From NCBI GenBank assembly GCA_032595675.1, contig JAVQMD010000001.1, positions 744,001-808,000 on the forward strand: 64,000 nt of DNA, given 5' to 3'. Origin of the DNA: Candidatus Electrothrix rattekaaiensis (GTDB lineage Bacteria; Desulfobacterota; Desulfobulbia; Desulfobulbales; Desulfobulbaceae). Below the pieces are notes generated by a model that was not told where the DNA came from, ran no database searches, and was given only the letters and a program-made list of their open reading frames with translations. A program made the translations under genes and the position numbers. Each line of letters opens with the position of its first letter. The stretch's first letter is position 1. Positions 1 to 64,000 of this stretch are shown one piece after another.

Positions 1-95
1 TGAAGCAGGGCGATGGTCGGTTGTTCTTCAGCCCAGCCCATGATTTGATAGAGGATATTTTCAGGCATCATATTCTGTGTGACATGTTCCGACAT
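1..95 (-). CDS. N-terminal fragment of an unidentified protein, cut by the window edge
   Basis: Reading leftwards from an ATG at 95, an open frame runs off the window start. It gives about 31 residues beginning MSEHVTQNMMPENILYQIMG. No motif is recognisable in so short a piece. It is divergent from the dehydrogenase gene at 286, with about 190 bp between them that must carry both promoters. The start is inferred from the uninterrupted frame, and no clear Shine-Dalgarno sequence precedes it. Confidence 0.4.
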   Translation of the reverse strand, partial: MSEHVTQNMMPENILYQIMGWAEEQPTIALL

Positions 96-228
96 GATGG
101 TTTATGTTTATAGTTGCTGAGTTATCCGGGGGAGTGCTTTGACTGAACAAAGTACGAGACAGGGTGCAACAGGTCATGAAAAGTTATCTCCTCATTTTGT
201 ATTGCTTTTCTTGTTTGGAGTGGTACTG

Positions 229-249
229 TTTTTATGCGTTGCATAAAAA
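229..249. promoter_or_regulatory. Perfect 9-bp inverted repeat upstream of the dehydrogenase gene
   Basis: TTTTTATGC and GCATAAAAA are separated by GTT. The palindrome sits 37 bp before the ATG at 286, in the divergent intergenic region. It could be an operator or a small hairpin. No known regulator was matched. Confidence 0.3.
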
Positions 250-285
250 ATTTATTTCGTCAATATTTTATCAGGAGAGCTTCTT

Positions 286-1173
286 ATGGATACACAAGAG
301 ATCGCCTATCTCGGACTCGGCATGATGGGCCGAGAAATGGTTCTCAATCTCGCAGAAGACGGAGTTCAAGTCGTTGTCTGGAATAGAACCCAGGAGAAGG
401 CTGATGCCCTTGTTGGCAAAAATATTCGTGCCGCTGCAACACCTCACGATGCAGTTACTTCCGGAGGCGTTGCCGTTTCCTGTCTTGCTAATGATGAGGC
501 GGTCGAAGCCCTGTGCAGCGACGACTTTCTTCAGGCCCTAGGACAGGGAGGTGTGCATATTTCTATGTCCACCATCTCGCCAGCAGGAGCGGAAAAATTA
601 AGTGAGCGTCATGCCGCATACGGCGTTGATTATGTTGCTGCTCCTGTGCTTGGACGGCCTGATCTTGTGAAGGCTCGTATGCAGCGTTTTCTTCTTTCAG
701 GTCCGGCTGCGGGCTGTGAGCGTGCACAGCCGATTCTAGAATCATTGGGTTCCCGTGTCTTTTATCTCGGCGAAGAAGCCCGCGCCGCCCATGCTGCGAA
801 ACTTGCCTTTAATTACACCATTGCCACCTCCATTACCCTGATGAGTGAGGCATTTGCCCTTGCCGAAAAAAACGGTGTTGATCGTAAGGTGATGCATAAT
901 CTCATGGTTGAAACAGTCTATGATTGCCCTCTGTTTCAGGGCTACGGTCAGCAGATCATTGATGATAAGGTTGATGATCCGCTTTTTAAACTCTCTCTTG
1001 GGTTCAAGGATGTGTCCCTTGTCGCCGATTTAGCTCGGGAATCCCTTGTGCCTATGCCTGTCGGTCTTGCTGTGTACGAAACGTATCAGCGGGCAATGGC
1101 CGCCGGTATGCAAGACCTTGACTGGTGCGGCGTGAGTCGGATTGTCCGTCAGGGAGCTGGGGAGAAAGAGTAG
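286..1173 (+). CDS. NAD(P)-dependent oxidoreductase, 3-hydroxyisobutyrate dehydrogenase family
   Basis: The 295-residue protein is the usual length for beta-hydroxyacid dehydrogenases. The N-terminus has the Rossmann dinucleotide-binding motif GLGMMG (residues 11-16). It is followed by the substrate-binding STISP segment near residue 106 and the family lysine in the AAKLAFN stretch near residue 173, which is the catalytic Lys in this family. The family reduces small aldehydes or keto acids such as succinic semialdehyde and glyoxylate, or oxidises 3-hydroxyisobutyrate; the substrate cannot be read from sequence. An AGGAGA Shine-Dalgarno lies 8 nt before the ATG. It is cytosolic, monocistronic and convergent with the ModD remnant just downstream. 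Confidence 0.85.
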   Translation: MDTQEIAYLGLGMMGREMVLNLAEDGVQVVVWNRTQEKADALVGKNIRAAATPHDAVTSGGVAVSCLANDEAVEALCSDDFLQALGQGGVHISMSTISPAGAEKLSERHAAYGVDYVAAPVLGRPDLVKARMQRFLLSGPAAGCERAQPILESLGSRVFYLGEEARAAHAAKLAFNYTIATSITLMSEAFALAEKNGVDRKVMHNLMVETVYDCPLFQGYGQQIIDDKVDDPLFKLSLGFKDVSLVADLARESLVPMPVGLAVYETYQRAMAAGMQDLDWCGVSRIVRQGAGEKE

Positions 1174-1194
1174 ATCTTCCTTGCTCGCTTGATA

Positions 1195-1506
1195 TCAACG
1201 GAGCGAAATGGTTACGCCCAGATCAGCAGGTTTTGCATGAAAGACCGAACTGAGCACAATGCCGTCTACTCCGGTACGGGCGTAGTCCTGCACATTCTTC
1301 GGTCCGACTCCGCCTGCGCTTAAAATAATCAAACCGGGGAAGCGTACTTTCAGATCCACGCACCAGACCGTAAGTTGCTCCGGCGGAACCTTGTCGAATT
1401 GTACTGCGTCTGCTCCAGCCTTTGCCGCTTGTACGGCTTGGTCCAAGTTATCGCATTCCACCGTGATCTTCTGTTCACAGGCTACCGCCTTCATGTCAGC
1501 AAGCAA
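1195..1506 (-). pseudogene. C-terminal remnant of a ModD / quinolinate phosphoribosyltransferase-like protein
   Basis: The 103-residue frame matches only the C-terminal barrel half of NadC/ModD-type phosphoribosyltransferases. The diagnostic segments are KITVECDN, AGADAVQFDK, ILSAGGVGPKNVQDYA and TGVDGIVLSS. Full-length members are about 280 residues, so the N-terminal half is missing. The only starts are a TTG at 1506 or an internal ATG at 1494. The DNA immediately upstream (1516 onward) is the 3' end of the porin gene, so the break lies in the 10 bp between them. ModD genes usually sit in molybdate or tungstate transport loci, which agrees with the ModE-like operator before the porin. Confidence 0.65.
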
Positions 1507-1515
1507 AAAATATCA

Positions 1516-2886
1516 TTACAGTTCCTTGTTAAATGTATAGGTTACCTGAAAGAAACCGGAATAAGCGGTCTCATCGCTGATGAAATCCTGCCCTCCGGCC
1601 ACGGCCTCCTCAATAGCATTGCCCGGCAGAAAGACCCCGGCTCCGGCATAGAATTTCCAGGTCGGATTGAGTTTCCATTTTGCGACCAGATCAATCTCAT
1701 TGCCGTAATGGTCGCTGTCCGCAGCCAGACCGTTTTTGTAGGCCCGCCACTTATCGTTCATCTGATCAGCGGAGAATTGATGATATTCCGCCTGTATTTC
1801 AATCTTCTTTCGCGGTCGGAAGTTGATCAACGCCCCGTAATCCAGCAGATTCGACCAAGCCATAAAGTTCATCAGGCCGTAATACTTATCCGACGCACCG
1901 TAGACCGCATCAAAGCGTTCGTTATCAGGGGTGGCTTTGTCGTCTCCCGTGGCAAAGCTGTAGGTAGTGCCGACAGCCCATTGCGGATTAAAGCGGTATT
2001 TCAGGTCAAGATTATACCCGTAGGCATCGACATCTGTCTGCCCGCCGCTGTCCGCAGTGACATCGCCGGTTTGCTGCACATAGGTTGCGTCGGCTGTGAA
2101 ACCCTTTATATCCAGCAACAGACGTGCGCCGTAGTAGAGCAGGTCTTTTTTCGCATAATCGTTGCTGCTGTCGTTGTATTTTGTCACCAGAATCGGTTCG
2201 ACAGCAAGGAAATCAGCGGCCTGCACATGACCGTATATGCCTGCACCTGTATAACCGTGCCGATGATCCAGGCTGAAGACCTCCGGGTCATGGAGCATGG
2301 TTTCCCCGTAAAAGGCATCCAGCCAGTTTTCACCATAACTACAGCTTGCTTTGACCGCATCCCAGACCCATTTGCCCGAGTTCTTCCATGCGCCCGGCCC
2401 GAAGACCCGATTGTTGCCGTAATGGATTGCCTGCCGACCTGCCTTGGCAGCAAACCAGTCGTTTTTGTATTGGAGCCAGCTCTCGCCCAGTTCCAGCGGA
2501 TCATCCTGCGGGTTATTGACAATCCCGCCGAATTCGCTGTTTTTCCAGGCCGCATCATCAAAGGCCCAGTCAATGGCCCGGCTGTCCTGAAGACTGATCT
2601 TTCCTGCAAACTGCTTGGTAAACTGATGGGTCAGCCCCAGGCGTATCCGACTCAGGAGATAGGTATCCGCGTCGTGGCCGAGCTTGGGTTCGGTGCCGTA
2701 GAACTTATCGTTAAAGTTCTCCTGATGCTCGGCCCGCTCGCGGATTTCAAGAAAAAACTTTGTGTTCTGCACAGAGGCTGTTTTTTCCGCTGCCCAGGCT
2801 GCACCGGAACCGATAAGAAGAACAGCGGCACTGTAGCTGATTGCCCGTGAAATATTTTTTCCTCCTGACCGGATTGCGTTCTCCAT
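1516..2886 (-). CDS. Outer-membrane beta-barrel porin, alginate-export (AlgE-like) family
   Basis: The protein has 456 residues. A signal peptide (hydrophobic stretch around residues 17-32, ending AWA-AEK) is followed by a mature region of alternating polar and hydrophobic strands, rich in Tyr, Trp and Asp. LEIRERAEHQ at the mature start and repeated LGLTHQF- or LDLKYRF-like strands are typical of the alginate-export porin fold. It probably forms a channel for anionic or polar solutes; the solute is unknown. A ModE-like palindrome overlaps its predicted promoter and a ModD fragment lies directly downstream, so a molybdate/tungstate role is inferred rather than shown. The start has TCAGGAG in the leader (about 8 nt upstream). 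Confidence 0.75.
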   Translation of the reverse strand: MENAIRSGGKNISRAISYSAAVLLIGSGAAWAAEKTASVQNTKFFLEIRERAEHQENFNDKFYGTEPKLGHDADTYLLSRIRLGLTHQFTKQFAGKISLQDSRAIDWAFDDAAWKNSEFGGIVNNPQDDPLELGESWLQYKNDWFAAKAGRQAIHYGNNRVFGPGAWKNSGKWVWDAVKASCSYGENWLDAFYGETMLHDPEVFSLDHRHGYTGAGIYGHVQAADFLAVEPILVTKYNDSSNDYAKKDLLYYGARLLLDIKGFTADATYVQQTGDVTADSGGQTDVDAYGYNLDLKYRFNPQWAVGTTYSFATGDDKATPDNERFDAVYGASDKYYGLMNFMAWSNLLDYGALINFRPRKKIEIQAEYHQFSADQMNDKWRAYKNGLAADSDHYGNEIDLVAKWKLNPTWKFYAGAGVFLPGNAIEEAVAGGQDFISDETAYSGFFQVTYTFNKEL

Positions 2887-2925
2887 GAATTTGTCTCCTG
2901 AAATTGATGTTCTGTTTCAAGCTGC

Positions 2926-2954
2926 ATACGTTATGTTAAAACGACATAACGTAT
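2926..2954. promoter_or_regulatory. ModE-like operator: 11-bp perfect palindrome
   Basis: ATACGTTATGT (2926-2936) and ACATAACGTAT (2944-2954) are perfect inverted repeats with a 7-bp spacer. The core CGTTATGT...ACATAACG closely resembles the ModE sites known from molybdate operons (CGTTATAT...ACATAACG), although those usually have an 8-bp spacer. It overlaps the predicted -10 of the porin promoter, so a bound protein would repress. Confidence 0.5.
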
Positions 2955-2978
2955 AGCATAAAAAAAGAGCCTGCGCAA
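2950..2978 (-). promoter_or_regulatory. Predicted sigma-70 promoter of the porin gene
   Basis: On the minus strand TTGCGC (2978-2973) and TATACG (2955-2950) are separated by 17 bp, with a TGC extended -10. The -10 lies inside the palindrome at 2926-2954. The -35 falls in a small CCTGCG/CGCAGG hairpin. Confidence 0.4.
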
Positions 2979-3010
2979 CGCAGGACTTCTCTGGTCGCCT
3001 AAAAAAAAAC

Positions 3011-3039
3011 TTGCTCTGCACTGCTTGATACGATATACT
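3011..3039 (+). promoter_or_regulatory. Predicted sigma-70 promoter of the secreted PDZ-like gene
   Basis: TTGCTC (3011-3016), a 17-bp spacer and TATACT (3034-3039). It is 42 bp before the ATG at 3082, which is preceded by a strong AAAGGAGG ribosome-binding site. Confidence 0.5.
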
Positions 3040-3081
3040 TTTTAGGTATGATAATCTTTATCAGTTTAAAGGAGGTATACT

Positions 3082-3552
3082 ATGAAAAGAGCAATTACTT
3101 TTTTTTGCACCCTTTTTATATCTATGTTATTTTTGACAAATAGTCACGCTCGATCATCAGGGCTTCTTCTCGGAGTAAATGTCTTCCCAGTGGATACAGG
3201 ATTAGAGGTTGCATCAACTATTCCTAATACACCTGCTGTAGGCAAGCTGTACCCCGGAGATATCCTGCGTTTTATGACAACATACGGACACCCTGTCTAT
3301 TCGGTGCAGCACTTGAGTCATCTTGAAAAAGCGAAAAACGCAATTGGCGCAAACCGAAAAACATTTCTTGAAATCCTGAGAAACGGAAACCGCATGTTTT
3401 TCAAGGTATCTTTTCAACAAACAACAAGAGCAGTAGCTATGCGAAACGGCTTGGGTCCTTCTCCGTCCAGTTCGAGCAGGCTAAGCATGACACCCGTCTC
3501 GCAATCAGACGCGAGAAGATTGTTTGGTAATGATGTCTTCTCAAGGAAGTAG
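3082..3552 (+). CDS. Small secreted protein with a PDZ-like domain
   Basis: The 156-residue protein starts with a clear signal peptide (MKRA followed by a hydrophobic core, cleavage near SHA-RSS). The mature part contains a PDZ-like core: LLGVNVFPVDTGLEVASTIPNTPAVGKLYPGDILR, then a strand-helix-strand ending in EILRNGNRMFFKVSF. No protease or other catalytic domain is attached, so it probably binds peptides or acts as an adaptor in the periplasm. The C-terminal 45 residues are Ser-rich and low in complexity. It has its own promoter and a terminator-like hairpin downstream, so it is monocistronic. Confidence 0.6.
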   Translation: MKRAITFFCTLFISMLFLTNSHARSSGLLLGVNVFPVDTGLEVASTIPNTPAVGKLYPGDILRFMTTYGHPVYSVQHLSHLEKAKNAIGANRKTFLEILRNGNRMFFKVSFQQTTRAVAMRNGLGPSPSSSSRLSMTPVSQSDARRLFGNDVFSRK

Positions 3553-3615
3553 TAATTATTCAGGGGGGATCAACGGTTCTCTCAGCTGTTCGATTAATCT
3601 CTGCCTGAACCTTAA

Positions 3616-3651
3616 ATATCAAGGCCGCACTCAGTTAGCGGCCTTTGATAT
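3616..3651. terminator. Bidirectional terminator hairpin between convergent genes
   Basis: ATATCAAGGCCGC (3616-3628) pairs with GCGGCCTTTGATAT (3638-3651) with one bulged base and a 9-nt loop. It lies between the 3' ends of the PDZ-like gene and nifB and can serve both. Confidence 0.6.
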
Positions 3652-3670
3652 ATTTATCCCTCCTGTTTCA

Positions 3671-4945
3671 TCAGCCACAACCGGTTCCTGTGCCTAGGCA
3701 TTCACCCTTGGACGAGCATTTCCGCATCCGACCCTGCAAGGTAGATAGCCCTTTTCCGGTGTAAATCGCTTCAAGTCCTTTTTCAATAAAACCGGACATG
3801 GTGATCGGTTTGAGGCCGCGTTTGCTTAATGCCTCTTTGGGACCGTCGCCCAGATCACTCACCAAGATCGCCTGACAATCACTGAGGATTCTGCTGATAT
3901 TCAGCCACCGCTGTGTGCCGCCGCCAGCCGAAGGAGCCTGCCGTTCTTCGATCAGCTTATAGCCGCCTTCTTCGTCCTGACCCCAGATCTGGAAACGGGT
4001 GGCCTCGCCGAGATGCTGGTTGACCAGTACGCCCTCCTGGGTGGTAACTGCAACATAGGGACGTTTGGCTTCGGAATGCTTGGGCAGGCTGGCGCAGGCA
4101 CTCAGGCAACCGCGCATTTCATCGGTCCTGTCATTATCCAGCAGGCCCACAGCATCGGCACGACAGCGAGTACAATGGCGCATCTGCGGCAGATGCTTTT
4201 CCGCCTCGTTGCGGGTTTCCTTCATGACCTCTTTGGAGGGCTCAGGAACATTTTCAAAGACCGTATCCGCATTGGGCAGCATGGCCATGCAGTTGAACAG
4301 GTCTGCGCCCAGTTCCTTCATTGCCTTAGCAACATCAAGGACATGATGATCATTAATACCGGGAATCAGGATGGTGTTGATCTTCACCGTGATGTCGTGC
4401 TGCTTGAGTTTTTCAATGGCGTTGAGCTGACGAGCCAGCAGCAGTTCCGCGCCTTGCCGTCCTCTGTAAATGACTTTGCCGTCCCGTACCCAGGAATAAA
4501 CTTTTTCCGTGACTGCCGGGTCCACACCGTTCACAGTCACAGTGACATGAGAAACGCCGATTTCAGCCAGTTCTTCGACATGCGGAGCCAGTTCCATGCC
4601 GTTGGAAGCTAGGCAGAGGATGGTGTCCGGGTATTTGTTGCGGATCAGGCGCATGGTTTCCAGGGTTTCCTCGGCATTGGCAAAGGGGTCGCCCGGTCCG
4701 GCAATGCCTGCGACAGAGATGCGCGGTTCTTTTTCCAGAACCTTGCCCATATAATAGAGGGCCTGCTCAGGTGTGAGGATGGTACTGGTGACACCGGGAC
4801 GTGATTCGTTGACGCAATCGTACTTGCGGTTGCAGAAGTTACACTGAATATTACACTTCGGAGCAACTGGAAGGTGAACCCTGCCGTACTGTCCCTTGAC
4901 TTTGGCGTTGAAACATGGATGACGGTTAAAGTCTCTAGTATTCAT
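3671..4945 (-). CDS. nifB: Nitrogenase FeMo-cofactor biosynthesis radical SAM protein NifB
   Basis: NifB builds the 8Fe-9S-carbide core (NifB-co) of nitrogenase cofactors in the cytosol. Counting from the ATG at 4945 the protein has 424 residues. It shows HPCF at 9-12, the radical SAM cluster CxxxCxxC at Cys31/35/38, and the NifB signature ESRPGV shortly after. A C-terminal NifX/NafY-type domain (from about residue 300, starting near KRPYVAVTTQEG) binds the cofactor precursor. It ends in a Cys-rich tail. An in-frame ATG at 4963 exists, but AAGGAG sits 6-7 nt before the ATG at 4945, which decides the start. A perfect sigma-54 promoter lies upstream. No other nif gene is in the window. Confidence 0.95.
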   Translation of the reverse strand: MNTRDFNRHPCFNAKVKGQYGRVHLPVAPKCNIQCNFCNRKYDCVNESRPGVTSTILTPEQALYYMGKVLEKEPRISVAGIAGPGDPFANAEETLETMRLIRNKYPDTILCLASNGMELAPHVEELAEIGVSHVTVTVNGVDPAVTEKVYSWVRDGKVIYRGRQGAELLLARQLNAIEKLKQHDITVKINTILIPGINDHHVLDVAKAMKELGADLFNCMAMLPNADTVFENVPEPSKEVMKETRNEAEKHLPQMRHCTRCRADAVGLLDNDRTDEMRGCLSACASLPKHSEAKRPYVAVTTQEGVLVNQHLGEATRFQIWGQDEEGGYKLIEERQAPSAGGGTQRWLNISRILSDCQAILVSDLGDGPKEALSKRGLKPITMSGFIEKGLEAIYTGKGLSTLQGRMRKCSSKGECLGTGTGCG

Positions 4946-5057
4946 GTATTGCTCCTTATGCAAAATATGAGCTGTCGGGAAGTATTCCCTGGGCTCGAAA
5001 TTATGTGTGTTCGTTTTATTTGTGTCGTTGCGAAACTGTCTGCATATCTGTAATAAA

Positions 5058-5072
5058 GCAATCGCTGTGCCA
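5058..5072 (-). promoter_or_regulatory. Sigma-54 (-24/-12) promoter of nifB
   Basis: The minus strand reads TGGCAC-AGCGA-TTGC, an exact match to the TGGCACN5TTGC consensus. It lies about 115 bp upstream of the nifB start. This is the promoter class used with NifA in nitrogen-fixing bacteria. I found no perfect NifA site (TGT-N10-ACA) in the next 200 bp upstream, so the activator is uncertain. Confidence 0.8.
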
Positions 5073-5430
5073 ATGTTTATTATTTATATTTGTATATATT
5101 TATTAGCAAGTTGTGCTGATGATAGAGAGGGAGTAGAAAAAGGGATGGAGATGATGCTGTTATTGTTTTGACAAATACGAATGGAAGTTTCCTTTTTGTC
5201 GATGGGGTTGCCTTTGTGTGGGACAATGTCTTGCTGGCAGCTGTGTTACATTGGAGTCTTGGGGGGGAAAGGCATTGACCGGGAGAGCGTACCTCGGTTA
5301 TCTTTTATAGGGATTGAAAAGGAAGAATATTGAAGGAGGAACCGAATGCTTTCTTTAGAAAAAGTTTAATGTCCCTGATTTACTTCGGGACGGTTTCGGA
5401 GCTGGCACAGGCGGCCTTCGGTAAAAAGTA
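5073..5430. other. Intergenic stretch upstream of nifB without a recognisable gene
   Basis: The sequence between the nifB promoter and the 23-bp array has no convincing ORF. It contains purine-rich runs and a GAAGGAGGAACCGAATG sequence near 5331-5347, which looks like a ribosome-binding site plus ATG, but the frame closes after a few codons. Confidence 0.4.
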
Positions 5431-5435
5431 CTACC

Positions 5436-5610
5436 GATGAATAGGTTGGGGTATTCCCGATGAACAGGTCGGGCCATACTCGTAGGACAGGTCGAGCCAT
5501 ACTCGTAGGACAGATCGGGGCATACTCGATGAATTGGTCGGGGCATTCCCGATGAATTGGTCGAGGCATTCCCGATGAATTTATCCGGCCATACTTGATG
5601 ATTTGTTGGG
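5436..5610. repeat. 23-bp tandem repeat array, about 7-8 degenerate units
   Basis: The unit is close to GATGAATTGGTCGGGGCATTCCC, with variants such as GTAGGACAGGTCGAGCCATACTC. The period of 23 is not a multiple of three, so the array is not a peptide-repeat gene, although frames stay open through it by chance. There are no unique spacers, so it is not CRISPR. Its function is unknown. Confidence 0.8.
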
Positions 5611-5816
5611 GAGACCGGGGTGACGAAGAGTTTGAGAAAGGGCGTTATCGGGATACGAACCCGCAACCCCGACCTGTAACCTGCATCACTGCGGCCTCTG
5701 ATTTTGCTCTGTGATACCGATATGGGTACTTTTTTATTGCCTTTTTTAATTCAACATGTATCTTTGGTAAATTGAAATCGCTGGTATTTAATTGGGGTTT
5801 GCCCCTTATTTATCCT

Positions 5817-5834
5817 AGCTCTCGGCTTCTCAAG
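5817..5834 (+). repeat. 18-bp direct repeat, left copy
   Basis: AGCTCTCGGCTTCTCAAG occurs here and again at 6334-6351, flanking the AT-rich gene at 5857-6270. It may mark the ends of an inserted segment. Confidence 0.7.
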
Positions 5835-5856
5835 CTAACAACCTACATAGGAAGTT

Positions 5857-6270
5857 ATGGAAAAAATATCAAATAATTATTTTAAAAATAGACAGGATAG
5901 TCTTAATAAGATTCAACGTAATTGGCTAATATCTGTTGTTGTTATTGCAGTTTTACTCATCATAAGTTCACTGTACATTGTCAATTCAATGACTGTATTT
6001 ATCGAAAAAGATAACTTGCCTAGCGGATGGGTTCAATTTGCTACAGTAATCGCAATAAATATTTTTAAAATTGGGATATTGTTTCCAATGTGCTATATTT
6101 TTTATGAGTTTTTCTTGCAATACAGAAGTGAACGAGAAATCGAAGAGCAATATGCTTATAAAGTAGCAGTTATTGATTTGTTGTCAAATAGTGATGAGAT
6201 AAATTTCGATAAGGAGGAAAGAAAAGAATTATTATCAATTGTCAATACTCCTATTCGTCTCAAAAAGTAA
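5857..6270 (+). CDS. Small AT-rich membrane protein of unknown function
   Basis: The 137-residue protein has a basic N-terminus and two hydrophobic segments (about residues 23-45 and 63-88). A charged C-terminal cytoplasmic tail of about 45 residues is rich in Glu and Lys. No family is recognised. The gene is clearly more AT-rich than its surroundings and uses A/T-ending codons heavily, which suggests recent transfer. It sits between two 18-bp direct repeats and is followed by a strong terminator. An AGGAAG motif lies just before the ATG. A two-helix membrane protein of this size could be a toxin, immunity or effector subunit, but nothing in the sequence shows that. Confidence 0.6.
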   Translation: MEKISNNYFKNRQDSLNKIQRNWLISVVVIAVLLIISSLYIVNSMTVFIEKDNLPSGWVQFATVIAINIFKIGILFPMCYIFYEFFLQYRSEREIEEQYAYKVAVIDLLSNSDEINFDKEERKELLSIVNTPIRLKK

Positions 6271-6333
6271 TGATATTGTTAGTGCTTATAAATAACAAGG
6301 ATAAGTGTTGTAAATAAGAAATTCGGTGGCTTC

Positions 6334-6351
6334 AGCTCTCGGCTTCTCAAG
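6334..6351 (+). repeat. 18-bp direct repeat, right copy
   Basis: Second copy of AGCTCTCGGCTTCTCAAG, 517 bp downstream of the first and just before the terminator at 6359. Confidence 0.7.
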
Positions 6352-6358
6352 TCAGAAA

Positions 6359-6399
6359 AAAAGGGTCGCCAGCTTCGTTGCCAACGACCCTTTTCTTTT
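6359..6399 (+). terminator. Strong Rho-independent terminator
   Basis: AAAAGGGTCG (6359-6368) pairs perfectly with CGACCCTTTT (6385-6394), followed by a T-rich tail (CTTTTT). It ends the transcript of the AT-rich membrane-protein gene. Confidence 0.8.
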
Positions 6400-6476
6400 T
6401 ACCCTTCCTTCAGGATGCAACAATCCTGCTCCCCTCGATTGGCTTTAACTCCCCTTACATATACGAATACCCCACA

Positions 6477-6626
6477 TCAGAACATGGTGTGGGGCAGGGT
6501 ATATTCAGCCACTCCGAACATACATGAGCCGCAGGCTGCTGCCGTGCTCGGCAGGCTGAATATCCCGATGGCAATGGATAATATTGCTTGTACAGCTATT
6601 TTTATACCGTAATTAATATCATCACC
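6477..6626 (-). other. Possible small secreted-peptide ORF lacking a standard start codon
   Basis: On the minus strand a frame ending at TGA (6479-6477) encodes a hydrophobic stretch (IAVQAILSIAIGIFSLPSTA) and then AACGSCMFGVAEYTL. This resembles a signal peptide followed by a CxxC peptide. No ATG, GTG or TTG begins the frame; a stop precedes it at the end of the neighbouring gene. It may be a decayed gene or chance. Confidence 0.2.
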
Positions 6627-7176
6627 CCTTTATTACTTCTGGCTGATAGTTATTCATCTGACGTACTATCTTACCGACCTCGGCCAACCCGTTTTTATCA
6701 TTCTTGCCCGAAACGAAGAATAGGTGATATTCGGTAATTCCTCGCACTGGCAGTAAGTCTTGTACCTCCTGTTCAATCACCTCGGCCTGTGCATCTTTGC
6801 GGGAGCCTAGCTTGAGGAACTTTGAGCTGTCAAGTACTTGGATGAAAGAGACCTGGTCTGCATAAGAGATCGGACCTTCTGGATGTGAGGCATGAATAAA
6901 GTGGGTGGCAAGAGCTGCTTGAAAGAATTTCCCACAGATTTTTGTTGGCTTAAAGTCTGACTCTTCTATTTCGATGATGCCTCGCACCTTTCCGGCAGCA
7001 AGAATGAGCAAATCAACGCAACACATCCTTGTTGCTCGTCTCTTTTGGGGGCCAACAAAGAGGGGCAGATGTTGGGCTCCGCCACAGGCCGGATCACGCA
7101 ACAGCTTGTAGCGGTCAGGGAGCTGTTGCGCAATGGTTTCAGCCACTGCAAGATGTAAGGGATGCTGAGTCGTCAT
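6622..7176 (-). CDS. Conserved-looking protein of unknown function, translationally coupled to glnS
   Basis: From the ATG at 7176, 2 nt after the glnS stop, the protein has 184 residues. No known family was recognised. The centre reads CVDLLILAAGKVRGIIEIEESDFKP, a beta-hairpin with Asp and a Glu-x-Glu pair. That resembles PD-(D/E)XK nuclease folds, but the usual Lys is missing. Two Cys pairs near the N-terminus (DPACGG and RMCCVD) could bind metal. It has no signal peptide or membrane segment. An upstream TTG at 7203 overlaps glnS and is less likely. Its tight junction with glnS implies co-transcription, but glnS does not normally carry this partner. Confidence 0.55.
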   Translation of the reverse strand: MTTQHPLHLAVAETIAQQLPDRYKLLRDPACGGAQHLPLFVGPQKRRATRMCCVDLLILAAGKVRGIIEIEESDFKPTKICGKFFQAALATHFIHASHPEGPISYADQVSFIQVLDSSKFLKLGSRKDAQAEVIEQEVQDLLPVRGITEYHLFFVSGKNDKNGLAEVGKIVRQMNNYQPEVIKG

Positions 7177-7178
7177 GC

Positions 7179-8864
7179 TTACTTTTTGCTGATCTTCGCC
7201 CAACTATCCCGTAGGGTAACAATGCGGTTAAACACCGGTTTGGCCGGACTGCTCTCCTTGCTGTCCAAACAAAAATATCCCTGCCGCTCAAACTGCACCC
7301 GATCCTCTAAAGCGATATCGGCCAGATACGGCTCCAGAATACTGTTCTCCAGCACTTGGCAGGAGTCAGGATTGAGGAATTCCTTAAAATCCTTTTCCTT
7401 GTCCGAGTCTGGATTCTCCACGCTGAAGAGCCGATCATAGAGACGAACCTCTGCCGGGATGCCGTGCTTGGCAGAAACCCAGTGGATGGTGCCCTTGACC
7501 TTGCGTCCATCCGGGGCCGAACCTCCCCGAGTCTCGGGATCATAGGTACAGTGCAGCTCCACGATCTCGCCGTTTTCATCTTTGATAGCCTTCTCACAGG
7601 TGATCAGATAGGCGTAGCGCAGGCGTACTTCCCGGCCCTCGCTGAGGCGGAAGAATTTCCTGGGCGCGTTTTCCATATAATCATCCCGTTCCACATAGAT
7701 CTCCCGACTGAAGGGGATCATCCGGGTACCCATATCCGGGTTCTGGGGATGGTTCTGCGCCTCCAGCTCTTCTTCCTTATCCTCCGGATAATTGGTGATC
7801 ACGATTTTGAGGGGATTGAGTACACCCATGACTCTGGGCGCATGCACGTTCAGGTCATCGCGTACCGAGTTTTCCAGTACTCCCATGTCGATCCAGGAAT
7901 CACGTTTGCCTACGCCGATGGTATCGCAGAAATTACGGATAGAAGCGGGTGTGTAGCCGCGCCGTCGTAAGCCGGAGATGGTCAGCATGCGGGGGTCGTC
8001 CCAGCCGTCTACGTATTTCTCGTTGACCAGCTGCAGAAGTTTGCGCTTGCTCATCACGGTGAAGTTGATGTTCAGACGGGCGAACTCGTACTGGCGGGGT
8101 CGGCAGGGAGTTTGCAGGGTGTCCAGAACCCAGTCGTAGACAGCCCGGTTATTTTCAAATTCCAGGGTGCAGATGGAGTGGGTGATCTGCTCGATCATGT
8201 CGGACAGGCAGTGGCAGAAATCGTACATCGGGTAGATGCACCATTTATCGCCGGTGCGGTGATGATGCTTTTTCATGATCCGGTAGATGGCCGGGTCGCG
8301 CATAATCATGTTGGGCGCGGCCATGTCGATCTTGGCGCGCAGGGAGCAAGTGCCCTCGGCCAGTTCGCCGTTCTTCATCTGCGCAAACAGAGCAAGATTT
8401 TCCTCCACCGGGCGGTTGCGGTACGGGCTGTTTTTGCCCGGCTCAGTAAGGGTGCCCCGGTACTCGCGCATCTCATCCCCGCTGAGATGGCAGACGTAGG
8501 CCTTGCCCATCTTGATGAGCTCGACCGCAAAGTCGTGGAGCTGATCAAAATAATCTGAGGAAAAATAAAGATGCTCGCCCCAGTCAAAGCCCAGCCAGCG
8601 CACGTCCTCCTGGATGGCGTCCACGTATTCGGTGGATTCCTTGCCCGGATTGGTGTCGTCAAAGCGGAGATGGCAGACCCCGTTGTTCTCCTTGGCAATG
8701 CCGAAGTTCAGACAGATGGACTTGGCATGGCCGATGTGGAGGAAGCCGTTGGGCTCCGGCGGGAATCGGGTGACGATGTTGCTGTGCTTGCCGGACTTGA
8801 GGTCTTCGGCGATGATTTGGCGGATGAAGTCTAGGGGTTTGGTTGGGGATTCGGTGTTTGTCAT
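7179..8864 (-). CDS. glnS: Glutaminyl-tRNA synthetase
   Basis: This class I aminoacyl-tRNA synthetase charges tRNA-Gln with glutamine in the cytosol. The 561-residue length is normal for bacterial Gln[17 protein letters not shown] (residues 35-49) contains the HIGH motif and the GlnRS-specific PPEPNG lead-in. RFDDTNP follows, and the KMSKS equivalent appears as VMSKRKL in the expected place near residue 280. The C-terminal anticodon-binding beta-barrels are complete. Its presence means direct glutaminylation rather than the GatCAB route for Gln. It is first of a two-gene unit, with the unknown gene 2 nt downstream. Confidence 0.97.
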
Positions 8865-8982
8865 ATTAAAAAATTTTAAAATGGTTACTGAGTGATGAAA
8901 ATAAATCGGTTGAATAGATAATTCCGCAGATAAACCGAAAAAATATATGCGTAATGCGTATCAAGCAGATTTTTTATTTTTG

Positions 8983-9207
8983 CTACGGTGCTGTTTTGAC
9001 AGAATGATGGGCAAAACGAATCTTTTGGTACGCAGAATGCGGTAGGCCCGGTGTCAGGGCCGGTGGATCAATAAATTCAGCTCCGCGAGCGATACGTTCT
9101 TCCTCACAGCGTTTTATGTCTTCATAAATAGCATCCAGATCGAAGTTGAATTTTTCAGCATGCGCTTCACGCATTGTCCGAACTTCATCAATAATTTCAT
9201 ATCTCAT
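8983..9207 (-). CDS. Small antitoxin-like partner of a decayed PIN-domain toxin
   Basis: From the ATG at 9207 (GGAG 7 nt upstream) the protein has about 74 residues. It starts MRYEIIDEVRTMREAHAEKF, followed by an amphipathic helix with FNFDLDAIYEDIKRCEEE. This type of short acidic protein commonly follows VapC-like PIN toxins in sulfate reducers and cyanobacteria, in the order toxin then partner. Here the 3' end of such a PIN gene survives just upstream and overlaps this ATG by a few bases. The rest of the toxin is gone. The antitoxin role is inferred from context, not from a recognised DNA-binding domain. Confidence 0.55.
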   Translation of the reverse strand: MRYEIIDEVRTMREAHAEKFNFDLDAIYEDIKRCEEERIARGAEFIDPPALTPGLPHSAYQKIRFAHHSVKTAP

Positions 9208-9331
9208 TGTCGGCTCCAAGCAGTTGTTCAGGGGTGCAGATAAAGGGCAGATTCTTGAGTTGGTCCTTTCAAAGGGGCAAAGCTACGGTCATCAAATTCA
9301 CTTGTTCCGATAACAATAGCAATTCTCTTAC
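9200..9331 (-). pseudogene. Remnant of a PIN-domain (VapC-like) toxin gene
   Basis: A frame ending KNLPFICTPEQLLGADNEI is characteristic of the C-terminus of PIN-domain toxins (the ICTPEQLL type). Its TGA overlaps the start of the antitoxin-like gene. Upstream it is closed by a stop within about 25 codons. In another frame an ATG at about 9331 with a good ribosome-binding site (AGAGGATAAAA) opens MKGKRIAIVIGTSEFDDRSF, which looks like the start of a caspase-like fold, and stops after 35 codons. The locus therefore looks like a junction of two gene fragments with a frameshift. Confidence 0.4.
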
Positions 9332-9453
9332 CTTTCATTTTTATCCTCTATTATATTCTGGGGTACCGACTTTGAAGTCAGTCGAAACTGGTTGGTCGGT
9401 CATTAATGATAACGAAGCTGGGCAATTGTAGCAGCTTCTTCCTCAGCTTTATA

Positions 9454-9930
9454 TTATTTACGGATATTCGCAGGAAAATCAGAACAAACCCGTGATTCCA
9501 TAATCCTGCCTTCATAAGCGAAGAATTCCATCTCACCACTCTCATCACAGAACCACACCTCCTTTGCCCCTTTGGCAAGATACAGCTCTCTCTTTTCAGC
9601 CATTTCCCCCTGCGTATTTCCCGGCGAGATAACCTCAACACATATTTCCGGTGCCATACTGTACGGCGTTTCAAATCCGTGTTGACTGATGAAGTCCGCA
9701 GAAGCCCAGGCAACGTCCGCCACTTTGACGTTTTTGGATGTCTGAATACTGACTTCAACAGAGACCTCACCTTCATTGAGCAATTGCATGAGTTTCATGG
9801 CTATCTTCATCTGAAGATTACCATGCAGATTTGAGGCCGGAGTCATGACGATTTTTCCCCACTCATTGAGTTCAACCTTAAAGGGTATATTTTGCAGAGA
9901 CGGGTGTTCGAGAACCTGATTCCATTCCAT
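9454..9930 (-). CDS. Uma2-family (DUF820) PD-(D/E)XK nuclease-like protein
   Basis: The 158-residue protein has the Uma2 layout. An N-terminal helix and FKVELNEWGKIVMTPAS are followed by the Asp strand VKVADVAWAS (about residues 70-79). Then come PEICVEVISPGNT with the Glu-x-Ile core, and the helix EMAEKRELYLAKGAKEVWFCDE. These match the restriction-endonuclease-like Uma2 fold, which is abundant in cyanobacteria and filamentous bacteria and mostly uncharacterised. Members are about 180-200 residues, so this one is slightly short at the C-terminus. It stands alone beside the 21-bp repeat array. Confidence 0.8.
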   Translation of the reverse strand: MEWNQVLEHPSLQNIPFKVELNEWGKIVMTPASNLHGNLQMKIAMKLMQLLNEGEVSVEVSIQTSKNVKVADVAWASADFISQHGFETPYSMAPEICVEVISPGNTQGEMAEKRELYLAKGAKEVWFCDESGEMEFFAYEGRIMESRVCSDFPANIRK

Positions 9931-10039
9931 GTAGACCTCCTTCCTGCATTTTTGGGATTATATGGCGTGTACTGAAAAGGTATATGTTACTGTATGATAA
10001 CGTAAGAAGCAACAAGGCGATTGGTGTGCTCAAGGATTC

Positions 10040-10390
10040 AAACGCAGTATATAAATGCTCCATTCATACATTTAAACACAGTATTCACACATATGAATGC
10101 TCCTGCGCAACATATAAATGCTCCATTCACACGTTTGAACACAGCATTCACAGGTATGAATACTCCATTGCAACATGTAAATGCTTCCGAGCAACGAGTA
10201 AGCAGAGTATTCAAACATCTGAAGCCTTCTGCGCAACGTGTAAATACTCCATTCACACGTATGAACGCTCTCCATTCACACGTATGAACGCTCCATCTCA
10301 ACGAGTAAATGCTCCTGACAAACGTATGAACAGAGCATTCAAACATCTGAAACCTCCTACGCAACGTATAAATACTCCATTCACATGTAT
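10040..10390. repeat. 21-bp tandem repeat array, left part (about 16 units)
   Basis: Units resemble TGCTCCATTCACACGTATGAA, alternating with TGCTCCTGCGCAACATGTAAA and CAGAGCATTCAAACATCTGAA types. The period of 21 keeps several frames open on both strands, giving heptapeptide-like translations. One unit near 10264 is 23 bp long, which breaks any single frame. There are no unique spacers, so this is not CRISPR. The array continues at 11766 after the insertion sequence. Confidence 0.85.
10386..10390 (+). repeat. Target-site duplication, left copy (TGTAT)
   Basis: TGTAT directly precedes the left end of the insertion sequence and is repeated at 11766-11770. Removing the element and one copy restores an exact 21-bp unit. 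Confidence 0.85.
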
Positions 10391-11765
10391 CAATGGTTCG
10401 GTAATTTTTTTCTTAGCTGTGAGATACAGCTGTATTCAGCAATAGCCTGAGTTAAAAAAAACTTTGAAAAATCATTAACGATTTATTATTGTAAGTTTTT
10501 TCATCTTCTCAGGAGCTTAATTTGTCAACTTTCACCGAACATGCAGAGCGATGAAGCAAATAATAAAAAATATTTTAAACGCTACAGAAGGGATAAAAGT
10601 CGTCAGAAAAAATGCCCTGATCCATATTTTCACTCTCTTTGTTGCGCTACCAGGTCGTGTCAATTTTCTTGCGATGGAGCGTCATGGTCGTTTTTCGGAG
10701 AAAACATATCGAAGTCATTTCGAGAAAGAATTTGATTTCTTCAATTTTAACAAGCAGCTTGTGGATAGGTTCTGTTCTCCTCACAGAATTATTGCCGGAG
10801 ACTGCTCCTTCATCCCAAAGGCAGGAAAAAAGACTCCTCATGTTGCCAAATTCTGGAGTGGATGTGCTTCCAAGTCGCTACCAGGACTCGAAATAAGTTC
10901 TCTTGCGGTTATTGACCTTGAAGCGAATACAGCCTTTCATCTTGAATGTGAGCAAACTCCGGCAACTTTACCCGACAATGAAAGTCGAATTGATTTCTAT
11001 GTCAATCAAGTGATCAACCGTGCCCATGATCTCAAGAAAATTGCTGATTATTTTGTTTATGACGGTGCTGCGGCAAAGAAAAAGTTTGTCAACGGCATTG
11101 TTGAAAATACCGGGCTGCACCTTGTCAGTAAATTTCCTAACAATGCGAATATGCGATATTTATACACAGGGCCGAGGAGGCCTGGACCGGGGCGTCCGAG
11201 ACAATATGATGGCAAAATTCGATGGAACAAACTTGAGAAGAATCGTTTCGACATCTGTCATGAAGATGATGAAATTATTATACATACTGCTGTAGCCAAC
11301 AGTGTGTCGCTTAAGCGTAATGTTCGTGTCGCCTATGTCACCAAGAAAAGCTCCAACAGTTATGCTATCCTTTTCTCTACGGATCTGAATCTGGACGGAT
11401 TCCTGATTTACAAATATTACAAGGCTCGATTTCAGATAGAGTTTCTCTTTCGGGATGCGAAACAATATACCGGCCTCACGCACTGTCAGGCACGAAGTGA
11501 AAACAAGCTGTATTTTCACTTCAACTCTTCGCTGACCGCTGTTTCAATCGCTAAAGCCGATTTTTATGACAGAGCTGAAAACCAAGGAACTCCTTTTTCA
11601 ATGAGAAATATAACAGACTATTATTCCGCAAAATTATGTCTCGATCGAATTTTATCCAAACTGGATATTGAGCTGGTTTCAGATAAATTCAACTTCGATT
11701 ATGAAGAACTGTTGAATACTGCGGCTGCACTTGCATAATCTGAAGCAAAATTTACCGAACCATTG
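10391..11765 (+). mobile_element. Complete IS4-superfamily insertion sequence, 1375 bp
   Basis: The ends are a perfect 14-bp inverted repeat: CAATGGTTCGGTAA at 10391-10404 and its complement at 11752-11765. A 5-bp duplication (TGTAT) flanks it. It carries one intact transposase gene with a DDE core and a YREK signature. The insertion is into the 21-bp repeat array. The transposase frame is intact, so the element may still be active. A 5-bp duplication is shorter than most IS4 subgroups and closer to ISH3- or IS1634-like groups, so the exact family is left open. Confidence 0.9.
10551..11738 (+). CDS. DDE transposase, IS4 superfamily
   Basis: The protein has 395 residues. The catalytic acids fit Asp84 (IIAGDCSF), Asp171 (YFVYDGAA) and Glu297. 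Glu297 lies in the IS4 signature Y-x2-R-x3-E-x6-K at Tyr290, Arg293, Glu297 and Lys304. The N-terminal 70 residues contain a helical DNA-binding region. The frame fills most of the element, leaving about 160 bp on the left end and 27 bp on the right. The start at 10551 is favoured because it gives the longest continuous homologous-looking N-terminus; its ribosome-binding site is weak, as is common for transposases. Confidence 0.9.
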   Translation: MKQIIKNILNATEGIKVVRKNALIHIFTLFVALPGRVNFLAMERHGRFSEKTYRSHFEKEFDFFNFNKQLVDRFCSPHRIIAGDCSFIPKAGKKTPHVAKFWSGCASKSLPGLEISSLAVIDLEANTAFHLECEQTPATLPDNESRIDFYVNQVINRAHDLKKIADYFVYDGAAAKKKFVNGIVENTGLHLVSKFPNNANMRYLYTGPRRPGPGRPRQYDGKIRWNKLEKNRFDICHEDDEIIIHTAVANSVSLKRNVRVAYVTKKSSNSYAILFSTDLNLDGFLIYKYYKARFQIEFLFRDAKQYTGLTHCQARSENKLYFHFNSSLTAVSIAKADFYDRAENQGTPFSMRNITDYYSAKLCLDRILSKLDIELVSDKFNFDYEELLNTAAALA

Positions 11766-11980
11766 TGTATGAACGCTCCATCTCAACGAGTAAACGCACC
11801 TGACAAACGAGTAAACAGAGCATTCAAACATCTGAAGCCTTCTGCGCAACGTGTAAATACTCCATTCGCACATATGAGCACTCCATTTCAACATGTAAAC
11901 GTTTCCGAGCAACGAGTAAACAGAGTGTTTAAACATCGAAAAGCTTTCCGCAAACATCTGAAACCTCCTGCGCAACATGT
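11766..11980. repeat. 21-bp tandem repeat array, right part (about 10 units)
   Basis: This continues the array cut by the insertion sequence, with the same unit types (for example CGCTCCATCTCAACGAGTAAA). It runs up to the 3' end of the PilB-like gene, whose stop is at 11987. The last units are more degenerate. Confidence 0.85.
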
Positions 11981-11986
11981 ATTTTT

Positions 11987-13879
11987 TTATAAAAACACAT
12001 CAGGGGCCAAACTGCACCTTAGTTCCGTTTTTTTTCGTCGAGCCGGAGGCGACTGATCTTTCTTCGGGATTGTTTCCGGAGAATCAGCTTGCGGACGGTT
12101 TAAATATTCCTCGATGCGTGATCTACCCAATAATGCTCTGTCTTCCTCAATGTTCGGCACTGCCTCAATAGCTCGTTTCAGCGTAATCCTGCCTTGCCGC
12201 ATCAGATCAATAGCGGCAAGATAGAGCGGTTTCAGTCCGTTCGCTATGGCCGCCTGCCGAATTTCATAATCAGTGCTGGCATCACGCAAGTCGGAAACAA
12301 TTTTCCGGGTGGGCAGCCATAATTCATGCATGCCGATTCTTCCATCCGCACCGTCATAATCGCATTTTTCACACCCGGTCCCCCGATAAAAGTCAAACCC
12401 CGGATCAATATCTCCGAAATAGAGGCGAATATCCTGCTTGTCAGGTATATATTTTTCGGCACAGCGAGAACATACTTTCTTGACCAGCCGTTGCGCTATA
12501 ACTGCCTTAGTCTGCCCGAGGAATTGCTCCACTTTCATCTCAAGCAGCTCCCGCATCCTCGGCACAATACCTGTACTGTCTTCGGTATGCATAGTGGTGA
12601 ACACCAGATGACCGGTCTGTGCCGCTTCCACGGCTGTTCTGCTTGATCGTTTATTGCGTGCTTCACCGAGCATGATAATATCTGGGTCATGCCGCATGAA
12701 TTCCTCCATCAACTCGTCAAACCCTATGCCCCGAGCCTTATTGACCTGCGTCTGGGTAACTGAAATTTCTTCAGGGTATGAATACTCGATAGGATTTTCC
12801 GCAGTCAGTATTTTTTTGCTGCCAGCGATATGTTTTATGGTGGCATACAGTGTTGTTGATTTTCCGCTGCCTGTCGGGCCTGTCAGGATAATCAACCCCT
12901 GCGGTCGTGTTATCTGTTGCAAATAATGTTTATGCAACTCTCCGGTGATACCGAGATCTTCCAGAGTGACATTCTCCATTCTACTTTGATTCAGAACCCT
13001 GAGAACGATGCTTTCACCATATTTGGTTGGTAGCAGAGAAATTCGGTAATCAATATCCAGCAGTTCTTCACCGTTGTCATACTGTATGCTGAAAGAACCG
13101 CCCTGGGTTTGATCTTTCTGATCCAGGGCAAGTTTACCGAGAATTTTAAATCTGGCGATAACGCATTGATAGAGAATCTGAAGTTCGTAATTATTGACAT
13201 CAATTTCATGCAGCTCTCCTTCAATTCGGTATCTAACGCGAAATCTCTCTTTAAGGGGTTCCAAATGAATATCACTGGCTTCAAGGCGGTAGGCAATTCG
13301 GAGAATTTTATCCACGAGGGCCATGGTCAACTTTCCGTCTTCCGCCCCTGATTTGCGGAACATTCTAGTGCTGACCGATCCGCCGGGGAAATACGTTATT
13401 CTCCTTTTTTTGTTCTTACGAGCATATATGTTTTTATGTGCATAACAGATCTCTTCAAAAGGAGCCATGCACAGCTGGTAATGTACTTTGGGATCAAGCT
13501 GTTTACGGATATCGTAGATAAGATTTCGTGTTGGTTCGCAGGAAGCGACTTTTATTTTCTTCTGCATATCCCGTAGGATAACGAGACCTTTTTCCTTTGC
13601 ATAATGCTCATTCAGGCGGCTTTGCAGTTTATAGTCAATAGTATGATTCTTTAATGATATTCGGCGCATTCCGTAATGTTCAGCCAGTACGGAAAAGAAT
13701 TCATTTTTCTTCACCTTGTTCAGATTCAGCAGAATTTTTCCCAAGGGAATAGACTGTATTTTCTGTAATTTTAGAGCCTGAAGCAGATCTCGTTTTGAGA
13801 TCAGACCTTTCTCGACAAAAAGTTCACCTATTCGTTGTTGTTTTCTGAAGTTACCGGCCATTGGCAATGCTCTGGTCAT
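11987..13879 (-). CDS. GspE/PilB-family type IV pilus or type II secretion assembly ATPase
   Basis: The 630-residue protein has an N-terminal MshEN-like region (GELFVEKGLISKRDLLQAL, residues 18-36). It continues with the Walker A motif GPTGSGKST (334-342), the Walker B region DPDIIMLGE (398-406) and the His box HLVFTTMHT (424-432). A zinc-binding tetracysteine (Cys470/473/503/506) is typical of GspE/PilB extension motors and absent from PilT. The unusual LGEARN replaces the usual GEIRD. The last 45 residues are a non-conserved basic tail that ends against the repeat array. No other pilus or secretion gene is adjacent, so the system it powers cannot be named. It acts at the cytoplasmic face of the inner membrane. 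Confidence 0.88.
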   Translation of the reverse strand: MTRALPMAGNFRKQQRIGELFVEKGLISKRDLLQALKLQKIQSIPLGKILLNLNKVKKNEFFSVLAEHYGMRRISLKNHTIDYKLQSRLNEHYAKEKGLVILRDMQKKIKVASCEPTRNLIYDIRKQLDPKVHYQLCMAPFEEICYAHKNIYARKNKKRRITYFPGGSVSTRMFRKSGAEDGKLTMALVDKILRIAYRLEASDIHLEPLKERFRVRYRIEGELHEIDVNNYELQILYQCVIARFKILGKLALDQKDQTQGGSFSIQYDNGEELLDIDYRISLLPTKYGESIVLRVLNQSRMENVTLEDLGITGELHKHYLQQITRPQGLIILTGPTGSGKSTTLYATIKHIAGSKKILTAENPIEYSYPEEISVTQTQVNKARGIGFDELMEEFMRHDPDIIMLGEARNKRSSRTAVEAAQTGHLVFTTMHTEDSTGIVPRMRELLEMKVEQFLGQTKAVIAQRLVKKVCSRCAEKYIPDKQDIRLYFGDIDPGFDFYRGTGCEKCDYDGADGRIGMHELWLPTRKIVSDLRDASTDYEIRQAAIANGLKPLYLAAIDLMRQGRITLKRAIEAVPNIEEDRALLGRSRIEEYLNRPQADSPETIPKKDQSPPARRKKTELRCSLAPDVFL

Positions 13880-13952
13880 GATTCATAGCTTATTTTGCTT
13901 ATCTCCCAGAATCGCCCGGAACGCGACATACACAGCCTTGAGGGGTGCTTTC

Positions 13953-14741
13953 TCATGGATTCCAGTACAGAGTTAATTTGTCTTCCTTTACCTCATAACG
14001 CTTCAATCGTTTGAAAAAGGTCATCCCCAACAGGGAGTTGCTCATTTTCGCTTCATTGACCGAGGCCCTGACATTCTGGAGATGGATGCCCTGTACCTTG
14101 AAGTCAGCAAGCTGAACAATGCTTCCCCGAACCGTCCCGTTTGCGGTTTGGTAAAGGCGATTAAAATCCAGTTCCCGGAGATTGATTCCCAGCTTTTTTG
14201 CATCAGCGGGAGAAAGCACAATACCACTGGCTCCTGTGTCTGCCAGAAAGATGAGCGGCACCCTATTCACTTCCGCCTGAATATAGAAATGCCCGTCCGC
14301 AGAAACCGGAAAAGTGACAGAATCAGGCGTGTTCTGGATACCCTTGGAGGGCATTACCTCGGAAAGGAGTCGATCCCTTACCCCGGCCAGCTCGTAACGA
14401 TAGCTGAACCCGAGCATAAAGACCAAACCGATGGCTGCCCAGGCAGCAAGTTGCTTGATTTTTCGCCAAGTATTTCCTGACGCCAAGGTCGCGCTGACAA
14501 AGAGGATAAAGATACCTTGGTAAACAATCTGTCCAGAATCCTCACGGAAGTCGAGTGCATGAAAGGTGCGATTCAGGTAAACGAGGAACCCGATGAGCCC
14601 ACCAGCAATGAGTAAGAAGCGTACCGCGAAGGGGAGAGATGAGTCGTCTGGCTGGCTGTCTTCCCGCTCATTATCAAAGTTGGAAAAACTCCATTCTTCT
14701 TTTGGTTCCTCATGTGGCGATGTCGGGTCTTCTCCTTTCAT
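13953..14741 (-). CDS. Membrane-anchored retropepsin-like aspartic protease (clan AA, TIGR02281 type)
   Basis: The 262-residue protein has an acidic, Pro/Glu-rich N-terminus and three hydrophobic segments (about residues 40-60, 73-88 and 92-110). A periplasmic retropepsin-like domain follows. The catalytic motif is FLADTGASGIVLS near residue 170, with ADAKKLGI and LLGMTFFKRLKRYEV as the family's flap and C-terminal signature. These single-domain proteases are thought to work as dimers; substrates are unknown. It lies between the PilB-like gene and the AAA-ATPase gene on the same strand, with a 73-bp gap to the former. The start at 14741 gives the complete acidic leader. Confidence 0.85.
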   Translation of the reverse strand: MKGEDPTSPHEEPKEEWSFSNFDNEREDSQPDDSSLPFAVRFLLIAGGLIGFLVYLNRTFHALDFREDSGQIVYQGIFILFVSATLASGNTWRKIKQLAAWAAIGLVFMLGFSYRYELAGVRDRLLSEVMPSKGIQNTPDSVTFPVSADGHFYIQAEVNRVPLIFLADTGASGIVLSPADAKKLGINLRELDFNRLYQTANGTVRGSIVQLADFKVQGIHLQNVRASVNEAKMSNSLLGMTFFKRLKRYEVKEDKLTLYWNP

Positions 14742-14786
14742 AGCTCCATTAGGGCTTGTTTATAGCAAGATAGTGAGCAGATTCCG

Positions 14787-16508
14787 TCATCCTGTCTGAA
14801 ATACCCGAAACCCCTGATTGCCGAAAGAGTAGATCACAAATTTAGAGATCTCTGCCTTTGGATACTCCGCACGTAATCCCTCGGCATAGCCGTCAATTTG
14901 CTCTGTATCCTCGGCTCGTGCCTGAAAATCCTCAATACTTGTCTTCATCTTCCTGAACTCAGCATTAGAAAAATACTTAAATTCAACCACCCAGCGCAAA
15001 CCAGCATATTTTTCATTATATTTGCCCACAAATTCCAAATCGCTTCGCCCTTGGGGATAGGAACGCTCCACATGCCAGACAAACCAGCGGGAAAGAAAGC
15101 GGCTGCACAGCTCGTAAAATGTGGTGCGGTAGAAGTTTTCGTTCACCTGCTGAAAGATAGCCTCAGGCAGCTGAGAGACATACTCCCGCCAATACCCGGC
15201 AAAGAGTTGTTCCAGATTCGGCTGATTGGCAAAGGCCTGCATGATTTCGGCATAGCGGGTGGACACGTCGATATGATGAATCTCGTTAAAATACTGAACA
15301 AAGATGGTGCGCATGTTCATATTGGGCAGGCAGAGAAAAAAATCATCCTTACGGGTCAACATGCCGAGGTAAAAAAAGGAGATCGGGAAAAAAGATGGTT
15401 CGAAAAACTGGTACATGTTGAATTTCTCGACCAGAAAAGTATCGTCAAAGGCGATGGAGTTATGCAGGGTCAGCTGATTGACAAATTCTTCGGTCAGGGC
15501 CGGATTAGAGGCGGTCAGGCGGCGTACCCAGGAGATATCGGTCTTCAGGTTGAGGTCGGTCAGATGCTTGGGAATGGTTTTATGGTTCTGTAGCCAGTTG
15601 AGGAAGTAAAGCACTGAGGTCGAATTATACAGGCTCTCTTCGTCATTGGTGATGAGATGGTAGCCGTTGTACTGGTTTTTCATCAGCGTGCCCACCTCGG
15701 AACGGGTGGCCGGATCAAGATCCTGATCCTGAAAGACCGCATCGATCAAGGTGTCGGTCTCGGCCTGGGTGAAGCCCAGCATGTTTTCAAATTGTGGGTC
15801 CAAAGTCAGAAAGGTGGCCACATTAAAGCCCGAGGCCATGTCGTCCATGGTTATGGGCAACACCCCGGTAATAAAGACATTGGCAATGGTGCCTCTCTTA
15901 CGACCCTCTTTGAGGGTTTTGAAAAAGGTTTTGAAAAAGCTGTTGTCCGCAGTCAGCTCTCTGTAGAGCTGATCCTTGTTGGCTGTGACCAGCTGATTGG
16001 CGAAATTGTCGTATTCGTCAATAATAACGTAGAGAGGCGGCAGGTTATTTTTTTTGATATAACTGAGCAATCGGCCCAGACAGTCGGATACTGGCTCGTC
16101 GGTGTTGATTTCCGGCATGTCCAAGAGAAGAGGGTATTCATTGCGCATATACTTCAGGAGATAATTGCAATGGACCTTGAAGCTGCGTTCAATGACCTCA
16201 ATATTTTTGCCGGGTTCTATAACGGAAAAGTCCAACGAAAGGATAAAACAGCTGTTCTTTCTGCCGGTCGGGTGCTGTCCGATCCAAGTATGACGGAAAA
16301 GTTCGCTGAAGCGGTCTGTCATATTGAGATCGTAATAATAGCCGAGGATGGAGCAGAGCAGAGACTTGCCGAAGCGTCGCGGTCGGAGGAAGACAGGGTT
16401 GTTCACCATCTCCAGCTCGGCGAGCCAATGGGTTTTATCGACAAAATAGCCGTTTTTCTCCACCAGCTCGGCATAGTTGGCAATGCCGTAAAGGATGCGT
16501 TTTTTCAT
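14787..16508 (-). CDS. AAA-ATPase-like / PD-(D/E)XK nuclease-superfamily protein
   Basis: The 573-residue protein belongs to the large family with an N-terminal AAA-ATPase_like domain and a C-terminal DUF1703 nuclease-like domain. Residues 1-60 carry the hallmark GIANYAELVEKNGYFVDKT and the P-loop FLRPRRFGKSLL. YVIIDEYDNFAN (about 161-172) is Walker B. Near the C-terminus, GRSDLEFVG and WVVEFKYF give the Asp and Glu-x-Lys of a PD-(D/E)XK site. The family is amplified in Bacteroidetes, clostridia and filamentous sulfur bacteria, often in accessory DNA; its role is not established. It is the usual length and looks intact. Confidence 0.88.
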   Translation of the reverse strand: MKKRILYGIANYAELVEKNGYFVDKTHWLAELEMVNNPVFLRPRRFGKSLLCSILGYYYDLNMTDRFSELFRHTWIGQHPTGRKNSCFILSLDFSVIEPGKNIEVIERSFKVHCNYLLKYMRNEYPLLLDMPEINTDEPVSDCLGRLLSYIKKNNLPPLYVIIDEYDNFANQLVTANKDQLYRELTADNSFFKTFFKTLKEGRKRGTIANVFITGVLPITMDDMASGFNVATFLTLDPQFENMLGFTQAETDTLIDAVFQDQDLDPATRSEVGTLMKNQYNGYHLITNDEESLYNSTSVLYFLNWLQNHKTIPKHLTDLNLKTDISWVRRLTASNPALTEEFVNQLTLHNSIAFDDTFLVEKFNMYQFFEPSFFPISFFYLGMLTRKDDFFLCLPNMNMRTIFVQYFNEIHHIDVSTRYAEIMQAFANQPNLEQLFAGYWREYVSQLPEAIFQQVNENFYRTTFYELCSRFLSRWFVWHVERSYPQGRSDLEFVGKYNEKYAGLRWVVEFKYFSNAEFRKMKTSIEDFQARAEDTEQIDGYAEGLRAEYPKAEISKFVIYSFGNQGFRVFQTG

Positions 16509-16526
16509 GGGCTGGATTGTGGTTCG

Positions 16527-18128
16527 TTACACGAGCATGGTCAGCAGATTCAGCAACCCAATCAGAAATCCAAGCAGGGCACCGAACAGGTTGATGTACT
16601 TAAACTGTTCCTCCATAATAGAGAGAAGGAGCCCCTCAAGGCGCATAAGGTCAAGGGAGTTTACTTTTTCCGTGACCATGTCTCTGATGTTCAGAGTGCG
16701 TACTAGGCCTGGAACCTCGCGAATCAGCATCTGGTTAGCGGTGAGCACGATGTATTCAGTGATACCTTTCCGGACACCGGACGGCATCAGGTTTTGGAGA
16801 ATACCCAGCGGCCTGGATGTCAGTCGGTCCACCATCGTGTTGATGGTCTTATCCAGCAGCTCCCCTGTCTGTTCAGAACGAAGAACCCTGGACAGCTCGT
16901 TAACAAGGCTTAGGCGCATTGTCTCTGCCTGACTTTTGTTCAGGAGTAGGGCCGCACAATCAGCCAAAGGAAGGCGTCCGTGGTCAATCACCGTCTCAAA
17001 TTGATTTCTGATGGTATCGGAAATCAGTTGCTGTATTTTTTTCGAGCTGAGCATTCCCATGATTTTTTCAGCAAGCTGGTAACAGATCGTCTCCTGTTTT
17101 TCCTGCTCAACATGAATCAGCAGGTTCGCCAGAGGCATCGCCAGAAAGGCCCTGGTCTGATCAGTTAAGGCGCGGGCTGCTCGCTCCTGAATGTCGGGCT
17201 GTTGCAGCCATTCAGATAAGTCATCTTCTTTTTGCTCCAGCCAAGTACGGATGGTCCCGTCCATGTTGTCGATGTCAATAAAGCCTTTAGCCATAGCTGC
17301 CATGGGCCCCAAGCCGTCCATGAAGTTTTCTACTCCGCCCTTGATAGCGATAATGAGCCGATCACGCATGGCGGGCTCAGATAGCATATCCGCTGTCCGG
17401 CGTAAAAGATGCGGAGCCTGTTGCTCAATGGTTACGCAAATCAGCTGAACCAGCTCTTCTGGGAGGAAATCTTTTACAGCCTTGCCTGATACTGCCGCCT
17501 CAGTCAGCCCATCCTGTATCTGCCGGGCAAGGAGCTTGGTGTTCTCAGGGGAGGTGACTATTTTTTCAAGGCAGGATTCTGTAAAGCGGTAAAAACCTTT
17601 TCGGTCCTCTGCCCGGAGTATTTCATCAAGTCTGCGGTTGCCGAATTTTTCCAGTTGTTCAGGAATAACCTTATTCAAGGTTTCACGGAACTGATCAGAG
17701 TCGATATAGGTTCGCACCCCAGATCGCAGCTGATACTTCAGCGTTCTGAGACCGATTCGGGTATAGGCTCTGAAGCGCCGGGGAACCACGGTTTGGATTG
17801 GACCTAAGTCGCGGACCAAAATGTTCTGAACCTGATCATCCACAATCTGATGGAGGTGATCCTGAAAAGGCTCTGCGGATAGGGCCGTGCCGATATCTGT
17901 TGCGGTGAGCAGTTTTTCGCCCACCATATCGCCGATATTCTCAGCAAGTTCATGGCGCTTGGAAGGGATGATACCAGGGGTCATGGGGACTCGTATGCCC
18001 AGGATGTACCAAGGATTCAGAGGGCGAAACAGCATGCGGATCGCCACCTTGTTGGTCAGGTAACCGATAAGGGCCCCAAGCAGGGGCGGACCGGCGTAGG
18101 TGAGAAGCTGTGTTGTTGAGAAAGGCAT
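16527..18128 (-). CDS. DUF445 family membrane protein
   Basis: The 533-residue protein has a transmembrane segment at each end. The N-terminus reads PPLLGALIGYLTNKVAIRML with RPLNPWYILGIRVPMTPGIIP, the DUF445 (YheB-like) signature. The C-terminus ends in a glycine/leucine-rich helix (YINLFGALLGFLIG). Between them lies a long, mainly helical region of about 450 residues, probably a coiled-coil periplasmic or cytoplasmic arm. The function of DUF445 proteins is unknown. The 18-bp gap to the AAA-ATPase gene downstream suggests possible co-transcription, but the two are not functionally linked in general. Confidence 0.85.
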   Translation of the reverse strand: MPFSTTQLLTYAGPPLLGALIGYLTNKVAIRMLFRPLNPWYILGIRVPMTPGIIPSKRHELAENIGDMVGEKLLTATDIGTALSAEPFQDHLHQIVDDQVQNILVRDLGPIQTVVPRRFRAYTRIGLRTLKYQLRSGVRTYIDSDQFRETLNKVIPEQLEKFGNRRLDEILRAEDRKGFYRFTESCLEKIVTSPENTKLLARQIQDGLTEAAVSGKAVKDFLPEELVQLICVTIEQQAPHLLRRTADMLSEPAMRDRLIIAIKGGVENFMDGLGPMAAMAKGFIDIDNMDGTIRTWLEQKEDDLSEWLQQPDIQERAARALTDQTRAFLAMPLANLLIHVEQEKQETICYQLAEKIMGMLSSKKIQQLISDTIRNQFETVIDHGRLPLADCAALLLNKSQAETMRLSLVNELSRVLRSEQTGELLDKTINTMVDRLTSRPLGILQNLMPSGVRKGITEYIVLTANQMLIREVPGLVRTLNIRDMVTEKVNSLDLMRLEGLLLSIMEEQFKYINLFGALLGFLIGLLNLLTMLV

Positions 18129-18189
18129 TTTTTTATAAAGTTTTTTTAAAGTAAAGTCAGTGGGTTTTCAAGAAATAAATCTCTGTTTT

Positions 18190-18290
18190 CGATGCAGGGT
18201 TGTAGGGCCCCCCTCGTGTCAGTCGTGCCAGTCCTTTATTTCTTGGCGCGGCATTAAAGGCGGACACGCAGGTCCACCCCTATAGGAAAG
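18190..18290. repeat. Possible decayed MITE-like repeat between divergent genes
   Basis: TTGTAGGGCCCCCC on the left and GGTCCACCCCTATAGG on the right are imperfect inverted copies. Inside, GGCGGAC...GTCCACC forms a hairpin with one mismatch. This TAGGGG-GGACC pattern is common in short non-autonomous repeats. No gene is present in 18129-18457 apart from this. Confidence 0.3.
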
Positions 18291-18457
18291 AAAAGATAAA
18301 ACATAGTTATGATTCCGTCTACCGGGAATTATAAGGAACATCTTTTTTCCTTTCCGTTTCACTTGGAAACAACAAACCTTTAGGGTATAGTTCATCACTG
18401 TATACATGTGATTGACACTGTTTTATGAAAGGATTTTTTTTTATTCAAGGCAATTCA

Positions 18458-19225
18458 ATGACCAAAGTTATAGCACTCGCTGGCAAGGGCGGGACCGGTA
18501 AAACAACAACCTCGGCCCTGCTGCTGAAATATCTCATCGCCCGCAAAATGACCCCGGTTCTTGCTGTGGACGCCGATGCAAATGCAAATCTTAATGAGTT
18601 GGTCGGTCTCAACGTGCAAACGACTCTCGGAGAAATCCGTAAGGAACTAAAGGGCGATATGCCTACAGGTATGAGCAGGGATCAGTACATGGAGATGAAG
18701 ATCCATCAGGCCCTGATCGAAGAGACAGGTTTTGACCTAATGGTTATGGGGCAGCCAGACGGGCCGGGCTGTTATTGTGCAGCCAACCAGTACTTGGCTA
18801 TGACTATGGACAAGCTGGCGGAAAACTACGAATATATTATTGTGGACAACGAAGCAGGCATGGAACATCTGAGCAGGATGAATCTGCGCAGTATTGATTA
18901 CCTGTTCATTGTTTCTGACCCTTCTGCTCGTGGTATCATGACTGCCCGCCGGATTGCCGATATTACTGGCCCGCTCAAGTTAGATATCAAGCATCAGTAT
19001 TTATTGGTCAACAGGGCTCCTGATCCGGTTCCTCCGGCTTTGCAAACGAAAATTGACGAAGCTATTGCTGAGGCTGATATGGATTTGGCCGGAATTATTT
19101 CCTCCAGTGACGACCTCATTGATCAGGAACTCAGCGGGGCCTCGTATTTGGAGCTGGCAGAAGATAGCAAGGTGATTGAGCAGGTTTTTGCCGTTTTTGA
19201 TGCTGTCTTCGAGGATGCATCGTAA
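18458..19225 (+). CDS. CooC-like P-loop ATPase (carbon-monoxide dehydrogenase nickel insertion family)
   Basis: From the ATG at 18458 (AAGG about 8 nt upstream) the protein has 255 residues. The deviant Walker A KGGTGKTT (about 9-16) opens a MinD/ParA-fold ATPase. DADANANLNELVG follows, then PGCYCAANQYL with the Cys-x-Cys that binds the nickel dimer in CooC. VDNEAGMEHLSR is Walker B/switch II. CooC-type proteins load nickel into CO dehydrogenase/acetyl-CoA synthase. No cooS or acs gene is in the window, so the client is elsewhere. A longer start at 18425 adds 11 hydrophobic residues without a better ribosome-binding site. Confidence 0.85.
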   Translation: MTKVIALAGKGGTGKTTTSALLLKYLIARKMTPVLAVDADANANLNELVGLNVQTTLGEIRKELKGDMPTGMSRDQYMEMKIHQALIEETGFDLMVMGQPDGPGCYCAANQYLAMTMDKLAENYEYIIVDNEAGMEHLSRMNLRSIDYLFIVSDPSARGIMTARRIADITGPLKLDIKHQYLLVNRAPDPVPPALQTKIDEAIAEADMDLAGIISSSDDLIDQELSGASYLELAEDSKVIEQVFAVFDAVFEDAS

Positions 19226-19361
19226 CCCTTGTAATTATGGCAAGTTGGGTGCGATGCTCCGTGGTCGATATCTGTTGCTTGCAGTATAGTTTCAAGATTT
19301 TAAAAAACAGTTAAACATAGTCTAACCTTGATACCCTGTCCTTTTTGCACAGGGCGGTTCA

Positions 19362-20192
19362 TTGCGTTTTATGATGACAGAAGAAGACGGACAAGCCATG
19401 ATTGAGCTGATTCGGGTCAGTAAGGTATATCCCCCGGATATCCAGGCTCTTGCAGATATATCCCTGCGGGTTAATAAAGGGGAGATCTGTTACCTCACCG
19501 GTATGAGCGGGGCCGGAAAGAGCACCCTGCTTCGTATGCTGTGCGGGATTGATATACCGGATCGGGGCTATATCGAGGTTGCCGGTAAGGAGTTGAACAA
19601 ATTAACCAGCGCGGAAATGCAGGAGTTGCGTCGAAGCATCGGGGTGGCGTACCAAGATTTTAAACTGCTGCCGGAAAAAACCGTGGCGCAGAATATTGCC
19701 TTTTCCATGGAAGTGGCCTATCGGAGCAGGTCGTTTATCCGGCAACGAACCGGGAAATTATTGTCTCTGCTTCGGTTGTCAGATAAAGTGAATACCCGTG
19801 CCGGGAAGCTTTCCAGGGGGGAACAGCAGCGGGTGTCCATTGCCAGGGCCGTAGCTAATGATCCGGTGCTTATTCTTGCTGACGAGCCCACCGGTAACCT
19901 TGATACAGAGACCACCGAATTGGTGATGAACCTCTTTCATCATTATAACGAGAAAGGGACAACATTACTTATCGCCACCCATGATCATTCCATTTACAAT
20001 TATCCGGGTAGCAAAGTTGTCACTATTGAACAGGGTCGGATGCTTGTTGCGGGTGATTCCAGCGAATCCAAGAGCCTCAAGGCAGCCGGAAACGGTCCTC
20101 AGCAGGGTAAGCTGAAGCTTGATCAGCAGATTCTCATTAACAGGGGGCTTGATGATCTCGTTAATGTAAGGCAAAAAGGGGCGGAAATATGA
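19362..20192 (+). CDS. ftsE: Cell-division ABC transporter ATP-binding protein FtsE
   Basis: FtsE is the ATPase of the FtsEX complex, which transmits septal signals to periplasmic amidase activators. The protein contains Walker [11 protein letters not shown]-loop [13 protein letters not shown] (the FtsE-type F-K-L-L), signature LSRGEQQRV and Walker [11 protein letters not shown] with the D-loop. At 276 residues it is longer than the usual 220-230, with an extra C-terminal tail of about 45 residues. The start may be TTG 19362 (AGGGCGG 5-6 nt upstream), ATG 19371 or ATG 19398. The stop overlaps ftsX by 4 bp, showing coupling. Confidence 0.93.
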
Positions 20193-21076
20193 AGTTTCTT
20201 TTTGCCGTTCTCAGTCAAACCTGGCGCAATATTGTTGAGACCTGGCGCAGTCAGCTCCTCTCCTTGGTGACGATTACCCTGTCTGTCTTGATTTTCGCTT
20301 TTTTTTATCTGGTCTACATGAATGCCCTGCATGCAGGCGATCTCTTAAATAATGATCTCCGCCTGATTGTTTATCTGGAAGAGCAGCCGGATTATGCCCT
20401 GCAGGAGGAGTATCGTCATAAAATTGAAAAATTTGATCAGGTTGAAAAGATAGAGTTTGTCTCGCGCTTAGAGGCATATGATCGTTTCAAGGAACAGTTG
20501 AATGAGAATCAGGATGTCCTGCAGGAAGTACCCCATGATTTTCTTCCCGCTTCCATTGAGATATACCCCAAGCGGAGCCTGGATACACTGTCGCGGATAA
20601 AACTTTTTTCTGAACACCTCCAGTCTCTCCCAGGAGTGCTCAAGGTGCAGTACGGTCGGGAGTGGGTGGAGCGGTTTTATTCCTTTATCCAGCTGCTCCG
20701 TATTATTGTCATCCTCTCCGGTACGTTGCTCATTCTGACCACAACCTTTATGATGGGGCATTCTATTCGTTTGACCATGCTGACCCGAAAAAAAGAGCTG
20801 GAATTATTGCGCCTGGTGGGTGCTTCGGATAATTACATCCGCTTTCCTTTTTTTCTGGAAGGTGCCATTCTTGGAGCCCTTGGGGCCGGGGCCGGACTCG
20901 GCGCACTTTATCTCCTGTTCAACTGGATTCAGCTTCGTTTCAGCGGGCAGGCAATGCAAGGGATGTTCACCTTTAATTTTTTCAGCGGCTCAGCTGTCGG
21001 TATGATTGTTTTATTGGCTATACTCCTTTGTGCAGGGGGAAGTTTCACCTCAACCCGCAAGATTCTCAATCTGTGA
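20189..21076 (+). CDS. ftsX: Cell-division permease FtsX
   Basis: The 295-residue protein has the FtsX topology. One N-terminal transmembrane helix (about residues 24-46) is followed by a periplasmic domain of about 120 residues, including LIVYLEEQPDYALQEEY and VSRLEAYDRFKEQL. Three C-terminal helices begin near residue 168, and MLTRKKELELLRLVGAS, a coupling element, lies between them. The periplasmic loop is where EnvC-type activators dock. It overlaps ftsE by 4 bp and is followed 3 nt later by envC, so the three form one operon. Confidence 0.93.
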   Translation: MKFLFAVLSQTWRNIVETWRSQLLSLVTITLSVLIFAFFYLVYMNALHAGDLLNNDLRLIVYLEEQPDYALQEEYRHKIEKFDQVEKIEFVSRLEAYDRFKEQLNENQDVLQEVPHDFLPASIEIYPKRSLDTLSRIKLFSEHLQSLPGVLKVQYGREWVERFYSFIQLLRIIVILSGTLLILTTTFMMGHSIRLTMLTRKKELELLRLVGASDNYIRFPFFLEGAILGALGAGAGLGALYLLFNWIQLRFSGQAMQGMFTFNFFSGSAVGMIVLLAILLCAGGSFTSTRKILNL

Positions 21077-21078
21077 GT

Positions 21079-22281
21079 ATGAATGCCTGTACATTACTGC
21101 GCCCTTTTTTGCTTCGCTTTTTTCTACCGCTTCTTTGTGTTGTGCTTTGCCTGGGAGACTGTTTGGGAGAGGATGTCGGGGCAGGCGAGCAGAATAAGGT
21201 CAAGATCCATATTGGGGAATTACAACATGATATCAAGGTCCAGCTTGCTAAAATTCAGCAGAAAAATGAGGCCGAGTACGAGATTCTTGACCAACTGGAT
21301 GCAATAAATCGTAAGTTTACTCGGCAGAAGGAAAAAGCAACGCTTTTGCAACGACGATCAGCTGAACAAAAAAAGCTGTTACAGGGGCTAAAGGAGAAGA
21401 TTGATCAGGCGGAAGAGGAGCGAAAGAGTCTTCAGGGGCATATGCTCAAGAGGCTCCGTTCCTTTTATATGATGGGGAGGCTCGGTATGCTCAATGTGAC
21501 CTTTTCCAAGAAGGAGCTTCCTGAGCTTATGCTTTTTTCTGATTCATTTGATAATCTGGTTACGTATGATAAAAATGTTGTCGTGCAATACCGAAATGCC
21601 ATGAATGAACTGGAGCAGGCAATGCTCTCGCGTGAGCTGGAAAAATCATTACTTGAAGAGTTGGTTCATCAGTCTGAAGAGGAGCAGCAGATCCTCTTTG
21701 TCCTGCGTGCCGAGCAGGAGCAGTTGTTGGATGCGATAAAGCAGGAGAAAAGCGTGTATCAGTTAGCTGTTGATGAGATGCGTAAGGCTGAGCAGGAGTT
21801 ACATAATGATCTGATGAGGCTTAGGATTGAGGAGAAGCTTGATACAGAGCAGGGGCTCCTCTTAGGGAAAGGACGATTGGCTTCCCCTGTCACCGGTACC
21901 GTGCTCTATCGTTTTGGAGACAGCATTCAAAGTGGTTTGAGGAAGGGGGATACCACGAAAGGTATAACCGTTGCCATTGAACCGGGAACCTCGGTTCATG
22001 CCGTGTACAGGGGCAAGGTCGTTTTTGCCGATTATAAACGCGGATACGGTAATGCTGTCATTATTGATCACGGGGGAAACTACTTCACCATTACAGCCCG
22101 TCTTGATGAAATTTTTATCCATAAGGGAGATAGGGTTGAGCAGGACCAAGAGATCGGTACCAGTGGCGATATTGCAACGCTGTATGATCCTGGCGTGTAC
22201 TTTGAAATTCGGCACGGGAACACGCCGTTGGATCCTTTGGAATGGCTTCAGATAGATAAAAGTTCGGAAAATAAATTTTAG
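21079..22281 (+). CDS. envC: EnvC-like amidase activator with a degenerate LytM domain
   Basis: From ATG 21079 the 400-residue protein starts with a signal peptide (MNACTLLRPFLLRFFLPLLC). A long coiled coil (about residues 35-270) and a C-terminal LytM/M23 domain follow (from about 290). In active M23 peptidases zinc is held by H...D and a HxH motif. Here the equivalents read KGITVAIEPG and NYFTITARL, so both zinc motifs are lost. That matches EnvC, which has no hydrolase activity and instead activates septal amidases when FtsEX signals. A start at 21028 inside ftsX is possible but would disrupt the signal peptide. Confidence 0.88.
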   Translation: MNACTLLRPFLLRFFLPLLCVVLCLGDCLGEDVGAGEQNKVKIHIGELQHDIKVQLAKIQQKNEAEYEILDQLDAINRKFTRQKEKATLLQRRSAEQKKLLQGLKEKIDQAEEERKSLQGHMLKRLRSFYMMGRLGMLNVTFSKKELPELMLFSDSFDNLVTYDKNVVVQYRNAMNELEQAMLSRELEKSLLEELVHQSEEEQQILFVLRAEQEQLLDAIKQEKSVYQLAVDEMRKAEQELHNDLMRLRIEEKLDTEQGLLLGKGRLASPVTGTVLYRFGDSIQSGLRKGDTTKGITVAIEPGTSVHAVYRGKVVFADYKRGYGNAVIIDHGGNYFTITARLDEIFIHKGDRVEQDQEIGTSGDIATLYDPGVYFEIRHGNTPLDPLEWLQIDKSSENKF

Positions 22282-22451
22282 CACGTTAGATTGAATACGT
22301 AGTTTTGAGTTAATTTGTATAATTTTAATACCCTAGCGTTTGGTTGAGGCATTTTTTTGAACACGTTTTAAAGAGTGGCTCATTATCTTGCTTATCTTGC
22401 TTATCTTACGTTAGGGGTTTGGTGCGAATTCATTTCATCTTTTTGATTTTT

Positions 22452-23771
22452 ATGAAAAGAAAATTTTTACAGCTCATTCTGCTTTTGCTTTGCGTCATTT
22501 CGGCTTATCCGGTGTATTCCGAAACCGAGAAGGGGCGGAAGGAGGCGGAGACCTATAAGCATCTTGAGACCTTTGCCAATGTGCTTGATCTCTTGCAAAA
22601 ACATTATGTGGACAAGGTGGACAGCAAAGATGTCCTGATCGGGGCTGTTAACGGCATGCTGAACTCGCTTGATCCTCATTCCTCCTATATGTCGCCGGAG
22701 GATTTTAAGGAGCTTCAGGAAGACACCAGAGGGAGCTTCAGTGGAATAGGGATTGAGGTGACGGTTCGTGATGGGGTACTGACCGTGGTTTCGCCGATTG
22801 TCGGTACTCCCGCTTTTAAACAGGGCGTCAAGGCGGGTGACCAGATTGTCGGGATCAATAATACCTCCACCCAGGGTATGACCTTGCCGGATGCGGTGAA
22901 GATACTGCGTGGAAATAAAGGGGAAAAAGTTGCGATCACCATCAGGCGTGCCGGTCTGAATGAGCTGCTGGATATGGTGTTTGTCCGCGATATTATTCCG
23001 CACCACTCCGTGATTGCGCAAAAATTCGGCAACGGCTTCCATTGTATTCAGATTACAAGTTTTCAGGCCACCACCACCCGCGATTTTAAGAAGGCGTTGC
23101 GCAAGGCGGCACAGGACGGGGTGATTCAGGGGCTTGTTCTTGATCTGCGCAATAATCCCGGAGGATTGCTTGATCAGGCTGTACAGGTTGCTGATGTTCT
23201 GCTTGAAAGCGGAGTTATTGTGACCACAAGAGGGCGCGAAAAAGAAAATGATATGCATTTTGAGGCGCGGCGTGGGAAAATCCGATATACTTTTCCGGCG
23301 GTTGTGCTGGTGAATGGAGGCTCCGCCAGTGCTTCTGAAATTGTTGCTGGTGCCTTGCAGGATCATAAAAGGGCTTTGATTCTAGGGACAAGAACCTTTG
23401 GTAAAGGGTCTGTACAGACAGTTGTCCCTTTGCCCAGCGGAGCAGGTGTCCGACTGACCACTGCTCGTTATTATACTCCGAGCGGAAGATCTATCCAAGC
23501 AACAGGAATTGTACCTGATATGATTATTCCTTATGAGGACAAAGAGATAACAGGGCAGGGGAGCACTCCTAATACTCGCGTACGAGAGGAAGATCTGCCG
23601 CATCATTTTAAAAATAGCGGCTACAAAAACGTTGATGAGCAGGAGCAAAAAAAGAAGAAAAAGATTCAGCCGGAAAATCTTGCCATGAATGAAGTTTCTG
23701 CCCGGTTAGCAGAAGATAATCAACTGCATGCTGCTCTATTTATTCTGAAAAATATAGCTGGAACGTTATAG
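22452..23771 (+). CDS. ctpA: Carboxy-terminal processing protease (S41 family)
   Basis: From ATG 22452 the protein has 439 residues. A signal peptide (MKRKFLQLILLLLCV) leads to an N-terminal helical cap ending DPHSSYMSPEDF. A PDZ domain follows (SGIGIEV...VKAGDQIVGINN). The S41 core has the catalytic Ser in NGGSASASEIVAGAL and the Lys in RTFGKGSVQT, in the usual Ser-Lys dyad arrangement. A Lys-rich tail of about 60 residues follows. It cleaves periplasmic proteins from their C-termini. It follows envC by 170 bp, a placement common in deltaproteobacteria, where the ftsEX-envC-ctp cluster serves envelope remodelling. The leader holds three CTTGCTTATC-like 10-bp repeats (about 22383-22411). Confidence 0.92.
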   Translation: MKRKFLQLILLLLCVISAYPVYSETEKGRKEAETYKHLETFANVLDLLQKHYVDKVDSKDVLIGAVNGMLNSLDPHSSYMSPEDFKELQEDTRGSFSGIGIEVTVRDGVLTVVSPIVGTPAFKQGVKAGDQIVGINNTSTQGMTLPDAVKILRGNKGEKVAITIRRAGLNELLDMVFVRDIIPHHSVIAQKFGNGFHCIQITSFQATTTRDFKKALRKAAQDGVIQGLVLDLRNNPGGLLDQAVQVADVLLESGVIVTTRGREKENDMHFEARRGKIRYTFPAVVLVNGGSASASEIVAGALQDHKRALILGTRTFGKGSVQTVVPLPSGAGVRLTTARYYTPSGRSIQATGIVPDMIIPYEDKEITGQGSTPNTRVREEDLPHHFKNSGYKNVDEQEQKKKKKIQPENLAMNEVSARLAEDNQLHAALFILKNIAGTL

Positions 23772-23831
23772 GGAATACTGAGAAGGCTCTGTTGAGCATG
23801 ATCGTTTCTTGACTCTGTTCTCGGTTGTGAC

Positions 23832-23860
23832 TTGACAAAAAACTTTTTCTTGAATATATA
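23832..23860 (+). promoter_or_regulatory. Consensus sigma-70 promoter upstream of tRNA-Gly
   Basis: TTGACA (23832-23837), 17-bp spacer, TATATA (23855-23860). It lies about 100 bp before the tRNA and is the likely start of the tRNA and possibly of the rimP-nusA operon. Confidence 0.65.
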
Positions 23861-23962
23861 ACCAGTTCTTAATGCGCTGATGTTAAGGACCATCAAGATG
23901 GACAAGGGTGTATAGAGATCCCATGGGGTGGCGTTAATGCAGTGTTGATAACAGATGTGGAT

Positions 23963-24038
23963 GCGGGTGTAGCTCAGTTGGCAGAGTACAAGCTTCCCAA
24001 GCTTGGGGTCACGGGTTCGAACCCCGTTACCCGCTCCA
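23963..24038 (+). tRNA. tRNA-Gly (anticodon CCC)
   Basis: A full cloverleaf can be drawn. The acceptor is GCGGGTG/TACCCGC with one G-T pair. The D arm is GCTC...GAGT, the anticodon stem CAAGC/GCTTG has the loop TTCCCAA, and the T arm is ACGGG-TTCGAAC-CCCGT. The 3' end TCCA is encoded. The anticodon CCC reads GGG glycine codons. It precedes rimP; many bacteria have a tRNA gene at this position. Confidence 0.95.
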
Positions 24039-24278
24039 TCAGTTATCTGGAGCACGTGTTGGCAGTTGATGTCGGCATAGCTTTCAACAGTTATTGGGAT
24101 GTTGTGAAAGTGGGCTTTGCCCGCTTTTTTTATTGTTTTTGTTGGAGAAGTCCCCAGATTTTGATAATTTCTTCGATATAATAGGGACGAAGGGTGTGGG
24201 GAATAGTCAGGGTTGCTCACCTTTGCGACCTTTGTCTCTGAGAAAACAAAATATTTCTTGTCGTTGTGAAGGTGCTGT

Positions 24279-24746
24279 GTGGGAACGGATCGAGTAATCA
24301 GAATAGTGGAGAATTTTGCTACCCCTCTTCTTGACGAGATGGGGTTGGAACTGGTGGAAGTGCAGTTCAGGCAGGAATCCGGCTGGATGCTGCGACTGTT
24401 CATTGACCGGAACGAAGGGGTGAATGTTGACGACTGTGCCTCTGTCAGTAGGCAGGTGGCGACGTATCTGGAAGTCGAAGATATTATACGGCATGCGTAT
24501 ACCCTTGAGGTTTCATCGCCTGGAATAGAACGTCCGTTGAAGTGTTTAAAGGATTTTGTTCGTTTTTCTGGGAAGAAGGTCAGGGTTAAGCTCAGTGAAC
24601 CTGTTGATGATCAACGTGTTTTTTGTGGGATTTTAACAGGTGTGGATGAAGAAAAGAACAATATAACGTTGGCGGTGGACGGCTCCGACGCGAAACAGAT
24701 GGTGATCGACCTGAGAGCTGTTGCACGAGCACGTCTGAGCCTCTAA
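24279..24746 (+). CDS. rimP: Ribosome maturation factor RimP
   Basis: RimP assists 30S subunit assembly. The 155-residue protein carries the family landmarks: GLELVEVQFRQESGWMLRLFID in the N-terminal alpha/beta domain, DDCASVSRQVATYLEVED, and YTLEVSSPGIERPL at the domain junction. A C-terminal SH3-like barrel follows (VRVKLSEPVDDQRVFCGILTGV). It is the first gene of the rimP-nusA-ylxR-infB cluster. The start codon is GTG-like at 24279, within GCTGTGTGGGAACGG. Confidence 0.93.
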   Translation: MGTDRVIRIVENFATPLLDEMGLELVEVQFRQESGWMLRLFIDRNEGVNVDDCASVSRQVATYLEVEDIIRHAYTLEVSSPGIERPLKCLKDFVRFSGKKVRVKLSEPVDDQRVFCGILTGVDEEKNNITLAVDGSDAKQMVIDLRAVARARLSL

Positions 24747-24804
24747 CGGCTCTGAATATATGGCCTTACTATATGCTGCGGCAAAGGTCGAAGGTGGAGA
24801 AGAA

Positions 24805-26364
24805 ATGATGTCTGGTGGAGAAAATTTAAAGCGTATACTTGATCAGATTTGTCGAGACAAGGGCATTGATCGTACATTGATGGTGGATGCCATTGAGGAA
24901 GCTGTGCGGTCCGCAGTGCGAAAAAAGTTCGGCGGTCGACGTGATATAGAGGTGCAGTTCAACGAGGAACTCGGTGAAATTGAGGCTTTTCAGTATCGAA
25001 CAGTGGTTGACGATGTTTGGGACGAGGATACTGAAATTCATATTGACGACGCAAGAACGCTTGACCCGGATATCGAACTTGAGGATGATCTTGGTGAAAA
25101 GATGGAGAATATTGCCGAGCTCGGTCGTATTGCAGCGCAGTCGGCTAAGCAGGTTATTATTCATCGCCTCAGGGATGCGGAAAGAGAAGTAGTTTTTGAG
25201 ATGTTCCGAGATCGGGAAGGCTCTATAGTCAATGGTATTGTTCAGCGCTTTGAACGTGGGAAGATGATCATAAATCTTGGTCGAACAGATGCTGTGTTGC
25301 CGCGTGAAGGGCAGATCCCGAAACGATCTTTTAAACAGGGAGATCGGATTCGAGCCTATCTTCAGGAGGTTCGCCAGGAATCCCGTGATTCCCAGTTGAT
25401 CCTGAGTCGAACCTGTAATGATTTTTTGATTAAGCTGTTTGAGCTCGAAGTACCCGAGATTGCCGAGCAGATTGTTAAAATTATGGGTGCTGCCCGCGAA
25501 CCAGGCTTTCGTGCAAAAATTGCCGTTACCTCAACAGAATCCGATGTAGATCCAGTGGGTGCCTGTGTGGGTATGAAAGGTGCAAGGGTCCAGAATGTGG
25601 TACAGGAGCTTCAGGGCGAACGCATTGATATTGTGCCTTGGAGTCCGGACCCGGCGAAATACGTTTATAATGCCTTGGCCCCAGCCGAAGTCAGCATGGT
25701 GATCGTTGATGAAGAGCAGCATTCCTTACTGGTCGTTGTTCCAGATGATCAGCTGTCACTGGCCATAGGTCGACAGGGGCAGAACGTGCGGCTCGCTTCT
25801 CGTTTGCTGAGCTGGCGCATTGATGTGAAGAGTGAACAGCGCTATGAGAATCTCAGCAAGCCGGGATACAAAAGCCTGTTAGCTATTGATGGGGTTGACG
25901 AGGCAAAGGCGGACAAGTTGGTCGCAGCTGACATACATTCAGCAAGAGAATTTGCTGAAGCTAATATTGAAAGCATTATGCGATTTGTTGGTGTTAGCGA
26001 AGATCAGGCTGCTGTTTTGAAGCTTCAGGCTGCGGATATTCCTGTAGTGGAGGTCGCTAGTCCTATGGAGGAAGCTGAACGTCTTTTTTCCACACCGGTT
26101 GAGCAGAAAAAAGAAACATCGGATGACGCATCGGATGACGAATTGGGCAACAGGATCATTGATGACGAGTCTGCGCCTCAGCAGGCTGTGAATGATGAAG
26201 ACAATGACGAAGAAGTAATGCCTGGGAATACAGTCGAACAGGATGATATGACTGGAAATGCTTCCGATCAACCTGCCGATGAGCAAGAGGTTTTGCCTTC
26301 GCATGATTCGTCCACGCAGGAGTCGACCTTGTTCGATACTGTAGACGGCAACAGGCTGTCCTGA
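24805..26364 (+). CDS. nusA: Transcription termination/antitermination factor NusA
   Basis: From ATG 24805 (GGAG in the leader) the protein has 519 residues. The order of domains is an N-terminal RNA-polymerase-binding domain (NLKRILDQICRDKGID), S1 (GSIVNGIVQRFERGKMIIN), and two KH domains (VGACVGMKGARVQNVVQEL with RIDIVPW; then LAIGRQGQNVRLASRL). A helix-hairpin-helix region near LLAIDGVDEAKADKL and a long acidic C-terminal tail close it. NusA pauses RNA polymerase and helps both termination and antitermination. The acidic tail (about 90 residues) is longer than in many homologues. Confidence 0.95.
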   Translation: MMSGGENLKRILDQICRDKGIDRTLMVDAIEEAVRSAVRKKFGGRRDIEVQFNEELGEIEAFQYRTVVDDVWDEDTEIHIDDARTLDPDIELEDDLGEKMENIAELGRIAAQSAKQVIIHRLRDAEREVVFEMFRDREGSIVNGIVQRFERGKMIINLGRTDAVLPREGQIPKRSFKQGDRIRAYLQEVRQESRDSQLILSRTCNDFLIKLFELEVPEIAEQIVKIMGAAREPGFRAKIAVTSTESDVDPVGACVGMKGARVQNVVQELQGERIDIVPWSPDPAKYVYNALAPAEVSMVIVDEEQHSLLVVVPDDQLSLAIGRQGQNVRLASRLLSWRIDVKSEQRYENLSKPGYKSLLAIDGVDEAKADKLVAADIHSAREFAEANIESIMRFVGVSEDQAAVLKLQAADIPVVEVASPMEEAERLFSTPVEQKKETSDDASDDELGNRIIDDESAPQQAVNDEDNDEEVMPGNTVEQDDMTGNASDQPADEQEVLPSHDSSTQESTLFDTVDGNRLS

Positions 26365-26379
26365 GGTTGTAAGAACGAG

Positions 26380-26601
26380 GTGAAAAAAGGGCATATCCCA
26401 ATTCGTACTTGTAAAGGGTGCGGACGGAAAGCCGAAAAAAGTGAGCTTGTTCGCTTGGTATGGCGTGAGGGTGCCTTGCAGGAGGATTTGGACGGCAGAA
26501 TGTCCGGTCGGGGGGTGTACAGTTGCTCGGATGAGCAGTGCAGGAATCGGCTGGCAAAAAAGAAGAAAATGCTGAGGCGAGCATTTCGCCTTCATGGATA
26601 A
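26380..26601 (+). CDS. ylxR: YlxR-family RNA-binding/nucleoid protein (DUF448)
   Basis: The 73-residue protein begins at GTG 26380. It has the YlxR signature IRTCKGCGRKAEKSELVRLV, followed by GRGVYSC and a basic C-terminal helix (LAKKKKMLRRAF). YlxR genes almost always lie between nusA and infB, as here. Homologues bind RNA or RNase P or act as nucleoid regulators. It overlaps the frame that leads into infB only if the earliest infB start is used. Confidence 0.88.
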   Translation: MKKGHIPIRTCKGCGRKAEKSELVRLVWREGALQEDLDGRMSGRGVYSCSDEQCRNRLAKKKKMLRRAFRLHG

Positions 26602-26674
26602 CTTAACGTGTAACTTAGAACTTGAGTTAACGCAATACCAAGAGAACCAAGAGAAAAGGTTACGGGAGTACTTG

Positions 26675-29341
26675 ATGAGCAGAGTCCGCATTTATGAACT
26701 GGCAAAAGAAGCCGGTCTCAAAAGCAAAGAGCTGGCAGAAAAATTGATAGATATGGGATATCCTGTCAAGAGCCTCAGTTCTACGGTTGACGACGATATG
26801 GCTGCCGATATTCGCCGTAAAGTGTTGGGCAAGGCAACTGCTGAAGTGACCGAAAAGCCGATAGGGATGAAAAAACAGAAAGCTGTGGTACAAAAAAAGA
26901 AAAATGCAACAGTGGTACGACGTCGTTCAAAAGCGTTGAAAGATGAGATCGCCAAAAAGGCTGAAGCGAAAGAGCAGGACGGTAAAGATAAGGTGAGAGC
27001 TGCATTGAAAGATGAGGTGCCTGCGACAGCAGATACGGTATCGGAAGCGGAGCGTCCTGCTCAACAGCAACCCGTGAAAAAAGCGGGAGAAGCTATTGCA
27101 GAAGGCGAGAGAGAAGGAGAAAAGGCAGCTACTTCAGAGACAGTAGCAGAGGGGAGCAGCAAGGCGAGTGCCCAGAAAAAAGCTCCAGGAAACAATGAGC
27201 CGAAGCGTGCCAAAGGGCTTGCAAAGATTGTTGGCCGGGTAGAGCTGAACATAGCAGATACCGAGAAGCCCGCACCGCGTCGTAATACTCCTCGACCGAG
27301 CAGAGGGGGGAGAAAGGGTGGGCAAGCCGCTGCGGCTCCCGAAGCCCAGAATCCTACGCCTGCTGCTGGACGTGGAAAAGATCGCAAGAAAACCAAGCGC
27401 GTTGTCGAAATAGAGACAACGCAGGATAGGGCTAAAAAATCGGGTAAGACCGCCCGAAAGGGACGCCAGCGGGTCGATTTTTCTGGCGGTGGCGGCGAGT
27501 ATAGCCCGTCCTATAGGGGGCGAAGGAAAAAAGATAAGCGCCGTAAAAGTAAGGTTTCTTCTACGCCAGTGACAGAGAGCAAGGCTATTAAAAGGCGAAT
27601 TAAGGTCTTTGAAAGCATCAATGTCGGTGATCTCGCGAAACGTATGGGCATTAAGGCCAATGAGGTCATTGCAAAGTTGATGGGACTCGGCGTGATGGCC
27701 ACCCTGAATCAGTCTCTTGATCTGGATACGGCAACCTTGGTGGCAGCGGATTTCGGCTATGAGGTTGAGCAGGGTATGACGGAAGAGCTGGGGATAGAGG
27801 CTCTGCAGGAAGAAGAAAAAGGAGGAGAGAGACACCCCCGTTTTCCTGTGGTCACTGTTATGGGGCATGTTGATCACGGTAAGACCTCTATTCTGGATGC
27901 TATCCGAAGAACAGATGTTGCCGAGGGAGAAGCTGGCGGTATTACCCAGCACATCGGTGCCTATCATGTTCAAGCCCCGTCAGGAGATATTACCTTTGTT
28001 GACACACCCGGTCATGCTGCTTTTACAGAAATGCGTTCTCGTGGTGCTAAGGTTACGGATATCGTGGTGCTTGTTGTTGCGGCTGATGACGGTGTCATGA
28101 ATCAGACCAAGGAAGCCATTGCCCATGCCAAGGCGGCCGAGGTGCCCATTGTCGTAGCAATTAATAAAATTGATAAAGACAATGCCGATCCGGCCCGTGT
28201 TATTCGCGAGCTGGGTGATTTCGGACTAATTCCTGAGGATTGGGGTGGGGATACGATCTTCTGCGAGACCTCAGCAAAAAAAGGAATTGGTATTGAAGAG
28301 TTACTGGAAAGTATTCAGTTGCAGGCGGAAGTTCTTGAGTTGACAGCCGACTCGAATCGGAAGGCTAAAGGAACGGTGATTGAGGCGCAATTGCATAAGG
28401 GCAGAGGCTCTGTTGCAACGGTCCTGGTGCAGGAGGGAACCCTACGCACCGGTGAGTATTTTATTGCCGGGCAATACAGCGGCAAGGTACGCTCCCTGAT
28501 TAATGATCGCGGTGAACTGGTTGACGAGGCAGGTCCTTCCCTGCCTGTTGAGGTACAGGGATTGTCTGGTGTACCGCAGGCCGGTGACGAGTTCTTGGTG
28601 GTCACGGATGAGAAAATGGCGAAATCCGTTTCCGATGTCCGTCAGCTCAAGGTCCGTGAATCCGAATTGGCCTCTGTATCCAAGGTTTCACTGGATAATC
28701 TGTTTGAAAAAATGGCTGAGCAGGAGATGAAGGAATTGCGCGTTATTCTTCGTTCCGATGTTCAGGGAACGCTCCAGGCCTTTGGTCAGGCAGCGGCAAA
28801 ATTATCCACCGATGTTATCCGGGTGCGGGTGCTCCATGAAGGAACCGGTGCTGTCACGGAAAATGACATTCACCTTGCTTCAGCATCTGATGCGATTATT
28901 ATCGGCTTCAATGTTCGTCCTGCAGTCAAGGTCAAGGAGCTTGCTGAGCAGGAACATGTTGATATCCGCACCTATGATGTTATCTATCATGCCTTGGAAG
29001 ATATTGAAAAGGCTATGGTGGGCATGCTGGAGCCGGAATTTGTCGAACGCGTCATCGGAACCGCTGAGGTCAGAGATACCTTCTCCGTGCCCAAGATCGG
29101 AACCATTGCCGGTTGTTTTATTATCGACGGCAAGATTGAACGCAATGCAGGTATTCGGGTTCTTCGTGATTCAGTGGTTATATTCACTGGAGTCATTGAT
29201 TCGCTCAGGCGTTTCAAAGACGATGTCAAAGAAGTGGCCACCGGCTACGAGTGCGGAATCGGCGTGGAAAATTATAACGACATCAAAATCGGCGATACTC
29301 TTGAGGCCTTTCTCATGGATGAGGTCGAGGCAACGCTGTAA
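26675..29341 (+). CDS. infB: Translation initiation factor IF-2
   Basis: From ATG 26675 (GGGAG 8 nt upstream) the protein has 888 residues. The N-terminus has the IF2_N motif (MSRVRIYELAKEAGLKSKEL) and a low-complexity Lys/Ala/Arg-rich linker of about 250 residues. A second IF2_N motif (NVGDLAKRMGIKANEVIAKLM) precedes the GTPase domain, which has G1 GHVDHGKTS, G3 DTPGHAAF and G4 NKID. Domains II-IV follow. IF-2 brings fMet-tRNA to the 30S subunit and promotes subunit joining. An earlier ATG at 26594 would overlap ylxR and is less likely. Confidence 0.96.
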   Translation: MSRVRIYELAKEAGLKSKELAEKLIDMGYPVKSLSSTVDDDMAADIRRKVLGKATAEVTEKPIGMKKQKAVVQKKKNATVVRRRSKALKDEIAKKAEAKEQDGKDKVRAALKDEVPATADTVSEAERPAQQQPVKKAGEAIAEGEREGEKAATSETVAEGSSKASAQKKAPGNNEPKRAKGLAKIVGRVELNIADTEKPAPRRNTPRPSRGGRKGGQAAAAPEAQNPTPAAGRGKDRKKTKRVVEIETTQDRAKKSGKTARKGRQRVDFSGGGGEYSPSYRGRRKKDKRRKSKVSSTPVTESKAIKRRIKVFESINVGDLAKRMGIKANEVIAKLMGLGVMATLNQSLDLDTATLVAADFGYEVEQGMTEELGIEALQEEEKGGERHPRFPVVTVMGHVDHGKTSILDAIRRTDVAEGEAGGITQHIGAYHVQAPSGDITFVDTPGHAAFTEMRSRGAKVTDIVVLVVAADDGVMNQTKEAIAHAKAAEVPIVVAINKIDKDNADPARVIRELGDFGLIPEDWGGDTIFCETSAKKGIGIEELLESIQLQAEVLELTADSNRKAKGTVIEAQLHKGRGSVATVLVQEGTLRTGEYFIAGQYSGKVRSLINDRGELVDEAGPSLPVEVQGLSGVPQAGDEFLVVTDEKMAKSVSDVRQLKVRESELASVSKVSLDNLFEKMAEQEMKELRVILRSDVQGTLQAFGQAAAKLSTDVIRVRVLHEGTGAVTENDIHLASASDAIIIGFNVRPAVKVKELAEQEHVDIRTYDVIYHALEDIEKAMVGMLEPEFVERVIGTAEVRDTFSVPKIGTIAGCFIIDGKIERNAGIRVLRDSVVIFTGVIDSLRRFKDDVKEVATGYECGIGVENYNDIKIGDTLEAFLMDEVEATL

Positions 29342-29379
29342 TTCGGCAGTGGGCTGGGAAAGATTTTAAGGCGGAACTC

Positions 29380-29772
29380 ATGGAATTTGATTTTAACCTA
29401 CCCGGGCTGGGACGACCGAAAAGTTCGCGCCCCGAGAGAGTTGCTGAGGCAATTCATCAGGAACTCTCTATCTTGTTACAGCAGACAATTCGTGATTCCA
29501 GGCTGAGTGGGGTGTGTGTCTCCAAGGTGCAGATGACACCTGATTTGAAGCGGGCTAAGGTATACTACTCGCTTCTTGAAGGCAACTCTGCTTCGGCAGC
29601 CCAAAAGGGACTGGAGAGAGCGCGAGGTTTTTTTCGCTCTCATATCGCTAAAACAATGGACCTTCGTCACACTCCAGAGTTAGTGTTTTTTTTCGATAAT
29701 CAGCATAAAGAAATCGAACGGCTGGATCAACTTTTTGTGCAGATCAATCAGGAAAGAGAAGGGAAAGAGTAA
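29380..29772 (+). CDS. rbfA: 30S ribosome-binding factor RbfA
   Basis: The 130-residue protein has the RbfA KH-like fold with its markers: RVAEAIHQELSILLQ, SGVCVSKVQMTPDLKRAKVYYS, the helix AQKGLERARGFFRSHIAK, and LRHTPELVFFFDNQ. RbfA helps 16S rRNA 5'-end processing and 30S maturation. An N-terminal extension of about 15 residues (MEFDFNLPGLGRPKSS) precedes the core. It is followed after 1 nt by the GTG of nrnA, showing translational coupling. Confidence 0.94.
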   Translation: MEFDFNLPGLGRPKSSRPERVAEAIHQELSILLQQTIRDSRLSGVCVSKVQMTPDLKRAKVYYSLLEGNSASAAQKGLERARGFFRSHIAKTMDLRHTPELVFFFDNQHKEIERLDQLFVQINQEREGKE

Positions 29773-29773
29773 C

Positions 29774-30790
29774 GTGAGCAAGAGAGCAGCTGGCCAGGCC
29801 ATTGCATCTGTCAAGAACTTCGTTCTCGCTACCCATGTCAGGCCGGACGGCGACGCCCTTGGGTCTTCATTCGGTTTGGCCCATATTTTAAAGATGATGG
29901 GTAAAGAGGTGCTCTGCTATCTTGAGCAGCCTGTTGCTGACGTGTATAGTTTTTTAACCCCTCATGTTCCCATTGAAACAGATTTTTCTCATGTTTTAGA
30001 CTTTGTCAGGCAATGCGGTGATGATATTATGGGCATCGCTTTGGATTGCGGTGATCTGGGACGATTAGGTGAGAACGGAGGCGAGCTGAACAATATTCAA
30101 CCTTTTCTTGTGATTGATCATCATCAGGGCAATAAGGGGTTTGGGGATCTCCATTGGGTGGAGCCACATCGTTCGTCCACCGGTGAGATGGTCTATGATT
30201 TGGCTGAAGAATTGGGCGTTGCAGATAAGCTTTCTAAAGAGGCCGCGCAATGCCTCTACACCGCCATTGTTACGGACACTGGATCATTTCGTTACGATTC
30301 AACCACAGGGCATACTTTTGCCGTTGCCGGTAAATTGATTGATCGCGGAGTGACGCCCGCCACTATCTGTCAGAAGCTTTTTGATAATGCCTCCTTTGGT
30401 AGTCTGCAACTGACACAGACTGTCCTCGCTACCTTACAAACCTTTCTTGACAATCAGGTCGCTGTTATCCGTGTGACTCGGGAAATGTTACAACAGACCG
30501 GGACAACCTATGAAGATGCCGAAGGCCTGATTAATTTCCCTCGTTCTGTCAAAGAGGTCAGGGTTGCTGTTTTTTTGAAAGAGGGGGAGCCGGGAATTGA
30601 TCAGATTTCGATCAGTCTGCGAGCTAAGGGAGATTGTGATGTTGCCAAGGTGGCAGCCCAATTTTCCGGAGGCGGGCATCGGAATGCGGCTGGTTGCCGG
30701 GTACAGGGGAAAACTATGGATGAGGCCTGTGCCATGCTGGTTCTGGCACTTGAGCAGGCTTTCCGGCAGAAAGAGAACGAGCAGGTATGA
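29774..30790 (+). CDS. nrnA: DHH/DHHA1 bifunctional oligoribonuclease / pAp phosphatase NrnA
   Basis: The GTG at 29774, 1 nt after the rbfA stop with GGGAAAG in front, gives a protein of 338 residues. The DHH phosphoesterase motifs are present: THVRPDGDALGSS, ALDCGD, VIDHHQGN, and TAIVTDTGSFRY. The C-terminal DHHA1 domain has the glycine-rich substrate motif FSGGGHRNAAG. NrnA degrades short RNA oligonucleotides (nanoRNAs) and pAp. Its place between rbfA and truB is conserved in many bacteria. It overlaps truB by 4 bp. A longer ATG start at 29735 lies inside rbfA and is not favoured. Confidence 0.93.
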   Translation: MSKRAAGQAIASVKNFVLATHVRPDGDALGSSFGLAHILKMMGKEVLCYLEQPVADVYSFLTPHVPIETDFSHVLDFVRQCGDDIMGIALDCGDLGRLGENGGELNNIQPFLVIDHHQGNKGFGDLHWVEPHRSSTGEMVYDLAEELGVADKLSKEAAQCLYTAIVTDTGSFRYDSTTGHTFAVAGKLIDRGVTPATICQKLFDNASFGSLQLTQTVLATLQTFLDNQVAVIRVTREMLQQTGTTYEDAEGLINFPRSVKEVRVAVFLKEGEPGIDQISISLRAKGDCDVAKVAAQFSGGGHRNAAGCRVQGKTMDEACAMLVLALEQAFRQKENEQV

Positions 30791-31569
30791 CAGGAAAAGT
30801 ATCTGCTGTTATACAAAATGGGCAGGAGCCCGTCACAGGAGTCTTGCTTGTGGACAAGCCTGTGGGACAGAGCTCTTTTGCTGTGGTCAAGAAGGTACGC
30901 TGGTTACTGGGAATAAAAAAGGTCGGGCATGCAGGGACCTTGGATCCCTTTGCCAGCGGTTTGCTGGTTATCTGCGTGGGGCGACCTGCGACCCGTGAAA
31001 TTGATGCCTTTATGGTTGGGCGGAAGACCTATCAGGCTGTGTTGCAGCTGGGCAAGGAAACTGAGACACAGGATCCTGAAGGCGAGGTTACATCGGTCAG
31101 GCCAGTGCCCTTATTGTCTGTCGAGGAAATTAAAGATGTAACCGACGAGTTTATCGGGCCGCAAATGCAGGCACCTCCACCGTACTCAGCGGCAAAGCAT
31201 AAGGGCAAGCCCTTGTATCATTATGCCCGTCAAGGGATTACGATCAAGAAGGAAGCCAAACCTATCGAGATTTTTTCTTTACAGGTTGATGGCTACGATC
31301 CTGCGAGCGAACAGTTAACCATAACCGTTACGTGCAGCAAGGGGACCTATATCAGGGTGCTTGCTGCTGATATAGGTGAAAAACTCGGTTGCGGTGCTTA
31401 TCTCACAGCCCTGCGCCGTACCCAGAGCGGTTGCTTTTCTGTTGATGAAGCCATTGACGGAGAGAGCTTGTTTCGTAATGATTGCAGTAAGGATTCGGGT
31501 TATGATGTTGGATCCGAGCTACTGATGAGCAAGATGCGCACGGTTGAGCAGGCTTTAGAAAACGTATAA
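30787..31569 (+). CDS. truB: tRNA pseudouridine(55) synthase TruB
   Basis: The 260-residue protein makes pseudouridine 55 in the T arm of tRNAs. It has the TruB motif I LLVDKPVGQSSF, the catalytic segment VGHAGTLDPFASGLL with the Asp, GRKTYQAVLQLGKETET, and SKGTYIRVLAADIG. The C-terminus is shorter than in E. coli (about 314), as in many species lacking the PUA domain. It overlaps nrnA by 4 bp. The 160 bp to rpsO hold a probable rpsO leader but no gene. Confidence 0.94.
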   Translation: MTGKVSAVIQNGQEPVTGVLLVDKPVGQSSFAVVKKVRWLLGIKKVGHAGTLDPFASGLLVICVGRPATREIDAFMVGRKTYQAVLQLGKETETQDPEGEVTSVRPVPLLSVEEIKDVTDEFIGPQMQAPPPYSAAKHKGKPLYHYARQGITIKKEAKPIEIFSLQVDGYDPASEQLTITVTCSKGTYIRVLAADIGEKLGCGAYLTALRRTQSGCFSVDEAIDGESLFRNDCSKDSGYDVGSELLMSKMRTVEQALENV

Positions 31570-31729
31570 AAGAGACATTCATTTTTGCAAAGGGCGAAAA
31601 TGGTGCATTGTTCCCCATATTTCTTTCCTCGGATATGGAAATTAGGAGCAATTTGATTCCAGACTTTGGCGAGGCTGAGGAAAAGATGGCTTTGCCGATA
31701 GCAGAAGGACAACATTTTGGAGGTGCGTA

Positions 31730-31999
31730 ATGGCACAGAGTACAGCAAGAAAAGAAGAGATTATCAAGAAGTTCGCAACCTGCGAGGGTGATACCGGTTC
31801 TCCAGAAGTACAGGTTGCTCTGATTTCTGATCGGATCACCTACCTGACTGATCATTTCAAGACCCATGCCAAGGATCATCATTCCCGTCGTGGTCTGCTG
31901 AAATTGGTTGGTCAGCGTCGCAGCCTTTTAAAATATCTCAAGAAAAAAGATATTAATCGGTATCGTTCTCTGATTCAGGAGTTGGGTATCAGGAAGTAA
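31730..31999 (+). CDS. rpsO: 30S ribosomal protein S15
   Basis: The 89-residue protein is standard length for S15. It has the helix motifs [42 protein letters not shown] and [16 protein letters not shown] that contact the 16S rRNA central domain. A strong GGAGG lies 6-7 nt before the ATG. It is followed by a canonical terminator at 32032, which separates it from the inserted EEP cassette and pnp. Confidence 0.97.
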
Positions 32000-32031
32000 T
32001 GTATATCTTGTTGCGATGTTTTTGATGTGGT

Positions 32032-32074
32032 AAATTTTCCTGTTACGCTTTGTTGTGTAGCAGGAAATTTTTTT
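32032..32074 (+). terminator. Rho-independent terminator after rpsO
   Basis: AAATTTTCCTGTTAC (32032-32046) pairs with GTAGCAGGAAATTT (32057-32070) through a 10-nt loop, with one G-T pair. Seven T residues follow (32068-32074). Confidence 0.9.
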
Positions 32075-32127
32075 GCATTGCTTGAAGGCATTATATCAGA
32101 ACGTGAAATCAACTTGGTACGGATTCA

Positions 32128-32940
32128 TTGCCCCGTATTGTTTTTTGGAATGTGAATAACAGGGATTTGACGGATGCCGTCTGTGCGCTGGCAACGTCAA
32201 CGGCTGCTGATGTCATTGTTCTGAATGAGAACAGCGTTTCCAGTTCAAAAACTCTTTGTGCTCTCCGACAGAATGTTGCTGGAGATTTTTATATTCCAAA
32301 ACCCGCTTCTGAAGATCGATTCCATTGTTTCTGCCGAAACTCAGCACTTGATTTGTCCGAGATAGATTCAGGGATCCGAACAAGCACCAGGAAATACAAG
32401 CTTGGAAATCAGATGTTTCTTCTTGTGTTGCTTCATGGACTTGATATGCGTAATTATGATGATGAAGCGCGTCGGTCTTTTATGCAGGATGTGATTAGAG
32501 ATCTTAATTTTGTTAGAGAAGATAAACAGAATAATAAGTTGATATTGCTTGGCGATTTTAATATGAACCCCTATGATAGGGTGATGAATTCAGCGGAAGG
32601 ACTGAATGCAATGATGACTCGATCATGCGCAGCAAAGGGAACTCGGCAGCACCTCGGGAAAAAATACGATTTCTACTATAATCCTATGTGGAGTCTTTTG
32701 GGCGACAATACAAAAGGACCGGCAGGGACAGCATACGACACAAGCAATCAGGGGCCATATGGTTGGAGTATGCTGGATCAAGTTGTACTTCACCATTCGA
32801 TTATTCCTTTTTTCAACAAAGTGGAAATTCTGACTGAAGCAGGGGAGTATTCATTCATGAATAAGAACGGTCGTCCGGATGCCAAGAATGCTTCCGATCA
32901 TTTTCCAATTATTGTCGATTTTACAGGAGGTCAACAATGA
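32128..32940 (+). CDS. Endonuclease/exonuclease/phosphatase (EEP) family protein
   Basis: The 270-residue protein starts at TTG 32128. The EEP catalytic layout is visible. RIVFWNVNN gives the first Asn, VLNENS the metal-binding Glu, and LILLGDFNMNPYD the Asp and Asn. NASDHFPIIVDF near the C-terminus gives the Asp-His pair. It is therefore likely an active Mg-dependent phosphoesterase, either nuclease or lipid/sugar phosphatase. It has no signal peptide and should act in the cytosol. The next gene overlaps it by 4 bp (ATGA), so the two are a fixed pair. The pair lies between rpsO and pnp, which are normally neighbours, and is more AT-rich than the operon around it. Confidence 0.8.
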   Translation: MPRIVFWNVNNRDLTDAVCALATSTAADVIVLNENSVSSSKTLCALRQNVAGDFYIPKPASEDRFHCFCRNSALDLSEIDSGIRTSTRKYKLGNQMFLLVLLHGLDMRNYDDEARRSFMQDVIRDLNFVREDKQNNKLILLGDFNMNPYDRVMNSAEGLNAMMTRSCAAKGTRQHLGKKYDFYYNPMWSLLGDNTKGPAGTAYDTSNQGPYGWSMLDQVVLHHSIIPFFNKVEILTEAGEYSFMNKNGRPDAKNASDHFPIIVDFTGGQQ

Positions 32941-33455
32941 ATATTTTTTGGCCGGAGGGGTTGTCTGTCAGTGATGTACGATCACCGTATGAAATTTTGG
33001 AGAGTGCACGGGAAGAATGGGAAACGGCCAGCGATGGTGTGCTGACTCTTGTATTTCAGGAATCTGAGCCTAATGATGGCATTGAAACGATAACTGTTCA
33101 TGCGAAACATATACCTAGTAACCGAACAGTGACATTGTTTTCTGTAATACATCGTTTGAATGAACCGTATCCGGTTGCGATTCAGCCTAGAGAAGAGAAA
33201 AATTTATCGAATATACTAAAAAAAACATATCGTCAGCCAAGATTCGGTTCAATGGTGGCAATAGCAAAAGTCGCTTCTGTATCTGAGGACAAGAAGGACA
33301 GGGCGAGAAGAAACGAATGGATTTCTGATACTCCATCAGAATTTCGTAATAAATTAACCGAAGCCTTTAACCTTTCCGTAGTCAAATCTGCTGTAGTGAA
33401 CTTGACAACCTCCAAGGGCGCGTCAATGGAGAATGAGAACGCGGCGCAGGAATAA
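32937..33455 (+). CDS. Unknown partner of the EEP protein
   Basis: The 172-residue protein is not recognised. It begins MNIFWPEGLSVSDVRSPYEI, has an acidic first half with predicted strands (DGVLTLVFQESEPN, ITVHAKH, TVTLFSVI) and a basic, helical second half (SEFRNKLTEAFNLSVVKSAVVNL). There is no membrane segment, signal peptide or metal motif. It overlaps the EEP gene by 4 bp, so equal expression or complex formation is likely. It could be a regulatory subunit, immunity protein or specificity factor. No DNA-binding domain is obvious, so a classical antitoxin role is not supported. Confidence 0.65.
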   Translation: MNIFWPEGLSVSDVRSPYEILESAREEWETASDGVLTLVFQESEPNDGIETITVHAKHIPSNRTVTLFSVIHRLNEPYPVAIQPREEKNLSNILKKTYRQPRFGSMVAIAKVASVSEDKKDRARRNEWISDTPSEFRNKLTEAFNLSVVKSAVVNLTTSKGASMENENAAQE

Positions 33456-33557
33456 AAACAGCTTGAAAAAATATTTTGAGCGTGCCGTATTAATTTTAAA
33501 AATATCAAACCGAAAGATATAACCGTAAGATCCGACTGGCGGGTCTGAGATGAAACA

Positions 33558-33615
33558 CTGTCCCTTTCAGGTGAGAAAAATCTGAAGAAAAAAATTGCGA
33601 AGACAGCAGGGACAG
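33558..33615 (+). promoter_or_regulatory. Long-range stem in the pnp leader
   Basis: CTGTCCCT (33558-33565) can pair with AGGGACAG (33608-33615), and a smaller AGATCCG/CGGGTCT stem lies at 33527-33547. In E. coli the pnp leader is a duplex cut by RNase III for PNPase autoregulation. A similar role is inferred here. Confidence 0.4.
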
Positions 33616-33635
33616 CTGAACGCAAAGGAGTTTGC

Positions 33636-35726
33636 ATGTATACAAAGAAAGAAGTCGAGATCGGTGGACGCTTTATGTCCTTTGAGACCGGCAAGATAGC
33701 AAAACAGACCAGCGGTTCCGTTGTGGTAACCTGCGGCGATACCATAGTTCTTGTCACCGTGGTTGCAGATAAAGGGACAAAAGATGCTGGCTTTCTGCCC
33801 TTGACCATTGAATATCAGGAGCGAATGTATGCTGCCGGACGTATTCCGGGCAATTATTTTCGCCGTGAAATTGGTCGCCCTTCGGAAAAGGAAATATTAA
33901 CCTGCCGACTTATCGACCGTCCTTTGCGTCCGCTTTTCCCAAAAGGATATATGTCCGAGACCCAGCTGATTGCAACGGTTTTTTCAGCGGATCAGGAGAT
34001 TGACCCGGATATTTTGGCTATGAACGGTGCTTCTGCGGCACTTTCCATTTCCGATGTACCTTGGGCAGGCCCTATGGCTGCGGCCAGAGTTGGTTATATT
34101 AATGATGAGTATATCCTGAACCCTACGGCGAGCCAGCTGGAAAAATCTTCCATGAACTTGATAGTTGCCGGAACCGAGACTGCCGTGGTTATGGTGGAAG
34201 GTCGTACCGGCGAGCTGAGTGAAGAGGTTGTTCTTGAGGCGATCTTTTTTGCCCATCAGGAGATTCAGCCGCTCGTCGCCATGCAGAAGGCTTTGCAGGA
34301 AGAGATCGGCAAGAAGAAACGGGAAGTTGTTGCTCCGCAGGTCAATGAAGCCCTGAAGGCAAAGGTAGAGGAAGTCGCTGCTGCCGGGATGGAAGAGCTG
34401 GTCACTATTGCCGGTAAGATTGAGCGTGGTGCCCGCTATGACAGTCTGAAAGACGAGGTCCTTGCTGCCATTGATGAAGAATTGTATGAGAACGACGGCG
34501 ACGTTTTCAATCTTCTGGGTGCATATAAGAAAAATATTATGCGCGACCGGATTGTCAATAAAGGGCTGCGTTTAGACGGTCGCAGCTTTGATCAGGTTCG
34601 ACCCATTGAGTGTGAAGTCGGTGTCCTGCCCAAGGCCCATGGTTCGGCACTGTTCACCCGAGGTGAGACCCAGGCTATGGTTGTTGGTACCTTGGGATCT
34701 GAGCGTGATGAACTGCATGTAGAGAGCCTGAAAGGCGATACGTACCGTCGCTTTATGATGCATTATAATTTTCCTCCCTTTTGCGTGGGCGAGGCTCGCT
34801 TCATGCGCGGCCCCAGCCGTCGTGATATCGGGCACGGTACCCTTGCCCGACGCGGTATTGAGACGGTGTTGCCTGATGCTGCTGATTTTCCGTATACCAT
34901 GCGCGTGGTTTCCGAGATCTTGGAGTCCAACGGTTCTTCCTCTATGGCCACGGTCTGCGGTGCAAGTCTTGCCCTGATGGATGCCGGTGTACCTATCAAG
35001 GCCCCGGTCTCCGGTGTTGCAATGGGTTTGATCAAGGAAGGCGATAAGGTGGTTGTACTCACTGATATCCTGGGTGATGAGGATCATCTCGGTGATATGG
35101 ACTTCAAGGTCGTGGGCACGGCTGAGGGTATTTCTTCACTCCAGATGGATATCAAGATTGACGGGGTTAATCGGGAGATAATGTCCAGTGCCTTGGCACA
35201 GGCCAAAGAGGGACGTCTCCATATTCTGGGCAAGATGGAAGAGGCTCTCGGCATTCCGCGAAAAAATGTTGCTGATCATGCACCCAAGTACGTTACCATA
35301 AAGATCAATCAGGATAAGATTCGTGATATCATTGGACCGGGCGGTAAAGTGATCCGGGAGATGACAGCGGAGTTTGATTCCAAGATTGATGTAGATGATG
35401 ACGGGACTATTAAGATCTTCTCCAAGAGCACGGAGTCGGCTGAGGCTCTGGTGGCCCATATTGAAGGCATGACGGCTATGCCCGAGATAGGCAAGATCTA
35501 TAACGGCCTTGTGAAGACCATTAAGGATTTCGGTGCCTTTGTGGAAATTCTGCCCGGTACGGACGGAATGGTCCATATCTCCGAGCTGGCTGCGGAACGA
35601 GTGAATAAGGTGACTGATGTTCTGCAGGAAGGCGAGCGGGTCAAAGTCAAGGTGGTTGATATTGACGGACGCGGTCGTATTCGTTTGAGCCGTAAGGCTG
35701 CTCTGGAAGAAGGGGCAGAGGCGTAG
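33636..35726 (+). CDS. pnp: Polyribonucleotide nucleotidyltransferase (PNPase)
   Basis: PNPase is the phosphorolytic 3'-5' exonuclease of the RNA degradosome. The 696-residue protein has two RNase PH domains (GGRFMSFETGKIAKQTSGSV; and LRLDGRSFDQVRPIECEVG with GDTYRRFMMHYNFPPF and GHGTLARRG). A KH domain (DIIGPGGKVIREM) and a C-terminal S1 domain (GLVKTIKDFGAFVEILPGTDGMVHISEL) follow. The length is standard. AAAGGAG precedes the ATG. The gene is separated from rpsO by the EEP cassette and by its own structured leader. Confidence 0.97.
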   Translation: MYTKKEVEIGGRFMSFETGKIAKQTSGSVVVTCGDTIVLVTVVADKGTKDAGFLPLTIEYQERMYAAGRIPGNYFRREIGRPSEKEILTCRLIDRPLRPLFPKGYMSETQLIATVFSADQEIDPDILAMNGASAALSISDVPWAGPMAAARVGYINDEYILNPTASQLEKSSMNLIVAGTETAVVMVEGRTGELSEEVVLEAIFFAHQEIQPLVAMQKALQEEIGKKKREVVAPQVNEALKAKVEEVAAAGMEELVTIAGKIERGARYDSLKDEVLAAIDEELYENDGDVFNLLGAYKKNIMRDRIVNKGLRLDGRSFDQVRPIECEVGVLPKAHGSALFTRGETQAMVVGTLGSERDELHVESLKGDTYRRFMMHYNFPPFCVGEARFMRGPSRRDIGHGTLARRGIETVLPDAADFPYTMRVVSEILESNGSSSMATVCGASLALMDAGVPIKAPVSGVAMGLIKEGDKVVVLTDILGDEDHLGDMDFKVVGTAEGISSLQMDIKIDGVNREIMSSALAQAKEGRLHILGKMEEALGIPRKNVADHAPKYVTIKINQDKIRDIIGPGGKVIREMTAEFDSKIDVDDDGTIKIFSKSTESAEALVAHIEGMTAMPEIGKIYNGLVKTIKDFGAFVEILPGTDGMVHISELAAERVNKVTDVLQEGERVKVKVVDIDGRGRIRLSRKAALEEGAEA

Positions 35727-35812
35727 TCGGTAAGATCGTAAGGTCGGAGTAGAGACCTACTGCTGCTGCGTGAGCTTGTCGTGAAAGTTGGCTCAGGGAA
35801 CTGAAGCTGGGA

Positions 35813-37090
35813 TCAGTTCAGTTCCTGAGCAGCAAGCGGAATGATTTTTGCGAGTTGCATTTTGGTCAAGGCCTGATTACCGTCTTTGTCCAGAACGGCA
35901 ATGAGATGAAAAGGGACAGTAGATTCAGCTCCAGAGCCGCAGATAATGATAATTGCGCCCTGCGTTTTTAGCGTTAGCTCGTTGCAGGCGTGCAGTCCTG
36001 AGCATTCAGACTTCTCATGAGCAGAGCGAAAGACATCGTTAAATACTGCGCCGATCCTTGCAAGATTAAGGTTTGAATCAAGGCAGTCAGTAGCAATTGT
36101 CTCTCCGGTGAAGTCCATTATCCCTGCCCCTTTATAGCCTTTTATCCCTCGAAGCCTCTTCAGGATTGACTCTAGGTTGGTGGTACAGCCCTCTGTTGAA
36201 CGGGAGGCCAGTAGAATGTTGTTTTTTTCAGCTACCGGCACTTGAACAGTAGGTGGTATGACTGGCTCAATGATCGAATTGTCTGCTAGGTTCTCCTCTT
36301 TCTCTTCCTTCTCCTCTTCATCTCTGATTGCCTGACGCCAGTCTCCTTCAAATGCTCTGTGATGATTTTCTCCATCATGGGTTTGGGGAGGAAATTTTAG
36401 TCCTTCTCCTTCCTTGACTTCATCTTTCATCTTCATGGCGTCCATAATTATGGACATCAGTTCCCCTTTTATTCTTCTCCGAATTTCTAGCTTGGGTAAT
36501 GCTTTGATCTTAAAGCTGACATTGTCCATAGCGATCAGGCGACAAGCGGCCTCGTATTCTTGTAGGTCTCCGTATTCAGCATCATAGAGCTTGCCCTGAT
36601 GAATGTACAGCAGACCTTTATTTTTCGGTGATGTTCCGACTTCAAGCAGACAGGTCTTTTCGTCCATTTCCAACAGCTGTAAAAATGATCCCACCGAAAC
36701 GCCTTTTAGGTTTCCACTAGCAATATCTTCGTTGAGAATGTTGGTAACGATTTTAACCAATTGTTTGACTCGGATCGGTTTCAGTAAAATTTCTCGTACC
36801 CTGCCTTCCAGCGCGGCAATTTTTTCTTCGTCCTTGCATCCTGTAATAACAACAACGGGGATATTTTGATGAAAATTCTCTATGTATTCAATAAGATGCC
36901 ATCCGTTTATCTCGCCCGGCATAATGAGATCCGTCACGAGCAAGGAGATTTCCACCTGACTCAATATTTCAACGGCCTCTTTGCCGTTGCTGGCATAGAC
37001 AGGGGTGAAAAAATCGCCGTAACTCTTTAATTGCTCTTCGAGCAGAGCCAGTGCGAAGAGATCATCATCAACGACCAGTATATCGTACAT
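35813..37090 (-). CDS. Response regulator with DUF4388 and roadblock/LC7-like domain
   Basis: The 425-residue protein has three parts. Residues 1-120 are a receiver domain with the acid pair VVDDD, phospho-Asp in LLVTDLIMPG (about 55), VVITG and the KPI lysine. Residues about 125-225 form a DUF4388/PATAN-type domain (GVSVGSFLQLLEMDEKTCLLEV, GLLYIHQGKLYDAEYG). After a charged EEKEEKEE linker, residues about 305-425 resemble a roadblock/LC7 domain (LKRLRGIKGYKGAGIMDFTGETI). There is no DNA-binding domain, so it probably works by protein contacts, for example with small GTPases that regulate polarity or motility. No histidine kinase or GTPase is adjacent. The gene is followed by its own stretch toward pnp. 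Confidence 0.85.
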   Translation of the reverse strand: MYDILVVDDDLFALALLEEQLKSYGDFFTPVYASNGKEAVEILSQVEISLLVTDLIMPGEINGWHLIEYIENFHQNIPVVVITGCKDEEKIAALEGRVREILLKPIRVKQLVKIVTNILNEDIASGNLKGVSVGSFLQLLEMDEKTCLLEVGTSPKNKGLLYIHQGKLYDAEYGDLQEYEAACRLIAMDNVSFKIKALPKLEIRRRIKGELMSIIMDAMKMKDEVKEGEGLKFPPQTHDGENHHRAFEGDWRQAIRDEEEKEEKEENLADNSIIEPVIPPTVQVPVAEKNNILLASRSTEGCTTNLESILKRLRGIKGYKGAGIMDFTGETIATDCLDSNLNLARIGAVFNDVFRSAHEKSECSGLHACNELTLKTQGAIIIICGSGAESTVPFHLIAVLDKDGNQALTKMQLAKIIPLAAQELN

Positions 37091-37614
37091 GTTTTACTCC
37101 TTATCTCAATAAAATAAGAGGGATACTTTGTCTTATTTTTTGATTTGACAATGCGCGGATCGATTGAATGATGAGGGGTTTTGTTCTCATAATGTGTTCA
37201 GGCAGTGCTGGGCAGCTGTTCGTAACAGGAGATTGCTGATAGGATAATTCTATGGTAGTGTTTTAGACTGAGAGATAAGTCGCTTTACCCTATCACTGAG
37301 CTGCATATTTCTGAGCCGAGACATTCAGTCTGTTAGACAAAGAGAAACCGGAGAAATGCGCAAAGGTTTTTTCTTTCTTACCCGCTTTTGGAATTTATTA
37401 TTAACATAGTTGGACTATCTAAACGACTATCACAGAAAAAAATGACAAGCAAATATAATTTTTGTACCGGGAGTATGCATATGTTTTGTTCTTGATGAAA
37501 GAATGAATTATATCAGTAGAATGCTTCTTTCCTCGACAAGGCGGGAAAACCTGGAGGTTTTTTGGGCCGGATCGGATTCATTGACAGAAACAAACAGAAA
37601 AACAAAGGAAAATT
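37091..37614. other. Intergenic region between divergent regulator and serA-type genes
   Basis: There is no convincing gene. It should hold both promoters. Near 37550-37575, AAAACC-TGGA-GGTTTT followed by T residues forms a short terminator-like hairpin about 45 bp before the dehydrogenase start, which could act as an attenuator. No known riboswitch core is visible. Confidence 0.4.
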
Positions 37615-38814
37615 ATGACCACCAGCCCGATTGCGCTAATGAATGCTGTTGCCTCAGAAGGATTGGAGATTTTTGGTGAAAAGTATCAGCTAGGTGCTGA
37701 TCCGAAAGAGGCCTTAGGGCTTGTGCTGCGCAGTTCTCCGGTTGATTTGGATGAATTTCCGAACTTAGTGGCCATTGCCAGAGCCGGGGCCGGGGTGAAT
37801 AATATCCCGGTGGATGAGGCATCCGAGCGGGGGATATGCGTGTTTAACACACCCGGTGCCAATGCCAATGCCGTTGTTGAGCTACTTTTTACCATGCTGG
37901 GCATTTCCCTGCGCAATGTTGATCAGGGCATGGCCTTTTGCGACGGACTGAAGGGCGATGATGAAGAGAAATTGAATGCCGAGGTGGAGACCCGGAAAAA
38001 AGGCTTTAAGGGCATGGAAATGTCCGGAAAGACCCTGGGTGTGATAGGACTCGGTCAGATCGGGGTGCGGGTGGCCAATATGGGCATTCATCATAATATG
38101 CGGGTGATCGGCTATGATCCCTATCCGGTGATGGATAATATTCATGACCTGCTGCCGGATGTGGAGCTGGCCAAGGCACGTCGGGACCTCTTAGCCCAGG
38201 CGGACTTTGTATCTCTCCATGTTCCCTTGAATAAAAACACCAAGGGGCTGGTGAATCAGGAATTCATTGATTTCATGAAAGAGGATGCTCTGCTGTTCAA
38301 TTATGCACGCGGTCCGGTGGTGGATGAGGATGCGGTGATGAAGGCCCTTGATAGCGGCAGGATTGCTGGTCATATTTCAGATTTTCCTTCACCCAAGCTG
38401 ATCAATCATGAAAAAGTTTTGTTGACGCCTCATCTCGGTGCCTCTACAGCGGAGTCGGAAGAAAACTGCGCCTGCATGGCCGTGAAGGAGCTGAAAGGGT
38501 ATCTGGAATACGGCAATATCACCCATAGTGTAAATTTTCCCAATGTGGAGAGCATCCCCACTGTCTGGGTTCATACCCGTCTCATTGTGATTAATAAAGA
38601 TACGCCGGGAATGATCGGGCTGATGAGTAATATTCTTGGTCGGCACGGGATCAATATCATGAGTTATACCAATAAGAGTAACGGCACGGTGGGGTATAAC
38701 ATCATTGATACGGCAACAGCGGTGTCGCCGGAGGTCTGCAAGGAGATCAAGGAGGTGGACGGGGTGATCAGGATTCGGGTTATTCCGTTGAAGAACGGCT
38801 CGGATACGGCCTGA
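37615..38814 (+). CDS. serA: D-3-phosphoglycerate dehydrogenase family protein with ACT domain
   Basis: The 399-residue protein oxidises 3-phosphoglycerate (first step of serine synthesis) if correctly assigned. The 2-hydroxyacid dehydrogenase fold shows ARAGAGVNNIPVDEA, the NAD motif GVIGLGQIGVRVA, NYARGPVVDE with the catalytic Arg, and the catalytic His in LLTPHLGASTAES. The C-terminal ACT domain (IVINKDTPGMIGLMSNILGRHGINI) probably senses serine. The length matches the short type I PGDH form of about 390 residues. Some clades with this form use other 2-hydroxyacids, so the symbol is likely but not certain. Confidence 0.85.
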   Translation: MTTSPIALMNAVASEGLEIFGEKYQLGADPKEALGLVLRSSPVDLDEFPNLVAIARAGAGVNNIPVDEASERGICVFNTPGANANAVVELLFTMLGISLRNVDQGMAFCDGLKGDDEEKLNAEVETRKKGFKGMEMSGKTLGVIGLGQIGVRVANMGIHHNMRVIGYDPYPVMDNIHDLLPDVELAKARRDLLAQADFVSLHVPLNKNTKGLVNQEFIDFMKEDALLFNYARGPVVDEDAVMKALDSGRIAGHISDFPSPKLINHEKVLLTPHLGASTAESEENCACMAVKELKGYLEYGNITHSVNFPNVESIPTVWVHTRLIVINKDTPGMIGLMSNILGRHGINIMSYTNKSNGTVGYNIIDTATAVSPEVCKEIKEVDGVIRIRVIPLKNGSDTA

Positions 38815-38950
38815 GAAAATCCGTTTCGTAATAAAATGAAGAAAACTGTCTCATGGGATGCTGTCATGTTGCAGGCGACATCGGGTGTGTGCTATATATA
38901 GTGCCTGACCGGCATTCATAACGGACAGGATGTTTTTGATACAGTTTTGT

Positions 38951-38979
38951 TTGACATGGTGCCAGACAATGTGTATATT
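38951..38979 (+). promoter_or_regulatory. Consensus sigma-70 promoter of the riboswitch transcript
   Basis: TTGACA (38951-38956), 17-bp spacer, TATATT (38974-38979). Transcription should start near 38986, upstream of a small hairpin (CTCTC...GAGAG, 39010-39037) and the GEMM aptamer. Confidence 0.75.
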
Positions 38980-39034
38980 TTATCTAGTATACAAGATATA
39001 TTTTTGAATCTCTCGCTTCCTTGTCGGAACCTGA

Positions 39035-39115
39035 GAGTTGATAAATGCCACAACCGTCGTGAGGCGGTGTCGGAAAGCTACGGATCTCTTGAACAGGAGA
39101 CCGCCGGGTTACCTT
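39035..39115 (+). ncRNA. GEMM-I-type cyclic dinucleotide riboswitch aptamer
   Basis: The conserved GEMM core is present. The P1b hairpin ACCGTC-GTGA-GGCGGT has a GNRA tetraloop. It is followed by CGGAAAGCTACGGATCT, then a second hairpin (TCTC...GGAGA) and the 3' block CGCCGGGTTACC. This matches the GEMM order GCaAACC, tetraloop, GACGCAAAGCC-ACGGGCC, GCCGGGTTGCC. GEMM-I aptamers bind cyclic di-GMP; a deltaproteobacterial subclass binds 3',3'-cGAMP. The ligand cannot be decided without an alignment of the guanine-contact positions. It lies between a consensus promoter and a strong ribosome-binding site. Confidence 0.8.
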
Positions 39116-39142
39116 CTTTTACGTTTGACAGAGGAGTGAGGC

Positions 39143-39514
39143 ATGAAATCCTCCCCAAAAAAGACCCTTTCAGGAATTCCTTCCTTTGATAGCATTGACG
39201 GGCTTGTTTTGAGCAGCCTGTTGTCTTTCTTTTTCTCTGCATACAGACGAATAACCCGGTTATTGCAAGCAGCCCGCGCATTCAACGTCCCGAGCTGTTG
39301 CTCCTTCAAACCTTTTTTCTTGATCCGGCAGAACACATTCCGCAATTCATTGCCAAGAGAAGTCTGTTTTGCGGAATCCCGTACCGCTTCGGCTTACGAT
39401 TTTTGCTCTCTTCATTTTTCAGGATGCAGACAGCAGAAAGTTGTTCAAAGGCGGCATCCCTTTGGATATGCGCTGCCGGGTATAGTTGCGGGTGCGGCGG
39501 GAAAATTACGGTAA
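39143..39514 (+). CDS. Orphan ORF controlled by the GEMM riboswitch
   Basis: The 123-residue frame has a strong ribosome-binding site (GAGGAG at 39131-39136, 6 nt before ATG) directly after the aptamer, so it should be translated. It has a hydrophobic stretch (GLVLSSLLSFFFSAY, about residues 20-34) followed by a basic, Cys-containing tail. It could be membrane-anchored. No family is recognised and the composition of the tail is odd, so it may be a degraded or very divergent gene. Another frame over its 3' end (39298-39537) contains a Cys/Gly-rich CGCGG motif, so a frameshift is possible. The hemerythrin gene follows 46 bp later and may be the real target. Confidence 0.4.
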   Translation: MKSSPKKTLSGIPSFDSIDGLVLSSLLSFFFSAYRRITRLLQAARAFNVPSCCSFKPFFLIRQNTFRNSLPREVCFAESRTASAYDFCSLHFSGCRQQKVVQRRHPFGYALPGIVAGAAGKLR

Positions 39515-39560
39515 AAAAAATCGACTGTGTATTGTGAATTGAAATAACGGAGGATCGAAA

Positions 39561-40271
39561 ATGGAAACAACTTATGATTGGACTGGCGAGTCTTATAGCG
39601 AATTAGAAAAAACAGATCCTCAATACGGACGTTTCTTTTCTATTGTCAAAGAATTGAATGAGGCTGACGACAAGGCTGTTTTGCGGCGTCTGCGCACGGA
39701 AATGGTTCTTGAATGGCGTGAGGAATATAATGTCGGCGTTCAGGAGATAGACTTACAGCATAAGCTCTTTTTTGAGATTATCAGGAAGATATTCGTTCTG
39801 CATATCCAGGGGATCGGTCATGCTCATACAGACGAGCTGGTTCAGCTTAACCCGCTGCTGGATGAGCTACTGGAGTGTGCCGAGTTTCATTTTCAAACCG
39901 AGGAACAGCTGATGGCCCGGCATGGATACCCGATGATGCACACGCAGTTGAAAGAACATGAAATTATTATGTCCGAGCTGAACAGGCAGGTTAAGGCGAT
40001 ACGATCTTCTCACGGTTCGACGGCAAAATTAGTGTACTTTCTCGTTCAGTGGTTTATTAAACATACTGTGTACTCCCACAGAGATATCGGGATGTCTGGC
40101 ATTCGGCAAAGGCCAGCGCGGGCTTTCCGGTTCAATCTCAAGGGAGCTGTTCAAAAAGTTACAGCCTTCCTGAATCAACCGTTACGTGCCGGTAATGTTA
40201 TTGAATTTTTAAATCAACCGTTGCCAACAATTTGGGGCGGTAAAAACGGCTCGGCTTATCCTGTCGGCTGA
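39561..40271 (+). CDS. Bacteriohemerythrin-domain protein
   Basis: The 236-residue protein contains the di-iron hemerythrin ligands: EIDLQHKLFFEII (His), CAEFHFQTEEQLM (HxxxE), HTQLKEHEI (HxxxxxH), and FIKHTVYSHRDIG (HxxxxD). The preceding EWREEYNVGVQEID is the canonical N-terminal strand. An N-terminal extension of about 45 residues and a C-terminal tail of about 65 residues (with QPL repeats) are unusual. It probably binds O2 or senses NO or oxygen in the cytosol. It lies just after the riboswitch ORF and could be read through from the same promoter. GGAGG precedes the ATG. Confidence 0.9.
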   Translation: METTYDWTGESYSELEKTDPQYGRFFSIVKELNEADDKAVLRRLRTEMVLEWREEYNVGVQEIDLQHKLFFEIIRKIFVLHIQGIGHAHTDELVQLNPLLDELLECAEFHFQTEEQLMARHGYPMMHTQLKEHEIIMSELNRQVKAIRSSHGSTAKLVYFLVQWFIKHTVYSHRDIGMSGIRQRPARAFRFNLKGAVQKVTAFLNQPLRAGNVIEFLNQPLPTIWGGKNGSAYPVG

Positions 40272-40302
40272 TATGCGGTATTTTGCGAATATCTCAAAAC
40301 TG

Positions 40303-40332
40303 CCTTGACGGAAAAAACGTTTTCCGTCAAGG
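40303..40332. terminator. Perfect 13-bp hairpin downstream of the hemerythrin gene
   Basis: CCTTGACGGAAAA (40303-40315) and TTTTCCGTCAAGG (40320-40332) with a 4-nt loop. There is no long T tract, but the stem is strong and lies 31 bp after the hemerythrin stop. Confidence 0.5.
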
Positions 40333-40440
40333 TGGTCCTGCGTAACGCGTCCGGTTTTTTCCCGATCAGAAAGGGCGATATTCCGTTCTCTCTCCCCCGC
40401 CTTTTTTTTATCCCACGTCGTCCTCTGAGAAGCATCCTTT

Positions 40441-40482
40441 GAAAAAATCAGGGCATTTTTCCGCCTGATCATGTTTAATGGC
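40441..40482. repeat. Hairpin repeat element, left copy
   Basis: GAAAAAATCAGGGCATTTTT, then a GATCATGTTTAATGG tail, occurs here and at about 43962-44006. It can fold as TCAGG...CCTGA. The copies flank the NACHT/repeat/K+ channel cassette in direct orientation. Confidence 0.75.
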
Positions 40483-40593
40483 TGAAGCCGATCCGGCGAA
40501 TTTTTCCGTGATGATGCGGAATTCCAATTCTTGTCGAGGTGGACGTATCCTTGTGGTTTTCAGGGAACAGGAGGGCTGTATGGCGTGGAAAGC

Positions 40594-42666
40594 ATGACGT
40601 GGACAGAAATTATTGCCGGATTGCACTGGCTGAAGGATCACCCGGAAGTGACGTGGAGCGGGGCAGGGTTCACCCTCCTCGGTATCTTGTTTCTCGTGGT
40701 CAAAATTCTCGTGGTCAAAACCCCGCTGGCTGTGCTGATCCGCAGACTGCTCGGCAAGCCTCCTCTCCCTCCTTCAGGCGATACCAACGACTGGTTTTCC
40801 AGGAACCGACACAAGTTTATTGAACGGCTGAAGACGGACTTGAAGGATCGTCGCGAGTCCTTTCTGCTTGGGCAGAACACGCTGGATTTGGACAAAGAAC
40901 TGTCCCCGGATGCGGTTGATCGTCCCTATTGCAGACAGGACAGTATTGAGTACAGCCTAGAGCGCGACGGAACAGAGGTGGAAACCACGGATCAGCCCAT
41001 TACTGCTCTTTTTCAGCAGCCGGAGGTGGGTCAGCGGCTGGCGATCTTGGGAAAACCGGGCAGCGGCAAGACCGTCTGCCTGCTCAAACTGGTTGAGCAC
41101 CTGCTGGAACAGGCGAGTGAAGATACAGGAAAACCCCTGCCGATAATCTTTGAGTGCTCGGAATGGGACGGTCGGGAACTGCTGCCCTGGATGGCTTGGC
41201 AGTTGAATCGCAAGTACGAGATTAATGAAAAAACAGCTCTTCAGATGGTTGAGGAGCGGGATATCCTGCCTCTGTTCGACGGGCTGGATGAGCTGGCAGC
41301 GGAGAAGCAGGGGGATTTTGTCCGGCTCTTCAATGCCCTGCCCAATGATCGTCCCCAGGTGGTTTGCTGTCGGGTTAAGGAATACGGGCAGTTGCAGAAG
41401 AACTCGAAGGTGAAATTGGCCCTCAAAAATGCGGTGATTCTCCGGGATATCTCCCGGCCCAGACTCAAGGGGCATCTCCTGCGGCAGGGGCTGGATGAGT
41501 TGTGGAACATGCTTGAGCAGTCTGAAAACGAGGCTGATCTCTCCCTTTCTTCGCCTGTCGAGGGGGAACAGGAAGGAGAGCAGCCGCAGTCCCTGCTTGA
41601 GCTGGCCCGACGGCCCTTGTTTCTCGGTATCATGATAGGTGTGGCCGAGAAGTTGCGCAAAGGATTCAGGAGGCAGGAGGGGGAAAGCTGGGAAGACCTG
41701 CTTTGGCGGCTTTATCTCAATGATTGTTTATCTCCGAGAACGCCTCCGCCGAACCAAGGGCCGGATGAGCATGACAGGAAATACGCTCAGGCCCCGTCCC
41801 GGCACTGGTTGCATTGTCTGGCAAGGTGGATGCAGGCGGAGGATAAGGTGGCCTTGCAGCTTGATGAGCTTCAACCAACTATGTTGCCAAGATATTGGTT
41901 GTTCGGATTTTTCTATGGGTTGTTTTACGGTTTGACTTCTGGGCTGGTGATCGGGTTCCTCATAGGGCCGATAAGCGGAGCGGCATTAGGTTTGGCAATG
42001 GGACTATTCTTCGGCCAGCCGTGGAAGCGAAAAATCAGGATTGATCACCTGCACCCGCTCCATCTGCCAGTCTCTTGGCAAGATTGGCAGGATATCAGCG
42101 CAACGTTGCTTACCGGACTGGCTGTCGGCTTATTCTTGGGGCTGCCCTTTAGATTACTTGATGCAAAAGGGATTGGCCTTGGGCGTTTTGCAATTGCTTT
42201 CTGGCTGACTTTTGGTATTCTTGGCGGATTGGCATTGGGCCTGCAAATAGTTGCGAGGCCGCTCAAGAAAATCATTAAGCCTCAGCAACGGCTTAACGAT
42301 GCCCTGTTCAGCAGTTTAGTCCTCTTTCCCTTTTTCGTGCTTACCCCTATGTTGCTCTTTGTCTGGGTGATGTCCAACGGTGAGCAGTTAGGGAGCACTC
42401 TCGGTATTTTTTCGGGCATGAAAGAATTTTATGTTGTCTTGCTTGCGACAATAATCAGTAGTTTTCGTGTTCTTGGCACCAATCAGATCCTCCAACATTA
42501 CCTCCTCCGCCTCTGCCTCCGCCTTGAACAACAACTCCCCCTGCGCCTCGTCCCCTGGCTCAACGCCATGCACCAACGCAAGGTCTTCCAGCGGGTGGGC
42601 GGCAGCTACCATTTCCTCCATAAGCAGCTCCGGGATTATCTTGCAATGCAGGACACAACATCATGA
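40594..42666 (+). CDS. NACHT-domain NTPase (STAND family) with multiple membrane segments
   Basis: From ATG 40594 the protein has 690 residues. One transmembrane helix lies near residues 22-42. The NACHT core follows: Walker A ILGKPGSGKT (151-160) and Walker B ILPLFDGLDEL (about 224-234), with the NACHT Asp-Gly-Leu-Asp-Glu pattern. CRVKEYGQL and RPLFLGIMIG are sensor/arm elements. The C-terminal third (about 430-620) has six or so Gly-rich hydrophobic helices (GLFYGLTSGLVIGFLIG and similar). A soluble end carries the NACHT-associated SYHFLHKQLRDYL. Bacterial NACHT proteins often act in phage defence or signalling; this multi-helix form could be a membrane effector. It has no peptide-repeat sensor domain of its own. 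Confidence 0.88.
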   Translation: MTWTEIIAGLHWLKDHPEVTWSGAGFTLLGILFLVVKILVVKTPLAVLIRRLLGKPPLPPSGDTNDWFSRNRHKFIERLKTDLKDRRESFLLGQNTLDLDKELSPDAVDRPYCRQDSIEYSLERDGTEVETTDQPITALFQQPEVGQRLAILGKPGSGKTVCLLKLVEHLLEQASEDTGKPLPIIFECSEWDGRELLPWMAWQLNRKYEINEKTALQMVEERDILPLFDGLDELAAEKQGDFVRLFNALPNDRPQVVCCRVKEYGQLQKNSKVKLALKNAVILRDISRPRLKGHLLRQGLDELWNMLEQSENEADLSLSSPVEGEQEGEQPQSLLELARRPLFLGIMIGVAEKLRKGFRRQEGESWEDLLWRLYLNDCLSPRTPPPNQGPDEHDRKYAQAPSRHWLHCLARWMQAEDKVALQLDELQPTMLPRYWLFGFFYGLFYGLTSGLVIGFLIGPISGAALGLAMGLFFGQPWKRKIRIDHLHPLHLPVSWQDWQDISATLLTGLAVGLFLGLPFRLLDAKGIGLGRFAIAFWLTFGILGGLALGLQIVARPLKKIIKPQQRLNDALFSSLVLFPFFVLTPMLLFVWVMSNGEQLGSTLGIFSGMKEFYVVLLATIISSFRVLGTNQILQHYLLRLCLRLEQQLPLRLVPWLNAMHQRKVFQRVGGSYHFLHKQLRDYLAMQDTTS

Positions 42667-42694
42667 GCAAGGTAGCTCGCAGCAAAACAATCCC

Positions 42695-42995
42695 CCTGTG
42701 TCGCAGGATGATCCCCAAGGGACGAAGGGCAATCCCCTTGTGACGCAAGGCAATCCCCCTGTGACGAACGACGATCCCCTTGTGACGCACGATGATCCCC
42801 CTGTGACGCACGGCAATCCCCCTGTGACGGAAGACAATCCCCTTGTGACGCAAGGCAATCCCCCTGTGACGAACGACGATCCCCAAGGGGCGAAGGGCAA
42901 TCCCCCTGTGACGCACGGCGATCCCCCTGTGACGCAAGGTAATCCCCCTGTGACGCATGACCATCCCCAAGGGGATCATGTCCGGTCACAAGTGA
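42695..42995. repeat. 21-bp tandem repeat array after the NACHT gene (about 14 units)
   Basis: The unit is AATCCCCCTGTGACGCACGGC with variants ending GCAAGGC, GAACGAC or GAAGACA. It starts about 30 bp after the NACHT stop. One plus-strand frame stays open for the whole array and reads as (N/D)PPVTHG-type heptapeptides; minus-strand frames are open too. No credible start codon and ribosome-binding site serves this frame, so I do not call a gene. It shares the 21-bp period, but not the sequence, of the array at 10040-11980. Confidence 0.85.
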
Positions 42996-43080
42996 CAAAG
43001 GCCTATCCCCCACAAGGATGCAGGAGCGGAGATGGCATGGAGAGCACGTCTTGTCTCTGGAATACCTGACAAAATAAGAA

Positions 43081-43926
43081 ATGATGAAACCTCAGCAAGC
43101 TGATTATCAAGAGAAAAGACCTTCCCACGCCCCTTGGCGGGGCAGATTGCATGAAGTAATCTTCGAAGCCGATACCCCGGTGGGGAAAGGATTTGATGTC
43201 GTACTGATCGGCGGCATCCTGATAAGCGTCGTCACGGTTATGCTGGACAGTATTGACCTGTTCCGCTCCCAGCATGGCATCCTGCTCTACAGGATAGAAT
43301 GGTTTTTTACCCTTCTTTTTACGGGAGAATATATTTTACGATTGCTTTGTGTGGGCAGGCCGCTCAAATATGCGATCAGCTTCTACGGGGTGATTGATCT
43401 GCTCGCAATCATCCCGACCTACGTCAGCCTGTTTCTGCCCGGAACCCAGTATTTGCTGGTTATCAGGATTCTCCGGATACTCCGTATTTTTCGTGTTCTG
43501 AAGCTGGCAACGTACCTCGGTGAGGCAAATCTGCTTGCCAAGGCACTTCAGGCGAGCAGGCGCAAGATTTTCGTCTTTCTCTTCACCGTATTTACCTTGG
43601 TTGTCATCTTCGGCTCACTGATGTATGTCATTGAGGGCGGAGAAAATGGATTCACCAGCATCCCGCGTAGCATCTACTGGGCAATCGTGACCATGACCAC
43701 GGTCGGATACGGGGATATTTCGCCGCAGACCATAGTTGGTCAGGCATTTTCTTCAATAGTGATGATTCTCGGGTATGGAATTATCGCCGTGCCCACAGGT
43801 ATTGTAACCGTGGAAATGTCGCAGGCTTTCAGCCGTAAGGTATCAACGCAGACCTGTCTGCAATGTAGTGCTGAGGGGCACGATACAGATGCTAGGTATT
43901 GCAAATTCTGCGGGGCAGAACTCTAA
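43081..43926 (+). CDS. Voltage-gated potassium channel with C-terminal zinc ribbon
   Basis: The 281-residue protein has six transmembrane helices (S1-S6). S4 carries the regular Arg pattern RILRILRIFRVLKL. The pore has the selectivity filter TMTTVGYGDISP, diagnostic of K+ channels. After S6 (ILGYGIIAVPTGIVTVEM) a short linker leads to a C-terminal zinc ribbon, CLQCSAEGHDTDARYCKFCGAEL (CxxC...CxxC). Similar zinc-ribbon-tailed Kv channels are found in proteobacteria. The gene follows the NACHT gene and repeat array within a segment bordered by two copies of one hairpin repeat, so a functional link is possible but not shown. Confidence 0.92.
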   Translation: MMKPQQADYQEKRPSHAPWRGRLHEVIFEADTPVGKGFDVVLIGGILISVVTVMLDSIDLFRSQHGILLYRIEWFFTLLFTGEYILRLLCVGRPLKYAISFYGVIDLLAIIPTYVSLFLPGTQYLLVIRILRILRIFRVLKLATYLGEANLLAKALQASRRKIFVFLFTVFTLVVIFGSLMYVIEGGENGFTSIPRSIYWAIVTMTTVGYGDISPQTIVGQAFSSIVMILGYGIIAVPTGIVTVEMSQAFSRKVSTQTCLQCSAEGHDTDARYCKFCGAEL

Positions 43927-43961
43927 TATTACCTCTTCTTCCTGATCGCCTTCCTTTCCCC

Positions 43962-44006
43962 ATGAAAAAATCAGGGCATTTTTTTGCCCGATCATGTTTA
44001 ATGGGC
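43962..44006. repeat. Hairpin repeat element, right copy
   Basis: The GAAAAAATCAGGGCATTTTT core and GATCATGTTTAATGG tail repeat the element at 40441. In this copy the 3' arm is GCCCGA instead of GCCTGA. It lies 36 bp after the channel gene. Confidence 0.75.
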
Positions 44007-44128
44007 CGCATTCATTTTTTATATACAAAGAGCTGGCGGCTCACCCAAGTCGCCAACCAGCTTCCATGCTTTGTTGTGACCACAGGTCATGGCCGTGAGA
44101 TATTTTTTAGTTTTAAGGAGAATTTGTT

Positions 44129-46060
44129 ATGGGACAAACCGTTGCGGAAAAAATACTGGCTGCTCATCTGATTGAGGGCGAGTTAAAAAAAGGAGAGGAA
44201 ATCGGGCTGCGTATTGATCAGACCCTGACCCAGGATGCCACCGGTACTATGGCCTATCTGGAGTTTGAGGCCATCGGTATTCCCCGTGTCCAGACCGAGC
44301 TGTCAGTGAGTTATGTGGATCATAATATGCTCCAGTCGGATTTTAAAAACGCTGATGACCATATCTTCCTCCAAGGAACGGCCCGTAAATTCGGTCTCCA
44401 TTTTTCACCGCCGGGCAACGGCATCTGTCATCAGGTCCATCTGGAACGCTTCGGTGTTCCCGGTAAAACCCTGCTGGGTTCTGATTCCCATACCCCAACC
44501 GGCGGCGGTATGGGCATGTTGGCGATGGGTGCTGGCGGGTTGGATGTGGCTATGGCAATGGCCGGTAAACCTTTCTATCTGGTTATGCCGAAGATCTACG
44601 GCATTAAACTCATTGGCAAGCTGCAACCCTGGGTTGCGGCCCGTGATGTCCTGCTGGAAGTCCTGCGCCAGCTCACGGTCAAAGGCGGGGTAGGGTACAT
44701 CATGGAGTATTGCGGGCCGGGTGTGGCCGAACTGAGCCTGACTGATCGGGCAACCATCACCAACTTCGGTGCCGAGTTGGGGGCCACCTCTTCCGTTTTT
44801 CCTTCAGATGAAAATACTCGCAAATATCTGGCAGCGCAGGGGCGAGAAGACCAATGGCATGAGCTGGTAGCAGATGCCGATGCCGAGTACGACCAGGTGC
44901 TGGAGATTGATATGTCCACCCTAGAGCCTATGATTGCCTGTCCTTCATCCCCGGACAATGTGGTCAAGGTCAGTGAGGTCGCGGGTAAGCCTGTGGCTCA
45001 GGTTTTGGTCGGCTCATGTACCAACTCCTCCCTCCGTGACCTGACCGCTGTGGCAAAGATCATGGAAGGTCGGGAAGTGCATCGTGATGTGAGTTTCGAG
45101 ATAAATCCGGGCAGTCGTCAGGTTATTGAGAATCTCACCGATCAAGGCGATGTTATGCCGCTGCTCAAGGCCGGGGCGCGTATCCATCAATCTGGCTGTC
45201 TCGGTTGTATCGGCATGGGACAAGCTCCGCCCACCGGCATGAATTCTTTGCGAACGGTTTCGAGAAATTTCCCAGGGCGTTCTGGCAATAAGGGCGATCA
45301 AGTCTATTTATGCAGTCCAGAAGTTGCCGCAGCCTCAGCCGTCAAGGGTGTGATTACCGATCCCCGTGATTTGGGTGAGTATCCCACCTTTGAGCTACCC
45401 GCGACCTATCTTCCCGGTGATGAGCGCATTGAAAAACCCTTGGCCGTAGAAGAGAGTGCCAAGGTGGATATCGTGCGTGGACCTAATATTGCCCCTTTTC
45501 CCGAATTCACTGAATTGCCAGAGACCTGGAAGGGCAAGGTGGTCTTGAAGCTGGGAGATAATATCACCACAGATCATATTATGCCTGCTGGTGCAGCAAT
45601 TCTGCCCTTACGGAGCAATATCCCGGCTATCAGCGAGTTTGTTTTCTCTCAGGTGACGGAAAGTTTTTCTGCTGATATCAAGGCAATCACTGACTCGGGA
45701 TACTTTGGAGCGGTGATCGGCGGTGATAACTATGGTCAGGGCTCCAGCCGTGAGCACGCAGCCCTTGCGCCGCGCTATCTCGGGGTGCAGGTCAAGCTGG
45801 TCAAGAGCTTTGCCCGTATTCACAAGGCCAACCTGATCAATTTCGGTATTCTGCCGCTGACCTTTGTTGATCCTGATGATTACGATAAGGTGGAGCAGAG
45901 GAGCGAGATCGTCATTCCCGGCATTCGTGAGGCTGTGGCTTCCGGTGCGGAGACCATTACGGTGGAAATCGACGGGAAGCCTGTTCAGGCCCATTGCCAA
46001 CTTTCCGCACGTCATCGTGAAATTATGGTGGCAGGTGGTCTGCTGAACTGGGCCAGATGA
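44129..46060 (+). CDS. Aconitate hydratase
   Basis: The 643-residue enzyme interconverts citrate and isocitrate through a [4Fe-4S] cluster. The cluster ligands are seen in VGSCTNSSLRD and SGCLGCIGMG. The substrate-binding segments LLGSDSHTPTGGGMG and GDNYGQGSSREHAALAPRYLG are intact, and the C-terminal swivel domain is fused in the usual order (KLGDNITTDHIMPAG). At 643 residues it belongs to the shorter deltaproteobacterial/archaeal aconitase type (TIGR01342-like) rather than the 850-900-residue AcnA or AcnB. It serves the TCA cycle, oxidative or reductive. AAGGAG precedes the ATG. Confidence 0.93.
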   Translation: MGQTVAEKILAAHLIEGELKKGEEIGLRIDQTLTQDATGTMAYLEFEAIGIPRVQTELSVSYVDHNMLQSDFKNADDHIFLQGTARKFGLHFSPPGNGICHQVHLERFGVPGKTLLGSDSHTPTGGGMGMLAMGAGGLDVAMAMAGKPFYLVMPKIYGIKLIGKLQPWVAARDVLLEVLRQLTVKGGVGYIMEYCGPGVAELSLTDRATITNFGAELGATSSVFPSDENTRKYLAAQGREDQWHELVADADAEYDQVLEIDMSTLEPMIACPSSPDNVVKVSEVAGKPVAQVLVGSCTNSSLRDLTAVAKIMEGREVHRDVSFEINPGSRQVIENLTDQGDVMPLLKAGARIHQSGCLGCIGMGQAPPTGMNSLRTVSRNFPGRSGNKGDQVYLCSPEVAAASAVKGVITDPRDLGEYPTFELPATYLPGDERIEKPLAVEESAKVDIVRGPNIAPFPEFTELPETWKGKVVLKLGDNITTDHIMPAGAAILPLRSNIPAISEFVFSQVTESFSADIKAITDSGYFGAVIGGDNYGQGSSREHAALAPRYLGVQVKLVKSFARIHKANLINFGILPLTFVDPDDYDKVEQRSEIVIPGIREAVASGAETITVEIDGKPVQAHCQLSARHREIMVAGGLLNWAR

Positions 46061-46075
46061 AAGAGGGGAGGGTGG

Positions 46076-46131
46076 CTACCGGTTGTTTTGCGTATTTTGC
46101 CTGCTGGACAGGCAATAAAAGTAACCGGTAG
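46076..46131 (+). terminator. Nested hairpin after aconitase
   Basis: CTACCGGTT (46076-46084) pairs with AACCGGTAG (46123-46131). Inside, GCCTG-CTGGA-CAGGC forms a second stem (46099-46113). It lies 15 bp after the aconitase stop. A third ACCGGT palindrome occurs near 46256. No long T run follows, so it may stabilise the 3' end rather than terminate. Confidence 0.45.
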
Positions 46132-46347
46132 TAAAAATAATATTCATTGAAAATATGAGATAATTTTAACTTTTCTTTAATTTAATGATAAGACGTATCT
46201 TTTTTATGCTGCTCGATTCTCTTTGTCTTGTTCTGTAAAAAAAACTGTACAGGTTACCGGTGAAGGATGAGGTATGTTTTTGAATGGAAAGATCTCCGTT
46301 CTCTGTTTTTCTTTGTATTATAATGGCTTGTCTTTTTAGGGCTGGTG

Positions 46348-46363
46348 TGGCACAGTCTGTGCA
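46348..46363 (+). promoter_or_regulatory. Possible sigma-54 promoter in a gene-free region
   Basis: TGGCACAGTCTGTGCA has the GG-N10-GC spacing and a perfect -24 box. The -12 box is GTGC instead of TTGC. A canonical terminator lies 50 bp downstream. Confidence 0.4.
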
Positions 46364-46397
46364 ATAAAAAAGGTGTTCTTCATCTCTTCTTTTTTGG

Positions 46398-46433
46398 CCG
46401 GCTCCTCCTCTTTTGGTTGAGCCGGTTTTTTTT
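46398..46433 (+). terminator. Rho-independent terminator in a gene-free region
   Basis: CCGGCTC (46398-46404) and GAGCCGG (46419-46425) form a stem followed by eight T residues (46426-46433). It could end a short RNA from the putative sigma-54 promoter at 46348 or read-through from aconitase. No gene is visible between 46061 and 46662. Confidence 0.7.
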
Positions 46434-46662
46434 ATTCAGCTCTCCCCCTCTTTCTGATACAATCCTTTCAGCTTGTTTTTTTTTGAAATGAATACAATGG
46501 CACGACAAGAATATTGTATTTTTTCTAAGCATTGCCAGCGAGGCAAAGGTATGTTAAAGAAAGCTGGCTGCTCTTGCTTGGTTTGCACATAATTATTCCG
46601 GCCTGAACATAATTATCCTGAACGATTTTTTTCATCTCTGTTTTCATCCCTGAATCTTGCTC

Positions 46663-48786
46663 ATGAGCAGAAAAATTATTCAAAGCGTCTGTCGTATCTG
46701 CCACGGCGGCTGCGGTGCCCTGATTACGGTTGAGAACGGCAGGGTCGTTAAAGTCACCGGAGATCCTGATTCCCCCATGAGTAAGGGATGGATGTGTATC
46801 AAGGGAATGTCTACGCCGGAGATTGCCAATCATCCTGATCGCCTGACGCGCCCCCTGCGTCGGAAAAAGGGCGGGGGCTGGGAGCCGCTCTCTTGGGAGG
46901 AAGCTCTGGACGAGATCAGCGAGCGGGTAGAGGCCATTCGTCGGAAGACAGGCCCAGAATCCATCGCGTTAGGGCAAGGAACAGGGCGACATCACTATCT
47001 GCATACGGTTCGCTTTGCCAATGCCCTAGGCACACCCAACTGGTACGAACCCGGTTTGGCGCAATGCTTTATCCCCCGAATCTCGGTATCCAACCTGACC
47101 TATGGCGGTTTTGTGGTCGGGGATTATTACGGCAAGGTCAAGCCGAAATGCATCCTGTTTTGGGGCCATAATCCGCTGGTTTCCAGCGCGGATGGTGAAT
47201 TGGCTATAGCAGCGAGGCGTTGCCTTGATCAGGGGACAATCGGTATTGCTGTTGATCCCCGCCGATCCGAAACAGCTCAGCGTTGTCAGCTCTGGTTGCC
47301 TGTGCGGCCCGGTACTGATGCAGCCCTTGCCTTGACCATGATCCATGTTCTTATTCGGGATAATTTGTACGATCAGGCATTTGTTGAGCAATGGACCACT
47401 GGTTTTGCAGAGTTAGCCACAGTGACGGAGAGCTGTACCCCGGCATGGGGCGAGCAAATCACCGGCGTTCCGGCTTCTCAGATAGGCGAGGCAGCACGGC
47501 TGTACGCTACAACAAAACCGGCTATCCTTGATTGGGGACTTGGGATAGAGCAGAATACCAACTGCCTCCAGACTGTCCGGGCCATTGCCTGCCTTCGGGC
47601 CTTGAGCGGGAATATTGATGTGCCGGGCGGAGATATCCTGGGCATGAATATCCTGAACGCCTATCCAACCTTGGCCCATACCCTGCCAAAGGGGACCAGG
47701 GCAAAACGTCTTGGTGCGGAGACCTATAAGCTACTGGCAGGTTGGCGGGCCTTTATGCCCTCTGCTCATATCCCGACTCTGCTCAAGGCCATGCAGCAGG
47801 GTGAGCCTTACCCGGTCCGGGGAATGCTGGTGTTTGGCGGTAATCCCCTGCTGACCCTGGCAAACAGCAATCAGGTCCATGATGCCCTCCGCTCTCTAGA
47901 CTTGCTGGTGGTGACCGATCTGTTCATGACACCGACAGCGGCAATGGCGGATTATGTTTTACCTGCGGCCTTCTGGCCGGAAGTGGAGCAGGTGATCGGT
48001 TATCCCTTGGTTGCGGAAAACATGGTCTTTGCCCAACAAAAGGCGACCCAGCACGGGGAGTGTCGGCAGGACGAGTGGATTATGGATGAGATCAGTAAAC
48101 GGCTCAACCTGCCCGGCTCGGAAGAGAGCTTGGCCGATGTCATTAATCAGCGCCTTGCCCGGCTGGGAATGACGTATGAACAGCTTCAGGAAAAAGGATG
48201 GGTCTATCCTGAGCATATCTATTATAAATATCAGGAAAAGGGCTTCAGAACTCGATCAAAAAAAATCGAGATCTCCAGCTCTGCTTTGGCCCGTTTAGGT
48301 TACGACCCCCTTCCTTCGTATCTCGAACCGCCGGAAAGTCCAGTTAGTCGCCCTGATTTACGGGAATCCTTTCCCTATATCCTGATAACCGGGGCCAGGA
48401 AACGGGAATTTTTTCATAGTGAGCAGCGACAGGTGGCCTCGTTGCGCAGACTTCGCCCGGAACCGCAGGCAGAATTGCACCCGGACCAAGCCCAAGAGCA
48501 TGATATCCAGAGCGGTGATTGGATTTTAGTCAAATCACCCAGGGGCAGCATTCGGGTGAAGGCCTTGGTAACCGATAGGATTCGATTTGGAACGGTCAGT
48601 GTGGAGCACGGCTGGTGGTTCCCGGAAAAAGAGGGGCCGGAGTTTGGCTTTCTTGAGGCAAACGCAAATGTTTTGACCAATAACGGACCACCCTATGATT
48701 CGGCCTTTGGTACCTATCAGTTACGCGGGTTGCTCTGTACTGTCCAAAAGGAAAAAAGAGAGGAGAGGAAAGATGATGAGGCCTAG
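46663..48786 (+). CDS. Molybdopterin-dependent oxidoreductase (DMSO reductase superfamily)
   Basis: The 707-residue protein starts with a [4Fe-4S] motif C-x2-C-x3-C-x27-C (VCRICHGGCGALI ... GWMCIKG). It has the Mo/W-bisPGD folds WGHNPLVSSADGE, IAVDPRRSETAQRCQLWLPVRPGTDAAL and NPLLTLANS, and the C-terminal molydopterin-binding domain (GDWILVKSPRGSIRVKA). The likely metal ligand is Cys in YEPGLAQCFIPR, the type seen in polysulfide/thiosulfate reductases and nitrate reductases of the Nap group. There is no Tat signal, and no iron-sulfur or membrane subunit follows. It is thus probably a cytoplasmic enzyme of unknown substrate. The next gene overlaps it by 14 bp, yet is an unrelated envelope enzyme. 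Confidence 0.85.
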   Translation: MSRKIIQSVCRICHGGCGALITVENGRVVKVTGDPDSPMSKGWMCIKGMSTPEIANHPDRLTRPLRRKKGGGWEPLSWEEALDEISERVEAIRRKTGPESIALGQGTGRHHYLHTVRFANALGTPNWYEPGLAQCFIPRISVSNLTYGGFVVGDYYGKVKPKCILFWGHNPLVSSADGELAIAARRCLDQGTIGIAVDPRRSETAQRCQLWLPVRPGTDAALALTMIHVLIRDNLYDQAFVEQWTTGFAELATVTESCTPAWGEQITGVPASQIGEAARLYATTKPAILDWGLGIEQNTNCLQTVRAIACLRALSGNIDVPGGDILGMNILNAYPTLAHTLPKGTRAKRLGAETYKLLAGWRAFMPSAHIPTLLKAMQQGEPYPVRGMLVFGGNPLLTLANSNQVHDALRSLDLLVVTDLFMTPTAAMADYVLPAAFWPEVEQVIGYPLVAENMVFAQQKATQHGECRQDEWIMDEISKRLNLPGSEESLADVINQRLARLGMTYEQLQEKGWVYPEHIYYKYQEKGFRTRSKKIEISSSALARLGYDPLPSYLEPPESPVSRPDLRESFPYILITGARKREFFHSEQRQVASLRRLRPEPQAELHPDQAQEHDIQSGDWILVKSPRGSIRVKALVTDRIRFGTVSVEHGWWFPEKEGPEFGFLEANANVLTNNGPPYDSAFGTYQLRGLLCTVQKEKREERKDDEA

Positions 48787-50164
48787 TAAAAAAGCAATTT
48801 GTCTTGCAGAAATTTTTACGGATTTTCTTGTTCTTTTTCTCGCTGTGATAGTTGCTTATTCTCTTTATGGGCATCTTGTTGGTAAAGCTCTTCCTGGCGG
48901 ACTTGTCGCTTACTGTCAGCTCGGTTTGTTTGCTGGACTTGTCGGGACGCTGACCTTTTATTTCATAGGGCTCTATCGTCATCAGGCCAGCATGATGAAC
49001 CTGCTTGAGACCAGGAAAATCATCAAAACCAGCTTGTTGCTTTTTTTGCTGCTTATCCTCTATACTTTTTTTGCCCGAGCAGAGTATTCAAGAATCACTC
49101 TCTGTCTTGCGCTCATCTTGGCACTTCCTTTGCTCTTATTTGGGCGCTTTGTTTTTTTTAAATTCAACCAATACCTTTATCTCCGAGGAATAAATGTTCG
49201 GCGCGTGTTGATATACGGTGCAGGTTCCACCGGTCGATTGCTCTTTCAGTCCATTTTGAATACCCCTAAGTTAGGATATGAGCCCATTGGTTTTTTTGAC
49301 CCTGATGGGGACAAAGAACAAATTCGGGAACTTTGCCCGCAGGATCCAGACAGTATTCTCCTGCTGGCCAGCTCCAAGCAATGCGTTCAGGCGATTGAGG
49401 AGCACAAGGTTCAAGATATCTTTTTAAGTTCTCAGATGAACGGGGAAGAGTTGTACACCCTGCTGGCTTTTTGCCGTGATCGCCAAGTCGCTTTTCATAT
49501 TGTCCCCTATTTGCAGCCGTTATTTACGGAGAAGATTGAGCTGAGCTCAATAAATGGCATCCCTCTTGTTTCTTTTAAAGAACAGACCATAGAGGTTGTT
49601 GAGGATTGGTTAAGAAGAGGTGTTGATCTGGTTTTGTCCGTCTTGTTTCTGCTGATTACAGCTCCGTTTACTCTTTGCATGGCCTTGCTGATCAAGCTGG
49701 ACTCCCAAGGCCCTATTTTTTTCAGGCAGACAAGAATTGGTAAGGACGGTGCGCCGTTTACCATTTATAAATTTCGAACCATGTATACAGACGCCCCTGT
49801 CTTTCATAATTCGCCGACAGAGAGTACTGATGCCAGAATCACCAAAGTAGGGAGGTTTTTACGCAAGACGAGTCTGGATGAGCTGCCACAATTTCTCAAT
49901 GTCTTGGAGGGCACGATGAGTTTGGTCGGGCCCAGGCCTGAGATGGAGTTTATTGTTAAAAATGTCTATAACGATCTTTACCGTCAACGTCTTCGAGTCA
50001 AACCCGGTATTACCGGTATCTGGCAGATCAGCGCGGATAGAACCCGAGAGATTCATGAAGATATTTCCTATGATTTGTTTTATATAGCCAATAGATCCTT
50101 GCTCTTGGATATGCTTATTTTGATCAGGACGGTCCCTGCTCTCCTTATGATGAAGACCCATTGA
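48773..50164 (+). CDS. Undecaprenyl-phosphate sugar phosphotransferase (exopolysaccharide initiating enzyme)
   Basis: From ATG 48773 (GAGGAAAG just upstream) the protein has 463 residues. Four N-terminal transmembrane helices are followed by a CoA-binding-like Rossmann domain (VLIYGAGSTGRLLFQSI). A fifth helix (VDLVLSVLFLLITAPFTL) leads to the PglC/WcaJ-type catalytic domain. That domain has QTRIGKDGAPFTIYKFRTMY, LRKTSLDELPQFLNVLEG and SLVGPRPEM, the family's signature, then RVKPGITGIWQIS. It transfers a hexose-1-phosphate from a UDP-sugar to the polyprenyl phosphate to start exopolysaccharide or O-antigen synthesis. No glycosyltransferase cluster is adjacent. Confidence 0.9.
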   Translation: MMRPSKKAICLAEIFTDFLVLFLAVIVAYSLYGHLVGKALPGGLVAYCQLGLFAGLVGTLTFYFIGLYRHQASMMNLLETRKIIKTSLLLFLLLILYTFFARAEYSRITLCLALILALPLLLFGRFVFFKFNQYLYLRGINVRRVLIYGAGSTGRLLFQSILNTPKLGYEPIGFFDPDGDKEQIRELCPQDPDSILLLASSKQCVQAIEEHKVQDIFLSSQMNGEELYTLLAFCRDRQVAFHIVPYLQPLFTEKIELSSINGIPLVSFKEQTIEVVEDWLRRGVDLVLSVLFLLITAPFTLCMALLIKLDSQGPIFFRQTRIGKDGAPFTIYKFRTMYTDAPVFHNSPTESTDARITKVGRFLRKTSLDELPQFLNVLEGTMSLVGPRPEMEFIVKNVYNDLYRQRLRVKPGITGIWQISADRTREIHEDISYDLFYIANRSLLLDMLILIRTVPALLMMKTH

Positions 50165-50234
50165 GAGAGGGCCGAAAGGTGCTCTTGCGGAAAGACGTTC
50201 ACCTGGGGTTTTGGACCTGAGATTATTTTTCAAC

Positions 50235-50262
50235 TTGACAGGTTAATTTCTCGCCGTAATAT
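50235..50262 (+). promoter_or_regulatory. Consensus sigma-70 promoter of the mla operon
   Basis: TTGACA (50235-50240), 16-bp spacer, TAATAT (50257-50262), about 160 bp before mlaE. Confidence 0.65.
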
Positions 50263-50423
50263 GTGAATAAATATTCATTATAAAGATGGGTGCTTCATCG
50301 CTTGTTTTTTTGATCATTTTTGTTGCGGGCAAGAAAAGAGGAAAGCGTGTTGGGTGACTTCAAGGAGTCACCGGTACTTTCATATAAATTAATAGCTGGA
50401 TACGTCCCTTGCAGGAATCCAAA

Positions 50424-51221
50424 ATGACATTCTGGGCCAAGCCCTTTTTTTACCTCGGTGATAACTGCCTCTATCTGCTTGCTGACTTAGGCAGGATGGG
50501 GATATTCTTCTTTGCTGCCTTAGCTGGCCTGTTCAAGCGTCCTTTTCGAGGAAAAGAGCTTATTAAGCAACTGCACTTTATAGGAGCTGGTTCCATAGTT
50601 GTGGTGTTTTTCACTGCCTTGTCCTCCGGTATGGTGCTCGGACTGCAAGGCGTGTACACCCTACAAAAGTTCGGGGCCGACGGTATGCTGGGCTCTGGTG
50701 TCGCTCTGACATTGATTATGGAGCTTGGTCCCATCTTGACGGCCTTGATGGTCGCTGGGCGGGCCGGTTCCGCCATGTGCGCTGAAATCGGCATTATGCG
50801 GATCTCTGAGCAGATTGATGCCTTGGAGTGTATGGCAATAGATCCTTTTCGCTATCTCATTACACCCAAGTTCTTAGCAGCGATTATTTCCGTGCCCTTG
50901 CTCACAGCTATGTTTGACGTTGTGGGTATCTACGGCGGGTATCTTGCCGGTGTGAAATTGATGGGTGTGAGCTCTGGTTCTTTTTTTAACGGCATGATGA
51001 ACAGTGTTACTAATCACGATATTCAGCTCGGCCTAATTAAGTCCTTTGTGTTTGCTTTTTTGTTGGTTTGGATAAGTACGGGACGCGGCTATTTTGTCTT
51101 GCAGATCCGAGGGGCGGGGTTTGGAGCTGAAAGCGTCAGTAAGGTGACTACCCAGGCAGTTGTTCTTTCTTCGATTTCCGTTTTAATCTTTGATTACCTG
51201 CTCACAGCAGTGCTGCTTTAA
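50424..51221 (+). CDS. mlaE: Phospholipid-transport ABC permease MlaE
   Basis: From ATG 50424 (AGGA 8-9 nt upstream) the protein has 265 residues. It has the MlaE/YrbE fold with the conserved VFFTALSSGMVLGLQGVYTL, LGPILTALMVAGRAGSAMCAEIGIMRISEQIDALE and FDVVGIYGGYLAG. It is the inner-membrane permease of the Mla system, which moves phospholipids between inner and outer membranes to keep lipid asymmetry. It heads the operon mlaE-mlaF-mlaD-mlaA-mlaC and is followed 10 nt later by mlaF. A TTG start at 50409 is possible. Confidence 0.93.
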   Translation: MTFWAKPFFYLGDNCLYLLADLGRMGIFFFAALAGLFKRPFRGKELIKQLHFIGAGSIVVVFFTALSSGMVLGLQGVYTLQKFGADGMLGSGVALTLIMELGPILTALMVAGRAGSAMCAEIGIMRISEQIDALECMAIDPFRYLITPKFLAAIISVPLLTAMFDVVGIYGGYLAGVKLMGVSSGSFFNGMMNSVTNHDIQLGLIKSFVFAFLLVWISTGRGYFVLQIRGAGFGAESVSKVTTQAVVLSSISVLIFDYLLTAVLL

Positions 51222-51231
51222 GGGGCCAAGG

Positions 51232-52029
51232 ATGGTTACTGAAACGGAACGTACTCCGGCTGTTGAGTTTATTGACGTTGTTAAATACTTCGGGGAATGG
51301 GGCCAGAGGCATAGGGTGCTGCACGGTGTCAGCTATTCGGTTCCACGGGGAAAAACCACTGTTATTGCAGGGGGCAGCGGGCAGGGTAAGAGTGTGACGC
51401 TCAAGCTGGTGCTCGGCTTGCTGAAACCGGATAGTGGTCGGATTCTGGTGGACGGCCAGGATGTCACCCGGTTAGGAGGGAGAAAACTTCGCGACCTGCG
51501 CATGAAATTCGGGGTGCTCTTTCAAGGAGCGGCTCTGTTCGATTCCCTTTCTGTCTTTGAAAACATCGCCCTACCGCTTAGGGAACGAACCCGCTTAACA
51601 GAGCAGGAAATTCAGGAACGCGTTGCTGCAACCCTGGAAACTTTAGAGCTCACTGGTCATGAAAAGAAATTTCCAGCGCAGCTCAGCGGTGGTATGCAGA
51701 AACGGGTTGGGTTGGCCCGTGCCCTGCAACTTGAGCCGGAAATCGTGCTCTTTGATGAGCCGACAACCGGGCTTGATCCGGTCATGACCCAGGACATATA
51801 TAATCTGTTCCGACGGACACAAGAAAAATTGGGGTATACCGCGATTATTGTCAGTCATGATATTCCCAAGGTTTTTGACTTGGCAGATCAAATTGTTTTG
51901 CTGAATAAAGGGGAGGTTGATGTCTTTACTGATGTTGCGCAGATCAAGGATTCAGAAAAGCCCTATATCCGCGAGTTCGCTGAGATGACTCTCGGGGATT
52001 TGTTCTCAGCCGACAGTAAGAAGGGCTGA
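51232..52029 (+). CDS. mlaF: Phospholipid-transport ABC ATPase MlaF
   Basis: The 265-residue ATPase powers the Mla complex. It has Walker A GGSGQGKSVTLK (the MlaF-type Gln), the Q-loop MKFGVLFQGAALFDSLSV, the signature LSGGMQKRVGLARAL, Walker B VLFDEPTTGLDPV and the His switch VSHD. The start at 51232 has AAGG just upstream; the earlier ATG at 51190 overlaps mlaE and is less likely. No MlaB (STAS) gene follows, unlike in E. coli. Confidence 0.94.
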   Translation: MVTETERTPAVEFIDVVKYFGEWGQRHRVLHGVSYSVPRGKTTVIAGGSGQGKSVTLKLVLGLLKPDSGRILVDGQDVTRLGGRKLRDLRMKFGVLFQGAALFDSLSVFENIALPLRERTRLTEQEIQERVAATLETLELTGHEKKFPAQLSGGMQKRVGLARALQLEPEIVLFDEPTTGLDPVMTQDIYNLFRRTQEKLGYTAIIVSHDIPKVFDLADQIVLLNKGEVDVFTDVAQIKDSEKPYIREFAEMTLGDLFSADSKKG

Positions 52030-52095
52030 GCAGCAGACTCATGCAGTTTTTGGGATTTTTTTAAATTGTTCAATTGGATTTTTAGGGAGTTTTAG

Positions 52096-52545
52096 GTGAA
52101 TAATTCTCGTGTAGAAATAGTCGTCGGTCTCTTTCTTGTTCTTGGTTTTTCCGCCTTTGGCTGGCTTGCCCTTCAGCTTGGCGAGGTTTCTTGGCTGGGG
52201 GAGGGGAGTACCTATACCTTATATGCTGAGTTTGAAAATATTTCAGGCGTGAAAGCTGGTGCTGAGGTCCAGATAGCTGGAGTCACAGTAGGCTCAGTAA
52301 CTGAACTGCGTCTGAGCAAAGATGATTTTGCCATTACCACCCTCAAGTTGGATAAGGATATTCATTTGGCAAAAGATTCTATGGCCTCGGTCAAGTCGCA
52401 GGGGATTATCGGTGATAAACTTATCCAGATCACACCGGGCGGTGATAAGGAGATGTATCAAGCTGGTGACGTCATTGTGGATACGGAATCTTCCGTTGAT
52501 TTGGAGTCGCTGATTTCCAAGTTTGCTTTTGGCGGAGTGAAATAG
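52096..52545 (+). CDS. mlaD: Periplasmic lipid-binding MCE protein MlaD
   Basis: The 149-residue protein has one N-terminal transmembrane helix (VEIVVGLFLVLGFSAFGWLAL). A single MCE domain follows (TLYAEFENISGVKAGAEVQIAGVTVGSV; SVKSQGIIGDKLIQITPGG). MlaD forms a hexameric lipid channel on the periplasmic side of MlaFE. It starts at GTG 52096 with GGGAG upstream. The C-terminal helix that follows the MCE domain in E. coli is short here. Confidence 0.93.
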   Translation: MNNSRVEIVVGLFLVLGFSAFGWLALQLGEVSWLGEGSTYTLYAEFENISGVKAGAEVQIAGVTVGSVTELRLSKDDFAITTLKLDKDIHLAKDSMASVKSQGIIGDKLIQITPGGDKEMYQAGDVIVDTESSVDLESLISKFAFGGVK

Positions 52546-52651
52546 CGATATTTTTTGAGACGCTCCGTGATTGTTTTACTCGTTGCCTTGTTGGTCTTGG
52601 GGCGAGGGTATATTTTTTCAGATAACGGATAATGGAACGCAGGAGGCGGCA

Positions 52652-53449
52652 TTGTATGCCGATCGATTCATGAGAAGGATGTTTCGTGTATTCCTTGTCA
52701 GTTTGTTTCTCTTGGGAAATTGTAGCTTGCTGTATGCAGCAGATGGCGAGGTGGATTTTCTTGATGATGCATTTTACGAGGAGGCTCCTGAAGAAAATGC
52801 TGTCAAAGACCCCTTTGAAGGTATTAATCGGGTTGTTTTTACCTTTAATGATTATGCCTTTATGTGGATTATGAATCCTCTTGCAACCGGATATAGCAAT
52901 TTTCTTCCAGTAGATATTCGGGGCTCTATAGCAAATGTCTTCTACAATCTGCAAGAGCCTATGCGCTTTGTCAACAGCCTGTTACAGGTGCGGTTTTCAG
53001 ATGCCGGTACTTTGCTGGCTCGATTCACCATTAATACTGTTGGAGGACTTGGTGGACTCGGGGACCCCGCTGATGAGCTGGGGTTTCCAAAAACAGAAGC
53101 TACCTTTTGTCAAACCCTGGATACTTGGGGCGTTCCAGACGGGATTTTTCTCGTGGTGCCTGTTATGGGGCCGACGACCCTGCGTGATATTTCTGGCAGG
53201 ATTGTTGATAGATTTTCCCTCACTCCTATTTACTATAATTGGGCCGCAGGTTGGGAAGAGTCTGTCGGCATTTTCATGGGCAAAGAGGTGAATCACCTTT
53301 CTCTGCATCTTGGCGAGTATGAAAAGATGAAAGAGATGAGTTTTGACCCTTATGTCGCTGTTCGTGATGGTTTTTATCAACTTCGTCGAAAAAGTTGGCA
53401 GGCCGGTGTTCCACGTGATGAATTTGATGTTGATGATCAGTCTGAATGA
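52652..53449 (+). CDS. mlaA: Outer-membrane phospholipid-removal protein MlaA (VacJ)
   Basis: The protein is about 265 residues if it starts at TTG 52652, which has AGGAGG 5 nt upstream; the next choice is ATG 52670. The signal peptide reads MRRMFRVFLVSLFLLGNC. The MlaA signature is present: DPFEGINRVVFTFNDYAFMWIMNPLATGY, VFYNLQEPMRFVNSLLQVRF, ARFTINTVGGLGGLGDPADELG, and GPTTLRDISGRIVDRF. MlaA forms an outer-membrane ring that pulls misplaced phospholipids from the outer leaflet. A classical lipobox is not evident; the Cys in GNC is in an atypical context. A five-codon frame (ATG 52656) overlaps the start. Confidence 0.92.
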   Translation: MYADRFMRRMFRVFLVSLFLLGNCSLLYAADGEVDFLDDAFYEEAPEENAVKDPFEGINRVVFTFNDYAFMWIMNPLATGYSNFLPVDIRGSIANVFYNLQEPMRFVNSLLQVRFSDAGTLLARFTINTVGGLGGLGDPADELGFPKTEATFCQTLDTWGVPDGIFLVVPVMGPTTLRDISGRIVDRFSLTPIYYNWAAGWEESVGIFMGKEVNHLSLHLGEYEKMKEMSFDPYVAVRDGFYQLRRKSWQAGVPRDEFDVDDQSE

Positions 53450-53569
53450 CACTTGTCCCATTCCATCCCGGCTTAGCAGGCCGGGACAACAAAAGATAAA
53501 AAATTGACGGGCGGGCTCGTCAGTCACCCGACCACTTTCATATAATTTTTTTTGTGCTTCTAAGGTGAG

Positions 53570-54199
53570 ATGATGCAGAATTTTCAACGTAGTTTTGTAG
53601 TGTTGCTTTCCCTTTTTTTCTTTGCTCTGACAGTCAGTCAGGTTGCTGCTGCAAATCCAGATCCGACAGAGCAGCTTAAGCCGGTTGTGGATAAGATTGT
53701 TAGTTTATTGAAAGACGTCGAGTTTCGAAAGCAACCTGTTGTTGACCAATCTGAAGTTATTGTCAAGATCGTGTCAGAGCGGTTTGATTTTCGTGAAATG
53801 TCAAAGAGAGTCATGGGAAAGCAGTGGCGGACCCTGAGCCCGGAACAACAGGATCAGTTTATTGGCTTATTTACCAAACTTTTGCAATATGTCTATATTA
53901 ACCAGGTTGATGGCTATCTTGATAAAAAAATTGAATTTATTGATCAGCGGATCAGGAGAGACCGGGCTGAGGTGAAAACCCTGCTTGTGGGCCAAGATAA
54001 GAGCATTCCTGTTTCTTATATCATGCTGTTGGAAAAAGGTTCATGGATGGCTTACGATATTGTGGTGGAGGGTGTTAGCCTGATTCGTAACTATATGGAA
54101 CAGGTTAATACGGTGCTTAGAGATGAGAAATTCCCGGGCCTGATCTCTATGCTGGAAAAAAAGATTACAAAGCTGGAAGCAGGAGAAAAGGACGAGTAA
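53570..54199 (+). CDS. mlaC: Periplasmic phospholipid-binding protein MlaC
   Basis: The 209-residue protein has a signal peptide (cleavage after VAA) and the MlaC/Ttg2D fold: EVIVKIVSERFDFREMSKRVMGKQWRTLSPEQQDQFIGLFTKLL, then YVNQ-like VYINQVDGYLDKKIEF and GSWMAYDIVVEGVSLIRNY. It carries lipids between MlaA and MlaFEDB. GTGAG precedes the ATG. It is separated from mlaA by 120 bp with two hairpins (TCCCGGC/GCCGGGA near 53469-53489; TGACG/CGTCA near 53507-53523), suggesting a processing or attenuation site. Confidence 0.92.
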   Translation: MMQNFQRSFVVLLSLFFFALTVSQVAAANPDPTEQLKPVVDKIVSLLKDVEFRKQPVVDQSEVIVKIVSERFDFREMSKRVMGKQWRTLSPEQQDQFIGLFTKLLQYVYINQVDGYLDKKIEFIDQRIRRDRAEVKTLLVGQDKSIPVSYIMLLEKGSWMAYDIVVEGVSLIRNYMEQVNTVLRDEKFPGLISMLEKKITKLEAGEKDE

Positions 54200-54265
54200 T
54201 ATCAGATCGAAATTGCAGGGTTGAGAGCGTTTTTTAATGGGCAGACATTATAACAGCGATTATTT

Positions 54266-54610
54266 ATGAGTAATTTAATTTGGCTGGTTTTTATTTTTTT
54301 AGTTGTGATTCTGGTTATCTCTGTACTTTGGTTAGTATGGAGGTTACGCCATTTCTCCCAATCGTATAATCAAACCGTTCTTGATGATAAATTATTGCAG
54401 AATATGCTTGGTGACGAGGCCTTATCCAAGGAGTTGAAAAATGCGTTAGTGGGGAAAGCAAGTGGAGTACAGTCTCCGACAGCCTCTCCTGTTTCTTCTG
54501 CTGATACAGAGGGAACAGGAGAGGGAGAGAATCAGGCCGGTCCTGGTCCTGATAGTTCTGAGAAGAAAAGAGGTACTGAGCGGCAAGCTTCGAAAGCAGG
54601 TGATCGTTGA
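54266..54610 (+). CDS. Small single-pass membrane protein, last gene of the mla operon
   Basis: The 114-residue protein has one strong N-terminal transmembrane segment (IWLVFIFLVVILVISVLWLVW) ending in the basic WRLRH. A short helical cytoplasmic part (DDKLLQNMLGDEALSKELKNALV) and a low-complexity Ser/Gly/Glu tail follow. No family is recognised. It is on the same strand, 66 bp after mlaC, and is followed by a hairpin shared with the convergent hslU, so it is probably co-transcribed with mla. A role in that system is only a guess. Confidence 0.55.
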   Translation: MSNLIWLVFIFLVVILVISVLWLVWRLRHFSQSYNQTVLDDKLLQNMLGDEALSKELKNALVGKASGVQSPTASPVSSADTEGTGEGENQAGPGPDSSEKKRGTERQASKAGDR

Positions 54611-54618
54611 GGAATGCT

Positions 54619-54641
54619 CCTCCCGCTATGAAAGCGGGAGG
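54619..54641. terminator. Hairpin between convergent mla operon and hslVU
   Basis: CCTCCCGCT (54619-54627) pairs perfectly with AGCGGGAGG (54633-54641). It lies between the two stop codons at 54610 and 54650. There is no T tract on either side, so it is a weak terminator or a 3'-end stabiliser. Confidence 0.45.
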
Positions 54642-54649
54642 TCAAAAAG

Positions 54650-56113
54650 CTATAAAATATATCTGCTCAAATCTTCATTATCAGAAATATCAAGTAACTG
54701 CTTCTGTACATATTCCGATGTTACGACAAAGCTCCGTTCTTCACGCTCTGTGGCATCAAAGGAAAGCTCGTCCAGGACACACTCCATGACCGTGTGCAGC
54801 CGACGGGCACCGATGTTTTCGGTCTTTCTGTTGACCTCCACAGCGATCCTTGCCATTTCTCGGATGGCCTCTTCTTCAAAGGTCAGTTCAATACCTTCGG
54901 TAGCCATGAGAGCCGTGTACTGCTTGATTAAGGCGTTCTCCGGCTCGGTGAGGATACGAAAGAAGTCTTCTTCGCCAAGTGGATTCAGATTGACCCGAAT
55001 AGGAAAGCGACCCTGTAATTCCGGGGCAAGGTCTGAAGGTTTATTGGCATAAAACGCTCCGGAAGCAATAAACAGGATGTGATCTGTTCGGACTGGACCA
55101 TATTTGGTAGTTACGGTGGAGCCTTCGACAATGGGCAGCAGATCACGCTGGACACCTTCCCGTGATATATCAGGTGTTCCTGAACCGGAACCGCTCCTTG
55201 AGGCGATTTTATCTATCTCATCAAGAAAAATAATTCCAGCCTGCTCGGTTTTCCGTATTGCCTTTTCCGTCACGCTTTCTGTATCAACCAGATGTTGTGC
55301 CTCTTCTTTTTTCAAGTACTCCAGTGCCTCTGGAACTTTGAACTTTCGTTCCTGCTTCTGCCCTGGAAAAATTTTGGAAAAGGCGTCCTGCAAGGAAGAT
55401 TGCATGTCCTCAAGGCCTGATGAAGAAAAAACTTCCACGACCGGTCCTTGGGGTTTCTGGGTCGTTATATTAAGTTCAACCGTGCGCTCATCCAGCTCAC
55501 CGCTATGCAGCATTCGTCGCAATTTTTCACGGGTTTTTTCTGCGGAGTCGGTCTGTTGTTTAGTCGTAATATTGTCCGCTTCAAGGGAGACAGTATCCTT
55601 GCCAGAGGCGTCATTATAGGATAACGAAATGACATCGCCTTCCTCTCCTTTTTTGATATTCGAACCCGAGTTTTCGCGTTTCGGAACCGGTGGCAGCAGG
55701 AGGTCGAGCAGACGCTCTTCCGCTGCTGATGCTGCCTGAGCAGTTACACCTTCCTCTTCCTCTTTGGTCACCATGTTAATGGCCAACTGGAGGAGATCCC
55801 GAACCATGGATTCAACATCACGGCCCACATAGCCTACTTCAGTAAATTTTGAGGCCTCAACCTTGATAAAAGGAGATTGAGCAAGGTTTGCCAATCTTCG
55901 CGCTATCTCGGTTTTTCCCACGCCTGTGGGGCCGATCATGATGATATTTTTCGGTGCGATTTCCTCACGCAGAGGGGGCAGAACCTGTTGCCTCCGCCAA
56001 CGGTTGCGCAGGGCTATGGCAACGGAACGCTTTGCGTCATCTTGACCGATAATATACTGGTCAAGCCTTTGGACGGTCTGTTTCGGTGTTAATGAATTCA
56101 ACTCACTCATCAA
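54650..56113 (-). CDS. hslU: ATP-dependent protease ATPase subunit HslU (ClpY)
   Basis: HslU unfolds substrates for the HslV peptidase. The 487-residue protein shows [34 protein letters not shown], Walker [17 protein letters not shown], the pore GYVGRDVE, Walker [12 protein letters not shown] and [20 protein letters not shown] at the C-terminus. The I-domain (about residues 110-240) includes a variable acidic insert of about 30 residues ([19 protein letters not shown]). It ends in SRYIL, the C-terminal tail that docks into HslV. It is transcribed after hslV. Confidence 0.95.
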
Positions 56114-56190
56114 TATTCAAAAGGTAGAAGGGTTTTTAAGGATTTTTCAAAGGATAGGATTCGGGTGCCTGATTCAGGCACATGGTCTTT

Positions 56191-56724
56191 TTAGACCTTT
56201 TCCACGATAAGATTATGATTGGTATACACGCAGATGGAAGCCGCGATATCCATTGACTCACGCGCGATGGACTCGGCATCAAGATCGGAATGGGCGATCA
56301 GGGCGGTTGCTGCTGCCTGGGCAAAGGAGCCGCCCGAACCGATAGCCAGAATGCCGTTATCAGACTCAATTACATCGCCGCTGCCGGAAAGCAGCAAAGA
56401 TGTTTTTGCATCAACAGCGATCATCATCGCCTCAAGCCGGCGCAGCATCTTATCGGTGCGCCAATCTTTGGCCAGCTCAACCGAGGAACGCATCAAATTG
56501 CCGTTAAACTGCTCTAGCTTCTGCTCCAACCGATCATACAGGGTAAAGGCATCAGCTGTTGAACCGGCAAATCCGGTAATGACTTTATCATGGTAGAGCC
56601 TGCGCACCTTGCGCGCATTATGTTTGATGACGGTCTGTCCGAGCGAGACCTGACCGTCGCCCGCAATGACCACCTCTCCCTTATGGCGTATCGCCAGAAT
56701 TGTTGTTGATCGTATTACTTTCAT
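56191..56724 (-). CDS. hslV: ATP-dependent protease peptidase subunit HslV (ClpQ)
   Basis: From ATG 56724 the protein has 177 residues. The catalytic threonine is in [26 protein letters not shown] (Thr7 or Thr8 after a short MKVIRS leader), which must be cleaved to expose the N-terminal Thr. [35 protein letters not shown] and the Asn/His-rich C-terminus fit the proteasome-like beta fold. It pairs with hslU downstream (77 bp). A longer start at 56808 adds 28 non-conserved residues and is rejected. Confidence 0.94.
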
Positions 56725-56870
56725 TTTGTATTTGTAGTATTTAATTTCTTCGACAGAACTCTGCGGAATTATATAGTGCAGATTTTCATACAAGCTGATG
56801 CAAGCCATTGAGGGGCTGGTTGCTGATTTGTGACTTGCTGTACATTAAGCATCAATCCGGTTTGCGCCAC

Positions 56871-57488
56871 TCATAAAAGTCTGTTTCGTTTTTTTTGTGA
56901 GCTGCCAGCAAAACGACCGATCAGCCAGCCAACTAACAATACCCCGGCTCCTGAGAGAAACCATATGATTTTATTAAATTCCTGGGATGCGTTGTATTCA
57001 TCCTTGATTTTATTGCATTCACTCAGGCCCGAAGCAAGTTTTTCTTCAGCCTTCCTTTGACAATTTTCAAGTTCCTCACTGCCCGCCTGTTGCAGCTCCT
57101 TAATTTTTTTCAGGTTAGTTGTCATTTTTTTATTACTGTCCTTGAGCTGCTCATTTTCTTCTCGCAGCTCCCGCACCTGTTCCACCGGCGGCTTTTCATC
57201 ACTTAAATACCGTTTCAGCATCCAGCCTTCTGTGCCGTTTTGCAGTCGCACCTTGGCCCAATTTCCGTTTTCCTCGAAAAATTCGACCTGGTTGCCGTCT
57301 TTAACGAATTTTATTATCTTATATTGTTCCCCCTTGCCGCGTCGTACCGGTATATTACTGTCAGTAAAATGGACAAATTTGATTTCTGTGGCTGTTGCTG
57401 TGCCTGTTGTGCCTGCGAGCAGGACAAGAAGCAGCGACAGGAGAAAAAAAGGCTTTACCGGGTGTTCATATTTTTTTGTAACCGTCAT
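56871..57488 (-). CDS. SH3-domain and membrane-anchor protein (TIGR04211 type)
   Basis: The 205-residue protein has an N-terminal signal peptide (hydrophobic core about 13-27). A bacterial SH3 domain follows (IPVRRGKGEQYKIIKFVKDGNQVEFFEENGNWAKVRLQNGTEGWM, about 45-95). A coiled coil (about 105-165) leads to a C-terminal transmembrane helix (IIWFLSGAGVLLVGWLIGRF) with a basic tail. This SH3-coil-anchor layout matches the YgiM/TIGR04211 family, which is probably envelope-located with the SH3 domain facing the periplasm. The function is unknown; peptidoglycan or protein binding is likely. It stands between hslV and the MFS gene. Confidence 0.85.
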   Translation of the reverse strand: MTVTKKYEHPVKPFFLLSLLLVLLAGTTGTATATEIKFVHFTDSNIPVRRGKGEQYKIIKFVKDGNQVEFFEENGNWAKVRLQNGTEGWMLKRYLSDEKPPVEQVRELREENEQLKDSNKKMTTNLKKIKELQQAGSEELENCQRKAEEKLASGLSECNKIKDEYNASQEFNKIIWFLSGAGVLLVGWLIGRFAGSSQKKRNRLL

Positions 57489-57510
57489 ATTATTCCTCTA
57501 AAAAAATACT

Positions 57511-58800
57511 TCATTGCTGAACTGTGGAGCTGATGTGCCGCGTTGACAGAATCAAAACGCCGATCATAAGAACAAGAAGAATTGAGATCGTTCCCAGTAT
57601 CGGAAAAACAAAAGAAAGACCCCATCCCTGTTCAACGACTTTAATCAACTTTATTGATAAGGCACCTACGCCGAATGTTAAAATAAACTTCATGCCGTAG
57701 GCGGAACTGCGCATCCAGGCAGGAGTCAATCTGGCGACCAGAGTGTTCTCCAAAGGCTGCATGCCGAGCAGGAAAAAAGAATGTAGTGCTGCCAGTAGAA
57801 TCAAGGGCATATTTGTTGCCGTTCCGAGCAGAAAGGCGAACGGTATGGTGACCAGATGAAATCCCAGATAACCGTATCTGAGGTCAAAGCGTTCGCCGAA
57901 CCTGCCGCCCATATACTGGCCATACATCCCGACCAGATAAAGGATGCTGATGGTCATTGTGGCGACCACATTACCAGATATGGTGCTGCCCTGAAACAGG
58001 TTGTTTACAGCGGTGACCACTGTTGGAAGGTTGCGTTCGAATAAAGCAGGCAGGGTCACTGTTGCTCCTCGATAGATCACTCCGCCCAGCATCATACAAA
58101 CGAGGAGAACAAGAAAGCCTTTCCATGCGGAAAATTTCTCTTTCTCTCTTTCCTGCTCTCCCACCTGTTCTCCCACTTGTTCTCCCACTTGTTCTCGGGG
58201 CGATGGCGAGGTCTTTTGTTGCACACCTGTTTGTTGCGCACCTGCGTCCGCCTTTTGTGTGAGCAGGAGAAAAAATATTCCTGCGATATTCATGAGACCT
58301 AAACAGAGATAGACCGCCTGAATGCCGAATAACCAGTTGATCAGACCTGCCAGCAGGGGGCCCATAGCTAGGCCGAGACTACCGAAGATCCCGTTGATTG
58401 CCATAGCAGCAGCTGTGCGGCGGGGAATATCGGTTGCTATCCAACCGAGGCCAGCTGGATGATATATTCCAGAAAAAAGCCCGATACCGACCAGGGCAAG
58501 CTGAAAGGCGGAGGGGTTGTCCGCAAAGGCGGCGGCAGCCAGTCCCGAACAGCCTCCCCCGAGATAAAAAAGTGCTAATAACGGCCTCGGGCCGAATTTA
58601 TCAGCCAGTATTCCCCAGGGGAGGGCGGTTATCCCGAACAAGAGGTACATCCAGAATCCGAGATCAAGCGTAACAGCAAGATCAAGCCCAAAATGCTGCG
58701 AGAGAGGGAGGGCAAGAGCTGGAAAAACCAGCATATTGCAATGGCTCAAGAAATGGCCGTAACCGGTGCTGCTCAAAATGGCGCGTTCCTGGGTATTCAT
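57511..58800 (-). CDS. Major facilitator superfamily transporter
   Basis: The 429-residue protein has about 12 hydrophobic segments and the MFS motif A-like GILADKFGPRPLLAL between TM2 and TM3. The central cytoplasmic loop contains a small in-frame repeat EQVGEQVGEQVGEQ from 12-bp units (about 58160-58200), a sign of slippage in this linker. The substrate cannot be inferred. It begins 18 bp before the end of the mltF-like gene upstream on the same strand, so the two are probably co-transcribed. Confidence 0.85.
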   Translation of the reverse strand: MNTQERAILSSTGYGHFLSHCNMLVFPALALPLSQHFGLDLAVTLDLGFWMYLLFGITALPWGILADKFGPRPLLALFYLGGGCSGLAAAAFADNPSAFQLALVGIGLFSGIYHPAGLGWIATDIPRRTAAAMAINGIFGSLGLAMGPLLAGLINWLFGIQAVYLCLGLMNIAGIFFLLLTQKADAGAQQTGVQQKTSPSPREQVGEQVGEQVGEQEREKEKFSAWKGFLVLLVCMMLGGVIYRGATVTLPALFERNLPTVVTAVNNLFQGSTISGNVVATMTISILYLVGMYGQYMGGRFGERFDLRYGYLGFHLVTIPFAFLLGTATNMPLILLAALHSFFLLGMQPLENTLVARLTPAWMRSSAYGMKFILTFGVGALSIKLIKVVEQGWGLSFVFPILGTISILLVLMIGVLILSTRHISSTVQQ

Positions 58801-58817
58801 GTAAAATGACCTGCCGC

Positions 58818-60389
58818 CTACTCCTGCTCTTCGTTCTCTGTTTGATCAGTGAAATATTTGTATGCTTCGAAATATTTGTATATATTGCGAACATACTGAG
58901 TAATATCTTTGCCTTCTTCCGAGTGCATGATTGTTTCAACATGGTTAAACCAGATGTCTGGATTATAACCCGCTAAGGCAGCCTTTTTTCTTGCTGCCAT
59001 GACCTGTTCCGGGCTGGCCTTGTACGCTGCAATCGCCATCAAATTCCGATCCAGTTCGCTCAATCGTGGGGAGGAAAAATAACGGTCAGCTAAGAAACGG
59101 AGGTAGCCGACAGCTGTCTGGATATTATGTTCCGGTTTTCTGATCTTTTGCAGGTCTGTTTCTAATCCTTCTTGAAGCACAGCAGAGGGGTCAATTCCCA
59201 TCAACCCCACCTCGCCGTTTTCTCCGAGCCAGGATGGATCAAATTTTGATTCCTGATAGGCAAGAGCTGCCAGCAATAGAGATGGAAAGGTATATTTTTC
59301 ACCATATTTTTCAAGGAGTGCAACCGTGCTGTGATACTGTTCCAGAGCAGACAGGCTCAGGCTATTCTTGATAAACCCATCTTTTTTTCGATAATACTCT
59401 GTCAAGCTGAGATGCCCATCCCGTGGAAGATAGCTGTTCTTTTTAAAATAGCGTATACTTTCCTGGAGCAAAGGGGTGTCCTGTCGGACTGCCCAAGAGA
59501 TTTCTTTAGCAGTCCGCAACGCGATTTTGTTATGCAACTTTATATAAGGAAAGACCGTTGCCCAGAATGCTCCGACATGACTATCAACCACGGTCATGGG
59601 CAGTATGCCGACCCCTGTCATCTCTAAGAGATCCTCGTCTTCAAGAAGGGGATCGGCAACGTGGAGAGTCACAGGTTTCCTGCCGATGGAAGTCAGGGTG
59701 TTATTCAGTTTTTGCAGGCTGGCAGCATAGGAGCTGTCCTCGCGGACCGTGATTTCCTGACCAGACAGATTGAAAATGTTTTTAAACTGCGGTGAATTCG
59801 GTCCTGTCACCAAAATTTCTTGTATTTCTACAGCAACGGGAGCAATAAAGGTAACACGTTCTTTCTGGTCAGGTGGCAGGAGCATGTCAGCGACCGCAAT
59901 ATCTCCTTTACCCGCCAAAAGCTCTTCAATCAGGCGTTCTTTGGGGGTTGGCAAGAAAATAAACTCCATTTTTTTGTCCCCGAGCACTACTTGATCATTG
60001 AGGAATTGTTCGTAGGAATTCAGTATCTCGACACTCAGGCCCAATTCCTGACCGTTTGCCTGGAAGAAAAAGGTCCGTGAAAAGGGGATCAGAACCCGGA
60101 GTTGTCCGCGCTTCAACATGCCGTCAAGATCGCCGAGCCAGGTCTCGCGCTGGCGTGGCGGAACATGGACGTCTGTAAAAAGCTCTGTCTGGATTGCTTC
60201 TACCTTTTTGGCTTCGCTTTGAGCTCTCTGTACGTGCTCGGTTTGCTCATCCTGTTCAGCTGTCCCGTGTGCTCCCTTGCTGCCGCCGCGATCAAGGGCG
60301 GAGAGTAACAGGACAACCAGAACACAGCCGAGCACCGCAAGTTCCAAATGTATAACCAGTTTATTGATACTCATCTGACCGGACTTCAT
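58818..60389 (-). CDS. MltF-like lytic transglycosylase with periplasmic solute-binding domain
   Basis: The 523-residue protein has an N-terminal signal anchor (about residues 12-33). A substrate-binding-protein-like domain (about 90-320; GQLRVLIPFSRTFFFQANGQELGLSVEI, LAGKGDIAVADMLL) is followed by a C-terminal SLT domain. The catalytic Glu lies in AALAYQESKFDPSWLGENGEVGLMGIDP, with NIQTAVGYLRFLADRYF and IAAYKASPEQV typical of MltF. MltF cleaves peptidoglycan glycan strands to anhydro-muropeptides, and its SBP-like domain senses muropeptides. The C-terminal end has FEAYKYF repeats. It is the first gene of a unit with the MFS gene. Confidence 0.87.
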   Translation of the reverse strand: MKSGQMSINKLVIHLELAVLGCVLVVLLLSALDRGGSKGAHGTAEQDEQTEHVQRAQSEAKKVEAIQTELFTDVHVPPRQRETWLGDLDGMLKRGQLRVLIPFSRTFFFQANGQELGLSVEILNSYEQFLNDQVVLGDKKMEFIFLPTPKERLIEELLAGKGDIAVADMLLPPDQKERVTFIAPVAVEIQEILVTGPNSPQFKNIFNLSGQEITVREDSSYAASLQKLNNTLTSIGRKPVTLHVADPLLEDEDLLEMTGVGILPMTVVDSHVGAFWATVFPYIKLHNKIALRTAKEISWAVRQDTPLLQESIRYFKKNSYLPRDGHLSLTEYYRKKDGFIKNSLSLSALEQYHSTVALLEKYGEKYTFPSLLLAALAYQESKFDPSWLGENGEVGLMGIDPSAVLQEGLETDLQKIRKPEHNIQTAVGYLRFLADRYFSSPRLSELDRNLMAIAAYKASPEQVMAARKKAALAGYNPDIWFNHVETIMHSEEGKDITQYVRNIYKYFEAYKYFTDQTENEEQE

Positions 60390-60483
60390 AATGTTTTTCT
60401 CCGAGAGTTTCTGCTTTTTCTCCTCAGGGCTTCCTGGAAATCTTCTCGAATATTCTCTTTCCTGTTACAGATCACGTGAGAAA

Positions 60484-60951
60484 TCAGTGAAGACCATACA
60501 GGTGCGGAAAGAGCATAATCGAGATCAAAACCATAACCTGAAGAAGAATAAAGGGTAGAACTCCCTTATAAATATCAAGGGTCCGTACTTCCAGAGGACA
60601 CACGCCTTTCCAAGAGAACAGCGAAAAACCAAAAGGTGGGGTTAAGAATGAGGTTTGCAGGTTCATAGCGATCAAAAGAGCAAACCACATCCGATCAATA
60701 CCCACTGTTTCAGCAACCGGAAGAAGGATAGGAACGACAATATAGGATATTTCTATAAAATCAATAAAAAAACCAAGAAACATGATTGCTGACATGGAGA
60801 GCAGCAAAAAGCCCCATTTTTCAACGGGTAAACTGACTAAATTTCTCCGTGAGTCCTTAATGGCTACCTTGTTGCTTTTCCTTCTCTTAGAAAGTACCAC
60901 ACTGAAAGGTGCTATTTGAGCATACTTTATCTTGAAGTTCAAGTCATGCAT
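60484..60951 (-). pseudogene. C-terminal fragment of a TRAP transporter large permease (DctM)
   Basis: About 105 residues match the last transmembrane segments of DctM/SiaM-type permeases: MFLGFFIDFIEISYIVVPILLPVAE, then MNLQTSFLTPPFGFSLFSWKGV. Complete proteins have about 430 residues, so three quarters is missing. The first 50 residues (MHDLNFKIKYAQIAPF) do not look like DctM and the start is likely spurious. No small permease or binding protein is nearby, so this is a relic of a lost TRAP system. Confidence 0.75.
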
Positions 60952-61469
60952 GCCTCCTTCTCTCCAGAGTCTATAGCTGAGAGCTGTAGCCGAGAGAAAG
61001 GTTGAGAGATTGTCACGCAGTGCAGTTGTATGTAATTATAGTTTAGTTCTACGGATCTTTAATATTATGCTGAATTCTTAGCAAGATGAAATTTGTTGTC
61101 CTCTGCGTTTTTTGATATTTTTCCAGTTTAGTTTTCATTCAGCTATTGACTGACCGGCAAACAATTCATATAGTATGTTCTTCAATATACAAGTTAATCC
61201 AAGCAGTATTCCGTAAATCTATTTATACCCTTATCCTGTCGTTTTTGTGTGCGTGTTATCTTGGCGAATATTTCCTGCGGCATATTTTATTCTGCAAAAT
61301 GCTATATTGTGTGGTATTATTTCAAGTTGACCTGCTGTAGTGAAAATTAAAGAAGGATATTGGATTATACTGCGCATTCAATCCATCCGAAAAAAAGATA
61401 ATTGCTTGGTCTGCATGAACTTGGTGACTTTTCAAGCGGTAACTTACTAACTCCTCACGTAATATAGGA
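60952..61469. other. Gene-free stretch between the TRAP fragment and ftsH
   Basis: Short frames occur but none has a good ribosome-binding site and plausible composition. The region is AT-rich and must contain the ftsH promoter. It may include decayed DNA from the lost TRAP operon. Confidence 0.4.
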
Positions 61470-63356
61470 ATGAATACTTATAAGAATCTGAGCATGTGGC
61501 TCGTGATAGGCCTGACAGCGATCCTTCTGGTGAATCTTTTTAATCAGAAGACAGAGTCACGTCTTCCTATGACATATAGTCAGTTCTGGACCAACGTTAA
61601 AACCGGGGCGATCCAAAAAGTGACGATCCAGGGGGATAAGGTTTTGGGATTCTCCGCTGACGGGCAACCTTTTACCGCTATCACGCCGGATGATACCGGG
61701 CTTATCCCCATGCTGCGCGAATCAGGGGTTGATATCTCTGTGAAAGAGCCAGACCAAGAGTCCTTATGGATGTCTATTTTTATTTCCTGGTTCCCTATGC
61801 TCCTTTTGATCGGGGTCTGGGTCTTTTTCATGCGGCAGATGCAGATGGGCGGCAACGGCAAAGGCGGTGCGCTCGGTTTTGGCAGAACACGGGCAAAGCT
61901 GCAGGAAGAAGGAGAGGTGAAAATCACCTTTAAGGATGTTGCCGGAATTGATGAGGCCAAGCATGAGCTTGAAGAGATTGTCGAGTTCCTCAAAGACCCG
62001 GAAAGGTTTACCACTCTAGGCGGGCGAATTCCCAAGGGCGTGTTGTTGGCCGGTTCTCCGGGTACCGGTAAAACCCTGTTGGCCAGGGCCATTGCTGGAG
62101 AGGCTGAGGTACCCTTTTTTACCATCTCCGGTTCCGACTTTGTTGAGATGTTTGTCGGTGTCGGGGCCTCAAGGGTTCGGGATTTGTTTCATCAGGGGAT
62201 GAAGAATGCGCCCTGCATTATTTTTATTGACGAGATTGATGCGGTGGGACGACATCGCGGTGCCGGTCTGGGCGGCGGCCATGACGAGCGTGAGCAGACC
62301 CTGAATCAGCTGCTGGTGGAAATGGACGGTTTTAATGCCAACGACGGGGTTATTATTATTGCGGCCACCAACCGGCCTGATGTGCTAGACCCGGCCCTGC
62401 TTCGTCCTGGTCGTTTTGATCGTCAGGTGATTGTGCCGGTGCCTGATATCAAAGGGCGCCAGCTGATTCTGGAGATCTACGGGAAAAAGACCAAGCTGGC
62501 TGATGATGTGGATATGGCGGTTATTGCCCGTGGTACGCCGGGTTTTTCCGGTGCTGATCTGGAAAATCTGGTCAACGAGGCAGCCCTGATTGCGGCCCGT
62601 CAGGAAGCAAAAGAAATCAGTCTTGAACTTCTTGAAACGGCTAAGGATAAGATCATTATGGGTGCTGAACGCAGGTCCATGATTATCCCGGAAAAGGAGA
62701 AAGAAATCACAGCCTATCACGAGGCCGGACATGCCATTGTGGCTCGTTTGCTGCCCGGAACAGATCCCATCCATAAGGTGACGATCATCCCGCGCGGCAG
62801 GGCACTCGGTCTGACCATGCAGCTGCCTATTGATGAAAAATACACCCATTCCAAGCAATTTCTCCTGAATAATATCGCCATTCTGTACGGCGGTTGGGTG
62901 GCGGAAAAGGTTATTTTCGGCGAGATCACCACTGGTGCGGGCAATGATATTGAACGGGCGAGCGAATTGGCCCGCAAGATGGTCTGTGAATGGGGTATGA
63001 GCGATGAGCTGGGGCCTTTAGCCTACGGGAAAAAAGAAGAGCAGATCTTTCTCGGGCGGGAAATAGCCCAGCACCGTGACTACAGCGAGGACACCGCCCG
63101 CAAGATTGATGAGGTGGTGAAAAATATTATCCTGGATGCTACCGCAGCGACCACGATATTGCTGGAAGAAAACATTGATATTCTGAAAGCGGTTGCCGAC
63201 GAGCTGCTGGACAAGGAAACCATCACTCTTGAAGACATTGATCGCATTATGAAAGAGTTGAAGGATGACGCGGAAGCAGCCGGAACCGCTACCGCTGCTA
63301 CTGCGGGAGAGGGGGCAGAGCAGGAAGGTGCGGAAGAAACTGCTGAGAAGGCATAG
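61470..63356 (+). CDS. ftsH: ATP-dependent zinc metalloprotease FtsH
   Basis: The 628-residue membrane protease degrades misfolded membrane and regulatory proteins. It has two N-terminal transmembrane helices (about 7-24 and 108-126). The AAA core has Walker [16 protein letters not shown], the pore motif [15 protein letters not shown] and Walker [14 protein letters not shown]; the SRH is [20 protein letters not shown]. The zinc site HEAGH ([12 protein letters not shown]) and the downstream Asp ([10 protein letters not shown]) complete the M41 peptidase. The C-terminus ends in an Ala/Glu-rich tail. Confidence 0.97.
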
Positions 63357-63403
63357 CTAACCCCGCGAGGTCTTAACCTCGGGCTGATATCGCAGTAATA
63401 ATC

Positions 63404-63433
63404 AAGGCACAGGATTTTCCTGTGCCTTTTTTT
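63404..63433 (+). terminator. Rho-independent terminator after ftsH
   Basis: AAGGCACAGG (63404-63413) pairs with CCTGTGCCTT (63419-63428), followed by a T run to 63433. A second small hairpin CGAGGT/ACCTCG lies at 63365-63380. Confidence 0.9.
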
Positions 63434-63557
63434 GTTTATATGAAAGTACCAGCGTTTATGTTTTGTTGCCCCCCCAGAGGGGTGGGATGGGGTTTGTTGT
63501 AGAAAATCCTCACCCTCCGGGATGAGGGATGGATGGATTGTTCAAGAGGAGATCGGT

Positions 63558-64000
63558 ATGAATACAACACAGGTTATGGGAATCCTGAATGTGACCCCGG
63601 ATTCCTTTTCCGATGGTGGCAAATGTATTGGCGAGCAGGCTATCACCGCGCAGGTAGCAAAAATGCTCGCTGACGGCGTGGATATAATTGATATCGGCGG
63701 CGAATCCACTCGTCCCTTTGCCGAGCCTGTAGCTGAGCAGGAAGAGCTGGATCGGGTCATTCCGGCTATTCAGGCGGCCCGAGCATTGTCTGCTGCAATT
63801 CCTCTTTCCATTGATACCACCAAAGCTCAAGTGGCTGCTATTGCCCTTGAGCATGGAGCCACGCTCATTAACGATATTTCAGCCTTGCAGCAGGATCCTG
63901 ATATGATCACCGTAGCGCGTGATTGCGAAGTGCCGATCATTATTATGCACATGCAGGGAACACCCGAGGATATGCAGCTTGCTCCCCAATACGAGGATGT
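63558..64000 (+). CDS. folP: Dihydropteroate synthase, 5' part (cut by window end)
   Basis: From ATG 63558 (GAGGAGA upstream) the frame is open to the window end and gives about 147 residues. The DHPS signatures are clear: VMGILNVTPDSFSDGG with the pterin/phosphate loop, DIIDIGGESTRP, IPLSIDTTKAQVA, and LINDISAL followed by PIIIMHMQGTP. The enzyme joins 4-aminobenzoate to the pterin pyrophosphate in folate synthesis. Placement after ftsH is conserved in many bacteria. The C-terminal half is outside the window. Confidence 0.95.
   Translation, partial: MNTTQVMGILNVTPDSFSDGGKCIGEQAITAQVAKMLADGVDIIDIGGESTRPFAEPVAEQEELDRVIPAIQAARALSAAIPLSIDTTKAQVAAIALEHGATLINDISALQQDPDMITVARDCEVPIIIMHMQGTPEDMQLAPQYED

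Follow-up and report, generated by a model that had tools for sequence, protein, structure and literature searches.

Which gene is served by a riboswitch that is followed first by an orphan ORF and then, a short distance on, by a hemerythrin gene? The locus that raises this question lies in the genome of a cable bacterium of the genus Candidatus Electrothrix (genome G000, 4.48 Mb in 5 contigs), and we analysed it within a stretch of 64,000 nucleotides (G000:C1:744001–808000), here called the window. Cable bacteria conduct electrons over centimetres, between sulfide and oxygen. The window genome encodes 13 GGDEF domains above the cut-off and carries 21 aptamers of family RF01051; the eight Electrothrix genomes together hold 146 of them (9–27 per genome), and at least one is present in 18 of the 29 other genomes of the family or order that were searched. 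The initial annotation of the locus had named the 123-residue ORF behind the aptamer as the regulated gene. Table 1 lists the features that bear on this.

Table 1. Features of the riboswitch–hemerythrin locus (window coordinates)
Feature	Position	Strand	Basis
Sigma-70-type promoter, TTGACA – 17 nt – TATATT	38951–38979	+	11 of 12 consensus matches
c-di-GMP-I (GEMM-I) aptamer	39037–39116	+	RF01051 covariance match
Shine-Dalgarno AGAGGAG of the leader ORF	39130–39136	+	sequence
Leader ORF, 123 codons, ATG start	39143–39514	+	ORF list; without protein family
Shine-Dalgarno GGAGG of the hemerythrin gene	39549–39553	+	GGAG conserved in five-locus alignment
Hemerythrin-domain protein, 236 aa	39561–40271	+	PF01814

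The aptamer itself is a clear member of its family. A covariance search with RF01051 confirmed the GEMM-I aptamer that had been recognised by eye, with 53.8 bits (gathering threshold 35; E 1e-7) and a match to the full model (positions 1–87), and in a cmscan of the whole window it was the sole riboswitch above threshold. The RF01051 alignment also bears out the GNRA tetraloop, which is GUGA (39059–39062); in P3, where such a loop would dock into a receptor, four plus three model columns are absent. Among the 141 aptamers used for all genus-wide counts (5 of the 146 were not extracted) the tetraloop is GUGA in 93 and GCGA in 48. G39047 stands at model position 11, which is the G20-equivalent of this aptamer, and a G is found there in 137 of the 141 genus sites; C39112 stands at the C92-equivalent, which we take from the position equivalence to be the second ligand contact, and that position is C in 133 sites and U in 8.

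Two ligands, c-di-GMP and cGAMP, had been proposed for this aptamer. The base that separates binding of the two is base 20 in Vc2 numbering, to which G11 of another GEMM RNA is equivalent, and the excerpted text of the same source treats it as a selectivity factor and not as a hard filter (PMC9262584); in a Geobacter cGAMP riboswitch an A20 to G change turns selectivity towards c-di-GMP, as stated in the excerpt of PMC6456294. Because the window aptamer has G at this ligand-selecting base, c-di-GMP is the expected ligand, and of the two proposals it is the one favoured; cGAMP, the ligand of the GEMM-Ib type with A at position 20, is disfavoured by G39047. Four aptamers of the genus do have A at the G20 position (G001:C171:14525, G004:C1:2696897, G007:C1:1800568 and G000:C2:1008362, the last at locus L018) and eight have U at the C92 position (L011, for example), and these may be natural variants that prefer cGAMP or another dinucleotide.

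Compared with the c-di-GMP-I class as a whole, the window site shares the full-length match, the GNRA tetraloop and the G at G20, but differs in the missing P3 columns, in having neither a terminator nor a supported anti-Shine-Dalgarno, and in the leader ORF that lies between the aptamer and the conserved gene. With the Geobacter GEMM-Ib cGAMP riboswitches it has the aptamer family and a high copy number in common (17 GEMM-I aptamers in G. sulfurreducens, 21 in the window genome), and tandem copies occur in the Geobacter clade and in Electrothrix alike (G004 and G007); the Geobacter cGAMP type has A at base 20 where the window has G, and the Geobacter reporter switch is described as forming an anti-terminator whereas the window site is without a terminator (PMC6456294 and PMC8835794, excerpted text). 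The Electrothrix tandems are two arrays of three GEMM-I aptamers each, G007:C1:4046050–4046395 (L096) and G004:C1:4928718–4929063 (L095), and behind five of these six aptamers there is an intrinsic terminator of which the aptamer 3′ strand is also a part.

Upstream of the aptamer, the promoter of the initial annotation holds up, though through comparison and not through the scan: since three such sites occur in the stretch where shuffles give 2.7, the scan count is near chance and the support comes from the other loci, in that all five GEMM–hemerythrin loci have a promoter-like site with 9–11 of 12 matches 57–71 nt 5′ of the aptamer. Directly 5′ of the aptamer the genus sites also carry a hairpin-forming sequence (within the 34–70 nt before it; about 38970–39036 in the window), often of the form TTTCTGG...CCGGAA, whose minimum free energy is below -4 in 130 of 141 sites, a count made without a shuffle control.

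Downstream of the aptamer, the strong ribosome-binding site that had been described is indeed there (AGAGGAG, then ATG), with the start codon about 26 nt 3′ of the aptamer, and a purine-rich stretch occupies the same position in the other four hemerythrin loci. This arrangement is common in the genus. A Shine-Dalgarno sequence (at least four matches) with a start codon 12–62 nt after the aptamer was found at 118 of 141 sites, four of these starts being TTG codons of one-codon ORFs and three lying at 47 nt inside long genes that have a nearer true start. Both artefacts are sidestepped by counting only ATG codons with a Shine-Dalgarno sequence 21–41 nt after the aptamer, of which there are 113 in the 141 sites against a mean of 4.5 (range 0–10) in 50 dinucleotide shuffles, and the same test placed 300 nt further downstream is positive in 10 of 140 stretches. 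The window leader start thus sits where most Electrothrix aptamers have theirs.

What these start codons open differs from site to site. Some open a long ORF, often with an N-terminus that looks by eye like a signal peptide (in the window genome these include RHS-repeat and fn3/DUF6531 proteins, and others without a family), and others open a short ORF that precedes another gene. The window-genome genes behind such short ORFs have matches to hemerythrin, PilJ-N, DUF4382, CAP, phosphonate-binding and NAD(P)-binding families; of 17 window-genome targets that were scanned, Pfam gave a match of any kind at E 0.001 for 8, in one case below the cut-off. Some of the short ORFs have conserved C-terminal ends themselves, in a DIRR.R group (G003:C23, G006:C1:4778711, G004:C1:2592322 and G000:C2:1205701) and an ILAVDA.LTAE..LR group (G001:C72, G002:C161 and G000:C1:2385842); some members of these groups have no co-directional gene directly behind them, and they are candidates for genuine small proteins.

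The 5′ ends of the hemerythrin leaders also resemble those of leaders at unrelated loci (z > 2 for 33–45 of 130 other sites per leader); among the closest is the beginning of a long ORF in G003:C86 (z 5.7 and 6.8). Because the 5′ ends of short ORFs at unrelated loci are alike in this way, the leader 5′ end appears to come from a copied cassette made up of promoter, aptamer, start codon and about 25 codons, which elsewhere would form the front of long genes.

The gene behind the leader is better defined. As had been noted, a hemerythrin gene begins 46 bp after the ORF stop, and its product scores 35.4 bits with PF01814 (cut-off 25.3) and 81.7 bits with TIGR02481 (cut-off 51.75); the NCBI bacteriohemerythrin subfamily NF033749 gives 76.1 bits, which is below its cut-off of 84, and the closest solved structure is 4xpw_A (E 1e-4). 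H/E motifs, candidates for the di-iron ligands, were found by eye, and His173, at a position that we assume may be an iron ligand, replaces an Asp present in all five other full-length copies of the genus. On its 3′ side lies a gene for a NACHT-domain protein (40531–42666; PF05729, 29.5 bits against a cut-off of 26.7), and beyond that, at 42467–43069, both strands carry ORFs in which a short motif is repeated.

Orthologs at 43–63% were found by protein search in five other genomes of the genus; G004 and G007 have none, their matches being of 29% or less. The GEMM aptamer lies 444 nt before the hemerythrin start in the window, about 412 nt in G001, about 378 nt in G002 and about 236 and 243 nt at two loci of G003, one of them full-length and the other cut by a contig end. 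Linkage of aptamer and hemerythrin is thus present in five of six assessable copies and four of five genomes (236–444 nt upstream), a count that omits the G005 copy, which begins 26 nt into its contig; the exception is G006, whose ortholog has no GEMM aptamer nearby though 21 were found in that genome. The second G003 copy (L077, on G003:C66) has its first ~36 residues joined to an apparent C-terminal end and looks like a truncated paralog or an assembly artefact. Third codon positions carry an excess of substitutions in all six hemerythrin pairs compared (for example 37/32/73 at positions 1/2/3). By these comparisons the hemerythrin gene is under purifying selection, and it is the conserved partner gene of the riboswitch.

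Could the orphan ORF be part of this hemerythrin gene? The initial annotation had raised the possibility of a frameshift, natural or from sequencing, by which the ORF would have been severed from the 5′ side of a longer hemerythrin, and the mere 46 nt between the ORF stop and the hemerythrin start fit that idea. In the window genome, however, a stop codon interrupts the hemerythrin frame 6 codons before the ATG, and in the relatives the protein begins at the same conserved residues, with the start and its own Shine-Dalgarno sequence kept. We regard a frameshift as extremely improbable.

If the ORF is separate, is it the gene that the switch controls? The ORF is indeed without a recognisable family: Pfam gives nothing up to E 1 and NCBIfam nothing up to E 0.01, and a search of phages and viral contigs yielded no relatives. 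At the protein level nothing in the other seven genomes of the genus matches it below E 0.04, the best two hits being at E 0.047 and 0.093, and the 441-nt interval between aptamer and hemerythrin gave no significant DNA match in 33 other genomes searched. When the leaders of the five hemerythrin loci are aligned, similarity is seen in roughly the first 60–130 nt and the last 30 nt, and the start ATGAAATC is at the same place in all five. The ORFs that follow it are 123, 110, 111, 44 and 55 codons long, and comparisons between them require frame-breaking indels (of 1, 4, 5, 10 and 28 nt, for example). Substitutions at codon positions 1/2/3 number 22/25/30 for G000 against G001, 19/23/28 for G000 against G002 and 9/7/5 for the two G003 copies, a nearly flat pattern in which two pairs show, at most, slightly more changes at the third position; these alignments are near the limit of alignability, so that the codon-position counts are rough. 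The leader peptides of G000 and G001 are 35% similar over 74 residues (E 7e-6, uncorrected for composition), and the leader frame is open for longer than in dinucleotide shuffles with P values of 0.011 (G000), 0.003 (G001), 0.001 (G002) and 0.13 and 0.07 (the G003 loci).

One account of these data is that the ORF encodes a real, fast-evolving small protein which is the direct target of the riboswitch, with the hemerythrin as a mere operon partner. In all five loci a frame opens at the equivalent start codon, and in three species it runs for 110–123 codons, which would fit this account, as would the G000/G001 peptide similarity, the slight third-position excess in two pairs and the conserved ends seen in other short ORFs that start behind a GEMM aptamer (DIRRFR and AVDAGLTAE groups). 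Against it are the indels and the lack of a clear codon-position pattern, the very different lengths, the absence of a family and the failure to find a protein match in the other genomes at the level given above, and we consider it unlikely. Some constraint on the peptide is possible. We read the leader frame, from these comparisons, as held open while its peptide is under little constraint. Since protein-level conservation is slight and the conserved gene behind the switch is the hemerythrin, the orphan ORF gives way as the proposed target; it is probably a leader that belongs to the switch and not the biological target.

Are leader frames held open elsewhere in the genus? We listed 57 leaders (an ORF of 8–159 codons with a co-directional gene within 900 nt) and dropped eight of them (three of tandem or terminator type, one without a proper start, two that are 124-aa genes and two G007 near-duplicates of G004 leaders). 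In the 49 that were kept, among which two other near-duplicate G004/G007 pairs stayed, the leader frame is open at P ≤ 0.05 in 23 and the other two frames in 0 and 5, with the reservation that leaving out ORFs shorter than 8 codons biases the comparison towards the leader frame. The test was therefore repeated with a choice of start that is blind to ORF length, which could be applied to 121 of 141 sites (95 cluster representatives). With the long genes included, 63 of the 95 are at P ≤ 0.05 against 7 and 13 in the other frames, and for ORFs of fewer than 99 codons the figures are 13 of 51 representatives against 3 and 11; the sites are related within and between genomes, so these P values are not independent. 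Leader frames thus tend, on this statistic, to be open longer than chance, with an effect that is modest in the short ORFs. Some of the GEMM-started short ORFs are probably genuine small proteins.

How might such a leader be linked to the ligand? The classical arrangement for a GEMM riboswitch is attenuation of transcription through an intrinsic terminator, and in other genera of the family or order a terminator that shares the aptamer 3′ strand occurs in 12 of 22 loci (among the best 22 of 66 matches). No intrinsic terminator was found on the + strand between 38700 and 40700, and the window site is not of the terminator type. Within Electrothrix the loose terminator test applied to those loci is passed by 17 of 141 sites; the window is not one of these, and 7 have 12 pairs or more. 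Classical attenuation is therefore highly improbable at this locus.

Nor is direct occlusion of the ribosome-binding site supported. A single-sequence fold shows the Shine-Dalgarno sequence partly sequestered, and this one fold hinted at sequestration by the aptamer 3′ end, but across the genus the idea found no support. Accessibility of the Shine-Dalgarno sequence is unchanged between folds with the aptamer free and enforced (medians 0.38 and 0.38 over 135 sites). Its pairing with the aptamer 3′ end is weaker in the real sequences (-4.98) than in swapped (-5.38, sd 0.10) or shuffled ones (-5.77), and a repeat with slightly different segments gave no clear difference (-6.70 against -6.90 for swapped, z 1.8). 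What the Shine-Dalgarno sequence does avoid is the initial part of the ORF, about 48 nt, as a pairing partner (z +5.4, +6.2 and +3.0 for stretches from +0, +12 and +24). No conserved structure was found beyond the aptamer, a consensus fold computed for 30 of the 49 leaders being the aptamer only. C-rich, G-poor composition favours Rho. As a class the leaders have C 0.242 and G 0.184, and the directly started long ORFs 0.240 and 0.236, respectively; the C-over-G composition of the window leader is not unusual for its surroundings, 34.6% of window stretches being as extreme.

Sequence and comparison together thus give an aptamer, a promoter-like site, a conserved leader start and, for most copies of the hemerythrin gene, linkage to the aptamer, with no sign of an intrinsic terminator. 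The reading that we favour, and hold to be moderately probable, is that the locus is the 5′ leader of the hemerythrin gene under a c-di-GMP-type riboswitch, in which ligand-dependent translation of the leader is coupled to hemerythrin expression. Transcription would start from the promoter in Table 1, and the nascent RNA would fold the G20-type (c-di-GMP) GEMM-I aptamer, about 26 nt behind which the Shine-Dalgarno sequence and start codon would open the leader ORF. This ORF would matter mainly through being translated and not through its peptide. Ligand binding would alter leader translation or ribosome cover, possibly by way of the nearness of the aptamer to the ribosome-binding site, and leader translation would in turn determine, through transcriptional polarity (Rho) or translational coupling, whether the transcript and the ribosomes get as far as the hemerythrin gene. 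That the transcript does reach the hemerythrin gene is a prediction, whose sole support is the absence of an intrinsic terminator. By analogy we expect c-di-GMP to turn expression ON, because in terminator-type members of the family the layout points to an ON response, their terminator using the aptamer 3′ strand.

Such an upstream-ORF mechanism is our best guess by the precedent of two Mycobacterium tuberculosis riboswitches, as described in the excerpted text of PMC11260477 and PMC12810186, and the feature that they show, a short ORF with a Shine-Dalgarno sequence between aptamer and downstream gene, is found in the window. The Mbox-rv1805A-pe20 locus has the same order of riboswitch, small upstream ORF and operon gene, and its authors propose a translational platform with Rho-dependent termination; it differs in ligand and aptamer and in its small ORF, which is highly conserved there and not in the window, and a role for Rho in the window would be by analogy with that proposal (PMC12810186, in the part excerpted). 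The ppe2 B12 riboswitch with uPPE2 is of the same kind, a riboswitch-controlled translated leader that is needed for the downstream gene, where leader translation in the window is predicted; there the stop and start overlap (AUGA re-initiation), whereas in the window they are 46 nt apart and the hemerythrin gene has a strong Shine-Dalgarno sequence of its own (PMC11260477, likewise in excerpt).

Alternatively, the ORF could be a by-product without a role, the decayed remnant of a donor gene's 5′ end that travelled with the copied cassette, with the riboswitch acting on hemerythrin in some other way (RNA stability, folding or transcription). The resemblance of leader 5′ ends to the starts of long ORFs elsewhere would be expected from this, and the lack of conserved downstream structure, the small codon-position constraint and the modest frame signal of short leaders are in keeping with it; but the start codon, Shine-Dalgarno sequence and spacing are strongly conserved, the Shine-Dalgarno sequence avoids pairing with the beginning of the ORF and the frames stay open, all of which make such a passive ORF fairly unlikely in our judgement.

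Extended from the hemerythrin leader to the genus, the preferred reading, coupling through leader translation, would mean that in Electrothrix the terminator platform of related GEMM-I switches has for the most part given way to a start codon some 29 nt past the aptamer, and that in dozens of loci leader translation, not leader sequence, is the regulated quantity that gates the downstream gene. This we put forward tentatively, as a possibility.

The window site, in our view, belongs genuinely to a known riboswitch family; its leader architecture is unusual and its target apparently unreported. In the open-access literature, judged by title and the start of the abstract, no report was found of a riboswitch-controlled hemerythrin, in cable bacteria or with c-di-GMP, and nothing relevant on cable bacteria with riboswitches or on Electrothrix with c-di-GMP; the open-access literature likewise gave nothing on a c-di-GMP riboswitch with an upstream ORF. 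A tie between hemerythrin and c-di-GMP does exist in Bhr-DGC, in which, according to the excerpt of PMC10101095, a hemerythrin domain regulates a c-di-GMP synthase, whereas in the window c-di-GMP would regulate a separate hemerythrin-domain protein.

For annotation, the locus carries a warning that an orphan ORF right behind such an aptamer may be a leader and not the target. A c-di-GMP switch before a hemerythrin gene would link a lifestyle messenger with oxygen handling, and if our reading is true, c-di-GMP determines how much cable-bacterium filaments, whose life is spent between oxygen and sulfide, make of a hemerythrin of the oxygen-binding type and of other proteins, most of them uncharacterised. 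Of greater weight is the pattern across the genus: with 146 GEMM-I aptamers in eight genomes, most of them with a start codon at the same distance, Electrothrix offers many natural replicates in which leader translation could be tested as the output of a riboswitch.
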